NCBI GenBank assembly: GCA_900318355.1
Contig: ONKE01000015.1
Span: 1-39,535 of the forward strand
Length of the DNA: 39,535 nt
Origin: an uncultured Bacteroidales bacterium
GTDB taxonomy: Bacteria > Bacteroidota > Bacteroidia > Bacteroidales > UBA932
Direction of reading: 5' to 3'
The translations under genes and the position numbers were made by a program. Under the pieces are notes generated by a model. The model was given only the letters and a program-made list of their open reading frames with translations. It was not told the origin of the DNA and searched no databases. Positions 1 through 39,535 of this stretch are shown here, piece after piece (the stretch's first letter is position 1; each line of letters opens with the position of its first letter).

Positions 1-599
1 TCGGAATGACTTCCGTTTTCGGTGCTGATGGAAAAAATATTCCATGCACCGTCATTGAGGCTGGTCCGTGTGTTGTCACGCAGGTGCGTACTGTAGAGAC
101 CGACGGGTACTCCGCAGTCCAGCTTGCCTATGACGAAACAACGCTCAAACACGCCAGCAAGCCCCTCCAGGGCCACTTCAAGAAGGCAGGAACCAACCCT
201 ATGCGTAAGCTGGTCGAATTCCCGGCCAACTTCAAGGGCGAGCTCAGCCTGGGCGACACCGTCACCCTGACCGACGTTTTCGAGGTCGGTGCTTTCGTCG
301 ACGTTGTCGGTACTTCCAAAGGTAAAGGTTTCCAGGGTGTCGTGAAGCGTCATGGCTTCCAGGGTGTCGGCGGAGCTACCCACGGTCAGCACAACCGTCT
401 TCGTCACCCCGGTTCCATGGGTGCATCCTCATGGCCTAGCCGCGTATTCCCCGGAATGCGCATGGCCGGTCACATGGGTACCGAGCGCGTGAAGGTTGAA
501 AACCTCGCGATCCTCAAGATCATCCCTGAAAACAACCTCATCGTTGTCAAGGGTTCCGTTCCCGGAGCCAAAGGTTCTTACGTAATTCTGGAGGCCTAA
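1..599 (+). CDS. rplC: 50S ribosomal protein L3 (5' end cut by window edge)
   Basis: Large-subunit ribosomal protein L3, which binds 23S rRNA early in assembly near the peptidyl-transferase region. The reading frame is already open at the left edge. A Gly codon (3-5) precedes the ATG at 6, giving GMTSVF, which matches the internal GMT motif found about ten residues into L3 proteins, so ATG 6 is not the true start and roughly ten N-terminal residues lie outside the window. The family signature [17 protein letters not shown] and the Gly/His-rich segment with HPGSMGASS are present. The protein ends in [13 protein letters not shown], as expected for L3. It is the first of seven closely spaced S10-operon genes, and rplD starts five bases after its stop. 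Identity is certain. Confidence 0.97.
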
Positions 600-603
600 G
601 ATT

Positions 604-1233
604 ATGGAATTGAAAGTACTCAAAATCGACGGCACCGAATCCGGAAAGACCGTCGTCCTCGACGAGAATGTCTTCGGCGTAACTCCGAACGACCACGCTA
701 TCTATCTTGACGTAGTGCAGTATCTGGCCAACCAGCGCCAGGGCACGGCCAAGACCAAAGACCGCAGCGAGGTTGCCTACAGCACCAAGAAGCTCGGCCG
801 TCAGAAAGGCGGCGGCGGTGCACGTCACGGCTCCCTCAAGGCCAATATCTTCGTTGGCGGCGGCCGCGTCTTCGGTCCCAAGCCGAGAGACTACCGTTTC
901 AAGCTCAACAAGAAAGTCAAGAGCCTCGCACGTGTTTCCGCACTGTCCTACAAGGCTCAGGAAAATGCAATCACCATCGTGGAGCCCTTCGCCATGGACG
1001 CCCCGAAGACCAAGGAATTCCTCGGTATCCTCGACGCCCTGAAGGCCGGCAGCCGCAAGGTCCTCTTCGTCCTTCCGGAAAACTCCAACAACATTTTCCT
1101 CTCTTCCCGTAATCTCCCCGAGGTGAAAGTCATCACCGTGGACGAAATCAACACCTACACCATCATGAATGCCAATACCATGGTGCTGGTGGACGGCGTC
1201 CAGGATATTCTCGCCTCCCGTGTCAACCGTTAA
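604..1233 (+). CDS. rplD: 50S ribosomal protein L4
   Basis: Large-subunit ribosomal protein L4, whose long loop lines the peptide exit tunnel. In some bacteria L4 also represses the S10 operon; nothing here shows whether that holds in this organism. The 209 residues are the usual length. The conserved tunnel-loop region is clear (QGTAKTKDRSEV, then KLGRQKGGGGARHGS and the FGPKPRDY segment, about residues 42-98). The C-terminal half has the alternating beta/alpha globular domain ending in VLVDGVQDI. The start at 604 lies directly behind rplC and needs no alternative. Part of the S10 ribosomal operon. Confidence 0.98.
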   Translation: MELKVLKIDGTESGKTVVLDENVFGVTPNDHAIYLDVVQYLANQRQGTAKTKDRSEVAYSTKKLGRQKGGGGARHGSLKANIFVGGGRVFGPKPRDYRFKLNKKVKSLARVSALSYKAQENAITIVEPFAMDAPKTKEFLGILDALKAGSRKVLFVLPENSNNIFLSSRNLPEVKVITVDEINTYTIMNANTMVLVDGVQDILASRVNR

Positions 1234-1245
1234 AAAGTCACTAAG

Positions 1246-1536
1246 ATGGGAATCCTTATCAAACCTATTATAACTGAGAAGATGACGGCCGCGGGTGAGA
1301 AGTCTGGCCAGTACGGTTTCATTGTGGACCGTGGTGCCAACAAGATCCAGATCAAAGCCGCCGTCGAGCAGATGTACAACGTCACCGTTGCTTCTGTCAA
1401 CACGATGAACTACCATGGCAAGCGCAAGCAGCGCTACTCCAAGTCCGGTCTCCTCAGGGGCCGTGCCAATCACTTCAAGAAGGCCTATGTGACCCTCGCG
1501 GGTGAAGACAAGATTGATTTCTACGCTAACATCTAA
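1246..1536 (+). CDS. rplW: 50S ribosomal protein L23
   Basis: Large-subunit ribosomal protein L23, located at the exit of the peptide tunnel, where trigger factor and the signal recognition particle dock. The 96 residues are normal length. The N-terminal [12 protein letters not shown] and the central motif [20 protein letters not shown] are diagnostic for L23. A basic stretch, [11 protein letters not shown], follows. It sits 12 bases after rplD and 14 bases before rplB in the ribosomal operon. Confidence 0.98.
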
Positions 1537-1542
1537 AGGAGG
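1535..1542 (+). promoter_or_regulatory. Strong Shine-Dalgarno sequence before rplB
   Basis: AAAGGAGG lies eight bases upstream of the rplB ATG and overlaps the rplW stop codon. It is a near-perfect complement of the 16S rRNA 3' end. Bacteroidota use Shine-Dalgarno sites rarely, and the neighbouring ribosomal genes show no match this good. It supports 1551 as the rplB start rather than the second ATG at 1557. Confidence 0.7.
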
Positions 1543-1550
1543 AACAGGTT

Positions 1551-2375
1551 ATGGCAATGAAAAAATACAAACCGGTAACTCCCGGACAGCGTAACAAGAC
1601 AATCAGCGCATTCGACGACATTACCACCAATACTCCTTGCAAGAGCCTCCTCGAGCCCATCAAGAGCACGGGCGGCCGCAACAACACCGGTCAGATGACT
1701 GTCCGCTACCGCGGCGGCGGCCACAAGCGCATGTACCGCATTGTGGACTTCCTTCGCGACAAGGACGGCCAGACCGCTACTGTCTGCACCATCGAGTACG
1801 ATCCTAACCGCAGCGCCCGCATCGCCCTCGTCCAGTACGAAGACGGAGAGAAGCGCTACATCATCGCTCCGAACGGCCTTAAGGTCGGTCAGGTCATTGC
1901 TTCCGGTTCCGGCGTCGCGCCCGAGCTCGGCAACTCCCTGCCCCTGGCTGAAATTCCGGTCGGTACCCTCGTCCACAACATCGAGCTTCGCCCCGGTCAG
2001 GGCGCCGCGATGGCCCGCTCAGCCGGCACCTTCGCCCAGCTCGCCGCCCGTGAAGGCAAATATGCGGTTCTCCGCCTGCCCTCCGGCGAAACCCGCATGG
2101 TCCTGACGACCTGCCGTGCCACCGTCGGTACCGTCTCCAATCCTGAACACAACCTGGAATCTTCCGGCAAAGCCGGCCGCAGTCGCCATCTGGGTCGCCG
2201 TCCCCACAACCGTGGTGTCGTGATGAACCCTCATGACCACCCGATGGGTGGTGGTGAAGGCCGCGCCTCCGGCGGTCATCCGCGTTCCCGCAAGGGTCTG
2301 CCTGCAAAGGGCTACAAGACCCGCAACCCGAAGGCCGTTTCCAACCGGTTCATCATTGAAAGAAGAAAGAAATAA
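1551..2375 (+). CDS. rplB: 50S ribosomal protein L2
   Basis: Large-subunit ribosomal protein L2, a primary 23S rRNA binder needed for subunit association and the peptidyl-transferase centre. The 274 residues are the usual length. The N-terminal [12 protein letters not shown], the [20 protein letters not shown] segment, the IELRPGQGA motif and the C-terminal [13 protein letters not shown] motif with the conserved active-region histidine are all present. The protein ends in a basic tail. The start at 1551 is backed by the strong Shine-Dalgarno site just upstream. Followed by rpsS 21 bases later. Confidence 0.99.
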
Positions 2376-2396
2376 CGGAATAAAACGTAAGACATT

Positions 2397-2669
2397 ATGA
2401 GTCGTTCTTTAAGAAAAGGCCCTTATATCCAGGAAGCACTGGAGAAAAGAATCCTTGCTATGAATGATGGTAGCAAGAAGAAAGAGGTGGTCAAGACCTG
2501 GTCACGCGCCAGCATGATCTCTCCTGATTTCGTCGGCCATACTATCGCGGTCCATAACGGAAACAAGTTTATTCCGGTCTATGTAACTGAGAATATGGTT
2601 GGCCACAAGCTTGGCGAGTTTGCTCCTACAAGAACTTTCCGAGGCCATTCCGGTAACAATAAAAAGTAA
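2397..2669 (+). CDS. rpsS: 30S ribosomal protein S19
   Basis: Small-subunit ribosomal protein S19, in the head of the 30S subunit, complexed with S13 and contacting the A-site region. The 90 residues are normal length. The N-terminal [11 protein letters not shown], the [20 protein letters not shown] core and the C-terminal [15 protein letters not shown] are textbook S19 motifs. The DNA around its start is more AT-rich than that of the flanking genes, but the protein looks ordinary. Seven bases separate it from rplV. Confidence 0.98.
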
Positions 2670-2676
2670 TTGAATC

Positions 2677-3096
2677 ATGGGAGCTCGTAAAAGATTAATG
2701 GCCGAAAAACTCAAAGAGGCCAAGAAGCAGACAGCTATCGCTAAGCTGAATGATGTCCCTACATCCCCCCGGAAGATGCGCCTTGTCGCTGACACCGTGC
2801 GCGGCGTAGAAGTAAACAAAGCACTTGACCTGCTCAAGTTCTCGAAGAAGCAGCCGTCCGTTCCGCTGGAGAAACTTCTCCGCAGCGCCATCGCCAACTG
2901 GGAAGCCAAGAACCCGGAGCAGGCGAAGGAACTCGACAACGGCAATGTTTATGTCAAGACCATCATGGTTGACGAAGGCCGCACGCTCAAGCGCATCCGT
3001 CCCTGCCCTCAGGGCCGCGCCGGACGCATCCGCAAGCGTTCCAACCACATCACCATCATCCTTGACGTCAAGAAACCCGAAACAGTGGAGGCATAA
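2677..3096 (+). CDS. rplV: 50S ribosomal protein L22
   Basis: Large-subunit ribosomal protein L22, which contacts all 23S rRNA domains and, with L4, forms the exit-tunnel constriction. The core begins at about residue 27 with [16 protein letters not shown] basic N-terminal extension of about 25 residues (rich in Lys and Ala) precedes it, making the 139-residue protein longer than the roughly 110 residues of E. coli L22. The C-terminal hairpin region [19 protein letters not shown], which reaches into the tunnel, is intact. It ends two bases before the rpsC ATG. Confidence 0.97.
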
Positions 3097-3098
3097 TT

Positions 3099-3854
3099 AT
3101 GGGACAGAAAACGAATCCTATCAGCAACAGAATCGGTATCACCCGTGGTTGGGACTCCAACTGGTGCGGTGACAACTACGCAGAAAAGATTGCCGAGGAC
3201 TACAAGATTCGTCAGTATCTGATGAACCGCCTGTCCAAGGCCAGCATCTCCAAGATCGTCATCGAGCGTACCCTTAAGCTCATCACCGTGACCATCCAGG
3301 CCGCCCGCCCGGGTGTCATCATCGGCAAAGGCGGCCAGGCCGTCGACCAGCTTAAGGAAGAACTCAAGAAGGTCACCAAGAAGGATATTCAGATCAATAT
3401 CTTCGAGGTTCGCCGTCCTGAGGTCGACGCCAACATCGTTGCCGACTCCATCGCCCGTCAGATTGAAGGCCGCGTGAGCTATCGCCGCGCCATCAAGATG
3501 GCCATCGCAACTGCGATGCGCGTTGGTGCCGAAGGTATCAAGGTCCAGATCAGCGGCCGCGTTGGTGGCGCTGAAATGGCCCGCAGCGAAATGTTCAAGG
3601 AAGGCCGCACGCCTCTCCACACTTTCCGCGCCGACATCGACTACGCCCTGGCTATCGCCCACACAAAGGTCGGTTGCCTCGGTATCAAGGTTTGGATTTG
3701 CAACGGTGAGGTCTACGGCAAGAAAGACCTCTCTCCCAACGCCGGCGTAGCAGCCGCTTCCGCTCAGGGTGCATCCCAGAGCCGCGGTGGCGAGCGTGGC
3801 GCTCGCGGTGGCCGTGGAGGCCGTCGTGGCGGTCGTCGCGAACGCAGCGAGTAG
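3099..3854 (+). CDS. rpsC: 30S ribosomal protein S3
   Basis: Small-subunit ribosomal protein S3, which forms part of the mRNA entry channel and helicase site. The N-terminal [14 protein letters not shown], the KH-domain motif [10 protein letters not shown] (about residues 72-81) and the C-terminal domain motif [12 protein letters not shown] are clear. The last ~30 residues form a Gly/Arg tail with several RGG units ([18 protein letters not shown]), longer and more RGG-like than the short Gly/Asn/Lys tail I recall for Bacteroides S3. This is the last gene of the ribosomal cluster here. An intrinsic terminator begins 23 bases after the stop, and rplP, the usual next gene, is missing. Confidence 0.97.
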
Positions 3855-3877
3855 GCAATCCTATTCTGGTAAAACTG

Positions 3878-3915
3878 AAAGCCGCCGTGGTGGAAACGCC
3901 CCGGCGGTTTTCTTG
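3878..3915 (+). terminator. Intrinsic terminator ending the S10 gene cluster after rpsC
   Basis: A stem of ten base pairs (3878-3887 with 3902-3911, one G-U pair, core GCCGCC/GGCGGT) is followed by a T-rich run (ttttctt). It lies 23 bases after the rpsC stop. It shows that the ribosomal transcript really ends here and that the missing rplP is not simply a gap in gene calling. Confidence 0.8.
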
Positions 3916-3945
3916 TTGCAAGTAGGACTTTCCGCAAAAACATCC

Positions 3946-3953
3946 TATATTTG
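3946..3953 (+). promoter_or_regulatory. Bacteroidota -7 promoter element for the ECF sigma operon
   Basis: TATATTTG matches the Bacteroidota -7 consensus TAnnTTTG exactly. No good -33 TTTG is found at the usual 19-21 base spacing. Predicted transcription would start near 3958-3960, giving a leader of about 86 bases before the sigma factor ATG at 4046. It lies just after the S10 terminator. Confidence 0.55.
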
Positions 3954-3957
3954 CATA

Positions 3958-3981
3958 ACCGGCAGGAATTTCCTGCGCGGT
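3958..3981 (+). promoter_or_regulatory. Dyad at the predicted transcription start of the sigma operon
   Basis: GCAGGAA-T-TTCCTGC (3962-3976) is a perfect inverted repeat with a one-base centre, extended by ACCG/CGGT with a single bulged G. The one-base centre cannot form an RNA loop without opening pairs, so a DNA operator for a dimeric regulator is more plausible than an RNA hairpin. The position, at the predicted start site, fits a repressor site. The regulator is unknown. Confidence 0.4.
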
Positions 3982-4045
3982 GCAACATTTTTACCCAAAA
4001 TCGCATCTATAACTTTTAGGAAACAGCCCCAGGCCTCTTTGTCCC

Positions 4046-4573
4046 ATGGATCCGGAGCGCAATATCATTCAGGGGTGCCTCGACGGCGACCGTAGCGCAC
4101 AGAAAGCGCTATACGACCGTCTTGCGCCCAAGATGTATGCCCTCTGTCTCCGCTATATGGGTGACAGGGAGCAGGCGCAGGATATCCTCCAGGACGGTTT
4201 CGTCACTCTTTTCTCGAAGATTGAAACCTACAGCGGCGAGGGTTCCTTCGAAGGCTGGGCCCGCAAGATCTTTGTCAACACCGCTCTCCAATCCCTTAGG
4301 CGGACAGACGCTCTCAAGCTGAGCGACGACCTGTCCACTGCCTGGGGCCTGACCAGCCACGAGCCGGGCCAGCTTCAGGACATGGGATACAAAGAGATAC
4401 TCGGGCTGGTCGCATCCTTGCCGGGCGGATATCGCACTGTGTTCAACATGTACGTCATCGAAGGCTATTCCCACAAGGAGATTGCGCAAGCCCTGGGCAT
4501 ATCCGAGGCCACGTCGCGCTCGCAGTTGCAGCGCGCCCGGATGATGTTGCAAGATAAGATGAAAAGACTTTGA
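4046..4573 (+). CDS. ECF-family RNA polymerase sigma factor
   Basis: A sigma-70 family extracytoplasmic-function sigma factor that directs RNA polymerase to a dedicated promoter set. The 175 residues hold region 2 (about residues 20-85: LYDRLAPKMYALCLRYMGD, then QDILQDGFVTLFSKI and FEGWARKIFVN) and region 4 (about 115-170, with helix-turn-helix GYSHKEIAQALGISEATSRS). No extra domains are present. The next gene starts one base after its stop, so the two are co-transcribed and almost certainly form a sigma/anti-sigma pair. Promoter and dyad lie 70-100 bases upstream. Its target genes cannot be read from this window. Confidence 0.93.
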   Translation: MDPERNIIQGCLDGDRSAQKALYDRLAPKMYALCLRYMGDREQAQDILQDGFVTLFSKIETYSGEGSFEGWARKIFVNTALQSLRRTDALKLSDDLSTAWGLTSHEPGQLQDMGYKEILGLVASLPGGYRTVFNMYVIEGYSHKEIAQALGISEATSRSQLQRARMMLQDKMKRL

Positions 4574-4574
4574 G

Positions 4575-5882
4575 ATGCAAAACGAAGAGGATATAAAGTT
4601 TGACCGGATCATCAGGTCGAAACTGTCAGGATACGAGGAGGAGGTTCCCCCCCAGATGTGGGATGAAATCGCATCCCGCCTTGATGCGCGTCGCAATCTG
4701 GTGATTGTGCCATGGTGGAGAAAGGCCATGGTCGGCGTCGCCGTTGCCGCAGCGGTTGCGGCCGGCGTCTTCCTGTTCCTGCCCGGAAACGACAATTCTA
4801 ACTATTCACATAATGATACACTGGCCGCTGTCGACGTTCTGCCCGCGGCTCCGCAAACTCCTGAAATCCAGGAAGTGACCCCCGACTTGCCGGCTCCTGT
4901 TCAATCGTGGAGGCCGTCGTCCGTCCCTTCGCAGTCCCAGGCTGTTTCAAGCGACGCCCGTCCTGCCAAGGCCGCTCCTGTCGTAAGCGCTGCCACGGAG
5001 GCGCCTGCGGAAGTTGCTCCGGAAACGCCGGTTGCCACAGAAGCGCCTGACGAGGATGTGGTTGCCGTGCAAGAGCCTGCTGCCGAAGTGGTTGCCGAGG
5101 AAGAGCCGACCGCCGATGCAGCTGAATCCGAGGAAGCCGTTGCCGGCGAACTGCCCGCTCCAGATGTCGACGACGCCCCTCAGGGCGATCCTTTCGCCGA
5201 GCTGGCATGGGAGGAAGGCCGGTCCCGCAAAAGCCGTCAGGCTGTCAGCATCAAGGTTGGCGGCGACATCCAGACCAACGGCAACCCCCAGTCGGTCCGT
5301 GCTTCCGGCGCCCGCCGTGCAATGGTCGCTGGAGCGCCCCGCCAGACCTCAATCAGCCAGATCAGCCAGGCCTCTTCCTACTCCGTCCCGATATCGGCCG
5401 GCATCAGCGTGCGCATCCCTGTCGCGCCGAAATGGTCGGTCGGAGCCGGAGTCAACTGGTCCATACTCGAGCGCACCTTTAGGGGCACCTACACCGAGGT
5501 GAGCGAAACCCCGCGTTCGATTACGGCCGACATCCGTCACTATCTCCACTATGTCGGCGTCCCCGTAAACGTCTTCTACGACGTCTTTTCCGGCCGCATG
5601 GTCGACTTCTATGCCTTTGCCGGCGGCACGGTGGAAAAGGCCGTTATAAGCCACTACCGCGTTCCTTACGAGGGCCGATTCATCAACTACAGGGAAAGCG
5701 TGCCCGGGGTGCAGTGGTCTGCCGCCATCGGTTTCGGAATCGGATTCAACCTTAGCCGTTACCTCGGCCTTTACATCGATCCGAGCCTGCGATACTACTT
5801 CCCCTGCTCCCAGCCGACAAGCATCCGCACCCAGCAGCCGCTTATGATGGGGCTTGAGGCCGGCTTGCGCTTTAAGTTCTAA
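4575..5882 (+). CDS. Putative dual-membrane-spanning anti-sigma factor with outer-membrane beta-barrel
   Basis: A 435-residue protein with four parts. Residues 1-46 are a charged cytoplasmic head with PPQMWDEIASRLDARR, as in anti-sigma-type heads. Residues 47-70 are one transmembrane helix, VGVAVAAAVAAGVFLFLP. Residues 71-220 are a low-complexity Ala/Pro/Glu/Val linker. Residues 222-435 look like an outer-membrane beta-barrel with alternating aromatic strands and a terminal Phe (GLRFKF). One polypeptide could thus reach from cytoplasm to outer membrane. This layout matches the dual-membrane-spanning anti-sigma (Dma) class reported from Bacteroides thetaiotaomicron, recalled from the literature. 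It directly follows its ECF sigma gene, one base apart. The head is too short to assign by motif alone, so anti-sigma activity is inferred from architecture and position. Confidence 0.7.
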   Translation: MQNEEDIKFDRIIRSKLSGYEEEVPPQMWDEIASRLDARRNLVIVPWWRKAMVGVAVAAAVAAGVFLFLPGNDNSNYSHNDTLAAVDVLPAAPQTPEIQEVTPDLPAPVQSWRPSSVPSQSQAVSSDARPAKAAPVVSAATEAPAEVAPETPVATEAPDEDVVAVQEPAAEVVAEEEPTADAAESEEAVAGELPAPDVDDAPQGDPFAELAWEEGRSRKSRQAVSIKVGGDIQTNGNPQSVRASGARRAMVAGAPRQTSISQISQASSYSVPISAGISVRIPVAPKWSVGAGVNWSILERTFRGTYTEVSETPRSITADIRHYLHYVGVPVNVFYDVFSGRMVDFYAFAGGTVEKAVISHYRVPYEGRFINYRESVPGVQWSAAIGFGIGFNLSRYLGLYIDPSLRYYFPCSQPTSIRTQQPLMMGLEAGLRFKF

Positions 5883-5924
5883 GTGCTTGATAATCAAGTT
5901 TGCACTTTTGACGACCTGATTAAT

Positions 5925-5962
5925 TGACGCGTACTGGAAAATCAGTGCGCGTCATTTCTTGC
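5925..5962 (+). terminator. Terminator after the sigma/anti-sigma operon
   Basis: A 12-bp stem (5925-5936 with 5943-5954, one T-G pair, core GACGCGTACTG) with loop GAAAAT is followed by tttcttgctttt. A weaker nested hairpin (AAGTGC ... GCACTT then TTTT) lies at 5880-5909, directly over the end of the barrel gene. Together they end the operon. The strong stem could act in both directions. Confidence 0.75.
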
Positions 5963-6043
5963 TTTTGTGGCGAAACCCCTCCTTTCGGGGGCGAAAGATT
6001 TCAGCCTCGGGCGATTTATGCTTTCCTTTGAAAAAACGAAGAC

Positions 6044-7273
6044 ATGAAACGCCTTTTTCCCGTCCTGGCGGCCCTTCTTCTTGCCGCCTGCAAACTTTTC
6101 GACCCTTTCGAAGACCTCCACAGTACGTCTCCCGCGCGCCCGGGGGCGACTCCGCGGACCTTGATGACGTCCACTACCGGCATCCAGCAGACACTTCGCC
6201 AGCGCGACACCATAGTGTATATAACCGGGGTTGAATACCCGGCGTCGTATGACTGGCGCCGCGACTCCCTCGACGGGCAGACGCAGTGCCGCCTGGTGGT
6301 ATTTGCCGGGCAGCGCCGCATTCTTGAGGTTCCTGCGGGCCCCGGGACGGCGATTTCAGCCGAACCGGACCGTCACCGCATATGCGACGGCCATCTTTAT
6401 ACCGACTGTGCTGTGGGTGGCGAGACCGTCATCTGCTGCGACGGATTTGAATTGTTCCGATACGATGGCGAGGAAGTCCTATGCGGCTTTCTGGTGTCGG
6501 ACGGGGAAGTGTACACCCTCGGTTATCCGCCCTCAGGGCGCGGTTTCCATCTCAGGCGAAACGGAACCCCGGTCTTTTCCTCAGAGAGCGGGGTGGTCTG
6601 CGGCAGCCCCGAAGACTCGTCCTACCCCGACGGAGCGCTTGGCGCCGGCCTGCAATTCTGCTATTACGAAGGCGACAATCCGCGGCGATGGTTCTGCTAC
6701 CGTGGCGGCCGCAGCGAAGAATTGGCCGTTCCGCAGGGTTCGGGTGAGGTCTATGACGCGAAACTGATTGACGGTAAGCCTTATGTGGCCTGCCGTCTGA
6801 CGCCGTCGTCATCTGCCATTTGTTACTACGGCGGAAGTCAAACGGTTCATATCCAGGGCTTCTCCGTCTCCCAGATCCTTTCTTCCAGCATCATGCCCGA
6901 CGGTCTTCACTTCAAGGCGTCCTGCATAAGCACCTCAGGGCTTGTCCAGATGTTCTTCTGGTGGAGGGGAATGTTCCCCATATATTCTTCGGACGACCGT
7001 CGTTTCGTCGAATTCTATCAAGAAGGCGGCTCCGTTGCCGGAATCCTCTGCCGCGGCAACACCGTGTGCGCCGTTTACCGCGACGGCGAATACCTCCCTC
7101 TGGATAACGTGCGCTTCCTACGTTCGCCGTGCGCCGCTCTTTGCGGCGGGCGCTTTTTCGCCGCTTTTTCTCCGACGGAGCGTCATCTCAGCCCTTTTCT
7201 CTGGGTGGAGGGAAAGCATCTTGCGCTCGCTCTTAATGGTTATCCCACAGGTATTTACATTAAAATAAACTGA
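6044..7273 (+). CDS. Cys-rich lipoprotein of unknown function
   Basis: Not recognised. The 409-residue protein starts with a lipoprotein signal peptide (MKRLFPVLAALLLAAC, lipidated Cys16), so it is anchored in a membrane facing the periplasm or the cell surface. The mature part has no family motif I know. It contains short beta-strand-like repeats with aromatic pairs (FCYYEG, ICYYGG, MFFWWRG) spaced as in beta-propeller blades, and 16 further cysteines, many for an envelope protein of this size. A weak promoter-like TTCCTTTG lies at 6023-6030. Its stop is one base before the ComM gene start, so the two are probably co-transcribed, though no functional link is known. Real gene: high confidence; function: none assigned. 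Confidence 0.8.
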   Translation: MKRLFPVLAALLLAACKLFDPFEDLHSTSPARPGATPRTLMTSTTGIQQTLRQRDTIVYITGVEYPASYDWRRDSLDGQTQCRLVVFAGQRRILEVPAGPGTAISAEPDRHRICDGHLYTDCAVGGETVICCDGFELFRYDGEEVLCGFLVSDGEVYTLGYPPSGRGFHLRRNGTPVFSSESGVVCGSPEDSSYPDGALGAGLQFCYYEGDNPRRWFCYRGGRSEELAVPQGSGEVYDAKLIDGKPYVACRLTPSSSAICYYGGSQTVHIQGFSVSQILSSSIMPDGLHFKASCISTSGLVQMFFWWRGMFPIYSSDDRRFVEFYQEGGSVAGILCRGNTVCAVYRDGEYLPLDNVRFLRSPCAALCGGRFFAAFSPTERHLSPFLWVEGKHLALALNGYPTGIYIKIN

Positions 7274-7274
7274 T

Positions 7275-8921
7275 ATGCTCATCAATATTTTCGGCGCCAA
7301 GTGCATAGGCATCGAGGCGGTCCCGGTCACCGTCGAGGTCGACATCTCCACGGGAATAGGAATCCATCTTGTCGGACTTGCCGACGTCGCGGTCAAGGAA
7401 AGCCTGCTGCGCACCATGACGGCCCTGCAGTCCATGGGAATGCGGATTCCAGGCAAGAAGATAGTTATCAACCTCGCGCCGGCCGACATGCACAAAAAGG
7501 GCAGCGGATACGATGTGCCCATAGCCCTGGGTATCATCGCGGCATCGGGCCAAAGCGAGTTGCCCGGGCTTGGTAAATACATCATTATGGGAGAGTTGGG
7601 TCTTGATGCGTCGATACGCGACATCCCCGGGGCGCTGCCCATAGCGGAGCTTTCCCGCGAAGGCGGCTTCGAAGGCTGCATCTTGCCGGAAGGCTCGGCC
7701 ATGGAGGCTGCGGAATACGACAAGACCCGCGTCTACGGGGTGCGGACCCTTTCGGACGTGCTCCGCATCCTGTCGGAGACGGAGCTGTGCGACGACCTGC
7801 TGGTGTCCCGGCATCGCCTGCAAAGCCTTCCGCCCGACAATGCTTCCCCGGTCTATATGGACTTCTCCGAAATAGTCGGCCAGGATGCCGCCAAACGGGG
7901 CATGGAGGTCGCCGCGGCCGGTTCGCACAACGTCATGATGGTCGGATCTCCGGGCTCGGGCAAGAGCTCGCTGGCCAAGGCGTTGGCGGGTATCCTTCCG
8001 CCCATGGATATGGAAGAGGCGGTGGTGACGAGCAAGATCTATTCGGTAGCCGGCCGCGGGGCGTCGCGCTGGGGTTTCATGCGCCGCCGGCCTTTCCGCA
8101 GCCCTCACTACAGCGCATCCATTGCGGCCATAATCGGCGGCGGCAATGGCGACAACATCCTGCCCGGAGAGATATCCCTGGCCCAGAACGGGGTGCTTTT
8201 CCTCGACGAGTTCGCCCAACTGCCAAGGTCGGTTGCGGAGGCTCTGCGCGGCCCGCTGGAAGACAGGAAGGTCATCATTTCGCGCCTTCGGAGCAAGGTG
8301 GAATATCCCGCCTCGTTCATGCTGGTTGCCGCCGCCAATCCGTGCCCCTGCGGCTATTGGGGCGAAGGCGACCGCTGCCAGTGCACTCCGGGCCAGCGCC
8401 AGAGCTATTTCAGCCGCTTTTCCGGGCCGATTCTCGACAGGATAGACGTTCATCTGTGGCTTCGTTCCGTCGAGACGAAATACCTTATCGGAAGGCGATC
8501 GGGCGAGTCCAGCGCCGTCGTCGCCAAGCGTGTCGCCCGGGCGCGGGAGATTCAGCGCATCCGCTTCCTGGATGAGGGGATATTTACCAATTCAGAGATG
8601 AACAACCGCCAGATGCACCTGTACTGCCCTCTGGACGGCGAATGTTCGCGTATCATGGAGCGTATCATCGACCAGCGCGGCCTCTCCGCCCGTGCCTTCA
8701 GCCGTATCGTCAAAATGGCCCGCACGATCGCCGACCTTTCGCTTGCGGCCGACGACTCAGTCTGGCTCCACGACCCTCCTTCTCCCGGCGGAAAAGTGCC
8801 ATTTGAGCCTGTCCGTCCTCGTCTTCTCGCCGGCGTTACCATCCCTCCCATTACGCCGTCCCATCTTCTCGAGGCCGCCGGCTACCGTTTCCTCGACCGG
8901 GTTGATATTGGAATCAAATAA
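7275..8921 (+). CDS. comM: YifB/ComM-family magnesium-chelatase-like AAA+ ATPase
   Basis: A ComM-type hexameric helicase family member; in naturally competent bacteria ComM promotes branch migration during uptake of foreign DNA. The 548 residues contain the N-terminal ChlI-like domain (about 20-140, with AVKESLLR and PADMHKKGSGYDVP), the Walker A motif GSPGSGKS (224-231), Walker B VLFLDEF (307-313), the zinc-finger-like AANPCPCGYWGEGDRCQC, and the arginine-finger region RFSGPILDRIDVH. The C-terminal domain carries GLSARAFSRIVKMARTIADL. A stretch of about 30 residues (SVWLHDPPSPGGK onward) is inserted before the usual final helix ending in RFLDR, making the protein longer than the common ~510 residues. 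The preceding lipoprotein gene ends one base upstream. Confidence 0.93.
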   Translation: MLINIFGAKCIGIEAVPVTVEVDISTGIGIHLVGLADVAVKESLLRTMTALQSMGMRIPGKKIVINLAPADMHKKGSGYDVPIALGIIAASGQSELPGLGKYIIMGELGLDASIRDIPGALPIAELSREGGFEGCILPEGSAMEAAEYDKTRVYGVRTLSDVLRILSETELCDDLLVSRHRLQSLPPDNASPVYMDFSEIVGQDAAKRGMEVAAAGSHNVMMVGSPGSGKSSLAKALAGILPPMDMEEAVVTSKIYSVAGRGASRWGFMRRRPFRSPHYSASIAAIIGGGNGDNILPGEISLAQNGVLFLDEFAQLPRSVAEALRGPLEDRKVIISRLRSKVEYPASFMLVAAANPCPCGYWGEGDRCQCTPGQRQSYFSRFSGPILDRIDVHLWLRSVETKYLIGRRSGESSAVVAKRVARAREIQRIRFLDEGIFTNSEMNNRQMHLYCPLDGECSRIMERIIDQRGLSARAFSRIVKMARTIADLSLAADDSVWLHDPPSPGGKVPFEPVRPRLLAGVTIPPITPSHLLEAAGYRFLDRVDIGIK

Positions 8922-8952
8922 TTGTAAAATGATATCATTTTTAGTATCTTTG
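8922..8952 (+). promoter_or_regulatory. Promoter of the hicB gene
   Basis: A -33 TTG (8922-8924) and a -7 TATCTTTG (8945-8952, exact TAnnTTTG match) are 20 bases apart, the spacing seen in Bacteroidota promoters. Transcription should start near 8957-8959. That excludes the in-frame GTG at 8955 as a start and favours the ATG at 8991. Confidence 0.7.
8926..8941 (+). promoter_or_regulatory. Perfect 16-bp palindrome inside the hicB promoter (candidate operator)
   Basis: AAAATGATATCATTTT is a perfect palindrome lying between the -33 and -7 elements. HicB antitoxins of this type end in a ribbon-helix-helix DNA-binding domain and often repress their own promoter, so this is a likely HicB operator. 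The position would block RNA polymerase binding. Confidence 0.65.
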
Positions 8953-8990
8953 TCGTGAGTAAAGAAGAAAAATTAAAGGATATATTTAAT

Positions 8991-9320
8991 ATGGGATATT
9001 TGAGATACAAAGGGTACACCGGTACAATTGACTATGATGAAAAAGGCTCGTACTTGACAGGCTGTGTGTTAGGGCTTCGCAGGGATGGTATCAGTTATGA
9101 AGGTGCAACACTGGAGGCCCTCATCCGCGATTTTCACGAAGGGATAGACCAATATCTTGCAAGTTGCGAGGAAGACGGCGTAGCGCCGGAGAAGCCTTAC
9201 AGCGGAAAGATGGTGCTTCGGATGACCCCGGCGCTGCATGGCGAGGCCGCGGAGAAGGCGGCCGCTGCCGGAATCAGCCTTAACGAATTTATTACGCGCG
9301 CGGTGCGGGCGTATCTTTGA
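8991..9320 (+). CDS. hicB: HicB-family antitoxin, no HicA partner nearby
   Basis: HicB proteins neutralise the HicA mRNA interferase and repress the operon. From ATG 8991 the protein has 109 residues. The N-terminal part (1-65) has the HicB fold motif LRYKGYTGTIDYDEKG and LGLRRDGISYEGATLEAL. The C-terminal part (about 75-109) is a ribbon-helix-helix, MVLRMTPALHGEAAEKAA then GISLNEFITRAVRAYL. A GTG at 8955 is in frame but lies almost on the promoter, so 8991 is preferred. No HicA-like gene (about 60-80 residues with a conserved His) is found on either side: the ComM gene ends about 70 bases upstream and tsaE converges 22 bases downstream. It may be an orphan regulator or act on a toxin elsewhere. 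Confidence 0.88.
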   Translation: MGYLRYKGYTGTIDYDEKGSYLTGCVLGLRRDGISYEGATLEALIRDFHEGIDQYLASCEEDGVAPEKPYSGKMVLRMTPALHGEAAEKAAAAGISLNEFITRAVRAYL

Positions 9321-9342
9321 TTTTGCCCTGGAAGCAGGCCCG

Positions 9343-9768
9343 TCAGTCGTCCCAGGTGAGGAGGCGGGAGCCGTCGGGCTGAGGGGCGATCCGGACGCGG
9401 AGGGTTTCCTCGGGGAGGAGATCCTCGATGTTTTCGGGCCATTCCATGAGGCAGAGGGCGCCGGAGTCCAAGTAGTCGTAGAGGCCGATGTCCAGGGCCT
9501 CTTCCTGCCGCTCAATCCTGTAGAAATCAAAATGGTAGATAGGCTTTCCCTCGCCGGAGCGGTATTCGTTCACGATGGCGAAGGTGGGACTGCCCATTGC
9601 GTCGTCGCTCACTCCGAGGCGGCGGCAGACGGCCGTGGTGAAGGTGGTCTTGCCTGCGCCCATGGGAGCGTAGAAGGCAATCAGATTGCGGTCGCCGATT
9701 TCCCGGAGGAAAACGTCGGCGGCGCGGTCAAGATCGGAGAGCGAGGATATGGTTATGGAATGTTTCAT
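9343..9768 (-). CDS. tsaE: tRNA threonylcarbamoyladenosine biosynthesis ATPase TsaE
   Basis: TsaE is the ATPase of the TsaBDE complex, which makes N6-threonylcarbamoyladenosine at position 37 of ANN-decoding tRNAs. The 141 residues are the usual length. The P-loop is MGAGKTTF (residues 36-43). GSPTFAIVNEY and the IYHFDFYRI motif with its family-typical aromatic/Asp residues follow, then LCLMEWPENI, the conserved Glu-Trp-Pro block. It is the last gene of the minus-strand operon. Its ATG overlaps the ispE stop codon by four bases (ATGA), so translation is likely coupled. It converges with hicB. Confidence 0.95.
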   Translation of the reverse strand: MKHSITISSLSDLDRAADVFLREIGDRNLIAFYAPMGAGKTTFTTAVCRRLGVSDDAMGSPTFAIVNEYRSGEGKPIYHFDFYRIERQEEALDIGLYDYLDSGALCLMEWPENIEDLLPEETLRVRIAPQPDGSRLLTWDD

Positions 9769-10658
9769 GACAGTTCGGGAAATAGTCCGAAAAGGGCGGA
9801 GCCGCTGCCGGACATGGCAGCATAGACGGCGCCGCGTTCGTAGAGCGCCTCCTTGTAGCGCGCAAGGGTGGGATGGACGGCGAAAACAGTTGTTTCAAAG
9901 TCGTTTACGAGGCATTCGCGCCACCTCTCAACCGGGCGACTAAGGACGTCGGTGAGCGAATTGCCGGGCGTCCGCTCCATCGGAACGATGCCGCGGTAGG
10001 CCTCGGCCGTGGAGACCGAGATGCCCTCGGGCACTATGGCTTCGATTCGGTAACGGGCGCCGCTCCTAAGGACGATGCTGCCGTCCGGCGCGAGGCGCAT
10101 CCCGTCCCATTGCGAAAGCACCTCTCCGCGCCCCGTCCCGAGCATCGGACAGTCGTAAACAAAAAAGGCACAGTCGCTTCCGAGTCTGGATGCGTAGCCC
10201 GCCAGGGCTTCGTCCGAGAGGTCGAGGCCGAAAAGCCCGGCCACCATTTTGAGGGCGAAAGCCGCATCGGAGCTGCCGCCGCCAAGTCCGGCGCCGACCG
10301 GGGCATGCTTCTCGAGATAGATCTTGACGGGCGGAAGATGGAAGTCGGCGTCCAGGAGCTGGTATGCCCTCACGGTAAGGTCGCCGGCCGGGTCCCAGCC
10401 GACGCCACCGGCCTTGCGGATGGTGACGAGGACTTTGCCGTCGGGGGTAATTGACTGGGAGATAGATTCTTCGCTTCGCTCAGAATGACAAGATGAATCC
10501 GGGAAGAGGGTGAGGAAGCTGTCGCCGGGGACGATCTCGAGGGTGTCCCGGATGCCGTGGAAGGGCACGAACAGCGTCTCGAGGTCGTGGAACCCGTCGT
10601 CGCGGCGCCGCAGGACGTGCAGCCCGAGATTGATCTTCACGTGAGGATGGCAAATCAT
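9765..10658 (-). CDS. ispE: 4-diphosphocytidyl-2-C-methyl-D-erythritol kinase
   Basis: IspE phosphorylates CDP-methylerythritol in the MEP isoprenoid pathway. From ATG 10658 it has 297 residues. An open frame extends 56 codons further upstream, but that part overlaps sufD and has no family similarity. GHMP-kinase motifs are present: KINLGLHV (8-15), the ATP-binding PVGAGLGGGSSDAA (120-133), catalytic Asp in LGSDCAFFV (D162), and MSGSGSALFG near the end. Residues 57-65 (CHSERSEES) are encoded by a dispersed repeat sequence inserted in frame, in a variable surface segment before the ATP site. The start overlaps the sufD stop by four bases (ATGA), and the stop overlaps the tsaE start the same way. 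Confidence 0.95.
   Translation of the reverse strand: MICHPHVKINLGLHVLRRRDDGFHDLETLFVPFHGIRDTLEIVPGDSFLTLFPDSSCHSERSEESISQSITPDGKVLVTIRKAGGVGWDPAGDLTVRAYQLLDADFHLPPVKIYLEKHAPVGAGLGGGSSDAAFALKMVAGLFGLDLSDEALAGYASRLGSDCAFFVYDCPMLGTGRGEVLSQWDGMRLAPDGSIVLRSGARYRIEAIVPEGISVSTAEAYRGIVPMERTPGNSLTDVLSRPVERWRECLVNDFETTVFAVHPTLARYKEALYERGAVYAAMSGSGSALFGLFPELS
10465..10489 (-). repeat. Dispersed-repeat sequence inserted in frame within ispE
   Basis: On the minus strand this reads GTCATTCTGAGCGAAGCG followed by AAGAATC. The ends ATTCT/AGAAT are inverted repeats around a GAGCGAAGCG core. I recognise this as a very common small interspersed element in many bacteria, usually intergenic; translated, it gives the tell-tale peptide CHSERSEES. 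Here it sits inside a coding gene without breaking the frame. No second copy was seen in this window. Confidence 0.7.
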
Positions 10659-11239
10659 AGGCTTCTGACGGCGTTTTCGATTTCTTCGGCGCGGTCTTCG
10701 GGGGTGACTCCGGAGAGGAACGACAGAATCTGCAGGGTGCGGGCTTCCTGCTCCGGAATGCCGCGCGAGCGCATATAGAACCGGGCCTCTTCGTCCAGCC
10801 GTCCGACCGTCGAGCCGTGGGAACATTTCACGTCATCGGCGTAAATCTCCAGCTGCGGCTGGCTTTCGGCGCGGGCACCGGTTGAAAGGAGTATGGAATG
10901 ATTTTCCTGCGTGGCGTCGGTCTGCTGGGCCTCGGGGGCCACGATGATGGTGCCCTCGAAGCGGACGTCGGCATCGCCGAAGACGATCCCGCGGAAATTC
11001 TGCCGCGAGACGCACCCTGGGGCCATGTGGTGCATGACCACGCGGAAACGCACCTTGTCGCTCCCGCCGCAAATGTATAGACCGCGCAGGTTCACTTCCG
11101 CCCCCGGCCCCGTAAGGTCGATGGTGATATCAAAATCGTGCGATTCGCCGGGCAGGGTAACAAACTGGAGATCAAGCTTCTGCCCTTCTCCAACCTGATA
11201 CTGCCCCCGGGGAGGCGCAATATAATGTCCGTGTCCCAT
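10655..11239 (-). CDS. sufD: Short SufD-like Fe-S cluster assembly protein
   Basis: SufD pairs with SufB and SufC in the SufBC2D scaffold that builds Fe-S clusters. This version has only 194 residues; SufD proteins normally have about 400-450. What remains is the beta-helix core: GAEVNLRGLYICGGSDKV, the HHMAPGCVSRQNFRG stretch, and the hallmark C-terminal motif DVKCSHGSTVGRLDEEARFY with its conserved His. The N-terminal helical domain and part of the core are absent, and sufC ends four bases before the ATG, so there is no room for them. The frame is clean, so it looks like a reduced form rather than a recent decay product. The stop overlaps the ispE start. Confidence 0.88.
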   Translation of the reverse strand: MGHGHYIAPPRGQYQVGEGQKLDLQFVTLPGESHDFDITIDLTGPGAEVNLRGLYICGGSDKVRFRVVMHHMAPGCVSRQNFRGIVFGDADVRFEGTIIVAPEAQQTDATQENHSILLSTGARAESQPQLEIYADDVKCSHGSTVGRLDEEARFYMRSRGIPEQEARTLQILSFLSGVTPEDRAEEIENAVRSL

Positions 11240-11243
11240 GGCG

Positions 11244-11987
11244 TCAGAATTGGTCGAATCCGCTGCGCTCGATGGCGTCGATGATTTCCCTGCCGCCGGT
11301 TGCGACTATGCGCCCGGCCTTCAGCACGTGGACGACGTCAGGCACCACATAGTCCAGCAGCTTCTGGTAGTGGGTGATGATGATCGCCGATTTCTCGGGC
11401 GTGTGGAGCGCGTTGACCCCTTCTGCGACAATCTTTAGGGCATCCACGTCCAATCCGCTGTCGGTCTCGTCCAATATGGCCAGAGTCGGGTCGAGCATCG
11501 CCATCTGGAATATCTCACCACGCTTTTTCTCGCCGCCGGAGAACCCCACGTTGACCTCGCGCTTGGCAAATTCGGGCTTCATTCCCACCAAGGCCATCTT
11601 TTCGCGCATCAGCTTGAGGAATTCGCCGCCGGAAAGCGCGGGCAGCCCTGCAGCCTGCCTGTGGGCCGCTACGGCAGTCTTCATGAAGTTTGTGATGCTG
11701 ACTCCGGGAATTTCCACGGGATACTGAAAAGACATGAAAATCCCGGCCGTAGCCCTTTCTTCCGGGGCAAGGGCGAGCAGGTCGCGCCCGTCAAAGACGA
11801 TGGAGCCGTCTGTCACCGCATATTGCGGCTTGCCGGTCAGGACGGCCGAGAGGGTGCTCTTGCCGGCGCCGTTGGGGCCCATCACGGCGTGGATTTCGCC
11901 ACGGCGTATGGTAAGGTCCACTCCATGAAGGATTTCCTTGCCTTCTATACCTGCGTGCAGGTTTTTTATTTCCAGTAAGTTATTCAT
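11244..11987 (-). CDS. sufC: Fe-S cluster assembly ATPase SufC
   Basis: SufC is the ABC-type ATPase that drives conformational change in the SufBCD scaffold in the cytoplasm. The 247 residues are typical. Walker A is GPNGAGKST (37-45). The Q-loop region ISMSFQYP-like segment reads GIFMSFQYPVEIPGVS, the signature is VGFSGGEKKRGEIFQM, and Walker B with the SufC-specific tail is LAILDETDSGLDVDAL. A switch His follows in IIITHYQKLLDYV. Its ATG lies inside the 3' end of the upstream pnuC-like gene (8-base overlap), which points to coupled translation. Confidence 0.97.
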   Translation of the reverse strand: MNNLLEIKNLHAGIEGKEILHGVDLTIRRGEIHAVMGPNGAGKSTLSAVLTGKPQYAVTDGSIVFDGRDLLALAPEERATAGIFMSFQYPVEIPGVSITNFMKTAVAAHRQAAGLPALSGGEFLKLMREKMALVGMKPEFAKREVNVGFSGGEKKRGEIFQMAMLDPTLAILDETDSGLDVDALKIVAEGVNALHTPEKSAIIITHYQKLLDYVVPDVVHVLKAGRIVATGGREIIDAIERSGFDQF

Positions 11988-12609
11988 TCTTCTTGTATAA
12001 TTTCATCCAGGACGCCAGAGACCACAGGCCGTTGACCAGGTAAAGGGCGCAGACAATAGGCATAAATATGTGTCCTACAGATATATGCAGGACGATTTGG
12101 GCGAAGTTGACAACCAGCCAGGCTATCCAGCAGTCCCACTTCTTGAGGGCCGAGAGGAGCTGCGCCATCAGGATGAGCACCGTCACGCAGGAGTCCAGGT
12201 AAGGGTGGGGATCGGCGGGGAAAAGCGCGTCCAGCGTCCAGCCCCACAGACCGGCCACCAGCAGCACCGAGACCGCGACCAGCCCGCGTTCCGGCCACGA
12301 CAACATGCTCACTTTCAGCGCAGAGGCATCTGCGGCGCTTTCCTCGTGCTTGCGGGGATGGGTCCAGCGCCAGTGCCCCATGATGTTGATGGCAAGCGAT
12401 ACCGGCTGCAGCAACAGGCTGGCATAGAGGCTCTTGTTCCAGAACATGAAGAACAGCGCCGCCGTGTAGAGGTAGCCGACCCAGAAATTGTATTTGGAAT
12501 TGCGCCCGGCCAGGAATACGCACACCAGACCGAGGGCCGATGTCACCACGTCGATGGCCAGTACCGGTTGCCCCCAGAGGGTAAACAGAACGTAATTTAT
12601 CCAGCTCAT
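11980..12609 (-). CDS. pnuC: PnuC-family vitamin transporter (nicotinamide riboside or thiamine)
   Basis: An inner-membrane transporter of the PnuC family, which imports nicotinamide riboside (PnuC), thiamine (PnuT) or riboflavin (PnuX) by facilitated diffusion. The 209 residues contain about seven hydrophobic segments. Family features are [18 protein letters not shown], the loop [20 protein letters not shown], and the C-terminal [19 protein letters not shown] followed by LYLVNG. Substrate cannot be decided by eye. No TPP or NAD riboswitch or related gene is adjacent. It lies between sufB and sufC, overlapping both (4 and 8 bases), so it is an integral member of the operon. Confidence 0.9.
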
Positions 12610-14036
12610 CCTACCGACCCCTCCAACGATACTTGAAGCAGTTTATTGGCCTCTACGGCAAATTCCATGGGCAGTTTCGACAGCACCTCGCGTGCGTATC
12701 CGCCCACTATGAGCCCGACGGCGTCTTCCGGAGCGATTCCGCGCTGTCCGAGGTAAAAGAGCTGTTCCTCAGATATCTTTGACGTAGTGGCTTCGTGCTC
12801 GACAACTGCCGTGGGATTGGCGCTGCGGATAACCGGGAAGGTGTGTGCGCCGCACTTCGAGCCTATCAAAAGACTGTCGCACTGGGAAAAGTTGCGTGCC
12901 CCTTCCGCCCCCGGCATCATCCTCACGAGCCCGCGGTAGCTGTTTTGGCTGCGTCCGGCGCTGATACCCTTGCTGACGATGCGGCTGCGCGTTCCGCGGC
13001 CGATATGGATCATCTTCGTTCCGGTGTCGGCCTGCTGGCAGTTGTTGGTTACCGCCACGGAGTAGAACTCGGAAGAGGAATAATCGCCCTTGAGGATGGT
13101 TGAGGGGTATTTCCACGTGATTGCGGAGCCCGTTTCGACCTGGGTCCAGCTCAGATGGGCCCCCTCATGGCAGATGCCGCGCTTGGTCACCAGGTTGAGG
13201 ATGCCGCCGCGCCCCTGGGCATCGCCCGGATACCAGTTCTGGACGGTGGAATACTTCACGTCGGCGTCCTTGAGGACGACAATCTCGACCACGGCCGCAT
13301 GGAGCTGGTTCTCGTCGCGCATCGGCGCCGTGCAGCCTTCCATGTAGCTGAGCGTGGAACCTTCGTCGGCCACGATGAGCGTGCGCTCGAACTGCCCGGT
13401 TCCGGCCGCGTTGATGCGGAAATAGCTCGACAGGTCCATCGGGCAGCGGACCCCCTTGGGAATATAGACGAAGGACCCGTCGCTGAAAACGGCGCTGTTG
13501 AGGGCGGCGAAATAGTTGTCGCCGGCCGGCACCACCGATGCTAAATACTTGCGTACCAGGTCGCCATGTTCGCGGACAGCCTCGGAGAATGAGCAGAAAA
13601 TGATGCCTTTTTCGGAGAGGGTCTTGCGGAAGGTGGTGGCTACCGACACGGAGTCGAACACGGCGTCCACGGCCACAACCCCGGCAAGCGCCTCGCGCTC
13701 ATGCAGGGGAATGCCGAGCTTCTCGAAAGTGCGGGCCAGTTCCGGGGCGATTTCCTTGGGCCGATCGGCGTCCTTCTTCGGCGCGGCGTAATAGATAATA
13801 TCTTGATAATCAATTTCCGGCAGGTCGAGATGCCCCCACTGCGGGGCCGGCATCTTCTGCCAGCGCCTGAATGCGTCGAGCCTGAACTCCAGCAGCCACG
13901 CGGGCTCCTGCTTCAAGGCCGAAATGGTGCGGATTACCTCCTCGTTCAAGCCTTTAGGCACGAATTCCTGCCGGATATCCGTGACAAACCCCTCTTTGTA
14001 CTGTCCCGAGGTAACTTCGCGCAGAATGTCTTCCAT
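12606..14036 (-). CDS. sufB: Fe-S cluster assembly scaffold protein SufB
   Basis: SufB is the main scaffold on which the Suf system assembles Fe-S clusters. The 476 residues are full length. Key motifs are [13 protein letters not shown] near residue 80, [16 protein letters not shown], the central [19 protein letters not shown], the cluster-ligand region [11 protein letters not shown] (with a conserved Cys) and [16 protein letters not shown] with its conserved His/Glu. The partner SufD downstream is unusually short, so SufB may carry most of the scaffold role. It starts three bases after the aroC stop and overlaps the pnuC-like gene by four bases. Confidence 0.97.
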
Positions 14037-14039
14037 AGG

Positions 14040-15116
14040 CTACAGCATGCGTGTAAGGTCGGCCAGGACGATGGCGGTCATAGCCTCCACGATGACGGGG
14101 GTGCGCAGGGCGATGCAGGCGTCGTGCCGTCCGGGGATTTCGAGCGTATCGATGCGTCCGGTGGCGAAATTGAAGGTCCGCTGCGCCTTTCCGATGGAGG
14201 ATGTCGGCTTGAAAGCCACCCTGAATACGATGGGATTGCCGTTGGTTATGCCTCCGTTGATGCCGCCGGCACCGTTTTTCGACGGATGGACGTTGGCGTG
14301 GATGGTCAGCGGGCCGTTGCCGGCATGGTCGAAGGGATCGTTGTGCTGGCTGCCCCTCATGCGTGCCGCCTTGAAGCCATCGCCGAATTCGATGCCGCGG
14401 ACCCCGGGAATGGCGAAAATTGCATGGCTGATGAGCGACTCAACCGAGTCGAAGAAAGGCTCGCCCAGACCGGCGGGAACATCGCCCACGCGGCATTCCA
14501 CTATGCCTCCCACGGAGTCTTTGTCGGCAATTGCCGCGTCCAGGACGTCGCGCCAGATTTCGGACGGACTGAGTTCGTCCTTCTCTTCTATGCCTCCGTC
14601 CGGCAATGCTTCTTCCGGCAGGTTCTTAAGCGCCTCGCTGCGGGAGACGCCGCCGACTTCCGTCAATTCGGCCGCTACGGTCATCCCGAGCATCTTCTTG
14701 GCCACGACGCCAGCCGCGACGATGGGAAGGGTGAGGCGTCCGGAGAAATGTCCGCCGCCGCGCGGGTCGTTGAAATCCAGCCACTTGATGCTGGCGGTGT
14801 AGTCGGCGTGGCCCGGGCGCGGGATGTCGTTGAAGAGCTTATAGTCGCCGCTGCGGGTGTTGCGGTTGCGGAAGATTATGGTCAGAGGAGCCCCTGTGGT
14901 GAAGCCGCCGTAGAGGCCGCTCAGTATTTCGGGTTCATCCGTCTCGATGCGCGGCGTAGTGCCCTTGGGACCGCTTTTGCGGCGCAGTATGTCAGCGCGG
15001 AAGTCCTCTTCGCTCAGCGAAATGCCGGGCTGCACGCCATCCACGACAACCCCTATGGCCTCGCCATGGGACTCCCCGAAAATGGAAACGCGGAATTTTC
15101 TGCCGAAAGTGTTCAT
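14040..15116 (-). CDS. aroC: Chorismate synthase
   Basis: AroC converts 5-enolpyruvylshikimate-3-phosphate to chorismate, the last common step of aromatic amino acid synthesis, using reduced FMN. From ATG 15116 it has 358 residues. An upstream in-frame ATG at 15149 lies inside the aroD-aroA gene and is not used. Motifs: FGESHGEAIG with the catalytic His near residue 16, RADILRRKSGPKGTTPR, the RPGHADYT region, the second catalytic-His region with RGSQHNDPF, and NGGITNGNPI near the end. The preceding gene ends two bases upstream, so three consecutive shikimate steps are encoded in tandem. Confidence 0.97.
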   Translation of the reverse strand: MNTFGRKFRVSIFGESHGEAIGVVVDGVQPGISLSEEDFRADILRRKSGPKGTTPRIETDEPEILSGLYGGFTTGAPLTIIFRNRNTRSGDYKLFNDIPRPGHADYTASIKWLDFNDPRGGGHFSGRLTLPIVAAGVVAKKMLGMTVAAELTEVGGVSRSEALKNLPEEALPDGGIEEKDELSPSEIWRDVLDAAIADKDSVGGIVECRVGDVPAGLGEPFFDSVESLISHAIFAIPGVRGIEFGDGFKAARMRGSQHNDPFDHAGNGPLTIHANVHPSKNGAGGINGGITNGNPIVFRVAFKPTSSIGKAQRTFNFATGRIDTLEIPGRHDACIALRTPVIVEAMTAIVLADLTRML

Positions 15117-15118
15117 AA

Positions 15119-17089
15119 TTAATTGTTTATTTGCTTCATCTCTTCCCATGCGGCGGGGAAGCCGGGGTAGGATTTACAGACGCAGGAGGTGTCGTCGATG
15201 GTGATGGGGCCGTCGGCGCCGAGGGCGGCGGTCTCGAGGGCCATGACCATGCGGTGGTCGTGACAGGATGTGTAGGAGCCGCCCTTTAGGAGGGTGCCGG
15301 TGAGCAGTCGGCAGGCAAGGCTGCGCCCTTCGATAATCAGACGGTCGCCCTTGATCCATGAGCGGACGCCCATCTGCCTGAGCATGGCCAGAATCGCGGC
15401 GCCCCTGTCGGTCTCTTTCGTGGCAAGGCGGCCGACTCCTTCCAGGGTGCTGGTGCCGCTGCAGAATGCCGCGAGGACGGCCGTAGCGGGAAACAGGTCG
15501 GGACAGTTGTTCAAATCCATGTTTATTGCCCTCAGAGGGGCTTTCTGGACGTGAATTATGCCCGTATCATCCTCTTCCGAGATGCTGGCGCCGGCCTCGG
15601 TGAGGATGTCCATGATGGAAAGGTCGGCCTGTAACGAGGTGGTGTCGAGGCCTTCGAGCTCCACGCGCCCGAAAACGGCTCCGGCCACTGCGAAATTGGC
15701 CGCTGCGCTCCAGTCGGCTTCAATGTCCACCTCGGCCGCCTTGAGGCGCTGCCCGCCGCGGATGTGGAAGGTTATGGCCTCGCAGAGGCTCCAGTCGCGT
15801 GTACGGACGAACTCTTCCCCGCCTTCCATCTCGCTTTCTATCCTGATGCCGAACTGCTTGAGTACGTCGACGGTGATGAACAGATAGGGGATGCTCTTGG
15901 GGTTGTTAAGGACCAGGGTGGAGTCTTCGCGGAGCAGCGGCAAGGCGGTAAGGAGGCCCGAGACGAGCTGGGAACCGTCGCTGCCGTCCACCTCGATCAA
16001 CCCGCCGTGGAGACGGCCTTTGACGGTGAGCGGAACCTTGACGGGATCGCTGTCGCTTTCGAGGTTAAGCCCGGCGGCCGCCATCATGGCCTTTGCCCCT
16101 TTCAGAGGGCGCTGGGTGAGGGTTTTTTCGCCGCTTATGGTCACTTCTGAACTTGCGAGAGCACCCATCAGAGGAATCATCAGGCGGGTCAGGAATCCGG
16201 ATTCGCCGGTGTGCAAACACTTGTCAGTAAATGCTTTGGTGTCGCGGCCTTCAATGGTCAGGGTGCTGTCGTCCACGGTGACTTTCGCGCCGAGCGCACG
16301 GGCGACGGCCAGGGCGGACTCGTTGTCGCCGCAGGTAGAGTAGCCGAACAGTCGGGAAGTGCCTTCGGCGAGGGAGGCTGCGATGATGGCACGCTGGGCG
16401 AAACTTTTGGACGACGGCATGGTAAGCGTCGGAGCGTCGAGAGGCTTGCGGTCGCCGTAGACGGCCTTGTACATCTCCCGTAGCGGCCACTGGCCGGGCG
16501 CGGCGGCTTCTTCTTCCGTGAGGGCGGCGTAGGTGTATGGCGCGCCTAGGCGAAGGCACTCCAGACGGGAGTTCCGTCCTGCTTCGCCCATGCAGAATGC
16601 GACGAGGTCGGTCTCGGTCTCATAGAGCCCAAGGACCTTCTCGCAATCGGCCTCGGAATGTGCCGTGGTGACGATTTTCACCACGTCGGCGCCAAGATGG
16701 CGGCACTTCTCGCAGAGGGCCTGGAGGGCGGGGAGGGAGTCGGTGCCGTCGAAGTCGTGCCATGAACGGATGAGGGCCGTGCCGCAATCGTGCGCCTCGC
16801 GGCGGATGCGCTTGCACATCATGGCCGGAGCCTCGAGCTCGAGGTCGACATAGGCTGCGCCGGCGTGGACAGCCCTTGTAAGCAGGGTCTCGGCCTGCTG
16901 GGCCGGCATGTTGTCGCCAACGCGGCACGTTGCAATGAGCGGGGTGTCGCAAGAACTGAACAGCTCGTCAACCTCTTCCAGCGTCAGGCTGCAGCGGTCC
17001 AGGCGGATTTCCGCCATCTCCACCATAGGGTCGTCCAGCGCTGAGAGAATCCCGTCGTAATCTTTATTTTGCAGGGTCGTACAAATCAT
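15119..17089 (-). CDS. aroDA: Bifunctional type I 3-dehydroquinate dehydratase / EPSP synthase fusion
   Basis: One 656-residue protein carries two shikimate-pathway enzymes. Residues 1-215 are a type I dehydroquinate dehydratase (AroD): AEIRLDRC (27-33), catalytic His111 in RSWHDF, and Schiff-base Lys138 in ADVVKIVTTAHS. Residues ~218-650 are EPSP synthase (AroA): MPSSKSFAQRA (Lys228), GESGFLTRLMIPLMG, DGSDGSQLVSGLL, the INMDLNNCPDLFP catalytic Asp region, LATKETDRGAA and the HDHRMVMA motif. All catalytic landmarks of both are present, so both should be active. No stop or frameshift lies at the junction. The fusion joins step three to step six of the pathway; steps four and five (AroE, AroK) are not in this window. 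Flanked by aroB (92 bases upstream) and aroC. Confidence 0.95.
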   Translation of the reverse strand: MICTTLQNKDYDGILSALDDPMVEMAEIRLDRCSLTLEEVDELFSSCDTPLIATCRVGDNMPAQQAETLLTRAVHAGAAYVDLELEAPAMMCKRIRREAHDCGTALIRSWHDFDGTDSLPALQALCEKCRHLGADVVKIVTTAHSEADCEKVLGLYETETDLVAFCMGEAGRNSRLECLRLGAPYTYAALTEEEAAAPGQWPLREMYKAVYGDRKPLDAPTLTMPSSKSFAQRAIIAASLAEGTSRLFGYSTCGDNESALAVARALGAKVTVDDSTLTIEGRDTKAFTDKCLHTGESGFLTRLMIPLMGALASSEVTISGEKTLTQRPLKGAKAMMAAAGLNLESDSDPVKVPLTVKGRLHGGLIEVDGSDGSQLVSGLLTALPLLREDSTLVLNNPKSIPYLFITVDVLKQFGIRIESEMEGGEEFVRTRDWSLCEAITFHIRGGQRLKAAEVDIEADWSAAANFAVAGAVFGRVELEGLDTTSLQADLSIMDILTEAGASISEEDDTGIIHVQKAPLRAINMDLNNCPDLFPATAVLAAFCSGTSTLEGVGRLATKETDRGAAILAMLRQMGVRSWIKGDRLIIEGRSLACRLLTGTLLKGGSYTSCHDHRMVMALETAALGADGPITIDDTSCVCKSYPGFPAAWEEMKQINN

Positions 17090-17181
17090 TTCCTTGTTCC
17101 TTGAACCCGTCAGGGTTTATAAGTGCCACGAAGTTACGAAAAAAACCTGATACCGTCCGGCAATTCATGCCAAGTTTGACC

Positions 17182-18414
17182 CTATAGCATCGAAACGGCT
17201 TCGGCTGCCGACATGGACTTTTCTTCGACGCGGCCCACTGCGGCGGGAAGGATGAAACGGACGGTGTCGCCTTCCGCTTTTTTGTCTTTTCCCATCGCTT
17301 CGCTGAGTTCGCCAGGACTGAAACGGCATGATACCGGGAGGCCGCACGCTTTGAAGTCGGCTTCAAGACGTTCCGCAAGGCCACGCTCTGCGACGCCGGC
17401 GTTTTCGGAGAGACGGGCTGCGAGGATAATGCCTGCGGCGACCGCCTCGCCGTGGGTCAGCTCCCTGTGGCCGCCATGGCAGCTGTCCTCGTGGCCCTCG
17501 TCGCCATGGCAACAATGGCCCTCTTCGTGCCCTTCTTCGCCGTGGCAGCAGTGATGTTCCTGGCCTTCGCCGTGATGGCCGCAGCCGCCATGGCGCCCGC
17601 AGCAACCGTGATGACCTTCAGAGAATTGCAGGGCTTCGATGGCATGGGCGAAAGTGTGGCCGAGGTTGAGGATGCGGCGCTCGCCCTTCTCAAAAGGGTC
17701 GCGCTCCACCACGCCTGCCTTGATGGCCGCAGCGCGACGCAGCAGCTCCGCCCACTGGTCGGCGTCGTCTTCGAAGATTGCCTGCCATGAGTCGCCATGG
17801 GCATTTTCGGCCGCCTGCATCTTGGAGAGCAGGGTTACGGCGCATTCGTAGCTGCCGTCGCCGTCGTCCAGCAGGAAGGTCTTGAGCATCTCGGCCGCGC
17901 CCGACAGGAAATCCCGGCGCTGGAGCGTCTTGAGCACCTCGGGGCAAATGAAGGTCCACGCGGGCTGGACTATCGCTCCGACCATGTTTTTGTAGCCGGC
18001 GAAGTTGACGCCAGTCTTGCCTCCGATGGCCGCGTCGACCTGCGCGAGAAGCGTCGTGGGGATGTTGGCATAGCGGATGCCGCGCTTATAGATGGAAGCG
18101 GCGAAACCGGTCAGATCGGTGGTTATGCCGCCGCCGACAGCAAGGAGAAGCGCCTCCCGCGAAGCCCCTGCATCCAGCAGCAGCGCGCAGAGCGACATGG
18201 CCGCATTGATGCTCTTGGCCTCTTCGGAAGTGTCGAAAGCGAAGCTCCTTACCACTCCGGGGACCATCTCGGTCACCTTGTCCGCCACCCAGGAGGCATT
18301 GCGGTCGAAGACCATGTAGATTTCCTTCTCGCCGGCCATGAGGGCCTTGACTTCGCTTAAATTGCGGGCGCTGACCACTCTGCAGACTTCCTTGCGTTCG
18401 ATATTGATTTCCAT
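17182..18414 (-). CDS. aroB: 3-dehydroquinate synthase with a His/Cys-rich insertion
   Basis: AroB converts DAHP to 3-dehydroquinate, using NAD and a divalent metal (zinc or cobalt). The 410 residues exceed the usual ~350-360. Motifs: LAVGGGITTDLTGFAAS (91-107), NIPTTLLAQVDAAIGGKTGVN, metal ligand Glu175 in SGAAEMLK, His253 in NLGHTF and His321 in THGEAVAAG. Between the last two ligands there are 67 residues instead of the 16 I recall for E. coli AroB. The extra ~51 residues hold 14 His and 8 Cys in 49 positions. The frame is unbroken and all catalytic motifs flank the insertion intact, so the enzyme is probably active. First gene of the minus-strand array; a -7 element lies about 20 bases upstream. 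Confidence 0.96.
   Translation of the reverse strand: MEINIERKEVCRVVSARNLSEVKALMAGEKEIYMVFDRNASWVADKVTEMVPGVVRSFAFDTSEEAKSINAAMSLCALLLDAGASREALLLAVGGGITTDLTGFAASIYKRGIRYANIPTTLLAQVDAAIGGKTGVNFAGYKNMVGAIVQPAWTFICPEVLKTLQRRDFLSGAAEMLKTFLLDDGDGSYECAVTLLSKMQAAENAHGDSWQAIFEDDADQWAELLRRAAAIKAGVVERDPFEKGERRILNLGHTFAHAIEALQFSEGHHGCCGRHGGCGHHGEGQEHHCCHGEEGHEEGHCCHGDEGHEDSCHGGHRELTHGEAVAAGIILAARLSENAGVAERGLAERLEADFKACGLPVSCRFSPGELSEAMGKDKKAEGDTVRFILPAAVGRVEEKSMSAAEAVSML
17467..17619 (-). other. His/Cys-rich metal-binding-like insertion domain of AroB
   Basis: Codons for AroB residues 266-316. The segment is almost only His, Cys, Gly, Glu and Asp, and holds a near-tandem unit HCCHGEEGHE / HCCHGDEGHE (288-297 and 300-309), preceded by HHGCCGRHGGCGHH (268-281). 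Composition resembles the metal-binding tails of SlyD or the His-rich loops of UreE and HypB. It replaces the short loop between metal ligands His253 and His321. Codons of the two units differ, so it is not a fresh DNA duplication. Confidence 0.85.
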
Positions 18415-18433
18415 AATTCGTCCTATTGGGGCA

Positions 18434-18441
18434 CAAATATA
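18434..18441 (-). promoter_or_regulatory. -7 element for aroB (divergent promoter region)
   Basis: On the minus strand this reads TATATTTG, an exact TAnnTTTG match, about 20 bases upstream of the aroB ATG. No clear -33 TTTG is found. It would drive the aroB-tsaE array. It overlaps the region of the plus-strand promoter, so the two may interfere. Confidence 0.5.
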
Positions 18442-18452
18442 CTAAAAATTGC

Positions 18453-18460
18453 TATCTTTG
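18453..18460 (+). promoter_or_regulatory. -7 element for the endonuclease-family lipoprotein gene
   Basis: TATCTTTG is an exact TAnnTTTG match. A TTG at 18426-18428 is 24 bases upstream, a little far for a -33 element. Transcription would begin near 18466, at the foot of the hairpin described next. Confidence 0.5.
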
Positions 18461-18465
18461 ACGAT

Positions 18466-18484
18466 GCCGCAGCGGGTCTGCGGC
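18466..18484 (+). other. Hairpin at the predicted 5' end of the endonuclease-family mRNA
   Basis: GCCGCAG-CGGGT-CTGCGGC forms a perfect 7-bp stem with a 5-base loop. It has no T-run after it, so it is not a terminator. Sitting at the predicted transcript start, it may protect the mRNA 5' end. Confidence 0.5.
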
Positions 18485-18504
18485 CCTAACCTGAAATTAA
18501 ACAA

Positions 18505-19386
18505 ATGATAACCATTATGTTGCGTTGTTTTTCGCTTTTATTGTCCTTCCTTCTGGCCGTCGAGGCCATGGCCGGATGCCGTGGAACATCCCAGCCGAAC
18601 GTCCAGCCTGTGCCGTACATCGAAGAGCCTGAGCCGGAAGAAGAACCGCTTCCCAAGACGGAAACCGTCGAAAGGACCATCGTCACATATAACGTCGCGG
18701 CCCTTGGCCATGGCGGCGACAAGACCGAAAGGATAGCCGCCTTCCTTGCTTCGCTCGACGCCGACTATGTGGGTCTGAACGAGCTCGACAGCTGCAACAG
18801 CCGCCACAACGTCTACCAGCTCAAGGTCCTTGCCGACCGTCTCGGCGGTTGGAACTGCCATTTCGCGTCGGCCTTCGATTTTGCCGGAGGCGGCTACGGC
18901 AACGGCGCCATGACCCCGTATCCCATCCTGTCCGAACAGACCATTCCCCTCGCGAAGGGCAGCGGACACGAGCCGCGCAGCATCGCCCTGATTGAGACGG
19001 AAGATATCGTTTTCGGGGCGCTCCATCTGGATTTCGGCCCTCCCGGAGAGCCTTCGTATGATCAGGCCGTGGCGCTGAATGATTGGTTTAACGAGCATTA
19101 TGCCGGTTATGGCAAGCCCGTCATCCTCGTCGGCGACTTCAACACCGACCCCGGCACGCCCACTCAGAACGAGATGGAAAGAAACTGGACCAGGCTCTCC
19201 GACCCCGTGCTGAGCTGGCCCACGGGCACTGCCACCATGTGCCTTGACTACGTCTTCTGCCTTAAAAGCGCCGTCCCGGTCGAGGCTGTCGAAAAGTCGC
19301 GGCCGCAGAGCGACGACGATCTCGACGAACTTTCCGACCATTACCCGGTGAGGGTGAAGATTCGTTACGAGCGCGACATAAAGTAA
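18505..19386 (+). CDS. Endonuclease/exonuclease/phosphatase-family lipoprotein
   Basis: A secreted member of the EEP superfamily, which cleaves phosphodiester or phosphate ester bonds in nucleic acids, inositol phosphates or sphingolipids. The 293 residues begin with a signal peptide and lipobox (AMAGC), then a short acidic Pro/Glu linker (YIEEPEPEEEPLP). EEP landmarks follow: TYNVAAL (start of the fold), LNELDS with the metal-binding Glu, LHLDF, the catalytic GDFNTDP, LDYVF and the terminal SDHYPV with the general-base His. A second ATG at 18517 could be the start instead; both give a signal peptide. Substrate unknown. It stands alone, ending before the btu riboswitch. Confidence 0.88.
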   Translation: MITIMLRCFSLLLSFLLAVEAMAGCRGTSQPNVQPVPYIEEPEPEEEPLPKTETVERTIVTYNVAALGHGGDKTERIAAFLASLDADYVGLNELDSCNSRHNVYQLKVLADRLGGWNCHFASAFDFAGGGYGNGAMTPYPILSEQTIPLAKGSGHEPRSIALIETEDIVFGALHLDFGPPGEPSYDQAVALNDWFNEHYAGYGKPVILVGDFNTDPGTPTQNEMERNWTRLSDPVLSWPTGTATMCLDYVFCLKSAVPVEAVEKSRPQSDDDLDELSDHYPVRVKIRYERDIK

Positions 19387-19411
19387 GCTTCTTCCTAAGA
19401 CAAAAAATGAC

Positions 19412-19419
19412 TATCTTTG
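19412..19419 (+). promoter_or_regulatory. -7 promoter element of the btu operon
   Basis: TATCTTTG is an exact match to TAnnTTTG, with only a weak TTC at the -33 position. Predicted start is about 19424-19426, just ahead of the riboswitch P1 strand. The element abuts the left arm of the terminator hairpin. Confidence 0.6.
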
Positions 19420-19450
19420 CGGCGGATTCTGGTGAGTCCGCCGTTTTTTT
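19420..19450 (+). terminator. Terminator overlapping the start of the cobalamin riboswitch
   Basis: CGGCGGATTC-TGGT-GAGTCCGCCG is a 10-bp stem (one T-G pair), followed by seven T residues. It is 34 bases after the endonuclease-family stop and is an ideal intrinsic terminator. Its right arm and T-run are also part of riboswitch helix P2, and its left arm shares GATTC with P1. Transcripts from the btu promoter would begin inside the left arm, so they cannot form the full hairpin. Confidence 0.75.
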
Positions 19451-19598
19451 CGGCCGGACTTGAAAAGGGAAGCCGGTGAAAATCCGGAACTGTGCCCGCA
19501 GCTGTGAGTTCATCCTTTAGCGCTGCATTCTTGTGCCATTGCCGCCCAGCGGCGAGAAGGCGCAGCGTCGCGAACGAGTCAGAAGACCTGCCAGGGTC
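19425..19598 (+). promoter_or_regulatory. Cobalamin (adenosylcobalamin) riboswitch
   Basis: The conserved core reads AAAAGGGAAGCCGGTG, AAAATCCGGAACTGTGCCCG and, at the 3' end, the B12 box AGTCAGAAGACCTGCC. P1 pairs 19425-19432 (GATTCTGG) with 19591-19598 (CCAGGGTC), eight pairs with two wobbles. P2 is formed by AGTCCGCCG and CGGCCGGACT around the T-run. Binding of cobalamin is expected to lower expression of btuB-btuG-permease. The G/C-rich stretch 19611-19636 between the aptamer and the ATG is the likely expression platform, acting on translation, since no terminator follows. Confidence 0.95.
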
Positions 19599-19648
19599 AA
19601 GTCAAACCAAGCATGCGCCCGGGGGCAGGTGCGGCTGGATTTGTGAAA

Positions 19649-21625
19649 ATGCTACCGGCAATCGTATCCCTTGTCCTTGCGCTCAGTGTTGCGCAGGGCC
19701 CGACCATCCCCGTGGCCGACACCCTCAAGGCGTCGGTAGCCGACGGCCGTCGAGTGGCAAGGGTAAAGCTCAGCTCGGCAACTCCATCCATCCGCCTGGG
19801 CTCTGCCGCGATAGCCCGCAGCGGCGCCGACGGGCTCCACGAAATCCTGCGGACGCTGCCCGGCCTGGCGGTGAAGGACTATGGCGGGATAGGCGGGCTT
19901 AAGACCGTGTCGGTCAGGGGTTTCAGCTCGGCTCACACGGCGGTGTGCGTAGACGGTTTCCTCGTCAGCGACGCCCAGCGCGGCGGCATCGACCTGTCTG
20001 CATATAATCTGGGCAACACCAAGTCCATACTCGTTGAAATAGGCACTCCGGACGATCTTTTCAAGCCTGCCGGAGCGTTCTCTTCCGCCGGGGTCATCAG
20101 TCTTGAGGGCAAGCCTGCGCATACAGGCGCAGTGCCACTGAGGGCCTCTGCGGCGCTGACTGCGGGCTCTTTCGGCACGTGGAGGCCGGAGCTGAGGGTC
20201 GACGGCCGGATTGCCCGCGGATGGGCCGCCTCCGTGCGGGCCGGCTGGCTGCGTAGCGATGGAAACTATCCATTCCCGGGCAAGGTGCTCGTGGACGGTA
20301 AGCCTGCCGGCGACGCAACGTTGCGACGCGAGGGAAGCGACGTGTCCACGTTGAACACCGGACTTCGCATCGACGGACTGACGCCGCGCGGCGGGAAGGT
20401 GCTCCTTGCGGCCGAGTGGACCGGCGGCGAGCGGGGCCTGCCCGGGCCGGTGATATTCTACCGCCAAAATCCTACGGAGCGTCTGTGGGACAATGATTTG
20501 ACGGTGCGGAGCTCCTATGTCTGTCATTCATCTTCTTCATGGCGCTGGCGCACGGGCCTGTCATATCGGCGCCGTGCGACCCGCTACACCAATTCCGACG
20601 CGGCCTATCCCGAGCCGGTCGACGACCGATACCTCCAGCACAATGCCGACGTGAGCGCAACCGTCATGAAACCGTTCCCGCTCGGCGCGGGGCAAATCGT
20701 GCTCTCACTGGCCCAGGACCTTGTTTTCGACGCCCTCGACGCCAATGTCATTTCCGGGGATAATCCGCGCCGTCTGAGCAGCCTGAGCGCCGCGCATGTC
20801 CGGTACGACGGCCGCCGCTTGAAGCTGACTGCAGGCCTTTCGGCCACCGTGGTCGGCGAGCTGGCCGGGGATGCGCCCGACAAAAGCCGGCTGAGCCCGA
20901 GCCTGAGCGCCTCTTTCCTGCTGGCCAAAAACTTGAGGCTCAGGGCCTTCGTGAAAGACGGCTTCCGCGTCCCGACCTTCAGCGACCTCTACTACGACCA
21001 TTTCGGCACCATCCACCTTGTCCCGGAGAAGGCGCTCCAGACCGGCGCCGGCGCCACGTGGCAGTTCCAGGCGGGTGCAGCGGCATTTTCCATGACCGTG
21101 GACGGCTACTATAACCGCGTGAGGGACAAGCTCGTAGCCGTTCCGACCATGTTCACATGGCATATGCGCAATCTGGGCCGCGTGGACATGGCGGGAGCCG
21201 ATGTTTCCGCCGGAGCCGTGGTGCCGGTCTATGGCAAAAACGCCCTCAGGGTGGATGCGTCCTATTCTTTCCTCGATGCTCGGGACCTTTCCGACCCGTC
21301 GGCAAAGAACTACGGCCATCAGATTCAATATACTCCGCGCCACAGCGGTTCGCTCGCCGTTTCGTTCGGCGGCCCGGTCTACACGCTGGGTTACACCCTC
21401 ATGGCCATAGGCCGCAGGTGGTATCAGCCTCAGAATGTTCCCGAATACGAGTTGCCCGCCTGCCTGGACCATGGCGTCAGCGCCGGAGTGCGTTTCCCCG
21501 TCGGACGTGCCGCCGTGTCGCTTTCCGCCCAGGGGCTCAATCTCGCCGGACGGTGCTACGAACTTGTCCGCAGCTATCCCATGCCCGGGCGCCAATTCCG
21601 TATAACCATTAAAGTAACTATATGA
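19649..21625 (+). CDS. btuB: TonB-dependent outer-membrane cobalamin receptor, BtuB-like
   Basis: A TonB-dependent transporter that imports vitamin B12 or related corrinoids across the outer membrane. From ATG 19649 it has 658 residues, beginning with signal peptide MLPAIVSLVLALSVAQG. An upstream ATG at 19613 is in frame, but its 12 extra codons lie in the G/C-rich expression platform and spoil the signal peptide. The plug (about 30-150) has ILRTLPGLAVKDYGG, LKTVSVRGFSSAHTAVCVDG and IEVGTPDD-like IVEIGTPDD segments. The barrel contains FRVPTFSDLYYDHFG and ends near ITIKVTI. The riboswitch and the BtuG-like gene next to it identify the substrate class. The stop overlaps the next ATG (ATGA). 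Confidence 0.93.
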   Translation: MLPAIVSLVLALSVAQGPTIPVADTLKASVADGRRVARVKLSSATPSIRLGSAAIARSGADGLHEILRTLPGLAVKDYGGIGGLKTVSVRGFSSAHTAVCVDGFLVSDAQRGGIDLSAYNLGNTKSILVEIGTPDDLFKPAGAFSSAGVISLEGKPAHTGAVPLRASAALTAGSFGTWRPELRVDGRIARGWAASVRAGWLRSDGNYPFPGKVLVDGKPAGDATLRREGSDVSTLNTGLRIDGLTPRGGKVLLAAEWTGGERGLPGPVIFYRQNPTERLWDNDLTVRSSYVCHSSSSWRWRTGLSYRRRATRYTNSDAAYPEPVDDRYLQHNADVSATVMKPFPLGAGQIVLSLAQDLVFDALDANVISGDNPRRLSSLSAAHVRYDGRRLKLTAGLSATVVGELAGDAPDKSRLSPSLSASFLLAKNLRLRAFVKDGFRVPTFSDLYYDHFGTIHLVPEKALQTGAGATWQFQAGAAAFSMTVDGYYNRVRDKLVAVPTMFTWHMRNLGRVDMAGADVSAGAVVPVYGKNALRVDASYSFLDARDLSDPSAKNYGHQIQYTPRHSGSLAVSFGGPVYTLGYTLMAIGRRWYQPQNVPEYELPACLDHGVSAGVRFPVGRAAVSLSAQGLNLAGRCYELVRSYPMPGRQFRITIKVTI

Positions 21626-22686
21626 AAATGAAAAATTTGATTCTTAAGTTCGCGGTCATTGCCGCGGCCGTCGTTTTCGCCGTTTCCTGCGCCAAGGACG
21701 GCAAACCTTCCCAGAACGCCAATACCGGCGTGTATGTCCTCAATAATGGCTCCTTCGGGAAAAACAACGCCAACATCTGCCGTTACGACGTGGCTTCCGG
21801 CAAGGTCTCCGCCGACGCTTTCGCCCTTGCCAACGACGGTCTGGGCCTCGGCGACACCGCCCAGGATATCCTTGCCGTGGGCGACGAGATTTATATCAGC
21901 GTCAACGTTTCGCAGGTCATTTTCGTGACCGACCGCGACCTCAAGGTCAAGAAGACCATCACCGCCGAAGCCGGTGGCAACATACTGTCTCCGCGCTACC
22001 TGTGCTATGCCGGCGGCAAGGTCTATGTTACTTATTATGAGGGATTTCTCGGCGAAATCAACCCTTCAGACTATTCGTTGAGCATAACGCCCGTGGGCCC
22101 CAATCCCGACATGCTCGCGTTCCACGACGGGAAGATCTATACGGCCGATTCCGGCGGCTACCTTGAAACTCCCAACAACAGCATTTCCGTCGTCGACGTC
22201 GCCACTTTCAAGCGGACTGGCGAAATCGCCGTCAACAACAATCCCACCGCCATGGCCGTTTCCGCAGGCAAGCTCTTCGTCTTCAGTTTCGGCATCTACG
22301 GCGTGAGTCCGGCAAAGCTTCAGGCCATCGACCTGTCGGCGGCGAAGCCCGAGGCTAAAGACTTGGACTACAGCGATGTAACCGGCATCGCGGCTCGCGG
22401 CAACACCCTCTACGTGCTGTGCAGCGGCCATGACGAAAATTGGACTCCGCTGCCTGCCAGGGTCTACAAGTACGACGCGGCCGGAGATAAGAAGGACGGC
22501 GAATTCGTCACCGACGGCACCGTGATTCCCCAGGGCTATAGTATCTCCCTGAGCGACAACTACTTGTGGGTCGGCAATTCGGACTATGTCAACAACGGCG
22601 ACGTCTATGCCTTCGACCTCTCGAGCGGTAAACTCGTCGCCAAGTTCGACTGCGGCGGACTTAATCCTCTTAAGGTAATCGAGTAA
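21622..22686 (+). CDS. btuG: BtuG-like surface cobalamin-binding lipoprotein (beta-propeller)
   Basis: In Bacteroides, BtuG is a surface lipoprotein beta-propeller that binds cobalamin with very high affinity and passes it to BtuB. This 354-residue protein has a lipoprotein signal peptide (cleavage before Cys23, VSCAKDG), then the N-terminal motif NTGVYVLNNGSFGKNNAN, typical of the DUF5074/YncE-like group that includes BtuG. Repeated blades are visible (LAVGDEIYISVN, KIYTADSG, KLFVFSFG, NTLYVLCSG, NYLWVGNSD). It is translationally coupled to btuB by a 4-base overlap and lies under the cobalamin riboswitch. Assignment rests on fold-type repeats plus context. Confidence 0.85.
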   Translation: MKMKNLILKFAVIAAAVVFAVSCAKDGKPSQNANTGVYVLNNGSFGKNNANICRYDVASGKVSADAFALANDGLGLGDTAQDILAVGDEIYISVNVSQVIFVTDRDLKVKKTITAEAGGNILSPRYLCYAGGKVYVTYYEGFLGEINPSDYSLSITPVGPNPDMLAFHDGKIYTADSGGYLETPNNSISVVDVATFKRTGEIAVNNNPTAMAVSAGKLFVFSFGIYGVSPAKLQAIDLSAAKPEAKDLDYSDVTGIAARGNTLYVLCSGHDENWTPLPARVYKYDAAGDKKDGEFVTDGTVIPQGYSISLSDNYLWVGNSDYVNNGDVYAFDLSSGKLVAKFDCGGLNPLKVIE

Positions 22687-23471
22687 TGCTCAGTTTGTTG
22701 TACGTTCTTATCAGCGGCATCGCCCTGCCGGTCGGCGGCATACAGATGCAATATCTGTGGCGCAATCAGCTGGGCGATGTCTACAGCCTCGGCCTTGGCA
22801 GCGCCGCCTGTCTGGGTGCCGCCGCCGCGACCATGAGCGGCTGGTGTTCGCTGACGGTTGGAAGCTTCATCTGCACGCTGATCTGCACGCTGGTTTGCTT
22901 CGTCGTCACCATGAAGGTTTCCACGCAGAACCTCATCACTTTCGGCATCCTGTTCGGCACCTTCATCGGCTCGCTCGGCACCATCGTGGTGACCAACGCC
23001 CCCAACGGCGACCTGCTCAAGCAATACTATCTCTGGGGTGCGGCCAATTTCAACCTCGAGGGCGTGACCGCCGGCGACATAGTGTTCTCCCTGTGCCTTT
23101 TCGCCGCCGGACTCGCCGCAGCGCTCTTCTGGGCGGGCGACCTGTCGAGCCATTTCCGTGGCGAAACCGAGCTTTCCAATTTCCGCAAGGCGCTTAGCCT
23201 CCTGATGATAATGTTCCTCGTGACTTCGGCCGTAAGCATCTGCGGACCAATCGGTTTTATCTCCCTCGGCGTCCCCAACCTGAGCCGCATCCTCTGCAAG
23301 GACACCGACATCCGCAAGCACTACCTCATCTCCAGCCTCATGGGCGTAGGCCTGCTGCTGATAACCTATCTGGTCGTCAAATACGTCTCTTTCGGCATCT
23401 ATCTCCCCGTCAGCGCCACCATGGCCATCATCGCCCTCCCCCTGATGGCCATCACCTTCCGCAGAGCCTGA
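22686..23471 (+). CDS. FecCD/BtuC-family ABC permease, N-terminally short
   Basis: An inner-membrane permease of the BtuC/FecCD type that imports cobalamin or iron-siderophores. It has 261 residues against about 330 normally. The match begins at the family block usually read GxxLxxxGxxxQxxxRNPL, here ISGIALPVGGIQMQYLWRNQ; the first membrane helix and RxPR motif that should precede it are missing. Family features retained include GLGSAACLGAAAA, the ICGPIGFISLGVPNLSRIL segment that contacts the ATPase, and the C-terminal helix pair. The TAATG overlap with btuG fixes the start. No BtuD ATPase or BtuF binding protein is encoded next to it, so partners must be elsewhere. Cobalamin is favoured by the riboswitch. 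Confidence 0.82.
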   Translation: MLSLLYVLISGIALPVGGIQMQYLWRNQLGDVYSLGLGSAACLGAAAATMSGWCSLTVGSFICTLICTLVCFVVTMKVSTQNLITFGILFGTFIGSLGTIVVTNAPNGDLLKQYYLWGAANFNLEGVTAGDIVFSLCLFAAGLAAALFWAGDLSSHFRGETELSNFRKALSLLMIMFLVTSAVSICGPIGFISLGVPNLSRILCKDTDIRKHYLISSLMGVGLLLITYLVVKYVSFGIYLPVSATMAIIALPLMAITFRRA

Positions 23472-23549
23472 TATTTATTCTCCGGTTTCATTTTTTTCGG
23501 GGAAATTGCCCGCGCCGTCAGTCTTAACTACGTAAAACCAGTTTTCCAG

Positions 23550-24710
23550 ATGAAACGCAACTTCAGAATTATCGCAGCCGTGCTCGCCCCGGCCCTTGCC
23601 GTATCATGCGGAGAAAACGCCGGCCACATCGCCGATCGGGTATTCTCGCTGGCCAGGGAGCAGGTTATCCTCATGGACGCCCGTCTCGCCCCGAACACTT
23701 CTCCGAGGACTTTCGAGAACGGCAAGGCAGTCGATGCCGGCCTCAAGGCATGGACCAGCGGGTTTTTCCCGGGAAGCGCATGGTATGTATATGAGTACAC
23801 CGGCGATTCCAGGATAAAGGAAGTGGCTGAACGCCGCACACGCGAACTTGCCGCGCTGCCAGGTTACAACGTCGGGCACGATATCGGTTTCATGATGAAC
23901 TGCAGCTACGGAAACGCGCTGCGTATTACCGGAGACCCCTCCTGGCGCGGACCGCTCGAAGCCGGGGCTGCCAACCTGGCTTCGCGTTTCAATCCCACGG
24001 TGGGCTGTACGAGCAGCTGGGGCAGCTTCCGCGATTCCGAATTTACCGTCATTATCGACAATATGATGAATCTGGAAATCCTGACCGTGGTTCATCGCCT
24101 GACCGGCGTGGATTCGCTGCTGAACATCGCCGTCAGTCACGCCAACACCACGATGAAGAACCATTTCCGCCCCGACTGGACGTCCTGGCACGTCGTTTCG
24201 TATTTCAAGGACAGCGGACAGGTGGCTTTCAAATGTACCTTCCAGGGCTACAGTGACGATTCTGCATGGGCCCGCGGGCAGGGATGGGGACTCTACGGCT
24301 ATACGATGATGTACCGCGAGACCGGAATCGAAGCCTATCTGACCCATGCCGAAAACATAGCCGGAATGCTTCTTGAGCGGCTTCCGAAAGACGGCATCCC
24401 GTATTGGGACTTCGACGATCCGGCCATTCCGAATACGGTTCGCGATGCGTCGGCCGCCGCTGTCATGGCGTCGGCATTTGCAGAACTTTCGGGTTTGTCG
24501 AAGGATAAGAAAATGGCAGGGAAGTACCGCAAAATGGCCCTCAGGCAGGTTCGCACGCTTGCTTCGCCCGAATATCTCGCCGCCGAAGGCAACGGCAACT
24601 TCCTCCTTCGCCACAGCGTAGGCAACAAGCCCGGCGGCGGCGAGGTTGACGTCCCGCTGACCTACGCCGACTACTATTTCCTCGAAGCGCTGCTCCGGTT
24701 GACGAGGTGA
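23550..24710 (+). CDS. GH88 family unsaturated glucuronyl hydrolase lipoprotein
   Basis: GH88 enzymes hydrolyse the unsaturated uronic acid left at the non-reducing end of oligosaccharides made by polysaccharide lyases (from chondroitin, hyaluronan, heparin, ulvan and similar glycans). The 386 residues begin with a lipoprotein signal peptide (VSC, Cys20). Family motifs: KAWTSGFFPGSAWY (67-79), YNVGHDIGFMM with Asp111, TVIIDNMMNLE with Asp170 (equivalent to the two active-site Asp residues of Bacillus UGL), SDDSAWARGQGWGLYGY and GIPYWDFDDP. The 59-residue spacing of the Asp pair in Bacillus UGL compares with 59 here. The gene ends one base before the divergent PUL sigma factor's stop, convergently. 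Confidence 0.9.
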   Translation: MKRNFRIIAAVLAPALAVSCGENAGHIADRVFSLAREQVILMDARLAPNTSPRTFENGKAVDAGLKAWTSGFFPGSAWYVYEYTGDSRIKEVAERRTRELAALPGYNVGHDIGFMMNCSYGNALRITGDPSWRGPLEAGAANLASRFNPTVGCTSSWGSFRDSEFTVIIDNMMNLEILTVVHRLTGVDSLLNIAVSHANTTMKNHFRPDWTSWHVVSYFKDSGQVAFKCTFQGYSDDSAWARGQGWGLYGYTMMYRETGIEAYLTHAENIAGMLLERLPKDGIPYWDFDDPAIPNTVRDASAAAVMASAFAELSGLSKDKKMAGKYRKMALRQVRTLASPEYLAAEGNGNFLLRHSVGNKPGGGEVDVPLTYADYYFLEALLRLTR

Positions 24711-25262
24711 TTAACCGGGTTCCGGCAAAAGTCCGGAGAACTCCTGACGGAGAAATTTGACGGCCGTTTGGATGCGGTGGTCGACTACCTTGACGGTAAC
24801 CCCTTCTTCCTGGGCGATTTCCTTGTAGGTTTTTCCTTCGATACGGCTCTTTTCGAAAGCTTCCCGCACATCGTCGGGGAGTTTTTTCATTGCCGAGTCG
24901 AACAATGCCATCAGCTCGTCCAGCGGGCAGGACGGCGGAAGGAAGTAGAAATCCATCGTCCGGCCGAGGTTGGCGATGACCTTGTCCCTGGTCTTGCTGC
25001 GGCTCACAAGTGTAAGGGCACGGTTCCTGGCCGATATGAAAAGATAGGACCGCAGGGAAGTCGATACTGACAGCTCCCGCCGTTTTTCCCAGAGATGGAG
25101 CATCAGGTCCTGGACGATGTTCTCCGCTTCGGAATCATCGACATACTGTGCGGCATGGACGCAGAGGGGAGCATAGTAGAGGCGGAAAAGCTCGTCAAAA
25201 GCATTCCGGTCGCCTTTTCTGAGCCTTTTAAGAAGTATTTTATCTTTGTCGAAGTTCCCCAT
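24711..25262 (-). CDS. ECF sigma factor of the polysaccharide locus
   Basis: An ECF sigma-70 factor of the Bacteroides-expansion type, which activates SusC/SusD operons after release from a FecR-type anti-sigma. From ATG 25262 it has 183 residues, starting MGNFDKDKILLKRLRKGD. An ATG at 25325 is in frame but would lie upstream of the -7-like motif, so the shorter form is preferred. Region 2 reads AFDELFRLYYAPLC, then IVQDLMLHLWEKR; region 4 (about 125-175) has KTYKEIAQEEGVTVKVVDHRI. It is divergent from fecR, unlike the more usual tandem sigma-fecR-susC order. Confidence 0.9.
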   Translation of the reverse strand: MGNFDKDKILLKRLRKGDRNAFDELFRLYYAPLCVHAAQYVDDSEAENIVQDLMLHLWEKRRELSVSTSLRSYLFISARNRALTLVSRSKTRDKVIANLGRTMDFYFLPPSCPLDELMALFDSAMKKLPDDVREAFEKSRIEGKTYKEIAQEEGVTVKVVDHRIQTAVKFLRQEFSGLLPEPG

Positions 25263-25280
25263 TGCAGAAAGATTCCTCTG

Positions 25281-25288
25281 CAAGTTTA
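25281..25288 (-). promoter_or_regulatory. Possible -7 element for the PUL sigma gene
   Basis: On the minus strand this reads TAAACTTG, seven of eight bases of TAnnTTTG. It sits about 20 bases upstream of ATG 25262 and rules out the longer start at 25325 if used. No clear -33. Confidence 0.35.
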
Positions 25289-25349
25289 ATAATTTTTCGG
25301 GGAAATCGGGCAACTTATCAGTCATTATTGTGAATTAGTACACAGACCG

Positions 25350-26363
25350 ATGAGTTCAGAACAAGAAAAAATGCTAGTGCGCTGGTTCGACGGCCGGCTG
25401 TCTCCCGACGAGATAGATTCCCTGGCCTCCTGGATAAGGGAATCGCCCGAAAACCGAGCCCGTGCACAACACATCTACGATATCTGTTTTGCCGCAAAAA
25501 TGCATTCGGCCGGCGACCGTTTCAACACGGAAAACGCCCTTGCGAAGGTCCATGCCGAGATATCGGCGCGACGCGGCAGGAACATTATGGCCGTAATAAG
25601 GAACGTTGCAGCCGCCTTGCTGATTCCGGTGGTTGCCGCCGCTTCCATATTCTTCTTCAAAGTGGCAAACAGGCCTGACAACCATCAGGTACAGATGATA
25701 GAAGTCAGCACCGTAACGGGCATGGTCTCGCAGTTCCAACTTCCTGATGGAAGCAAAGTCTGGATGAACGCCAATTCCACCTTGCGTTATCCCTCCGTCT
25801 TCGACGGTGCAACCCGTGATGTCGAACTCGACGGTGAGGCTTTTTTCGACGTCGCCCACGACAAGACCCACCCGTTTTCGGTCCATACTGCCCAGATGGA
25901 TATCCAGGTCACGGGTACCCGCTTCAATGTGGACGCCTACAACCTTCCGGACCGCAATCCGCGCGCCTGGTTGGAAGAGGGCGGGATCAATCTGAGTTGG
26001 AAGGATTCTTCGGGTGAAGCGCAGATAGTACCGGTCGTGCCCGGGCAATGCGCTGAACTCGGCATGGAAACCCGCACCGTGAGCATCGCCTCTGCCGATA
26101 TCGGCGGGGCGGCCGCATGGAAAGACGGCGGATTCTCATTCATGGATACTTCGCTGGAAGAGGCCCTGCGGCAAATCGGCAATCGTTTCCACGTCAGTTT
26201 CGTCATCGCGAACAAGGCCCTGATGACAAGGAAATATACCGGCGACCTGCGCGAAGAAACCCTTTCCGGGATATTGCAGAATTTCTCCCTGGCGGACGGC
26301 ATCCGCTTCAGGACCATTGAGAAGTCCGTGAGCTCAGGCCGCCAGATTCTTGAGGTCTATTGA
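25350..26363 (+). CDS. FecR-type anti-sigma factor
   Basis: A membrane anti-sigma factor that holds its ECF sigma inactive until a signal arrives from the STN domain of SusC. The 337 residues have a cytoplasmic N-terminal domain (1-80, VRWFDGRLSPDEIDSLASW, with AxxHIYDICFAAKM), one transmembrane helix (about 83-104), and a periplasmic FecR domain starting near 120 with GMVSQFQLPDGSKVWMNA, RYPSVFDGATRDVELDGEA and VTGTRFNVDAY. The C-terminal DUF4974 portion (about 250-337, GGFSFMDTSLEEALRQIG) is present. Divergent from the sigma gene, with 87 bases between them. The stop is one base before susC. Confidence 0.93.
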   Translation: MSSEQEKMLVRWFDGRLSPDEIDSLASWIRESPENRARAQHIYDICFAAKMHSAGDRFNTENALAKVHAEISARRGRNIMAVIRNVAAALLIPVVAAASIFFFKVANRPDNHQVQMIEVSTVTGMVSQFQLPDGSKVWMNANSTLRYPSVFDGATRDVELDGEAFFDVAHDKTHPFSVHTAQMDIQVTGTRFNVDAYNLPDRNPRAWLEEGGINLSWKDSSGEAQIVPVVPGQCAELGMETRTVSIASADIGGAAAWKDGGFSFMDTSLEEALRQIGNRFHVSFVIANKALMTRKYTGDLREETLSGILQNFSLADGIRFRTIEKSVSSGRQILEVY

Positions 26364-26364
26364 T

Positions 26365-29300
26365 ATGAAACGAGCCAATCTCATACTGATCTTCCTGCTT
26401 CTGGCGGGTCTCCCGCTATGGTCGCAGACGCGCATCGTGACGGTCCATGCCGACAACAGGCCATTGCGCGAGGTGATGGACAAGGTCCAGAGGGCAAGCG
26501 ATTACCGTTTCTTTTATTCCAGCGGCACAGTCGACCGCAACGCGCGGGTGACGGTCCATGCCGACGGGGAGGATATAGAGAAGCTTGTCGACAGGATTTT
26601 CCGGCCCCTCGGGGTTACATGTACCATCAACGGGACAAGCATAATCCTTTCCAAGTCCACGCATGATGCCGCGAAGCCGCAGGGGCCCGCCAAGCCTTTC
26701 AGCGGCACCATCCTCGACGCGACCGGCATGCCTGTAATAGGTGCTGCGGTGATGAATCTTTCCCGCAGGGACGAAGTTGCGGTGACCGGAGCGGACGGCA
26801 CTTTCACCCTTCCTCCTGCTTCCGGAAGCGAATACGAAGTGACATGCCTTGGCTACAAAACCATCCGGATTCCGGCGGCCGATGCCGTTCCGGGGCGTGT
26901 TTTCAAGATGGAAGACGACCTCCAGCGGCTCGACGAAGCAGTGGTTGTGGGATATGGCACCCAGATGCGGGGAAAACTGACGACCGCAGTCAGCACCTTG
27001 AAGGGCGAGGAGGCCATGTCCACTACCCATACTTCCCTGGCCCAAAGGGTACAGGGAAAGATTCCCGGACTGCAGATCCGCCAGACCAGCGGCGCCCCGG
27101 GCTCATATTCTTCCAGCATCAATGTGCGCGGGTTCGGCGCGCCGATAGTTGTTATCGACGGGACGGAAGTGTCCTCGACCAGTGAATTCCAAAAACTCGA
27201 TCCCGAGGATATCGAGAGCATCTCCGTGCTTAAGGACGGGTCGGCGGCCATTTACGGCATGAATGCCGGCAACGGCGTCATTCTCGTGACGACAAAGCGG
27301 GGCGAGGCCGGCAAGACGCGCCTGACCTACAACGGATCCGTCAGCCTGAGCCATCCGGCCGAAATGCCCAAGATGATGAATGCGTGGCAATATGCCAGCA
27401 TTCTGAACGATCACGCCGCAAACGGAGGGCAGCCGCTTCCATACACCAACGAGCAGTTGGAATTCTACCGCATCGGAGCGCCCGGATATGAGAGCGTGGA
27501 CTGGTACAGTACGATGATGAAAGACTACACTGTCAATCAGTATCACAATGTTTCGGCCAGCGGCGGCAACGACAAGTTGCGTTTCTTTGCGAGCTTGGGC
27601 TACAACAGCGAGCCTGGTATCCTGCGTCTGAATACGATAAATTACGAGAAATACTCCTTCCGCGGCAATACGTCGGCCCGGGTGAGCCGCGACATTTCCG
27701 CAGAAGTGGATTTCAGCGGCCTGATCGAACGTAACGACGGGCCGTCGACATCGCTGACCAACCTCATGCGCGGAGCCATAGCCGAGGCGCCTATCCATCA
27801 GCCATATGCCAACAACAATCCGGATTATTACGCTTATGTGTATGACGGTCAGGCCATCAATCCGCTTGCCGGGGCCGATGTGGACTATTCCGGATATGTC
27901 CGGCACCGGATACGCAGCTACAAGGTGAAGGGGTCGCTCATCTGGGATGTTCCGTGGGTTAAAAACCTTCAGATCAAAGGCGTCGCCTCCTACAGCAACT
28001 ACAGCGTCGTGTCCAAGAACATGTCCATCAGCTACAACCTCTACAACTACGACCCGCAGGCTGATGTCTACACGCACACGTGGAACAGCGGAAAGTCCGA
28101 ACTCAACGAAGCGTGGGACAATAATTACACGCTCCGTTTCCAGGCCTACGCGACGTGGCGCGAAACCTTTGCCGGGCATCACAACGTAGGAGCGACGCTC
28201 GTATGGGAGCAGGGCAGCTCTTTCAACAAGAGGTCGGCCCTTGCGCGCCAGTACACGTTCTACACAATGGACATAATCCAATACGGCGACACCGACAGCC
28301 AGGCTACGGGTGGCACCGAGTCCGAATCGATGTTCAAGTCCCTCCTCGGCAGGCTTACCTATGACTACAAGGGTCGTTACATGTTTGAATTCGCCGCCCG
28401 CTACGACGGGTCGTACCGTTATCATCCTTCCCATCGCTGGGCCTTCTTCCCTGTGTATTCATTTGGATGGAGGGCGTCGGAGGAACCTTTCTTCCGCCGG
28501 GCCCTTCCGTTCGTGTCCAACTTCAAGCTTCGTTTTTCCTACGGGGAACTGGGGCAGGATGCCGGGAATGCATTCCAGTATATCGGAGGTTTTTCCCTTA
28601 ATGAAGGAGGTTTTGTGTTTTCCGACACCGGAGCGTGGACCTTCGGCTCAAAGGCTCCCGGCGTGACCAATATGGATCTTACGTGGTACAAGTCGCACAT
28701 GTTCAATTTCGGCCTTGACATGGGCTTTATGGACGGGGCTCTCAACCTGACGGCGGAGTACTACCTGCGCAATCGCACAGGCCTTCTTGCCACCCGTTCC
28801 AATACCCTTCCCAACACTTTCGGGGCCGATCTTCCGCAGGAAAACCTCGACGTCGACCGGGTGCAGGGAGTGGAACTGTCCGCATCTTTCGACAAGAAAA
28901 TCAGTTCAGACTGGAGAATAACCGCCTCGGCCAACGTCAACTTCGCCCGTTCCATGTGGGTGTACCGCGAGCGCGCTCCTTTCACCAGCAGCTACGACCG
29001 CTGGCGCAACGGCTCGGCCGGACGTGCGAGCGATATCGTATGGATGTATCAATATGCCGGTCAGTTCCAGAGCGAGGAAGAGATACAGTCGTGGGCCGTC
29101 CAGGACGGGCAGTACGGCAATGCCGGCGAGCTGCCCGGCGACTTCAAATATCTGGATGTCAATGAAGACGGCGTAATCAATTCCTATGATATGATGCCCC
29201 TGACGACCAATGGAACCCCGAAAATCTATTACGGGGCGACATTGGGGGCGCGATGGAAGAACCTGGACTTTTCCATGTTATGGCAGGGCGCGGCCCTTTA

Positions 29301-29733
29301 TACAGTCAGGTACACCTACTATTATGCCCAGCCGCTCTGGGGTGATGCAAACGCTCCGGCCTATTTCTTCGACCGTTGGCACAGGGCCGACAACTCGGAC
29401 CCCACCAGCCAGTGGATTCCTGGAACGTGGCCGGCCATCCGCGACCGCAGCAACAACGGAGGGGCGATGTACAACGTCAGCGACAGGTGGCGGCGCGATG
29501 CGTCTTTCGTGCGTCTGAAGTCGCTGGAACTGGGCTACACTTTACCCAGGCAGTGGGTGTCGAAAATACGTATCAGCAAGGCCAGGGTCAGCCTCAGCGG
29601 CTACAATCTTCTGACCATCTGCGACCCGTTCGTCAAAGCCTTCGACCCCGAGCGTTCGGAAGGCAGCGACAGCGCCGGCTGGGTCTATCCGCTCAACCGC
29701 AGCTATACCGTCAATCTTACAGTAACATTCTGA
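26365..29733 (+). CDS. SusC/RagA-family TonB-dependent transporter with STN domain
   Basis: An outer-membrane transporter that imports oligosaccharides and signals inward. From ATG 26365 it has 1,122 residues with signal peptide MKRANLILIFLLLAGLPLWS. Domains in order: STN (about 22-80, NRPLREVMDKVQRASDYRFF), a carboxypeptidase-regulatory-like fold (about 90-165, GTILDATGMPVIGAAV), TonB box/start of plug DEAVVVGYGTQ, plug (about 180-310: LAQRVQGKIPGLQI, VRGFGAPIVVIDG), and a barrel ending in NLTVTF. The STN domain makes it the likely input for FecR and the sigma factor. Paired with susD four bases downstream. Confidence 0.96.
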   Translation: MKRANLILIFLLLAGLPLWSQTRIVTVHADNRPLREVMDKVQRASDYRFFYSSGTVDRNARVTVHADGEDIEKLVDRIFRPLGVTCTINGTSIILSKSTHDAAKPQGPAKPFSGTILDATGMPVIGAAVMNLSRRDEVAVTGADGTFTLPPASGSEYEVTCLGYKTIRIPAADAVPGRVFKMEDDLQRLDEAVVVGYGTQMRGKLTTAVSTLKGEEAMSTTHTSLAQRVQGKIPGLQIRQTSGAPGSYSSSINVRGFGAPIVVIDGTEVSSTSEFQKLDPEDIESISVLKDGSAAIYGMNAGNGVILVTTKRGEAGKTRLTYNGSVSLSHPAEMPKMMNAWQYASILNDHAANGGQPLPYTNEQLEFYRIGAPGYESVDWYSTMMKDYTVNQYHNVSASGGNDKLRFFASLGYNSEPGILRLNTINYEKYSFRGNTSARVSRDISAEVDFSGLIERNDGPSTSLTNLMRGAIAEAPIHQPYANNNPDYYAYVYDGQAINPLAGADVDYSGYVRHRIRSYKVKGSLIWDVPWVKNLQIKGVASYSNYSVVSKNMSISYNLYNYDPQADVYTHTWNSGKSELNEAWDNNYTLRFQAYATWRETFAGHHNVGATLVWEQGSSFNKRSALARQYTFYTMDIIQYGDTDSQATGGTESESMFKSLLGRLTYDYKGRYMFEFAARYDGSYRYHPSHRWAFFPVYSFGWRASEEPFFRRALPFVSNFKLRFSYGELGQDAGNAFQYIGGFSLNEGGFVFSDTGAWTFGSKAPGVTNMDLTWYKSHMFNFGLDMGFMDGALNLTAEYYLRNRTGLLATRSNTLPNTFGADLPQENLDVDRVQGVELSASFDKKISSDWRITASANVNFARSMWVYRERAPFTSSYDRWRNGSAGRASDIVWMYQYAGQFQSEEEIQSWAVQDGQYGNAGELPGDFKYLDVNEDGVINSYDMMPLTTNGTPKIYYGATLGARWKNLDFSMLWQGAALYTVRYTYYYAQPLWGDANAPAYFFDRWHRADNSDPTSQWIPGTWPAIRDRSNNGGAMYNVSDRWRRDASFVRLKSLELGYTLPRQWVSKIRISKARVSLSGYNLLTICDPFVKAFDPERSEGSDSAGWVYPLNRSYTVNLTVTF

Positions 29734-29737
29734 CAGT

Positions 29738-31627
29738 ATGAGACACGCATTACTTTCCACCGCAATTATTCTGGCCGCCATGGCCGGAGTCTCATGCAAG
29801 AATCAGTGGGATCTCCAGCCGCGCGACCGCATCAGTTCCGACCGCATCCTCTCCAGCGAGGACGGCGCACGCACATGGATGGCCAATCTCTATTACCAGG
29901 CCCCTTTTGAGGAGTTCGGATTCTCCGGGACGGCCTTCCATAAAGGTTCGGCGAACACCGTCGGATTCTATCAGGATCAGTTTACCGACAATGCCATCAA
30001 CTCCCAGGGCAACAATATCGATGTCTCCCACTGGTGGGACTACAGCTTTCTCCGGGACGTGAATTACCTGCTTCAGCAGGTCGAAAATATAAGCGGGATA
30101 TCGGACGATCAGCGCAAGGAAATCGAGGCTGAGGGACATTTCCTGCGCGGGTTCGGCTACTTCGCACTGGTCAAGCGATACGGAGGGGTTCCTATTATCC
30201 GCGAGTTCCAGGAGTACACTTCCGATCCGGAACAACTCAAGGTCCCACGCAGTACCGAAAAGGAAACCTGGGATTTCGTCCTGGAAGAGTTTGACAAAGC
30301 CATTGCCGGGCTGCCGTCGGTTCGCACCGGGGCGGATTCGCGTCGTGCCACCAGGTGGCTTGCCCTGGCCATGAAAGCCCGTGCCGCCCTCTTTGCTGCG
30401 TCCATAGCCAAATATGGAGCCAGGGACGGGCTGGACGGTGAGGCCGTTTCGCTCGGACTGGTCCACATGAGCCCGTCTGAATCCAACGGCTACTATCTCC
30501 AGTGCATAGCGGCCTGCGAGGAAATCATCCAAAGCGGCCTGTTCGGACTGTACAAGCCTGAACCTGCGACTCCGAAGGAGGCTGAAAAGAACCTCATAGA
30601 ACTCTTCAGCAACCCTTCGGTGGCGCCTTCGGAAAACATGTTCATCTATTCCTACGGCGATCCGGAGGTCGTGACCTGCCACAGCTACGAATTCTGGTGC
30701 AACAGCAACCAGACCCGCCTGAGCGCCCCGCATTCCGGCCGCATGAATCCGGTGCTCGACCTTGTGGATGCCTACGAGTACTATGCTTATCCCGGACGGG
30801 ACGGGACCATCGTGACCAGGGTCGATGGCAATGTCACCGATTATGACGGGTTCAAGGCAAGTCATGAATATCTCCGGTTCGACACTCCCTCTCAGATTTT
30901 CGAGGGAAAGGACGCGAGGCTTCATGCGACGTGCATCCTTCCCGGAACAATGTTTCGTGATAAACTTATTACAATTCAAGCCGGCTATGTAGCCCGCAAC
31001 GGTTCGGCCACATATGAAGGCAGCAGCAATACTTCAGTTACGGTAGGCGAAAATACCTACTACCAGTACGGCGCCGCATCGCCCGACGACTACTCCGGTT
31101 TCGACCAGAGCCAGCATTTCGTAATGACCCGTACCGGTTTCAGTTACAAGAAGTTCCTTTCCACCAAGGCGCTTACCAAGAACGAACTTGGAAAAAACGT
31201 GAACGCCTATCCCATCATGCGCTATGCCGAAATCCTCCTGACCTATGCCGAGGCGGTTTTCGAAAGCGGTGAAGGCAACCCGGACCTTGCGAAGACCTGC
31301 CTTAATGCGACCAGGCGCAGAGCCGGCCATACTACCGAGATACCCCTCACATCCGAAAATATCCAGCGAGAGCGGAGAGTGGAACTCGCGTTTGAGAATG
31401 ACCGGTTCTGGACACTGATACGCCGGCGTGAATATCAGAAGGTGTTCAACACCGGCACCAGGAAAGCGCTGGATCCGCTTCTGGATTTGCGCGTGAGCCC
31501 TCCGAAATATATTTTCGTCCGTAAGATTGTCCTGAAGGAAGTTCCGCACACATGGGAAAACAAGAACTATTATCTGGCCATCCCCGGGGTCGCCAGCAAC
31601 GGATGCATACAGAATCCACAATGGTAA
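29738..31627 (+). CDS. SusD/RagB-family nutrient-binding lipoprotein
   Basis: A surface lipoprotein that lids the SusC channel and binds its glycan. The 629 residues begin with a lipoprotein signal (VSC, Cys20), followed by LQPRDRISSDRILSSEDG. The SusD helical repeat region has AEGHFLRGFGYFALVKRYGG and VPRSTEKETWDFVLEEFDKA. The C-terminal part contains NAYPIMRYAEILLTYAEAV and RRVELAFENDRFWTLIRR, hallmark SusD segments. No glycan specificity can be read from it. Part of the susC-susD operon. Confidence 0.95.
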   Translation: MRHALLSTAIILAAMAGVSCKNQWDLQPRDRISSDRILSSEDGARTWMANLYYQAPFEEFGFSGTAFHKGSANTVGFYQDQFTDNAINSQGNNIDVSHWWDYSFLRDVNYLLQQVENISGISDDQRKEIEAEGHFLRGFGYFALVKRYGGVPIIREFQEYTSDPEQLKVPRSTEKETWDFVLEEFDKAIAGLPSVRTGADSRRATRWLALAMKARAALFAASIAKYGARDGLDGEAVSLGLVHMSPSESNGYYLQCIAACEEIIQSGLFGLYKPEPATPKEAEKNLIELFSNPSVAPSENMFIYSYGDPEVVTCHSYEFWCNSNQTRLSAPHSGRMNPVLDLVDAYEYYAYPGRDGTIVTRVDGNVTDYDGFKASHEYLRFDTPSQIFEGKDARLHATCILPGTMFRDKLITIQAGYVARNGSATYEGSSNTSVTVGENTYYQYGAASPDDYSGFDQSQHFVMTRTGFSYKKFLSTKALTKNELGKNVNAYPIMRYAEILLTYAEAVFESGEGNPDLAKTCLNATRRRAGHTTEIPLTSENIQRERRVELAFENDRFWTLIRRREYQKVFNTGTRKALDPLLDLRVSPPKYIFVRKIVLKEVPHTWENKNYYLAIPGVASNGCIQNPQW

Positions 31628-31631
31628 ACAA

Positions 31632-32852
31632 ATGAAAACTTGTATTTTACATATGATACCAGCCGCAGTGCTGGCGCTTCTTTCGGCATCGTCATGCAGT
31701 TTGTTCCAGCTGGACACCTACGAGGGGCCGGATGCGACGCTCTGCGGCAGCATCATCGATGCCAAGACCGGCGAACCGGTCCAAAGCGACATCGTGAGCG
31801 GAACGACCATAAAAATTGTTGAGCATGGCTATGCCGACCCGACCCCGACCTATCTGGTGGTGAAAACCGACGGCTCATACCGCAATACAAAGCTCTTCCC
31901 CGGCACCTACACGGTACAGCCGGATACCCGCAATTTCCTTCCCGTCGACCCGCAGGATGTCTACATCTCAGGTCAGACAAGGCTCGATTTCGAGGTTACT
32001 CCATATATCCGGATAGTCAACTCTTCGATTACCCGTGAGGCCAATACGATAATCGCGACATTCTCCCTGGAGACGACGACCCTGGATGCGGTGGAGGAAA
32101 TCGCTCTCTTTGCCAGCAACCAGGCCAGCGTCGGAAGCACGGTCAACTCGGTTTCCAAGATAAAGACCGTGGGCACGGGCGTCGGCAAGGACCGCGTTTT
32201 CAAAATCGGCATCAACCTCCTCGACAACAGCAGTTTCTTCAAGAAGAACAAGGACTACTATTTCCGTGTCGGGGCCAAATCCTCATTTTCCGGGGCAAAG
32301 TACAATTATGCTCCGACTCTGAAAATGAATATAGGTGAGTTCGTCGATGAGGGGGACCGTCCTGTCGTGTATTTCGACCGGTGCGAGTCCCTCGACGGGT
32401 GGAAGAGCCAGGGAACGCTGGCCCTTGACACTGCCGACAAGACCCAGGGGGACGCCAGCATAAGTACCACCGTGCCGAAAAACGCCCTCCTCTTCTATGA
32501 CCGTCTGCTGGAAGAGCCCGTCGACACGCAGGTGAGTTTCGAAGACGGCGTGCTGGCTTTCGACCTGTACGTCGCTGACCTGAGTGCCTTCGGATGGGGG
32601 CTCGGCGATGCCCAGATTGAGATAACCAGCGGCGGAAAAGCCGACGTCCAGGAACTTCACTGGACCTTCCTGGCCGATGACCTGAAGCTCCGGCAGGGAT
32701 GGAACAATGTCAGGTTACGCTTCGCTTCGGCCAAGAAAACCGGCGGCAACATCAACCTGTCGGCGGTCAATTATTTCCGCCTGTACCACACGAGGCTGAA
32801 TTCTGATGCTACACTGAAAATAGACAATATCCGTTTCTATGAAGACTTCTAG
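31632..32852 (+). CDS. DUF3823 surface lipoprotein with C-terminal carbohydrate-binding-like module
   Basis: A 406-residue lipoprotein (signal peptide with lipidated Cys22, ASSC). Residues about 28-120 match DUF3823: LDTYEGPDATLCGSIIDAKT, GTTIKIVEHGY, VKTDGSYRNTKLFPGTYTV. DUF3823 proteins often follow SusD in PULs and are thought to act as surface glycan-binding proteins. The middle (about 123-230) looks like a second beta-sandwich (RIVNSSITREANTIIATFS). The C-terminal ~170 residues look like a jelly-roll module (ESLDGWKSQGTLALD, GWNNVRLRFASAK, LKIDNIRFYEDF). The function of binding is inferred. Overlaps the next gene by 14 bases. Confidence 0.82.
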   Translation: MKTCILHMIPAAVLALLSASSCSLFQLDTYEGPDATLCGSIIDAKTGEPVQSDIVSGTTIKIVEHGYADPTPTYLVVKTDGSYRNTKLFPGTYTVQPDTRNFLPVDPQDVYISGQTRLDFEVTPYIRIVNSSITREANTIIATFSLETTTLDAVEEIALFASNQASVGSTVNSVSKIKTVGTGVGKDRVFKIGINLLDNSSFFKKNKDYYFRVGAKSSFSGAKYNYAPTLKMNIGEFVDEGDRPVVYFDRCESLDGWKSQGTLALDTADKTQGDASISTTVPKNALLFYDRLLEEPVDTQVSFEDGVLAFDLYVADLSAFGWGLGDAQIEITSGGKADVQELHWTFLADDLKLRQGWNNVRLRFASAKKTGGNINLSAVNYFRLYHTRLNSDATLKIDNIRFYEDF

Positions 32853-34626
32853 CATATTGCTCGCCGCACTCATCGCAGTCTCGGTTGCGGGTTGCTCCAA
32901 AATAAAGATGACGCCCGATCCCGAACCGGAGCAGGTCGTGGACCCCAGTCCGATTCCGATAGAGGGGAACACGATCTATACCTATTACCTGTCCAACACC
33001 CACACTCCCGGGTGTTATGACGAGTGTGTCGCCGCGTCGACGCTCCAGGGCCTGATGAACCGGGAGGGGCCGGTGCTGTACCTGCACGGAGCCAATACAA
33101 ACAAGACTTCGAAATGGATAGACCTTTTCTCCAAACCGGGATACTGGCTGGAAGGGAAACAAAGGGTGCAGATTACATCCTTTGACGACCTTATCCGTCT
33201 GGGCAAAAATGTCATCAAGGGCGTCGTGATCCATGATCCGGAGGTCCCGGCCACCATCAACGTGGCTACGACCGTGGCCGGAGTTGAAGACTGCATTGTC
33301 TTTTCACCGGCGCAGGCTGAAAAATACGTCGAAAAATACGGGCTTGCGGTACTTCATGATTTTCGGGGCCGGTTCGACGGAAGCGTGAGCGGCAGTGCCA
33401 AGAATGACGCCTACCGCTGGGCGATAGACAATTATCTCGACAAGGATCTGTGCAGCGCCACTCAGTCTTTCCTCTATGAGGATGGTTGCTTCAACCGCCC
33501 CGTCGGCAATCTGGAATATGCCTACAGCCGCGATTTGCCGGTAAAGGTGCGCGGCTTCGTTTTCGACCTGTCGCCTTGGGAAGACGAGGCGCCGCGCGAC
33601 GACCCTTCGCAGCCGCTCGGTACCGACCATGAGACCTACGTCCGCATTCTGGCGTCCTACCTCCGCCAGACGGCCGGGCGCGAAATGACCTGCCTGAATG
33701 GTTTTTTCAGCAAGGCCAAGTATTCCGAAATATCAGGCCTGGGCGGATTGCACGGGCAGGTTGCCACTGAATGGGAGTCGGTTTGGCTGGCCTCCTACTA
33801 CAACGTCTACATGGACACCGGTCCCGGCGAAGTCTACAACATGTCATTCCATAGCAACGCCCCTTTCAAGCCCATGAAGCAGGGCAGGCCGGAGCTTGGA
33901 GAGCCTCAGGACGGCAAGACCTACATCCTTTTCCAGCTTGCCGATTACGACGGCGCGGGCGCGTTGTGGGAGTTTATGTTCAACAGCATCTGGAACGACG
34001 ACAACCGCGGCTCCATTCCGGTGGTGTGGGGCATCAACCCCAACCTCATCGACAAACTTCCGGATATCATGCAGTATATCTGGTCCACCAAGACCGACGC
34101 CGACTGGTTTGGAGCCGATGCGAGTTGTGCCGGATACATCAACCCCAACCGCATCCAGCCGCAGTACCTGGATCTTTTCACCGAGCATAACAAGCGCTAC
34201 TACGAACTTTGCGACATGACCATTTCTCCGATGGTTCTGGACCAGGATCAGCCGTCCGAAGCGGTCAAGGATGCGTTCATGGAGTTCTCTCCGGACGGTT
34301 TGGCCACTATCGTGATGAGCTATCATCCCGGCGGGTCCTGGCCGAAAAACCATGTATGGAAAGATACAATGCCCGTTTTCTGCCTCAACAATTCCGTATG
34401 CGGAGACGGCAACCAGCCGGAAAAACTGGCCGAAGGTATTTCAAAGGTCATACAGAAGTCATCTTCCCCGACGCCGCGCTATTATATGTTCCGGGTCATA
34501 TGGGTCGGCCCAGGTAAAATCCTCAGCGCCGTCAACAGCCTGAAGACCCTGCGTCCCGACCTGGATATAGAGGTGCTGGACCCCTATAATTTCTTCCACT
34601 ATTTCAAGACGACTAATAATCAATAA
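32839..34626 (+). CDS. GxGYxYP-type putative glycoside hydrolase lipoprotein
   Basis: A 595-residue lipoprotein (signal MKTSSILLAALIAVSVAGC, Cys19). It contains the features of the GxGYxYP family, a poorly characterised predicted glycosidase group common in Bacteroidota: an N-terminal region with CVAASTLQGLMNREGPVLYL and a C-terminal hydrolase-like region with DWFGADASCAGYINPNR (about 424-438), the family motif. Also seen: KTYILFQLADYDGAGALWE. No catalytic acids can be named with certainty. It starts 14 bases inside the preceding gene; the signal peptide fixes the start. Its enzymatic activity and substrate are not established. Confidence 0.75.
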   Translation: MKTSSILLAALIAVSVAGCSKIKMTPDPEPEQVVDPSPIPIEGNTIYTYYLSNTHTPGCYDECVAASTLQGLMNREGPVLYLHGANTNKTSKWIDLFSKPGYWLEGKQRVQITSFDDLIRLGKNVIKGVVIHDPEVPATINVATTVAGVEDCIVFSPAQAEKYVEKYGLAVLHDFRGRFDGSVSGSAKNDAYRWAIDNYLDKDLCSATQSFLYEDGCFNRPVGNLEYAYSRDLPVKVRGFVFDLSPWEDEAPRDDPSQPLGTDHETYVRILASYLRQTAGREMTCLNGFFSKAKYSEISGLGGLHGQVATEWESVWLASYYNVYMDTGPGEVYNMSFHSNAPFKPMKQGRPELGEPQDGKTYILFQLADYDGAGALWEFMFNSIWNDDNRGSIPVVWGINPNLIDKLPDIMQYIWSTKTDADWFGADASCAGYINPNRIQPQYLDLFTEHNKRYYELCDMTISPMVLDQDQPSEAVKDAFMEFSPDGLATIVMSYHPGGSWPKNHVWKDTMPVFCLNNSVCGDGNQPEKLAEGISKVIQKSSSPTPRYYMFRVIWVGPGKILSAVNSLKTLRPDLDIEVLDPYNFFHYFKTTNNQ

Positions 34627-34630
34627 TACT

Positions 34631-37081
34631 ATGAAGAAAACAATTTTCGCGCTGCTTGCAGCGTCGGCGTTAATTCTGGGCGGTTGCACTCCGACAGAAC
34701 AGCAGTCATCCGGAGAGGAAACCGTCATTGACGAAAAAGCCCTTGAAAAATGGGCTACAACTATCAACTCCGACCTTTCGTCGCTCCGGATGGTCATCGG
34801 CTCCATTTCGGACGAAGTGTATGTAAAATCCATCGCTTCTGATGCTCAGGGATGGACTTTTGAGCTGTCGGACGGCAAAACTCCCTTCTTCTCCAAGGGA
34901 GCGGCAGATCTGGATGCGAAAACTCCGGTCATTTCCGTCAAGGAGATTGACGGACAATGGTATTGGACCGTTGAGGGAGAGACGGTAAAGGACCAGGGCG
35001 GAGACGTGCCGGTGTCCAAGGCTGCCTTGAAGGTCCGCCGGAGCAACGGCGCTTGGGAGATTTCCGTTGACGGCGGAAGCAGCTGGGTTGCCGTGCAGGG
35101 TGCAACCGGCACTGGCGGCGCCCTTGTCTCGGACATCCTTCAGGACAACTACATCGCCAACATTACGCTCGGCGATGGTATCGTCGTGAAACTTAACAAA
35201 TTGGATAAACTCGGCATCGTTTTCCAGGACGGGAATCCCGTTATCGCTCCAGGCCAGACCATTGAGGTTGCCTACACCCTTACGGGCGCGACTCCCGCCA
35301 CCGTTGTCGAGGCCACGGCCGCATCCGGCATCGTCTCGGTCAGCAAGAAAGGCGATGACTCCGGCGTCATCAGCATCACGGCCCCGGACCCCGTTGACGA
35401 CTACAAAGTGTCCGTTACCGCGAAGGACGGCGATCGCACCGCTGCCGCCCAAATCGACCTGGAAGGCGGCGTCATTACTATAGCCGACGCCAGTTACTCG
35501 GTCGGGCCTGACGAGACCACCGTCGAAATTCCGCTTCAGACCAACTACAAATACACCGTCAGCATAAGCGAAAGCGACTCCTGGATTACATATACCCAGA
35601 CCAAGGCGGTGCGTAGTGAGACCGTGGTCCTCGGAGTGGCTGCCAATCCCGGCCCGGACGGCCGTACAGGCATGGTCAAGTTCTTGTGCGATGATATTGA
35701 AGTGGAGACCGTGGCCATTGTTCAGGATGCCCCTGCGCCCGAATTCCCGCAATTCTTCGTCAAGGAGACGGCCGCCGGCACGAAGGACGGCTCGTCCTGG
35801 GACAATGCCATGGGCCCCGAAGAGGTCCGGACGCTTCTGGAGGCCGCTTCCGATGACGCTGCTAAAGCCAGCCGTGGCGAAGCCCTTGACGGAGCCCAAA
35901 TCTATTTCGCAGCAGGCAGTTACGTACTCAATGCAGGCGCAACGCCTATCGTCGTCGACTTCTCTTCCTACAACGGTGATTCCCCGACCAAATATTGCGA
36001 CATCACCCTTTTGGGCGGTTTCGGCACGTCTCTGACCGGAAAGGACATTTCCTTGCGCGATATTGACGCCAATGTCACCGTCATCACCGCGTCTGCGCAA
36101 ACAGCCGGCCTCATGGAGATCCGCGATGCGGCACACGTCACATTTGACGGTTTCAGATTCATGGACATCAAGGGCGGACGAGTGTTCTATCTCAACAACG
36201 GCAGCACCGGCCGCGCCATGCTCGACCTGGACGACTGTTACATGGAGAACTGCGGCGATGCTTCCAAGAGCAGCAACATGGAAAACACCTGCGTCTACCT
36301 TAAGCAAGGTATTGCAAGACTTAACCACGTGATATTCAACAGGTGTTACGGCGGTGGACGTGGCCCCGTGTTCGGCGCCAACACCAACAACGGCTACATT
36401 TTCATGAACCGCTGCTCCATCTATGGTACGCAGGGCGTAAGCACTTGGGGCGCAGCCGTTTCTTCCAGCGTGTTCACAATGGTCAACAGCTCTACTTTCG
36501 CCCATCAGTCCAAATGCAACAACGGGTCTTTCGGAGGCAAGAATTTCCTCTTCTGCAGTTCCACCATGGCTCAGATGACCCCGGCGTTCGAGGGTCTGCT
36601 CCGCGTTGCCGGCGGCGGTTACTCTTATGTCATCAACAGCATTGTGGAAAATCAGAATACGACTGTCACCTCCAGCCAGGCATCCAATACCTATCGCATC
36701 TGTGAAAAAAGTACGATGGAATCGGGAGGTTACAATATTTCCAACAGCGAGGCTTCCGTCAAAAGCGGCGAGTTCAAAACAAATGACACCGACCGCTACG
36801 ATATCGCCTACGCCGACCTCGGACTCTCATTCAATGAAGATCTTTTCGTGATGGATCCCGTCAAGACCGAAGTCCTTCCCCAGACCAGGATTTCGGAGGC
36901 TGTCCTCAAGGAGCGCATCTCCAACTGCATGACCGGCGACAGTGCCTATTCCTCGGAGCAGGGCATCTGCAAGGATTTCGTTGCCTGGGTCGAGTCCAAG
37001 GGCGGTTTCGCCATCGACCAGGCCGGAAACCGGCGCAACGCCTCCGCAATGCTCCCCGGCGCCTACGAGAAGGCGCAGTAG
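34631..37081 (+). CDS. DUF4988/BACON/beta-helix surface lipoprotein
   Basis: An 816-residue lipoprotein (signal with lipidated Cys19, LGGC). Residues about 35-190 match DUF4988: WATTINSDLSSLRMVIGSI, then WTFELSDGKTPFFSKG, ISVKEIDGQWYWTVEG, with a partner Ig-like region to about 275. Residues about 278-372 look like a BACON-type domain, a glycan-binding fold (TYKYTVSISESDSWITYT-like stretch ending in AIVQDAP). Residues about 385-740 form a right-handed parallel beta-helix: FFVKETAAGTKDGSSWDNAM, then repeated coils with Asn ladders (FYLNNGSTGRAMLDLDDCY, NGYIFMNRCSIYG). This fold is found in pectate lyases and carbohydrate esterases. No catalytic residues could be assigned, so binding or lyase activity is open. 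Confidence 0.8.
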   Translation: MKKTIFALLAASALILGGCTPTEQQSSGEETVIDEKALEKWATTINSDLSSLRMVIGSISDEVYVKSIASDAQGWTFELSDGKTPFFSKGAADLDAKTPVISVKEIDGQWYWTVEGETVKDQGGDVPVSKAALKVRRSNGAWEISVDGGSSWVAVQGATGTGGALVSDILQDNYIANITLGDGIVVKLNKLDKLGIVFQDGNPVIAPGQTIEVAYTLTGATPATVVEATAASGIVSVSKKGDDSGVISITAPDPVDDYKVSVTAKDGDRTAAAQIDLEGGVITIADASYSVGPDETTVEIPLQTNYKYTVSISESDSWITYTQTKAVRSETVVLGVAANPGPDGRTGMVKFLCDDIEVETVAIVQDAPAPEFPQFFVKETAAGTKDGSSWDNAMGPEEVRTLLEAASDDAAKASRGEALDGAQIYFAAGSYVLNAGATPIVVDFSSYNGDSPTKYCDITLLGGFGTSLTGKDISLRDIDANVTVITASAQTAGLMEIRDAAHVTFDGFRFMDIKGGRVFYLNNGSTGRAMLDLDDCYMENCGDASKSSNMENTCVYLKQGIARLNHVIFNRCYGGGRGPVFGANTNNGYIFMNRCSIYGTQGVSTWGAAVSSSVFTMVNSSTFAHQSKCNNGSFGGKNFLFCSSTMAQMTPAFEGLLRVAGGGYSYVINSIVENQNTTVTSSQASNTYRICEKSTMESGGYNISNSEASVKSGEFKTNDTDRYDIAYADLGLSFNEDLFVMDPVKTEVLPQTRISEAVLKERISNCMTGDSAYSSEQGICKDFVAWVESKGGFAIDQAGNRRNASAMLPGAYEKAQ

Positions 37082-37105
37082 TTGCCTCGGCGGACCATGC
37101 CCACT

Positions 37106-37137
37106 ATGCCGTGGAGGTTATCCTCCACGGCATTTTG
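37106..37137 (+). terminator. Terminator of the PUL operon
   Basis: A perfect 12-bp stem (37106-37117 and 37122-37133, ATGCCGTGGAGG) with loop TTAT is followed by TTT. It ends the susC-to-beta-helix transcript and separates it from the esterase gene. Confidence 0.85.
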
Positions 37138-37164
37138 CCGTTTGGATTTAATGTGTTACATTTG
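37134..37164 (+). promoter_or_regulatory. Promoter of the esterase gene
   Basis: A -33 TTTG (37134-37137) and a -7 TACATTTG (37157-37164) are 19 bases apart, matching the Bacteroidota pattern. The -33 element overlaps the end of the preceding terminator. It gives a leader of about 10 bases. Confidence 0.7.
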
Positions 37165-37179
37165 AAAAAACATTTTCAG

Positions 37180-38118
37180 ATGAAAAAGAAAGTCTGCCTG
37201 ATAATCATGCTTTTGGCGCTCGGCCTTTCCGCCCGGGCCCAGGAAACCTTCCTCTATGCGACTCGCGACACCTGCGACCTGCTCATGGATGTCTATTATC
37301 CTCCGGAGGACGCGCCCGATTCGCTTGAAGGCTGCCAGAAACCCGCCATCCTGTTTGTCTTCGGCGGCGGTTTCGTCACCGGACAGCGTTCTGCCAATTT
37401 CGAACGCCCGTGGTTCGAGAAGCTCGTCGCGGCCGGCTATCCGGTCATCTCTATCGACTACCGTCTGGGCATGAAAGGCTACCAGATGGGTAAAGGCCTG
37501 ATAGGGGCATACAAGGCCAGCAAGCAGTTCCTGATTGCCCAGCAGATGGGCGTGGAAGATGTTTTCAGCGCCATTAAGTTCCTTCAGGAAAACAAAGAAG
37601 CCATCGGCATCGATCCGTTCAATATCGTCCTTGCCGGCAGTTCGGCCGGAGCCATCATCTCCATGGCCGCAGCATACGATGTCGCCGCCCAGGCGCCCGG
37701 TACCGCCGTTCTCCCGGAGGGATTTGCCTTCAAGGGGGTCATGTCCTTCGCCGGCGCCATCATCAGCATCAAGGGCGCCCCGGTGTTCCCGCGCCAGCCC
37801 TGTCCCATCGCCATGTTCCATGGTTCGGCCGATAAAGCCGTGGCCTACAAGCACTACGGCACCGTGCTCCGTGGCCTTTGGGGCAGCAGCTTCTACGCCT
37901 CGCAGTTCGCCAAGAAAGGCTACCCCTACACCTTTTACAGCTTCACCGGCCGTTCTCACGACGTCGCCGCCTACATGCACGTGATGTGGGACAAGGAGAT
38001 CGACTTCCTCGAACATGACGTCATCCTCGGCGAGGGCCGCACCATCGAAGCCGAAATCAACGACCCCTCCCTCCCGACCTGGGGCAACATCTCCCTGGAC
38101 GACATCTACAAGAAATAG
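37180..38118 (+). CDS. Secreted alpha/beta hydrolase (carboxylesterase type)
   Basis: A 312-residue exported hydrolase that probably removes acyl groups from a glycan or cleaves small esters. From ATG 37180 the signal peptide is KKKVCLIIMLLALGLSARAQ; a longer frame to 37111 would run through the terminator and promoter. Residues: oxyanion-hole FVFGGGFVTG (59-68), nucleophile Ser155 in GSSAG, catalytic Asp218 in HGSAD, catalytic His260 in GRSHD. SIDYRLGMKG and PFNIVLAGSSAG fit the family. Downstream of, but separately promoted from, the PUL. Confidence 0.9.
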   Translation: MKKKVCLIIMLLALGLSARAQETFLYATRDTCDLLMDVYYPPEDAPDSLEGCQKPAILFVFGGGFVTGQRSANFERPWFEKLVAAGYPVISIDYRLGMKGYQMGKGLIGAYKASKQFLIAQQMGVEDVFSAIKFLQENKEAIGIDPFNIVLAGSSAGAIISMAAAYDVAAQAPGTAVLPEGFAFKGVMSFAGAIISIKGAPVFPRQPCPIAMFHGSADKAVAYKHYGTVLRGLWGSSFYASQFAKKGYPYTFYSFTGRSHDVAAYMHVMWDKEIDFLEHDVILGEGRTIEAEINDPSLPTWGNISLDDIYKK

Positions 38119-38227
38119 CCCGCCTAAGGTAAATCTATCTTTATCTTATCGCCAAATTTTGCCTTTAAAATAAACTTTGCTTTACCATTATGGCGGCGGA
38201 GAATTGCGGCGCTGGATGGGCAGCAGA

Positions 38228-39100
38228 CTATTGGAAGGCCCGGAGGAGCGGCTTTTGGATTATGTGGAAGAAGATGCTTTCGGGGAGGCTGGGGCGCTGG
38301 TAGGTGGTTCGGACCACCATGTCGACGGCGGCGAAGCGGGCGGCGGAGCGGTCGAAGGCCGCATGGTCGTCATGGCCGGTGTAGGATTTGGCAAAGCTGT
38401 CCCAGAAGCGGAGGAGCTGCCCGTGGTCGAGGTGGAAGATTTCCTGGGTCCGTTTCATTTTTGAATAGACGACGCAGGAGAGGTAGAGGTGGCCGACGTC
38501 GAACATGGGGTCGCCCCAGGCAAAGCGGCCGAGGTCTATCCAATAGGGTTTGCCGTCCGAGATAATCACGTTGCCTGGCTGGAAATCTCCGTGGACGCAG
38601 CCGGTGGCCTCGGGGATGGAAACGATGAAATCCCGAAGGATGGCCTTGTCTTTCCTGCAGACGAAAGATGCCTTTTCCAGCCCTTCCAGGGCCGTTTGTT
38701 TCCTGCTCGGGAAGAACGCCGTGTTGCAGGGAGTGGCGGTCAACGCTTTGAGGAGACTGCTGAAAAGGCCGGCCATTTCGTCGATTCTGTCCGGCTCGTC
38801 GTGACAGATCCGAAACATGGATTTTTTGTTTTTGATACGCTCCATGATGATGCCGTAGTCCTTTCCTACGCTCACGATTTCGTGCATCGCAGGCGTAGGG
38901 AGACCCAGCGCCGCCACCTCGCGGGACAGGTTGAATTCCTGCCGGATGGACTCGAGGTTGTTCAGGCTCCCGCGGTTTACCTTAAGGAGGATGTCCGGGT
39001 TGTCGCGGTTGTCGTAGGTGGTGCCGTTGCCGCCTTCTCCAACTTTTACCCAGGAGGCGTCAAGACTTATTGTCCTGTAATCATTTTGCTCCATTTCCAC
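38228..39100 (-). CDS. APH/choline-kinase-like protein (TIGR02172-type)
   Basis: A 290-residue protein with the protein-kinase-like fold of aminoglycoside phosphotransferases and choline kinases, resembling the TIGR02172 group of putative kinases. Visible motifs: GEGGNGTTYDN (Gly-rich loop), NPDILLKVNRG (Lys40), EFNLSREVAALGLPTP, catalytic CVHGDFQPGNVI (His170, Asp172, Asn177) and WIDLGRFAWGD (Asp189). Substrate unknown; an antibiotic-resistance role is not implied. It is convergent with the esterase, 110 bases away. ATG at 39100 and one two codons later are both possible starts. Confidence 0.82.
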   Translation of the reverse strand: MEMEQNDYRTISLDASWVKVGEGGNGTTYDNRDNPDILLKVNRGSLNNLESIRQEFNLSREVAALGLPTPAMHEIVSVGKDYGIIMERIKNKKSMFRICHDEPDRIDEMAGLFSSLLKALTATPCNTAFFPSRKQTALEGLEKASFVCRKDKAILRDFIVSIPEATGCVHGDFQPGNVIISDGKPYWIDLGRFAWGDPMFDVGHLYLSCVVYSKMKRTQEIFHLDHGQLLRFWDSFAKSYTGHDDHAAFDRSAARFAAVDMVVRTTYQRPSLPESIFFHIIQKPLLRAFQ

Positions 39101-39446
39101 TGAGTATTATACTTTTGACAAAAATAACAATTTCCAGGGGAAATGTAACAAAATCAAACTAGAAGTAGGAAACCGGCAGGACGATACAGTAGGCATGGGA
39201 AACGTAAAACGCAAACGCTTGACAATAAATCATTTATCGCATCGTCTATCGAAATAATTTCCATAGATGTGTCGGTAATTCAGTACTAGCCAAAGACTTA
39301 TATTTTACGGCATTTGTATCGAATAGGAACGAGAGCGGGGCTTTGAGAAACGAGAGCCGGGGGTTTGAGGAATGAGATCGTGCCATGAAAAACGAAAGCC
39401 GGCAAATCAGGGACGGTGCCATGAAATGCCGACGGCTTTGTCGTTC
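39101..39446 (+). other. Gene-free stretch between the kinase-like gene and tRNA-Leu
   Basis: About 345 bases with no supported gene. The left two-thirds are AT-rich and should hold the kinase promoter, though no TAnnTTTG was found. The right part holds degenerate short repeats and an imperfect dyad (AAAGCCG / CGGCTTT) near the tRNA 3' end. The 81-codon minus-strand frame here overlaps both repeats and tRNA and is not a gene. Confidence 0.6.
39328..39427 (+). repeat. Degenerate tandem repeats of about 21 bases
   Basis: Units AACGAGAGCGGGGCTTTGAG (39328-) and AACGAGAGCCGGGGGTTTGA (39349-) are near-identical. They are followed by AATGAGATCGTGCCATGAAA (39371-), AACGAAAGCCGGCAAATCAG (39391-) and a second GTGCCATGAAA (39417-39427). 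Units of 20-22 bases all open with AA(C/T)GA. They lie directly downstream of the tRNA 3' end. Confidence 0.65.
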
Positions 39447-39534
39447 TGGTGCCCGAGGCCGGGCTCGAACCGGCACGTCTTTAAAGGACACAGGATTTTG
39501 AGTCCAGCGCGTCTACCAATTCCGCCACTCGGGC
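39447..39534 (-). tRNA. tRNA-Leu (anticodon CAA)
   Basis: Reads GCCCGAGTGGCGGAATTGGT on the minus strand, with acceptor arm GCCCGAG/CTCGGGC, discriminator A and encoded CCA (39447-39449). The anticodon loop CTCAAAA (39502-39496) has CAA at 39500-39498. A long variable arm and T-arm GGTTCGAGCC complete a class II leucine tRNA. One T-T mismatch is in the anticodon stem. Confidence 0.95.
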
Positions 39535-39535
39535 A

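Follow-up and report, generated by a model that had tools for sequence, protein, structure and literature searches.

AroB, or 3-dehydroquinate synthase (DHQS), is an early enzyme of aromatic amino acid synthesis. The closest described counterparts of the AroB segment that we report here are found on other proteins. The tail of E. coli SlyD holds 13 His and 6 Cys together with many carboxylates and binds up to 7 Ni, according to the excerpt of PMC7840056 that we draw on. The same excerpt describes HspA, the GroES homologue of H. pylori, whose lineage-specific His/Cys extension behaves as a nickel sequestration domain. In HypB, UreG and the COG0523 proteins, optional His stretches are tied to metal storage or delivery in the parts of PMC2770081 that concern them.

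In the window, by which we mean the whole stretch of 39,535 nucleotides that was analysed, a His/Cys-rich loop interrupts AroB. With 14 His and 8 Cys and its many carboxylates the loop resembles the SlyD tail as that tail is described in the excerpt, and the likeness to metal tails of the SlyD type proposed in the initial annotation holds. Judged by its composition and by its low predicted pLDDT, it is a His/Cys/acid-rich disordered segment, as is required of a SlyD tail. It differs in being an internal loop of a metalloenzyme, whereas the segment of SlyD is C-terminal, and AroB has no FKBP domain, only DHQS domains having been found. HspA, so far as the excerpt describes it, is alike in being a housekeeping protein with a His/Cys segment peculiar to its lineage, but the segment of HspA is C-terminal and is carried by a co-chaperonin instead of a metalloenzyme. 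HypB, UreG and COG0523 proteins share with this AroB a variable tract on a conserved core. In the examples shown in the source these His tracts lack comparable Cys, and the proteins are GTPase metallochaperones which serve another enzyme; AroB has no G3E GTPase domain of the kind found in HypB and COG0523.

The aroB gene lies at 17182..18414 (-) and encodes 410 amino acids in a long-loop form, an assignment based on Pfam, NCBIfam and fold matches. Both Pfam domains score above their cut-offs (DHQ_synthase, PF01761, 132.1 bits; DHQS_C, PF24621, 108.8 bits), and the best PDB fold matches of the model are DHQS structures. The NCBIfam model TIGR01357 reaches 288.9 bits, below its cut-off of 305, and matches in two stretches split by the loop. 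We read this shortfall as an effect of the insertion and of divergence, because the fold, the ligands and the gene neighbours all agree with AroB. From known DHQS structures we take the metal (zinc) ligands to be Glu175 in GAAEMLK (17890..17892 (-)), His253 in GHTF (17656..17658 (-)) and His321 in HGEAV (17452..17454 (-)), the last of these four residues past the end of the loop. All three are invariant in 13 of 13 aligned AroBs, and so are the glycines G94-G96.

The AlphaFold2 model has a mean pLDDT of 84.0 and a pTM of 0.84, with 29 of its 41 ten-residue blocks at a pLDDT of at least 85, while residues 271-314 fall below 50. In the model the helix from His253 extends to residue 272, a disordered stretch follows and the next helix begins at His321. 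The catalytic core is thus predicted, with confidence, to be intact, and the loop to be disordered. Since the next predicted helix opens with His321, the C-terminal end of the loop would be tethered beside the metal, and from this adjacency we infer that the loop could reach the metal site. Known AroBs have the same core, the same three ligands and aroDA and aroC as neighbours. The difference lies in the stretch from His to His, which is 17-19 residues long there and 68 residues long and His/Cys-rich here.

We draw the loop as AroB residues 265-317 (17464..17622 (-)), slightly wider than the residues 266-316 (17467-17619 (-)) marked in the initial annotation. Its 53 residues are made up of 15 Gly, 14 His, 9 Glu, 8 Cys, 2 Ser, 2 Arg, 2 Asp and 1 Gln, which amounts to 22 His and Cys and 11 Asp/Glu. 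The count of 14 His and 8 Cys, the spacing of 68 residues between His253 and His321 and the presence of two HCCHGxEGHE units (HCCHGEEGHE and HCCHGDEGHE) had all been noted before and were found again. The spacing of 17 given for E. coli AroB in the initial annotation agrees with the solved chains of Providencia (6lk2) and Vibrio (3okf), which both count to 17. The loop therefore has 51 extra residues compared with the solved AroBs, or 49 compared with the spacing of 19 that is usual among relatives. Its enrichment in His and Cys is confirmed and statistically outstanding. Against the rest of AroB, 22 of 53 residues give a binomial P of ~1e-20, and a P of 2e-11 results when 22 of 60 is set against the His and Cys frequency of 6.8% pooled over the 187 other loops read at this site, both values being overstated because they ignore the repetition within the loop. 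A comparison of the loop alone with PDB sequences returned 0 matches up to E 10.

To see how the site varies, the same stretch was read in relatives. Of 400 genomes sampled from the genus, 370 gave an AroB match. The census loci were the best-scoring matches and long-looking frames and not a random draw; 211 loci gave 188 distinct stretches, after 21 repeats of the same stretch and two unreadable loci had been dropped (L002, which is truncated, and L210, which lacks the first metal His). The same genus or four ruminant-type MAGs account for 168 of the 188 loops, the window's included. Across this chosen set the His-to-His spacing ranges from 13 to 72 with a median of 19, and it is at least 30 in 22 loops and at least 40 in 8. 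Long and dissimilar inserts (spacing 47-72) are present at the same loop in L202, L084, L034 and L194. The insert of L202 (72) is rich in Ala, Pro and Ser, that of L084 (67) in Gly, Ala and Arg, and that of L034 (54) in Gly and Pro. In a quick tree L034 is sister to L168, which has a spacing of 18 (support 99), and L202 to L045, which has a spacing of 19 (support 88); the position of L084, whose branch is long, is unsure. Long and short loops found as sisters indicate that the length of this loop changes fast, and the hypervariable length in the genus indicates that insertion is tolerated here.

Wide variation in length and make-up means that an insertion at this site is in itself no sign of function. 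The loop could therefore be a neutral low-complexity expansion at a tolerant site, rich in His, Cys, Gly and Glu by accident and without any role. Inserts that come and go as fast as in the two sister pairs would fit such an origin, and the expansion of a 12-codon unit would leave fewer independent residues in need of explanation. What speaks against it is the composition, as His and Cys together make up 6.8% of the residues pooled from the 187 other loops and 4.4% in the 21 others with a spacing of at least 30, and the fact that the repeat units within the loop differ almost solely at third codon positions. We regard a neutral origin as somewhat unlikely. After the 22 His and Cys of the window's loop the next highest count among the other loops is 3. 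The initial annotation had proposed to count the homologues in which over 40 residues are inserted between the two ligands, with 10 or more His and Cys among them; in the census there is one among 188, the window's own. It is only the His/Cys content, and not the length, that sets this loop apart.

The internal repeat gives a second view of the loop. Unit 1, HCCHGEEGHEEG, is encoded at 17518..17553 (-), and unit 2, HCCHGDEGHEDS, directly after it at 17482..17517 (-). The top 10-residue repeat is the pair HCCHGEEGHE and HCCHGDEGHE. Shuffling the loop residues (n=3000) matched the observed repeat with P 0.006 for 9-mers, 0.002 for 10-mers and 0.0003 for 12-mers. The two 10-codon units are unlike at 7 of their 10 third codon positions and identical at all 20 first and second positions. 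The 12-codon pair HCCHGEEGHEEG and HCCHGDEGHEDS shows 8 third-position differences and 1 first-position difference, an excess at third positions with P 0.003 in a neutral simulation that made equally many changes and kept an amino-acid identity no lower than that of the pair. Beginning two codons earlier is the 12-mer pair that matches best; its members differ at 1 first, 1 second and 9 third codon positions. The His codons of the loop are evenly divided (7 CAT and 7 CAC), unlike a simple slippage run. These numbers come from a small test of 10-12 codons in a single sequence, with the pair picked by its amino-acid likeness, and should the likeness have arisen by chance, the pattern would carry no message about selection. 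With this caution, the codon pattern suggests an old duplication under protein-level selection. Differences confined, in the 10-codon units, to third positions argue for a duplication that was kept, and against junk or an assembly error. As the loop is known from one genome, a selection test across species is impossible. We also considered an antisense ORF at 17452-17790 (+) as a constrained product and rejected it, because the variable third positions of AroB are the first codon positions of the antisense frame in register.

The possibility that the loop is an artefact of assembly or binning comes from the nature of the source, a draft genome of 2.31 Mb in 77 contigs. The reading frame is open across the loop, however, with conserved sequence on either side, and the conserved AroB C-terminus resumes after it. 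The insertion moreover sits at a naturally variable site. Imperfect repeats make a collapse or a false expansion unlikely. An artefact is in our judgement very improbable. Among the observations that the initial annotation named as counting against its interpretation is that the loop is absent from close relatives and breaks down as an assembly error. The loop does not break down, and its absence holds for those relatives in which the loop can be read. In the quick tree the sister of the window's AroB (support 100) is that of genome G014, which is 70% identical to it over residues 1-196. The G014 contig breaks off at 7314 bases, shortly past the match and ahead of the loop; a search of G014 for the rest of the gene gave no match, an outcome that by itself carries no weight.

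A second loop of this kind was sought in three overlapping genome samples, drawn from the genus, the family and the phylum, with the loop plus flanking sequence as query. None was seen among the matches listed in the genus sample, where 55 of 400 genomes matched, or in the family sample, where 198 of 398 matched, the own genome being included in both counts. The phylum search, which is sensitive only to loops that resemble the window's, matched 2 of 395 genomes without a second loop; these are the own genome and L191, where the match runs through the AroB flank and the spacing is 16. The other matches that were read also run through AroB flanks, except for one loop-only match in G029 (contig C10). 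As a His/Cys protein this match was rejected, for its frame contains a stop codon and overlaps an open frame of 400 codons read from the same strand. Within the own genome, HCCHG-coding sequence is confined to the AroB loop, and no other sequence resembling the loop was found. A scan of viral_contigs gave 2 stretches and no relative, and among the 17 records of a plasmid search none covers 80% of the query, the 5 listed standing at 13%. In the literature searched, no dehydroquinate synthase is described as histidine-rich or His-rich, with a single co-mention of AroB and histidine-rich, and no His-rich superoxide dismutase was found as a precedent. The proposal that such a loop may be new to AroB holds for the samples and the literature searched. 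The protein combines a known enzyme with a segment of a known metal-binding type, inserted where our searches turned up no other.

Our preferred reading is that the loop is a disordered, SlyD-tail-like metal-binding segment which buffers metal at the AroB active site, and we hold its chances to be close to even. The precedents of SlyD, HspA and the HypB type lead us to infer that the AroB loop could bind several divalent ions. A role in metal handling is plausible and is partly undercut by the hypervariable insertion site. The proposed course of events would begin with an AroB loop that accepts inserts of many lengths and compositions in the genus. In this lineage an insert of ~49 residues may have turned metal-binding and then been retained. 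Such a loop might load several ions of the Zn/Co/Ni type loosely and act as a tethered local buffer, from which the AroB site would be supplied when cytosolic metal is scarce; under metal excess it may also serve as a sink. With the loop end four residues from His321, metal could stay available for the AroB site. Metal binding, transfer of metal to the site and a benefit to the cell would all be part of this scheme. A more specific version, in which the loop acts as a metallochaperone in cis that gathers Zn/Co from the cell and hands it over to the active site, so that AroB is metal-self-sufficient under scarcity, seems to us rather unlikely.

Should the loop indeed feed its own site, it would offer a simple and testable example of how a metalloenzyme evolves its metal supply. 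A SlyD-like segment would then have grown at a loop that already tolerated insertions, which would show hypervariable loops as raw material for new functions. The unrelated inserts of relatives at the same spot offer natural controls.

Another explanation is that the loop is a general metal sink for the storage or detoxification of Ni, Co, Zn or Cu, with AroB as a mere carrier whose own site is unaffected. The composition of the loop, similar to that of SlyD as far as the excerpt describes it, would suit this function. In the own genome nothing else like the loop came up in a similarity and motif search, which is not a whole-proteome count, and the HypB, the CobW/ZigA-like GTPase and the three FKBP matches of this genome have at most 4 His and Cys per 40 residues. 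In all 30 genus loci read, however, HypB is without a His stretch, in genomes that have no such AroB loop. Of 300 genomes of the genus, 126 have a HypB scoring above its cut-off, the own one included, and in the best 30 loci of these 126 genomes no His stretch was found, with at most 3 His per 20 residues. The idea that the loop substitutes for a HypB lacking a His stretch was rejected, since all 30 HypB loci read are His-poor and there is no sign of the loop replacing a missing Ni store. We consider a general sink improbable.

The 8 Cys of the loop include three CC pairs, which raises the question whether disulfides formed by these could gate AroB activity, making the loop a redox or thiol sensor. 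Metal hand-over and a metal or redox sensor had been put forward in the initial annotation as roles that the loop may have. Such a sensor would leave the His content unexplained. The closest named relatives by sequence are Bacteroidia/Bacteroidales MAGs, of which 3 of 4 are titled rumen or omasum; as gut Bacteroidales they are presumably anaerobes, which speaks against redox gating as well. We find this the hardest of the explanations to credit.

The genes that follow aroB in the window give its shikimate context. An aroD-aroA fusion of 656 amino acids (type I dehydroquinase and EPSP synthase; 15119..17089 (-), Pfam) adjoins aroB, and aroC, chorismate synthase (14040..15149 (-), Pfam and NCBIfam), comes next. 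No NCBIfam model for an aroD-aroA fusion came up for the 656-aa protein. Among 95 loci of relatives, not all of them from different genomes, 77 have an aroDA match within their short flanking sequence. Single near-full-length tblastn matches indicate the fusion in the relatives L057, L058, L059 and L067. In L002, the locus of the sister genome G014, aroB is divergent from aroDA, whereas both are on the same strand in the window. After aroC, on the same strand (10655-14036 (-)), there are sufB, a pnuC-like nicotinamide mononucleotide transporter gene, sufC and a short SufBD-core gene (sufD-like). Because the gap between aroC and sufB is 3 bases, genes for shikimate synthesis and for Fe-S assembly may belong to one operon. 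In L057, too, there is a sufB match downstream of aroDA.

No inverted repeats of at least 8 bases were found upstream of aroB. About 1 kb away and divergent from it, a Cobalamin riboswitch (RF00174, 104.6 bits) precedes a TonB receptor, a DUF5074 protein and a FecCD permease. From these matches the cluster (19413-23471 (+)) is probably a B12-uptake operon; no ABC ATPase was found among the ORFs next to it. Among the relatives, L210 (G357:C59:21400-22700) encodes a second AroB-like protein, in which GGIFCDAIE replaces GHTFAHAIE and the first metal His is lost, and its genome holds another AroB, L211, beside it. At the end of the window there is a tRNA gene (39450-39534 (-), RF00005).
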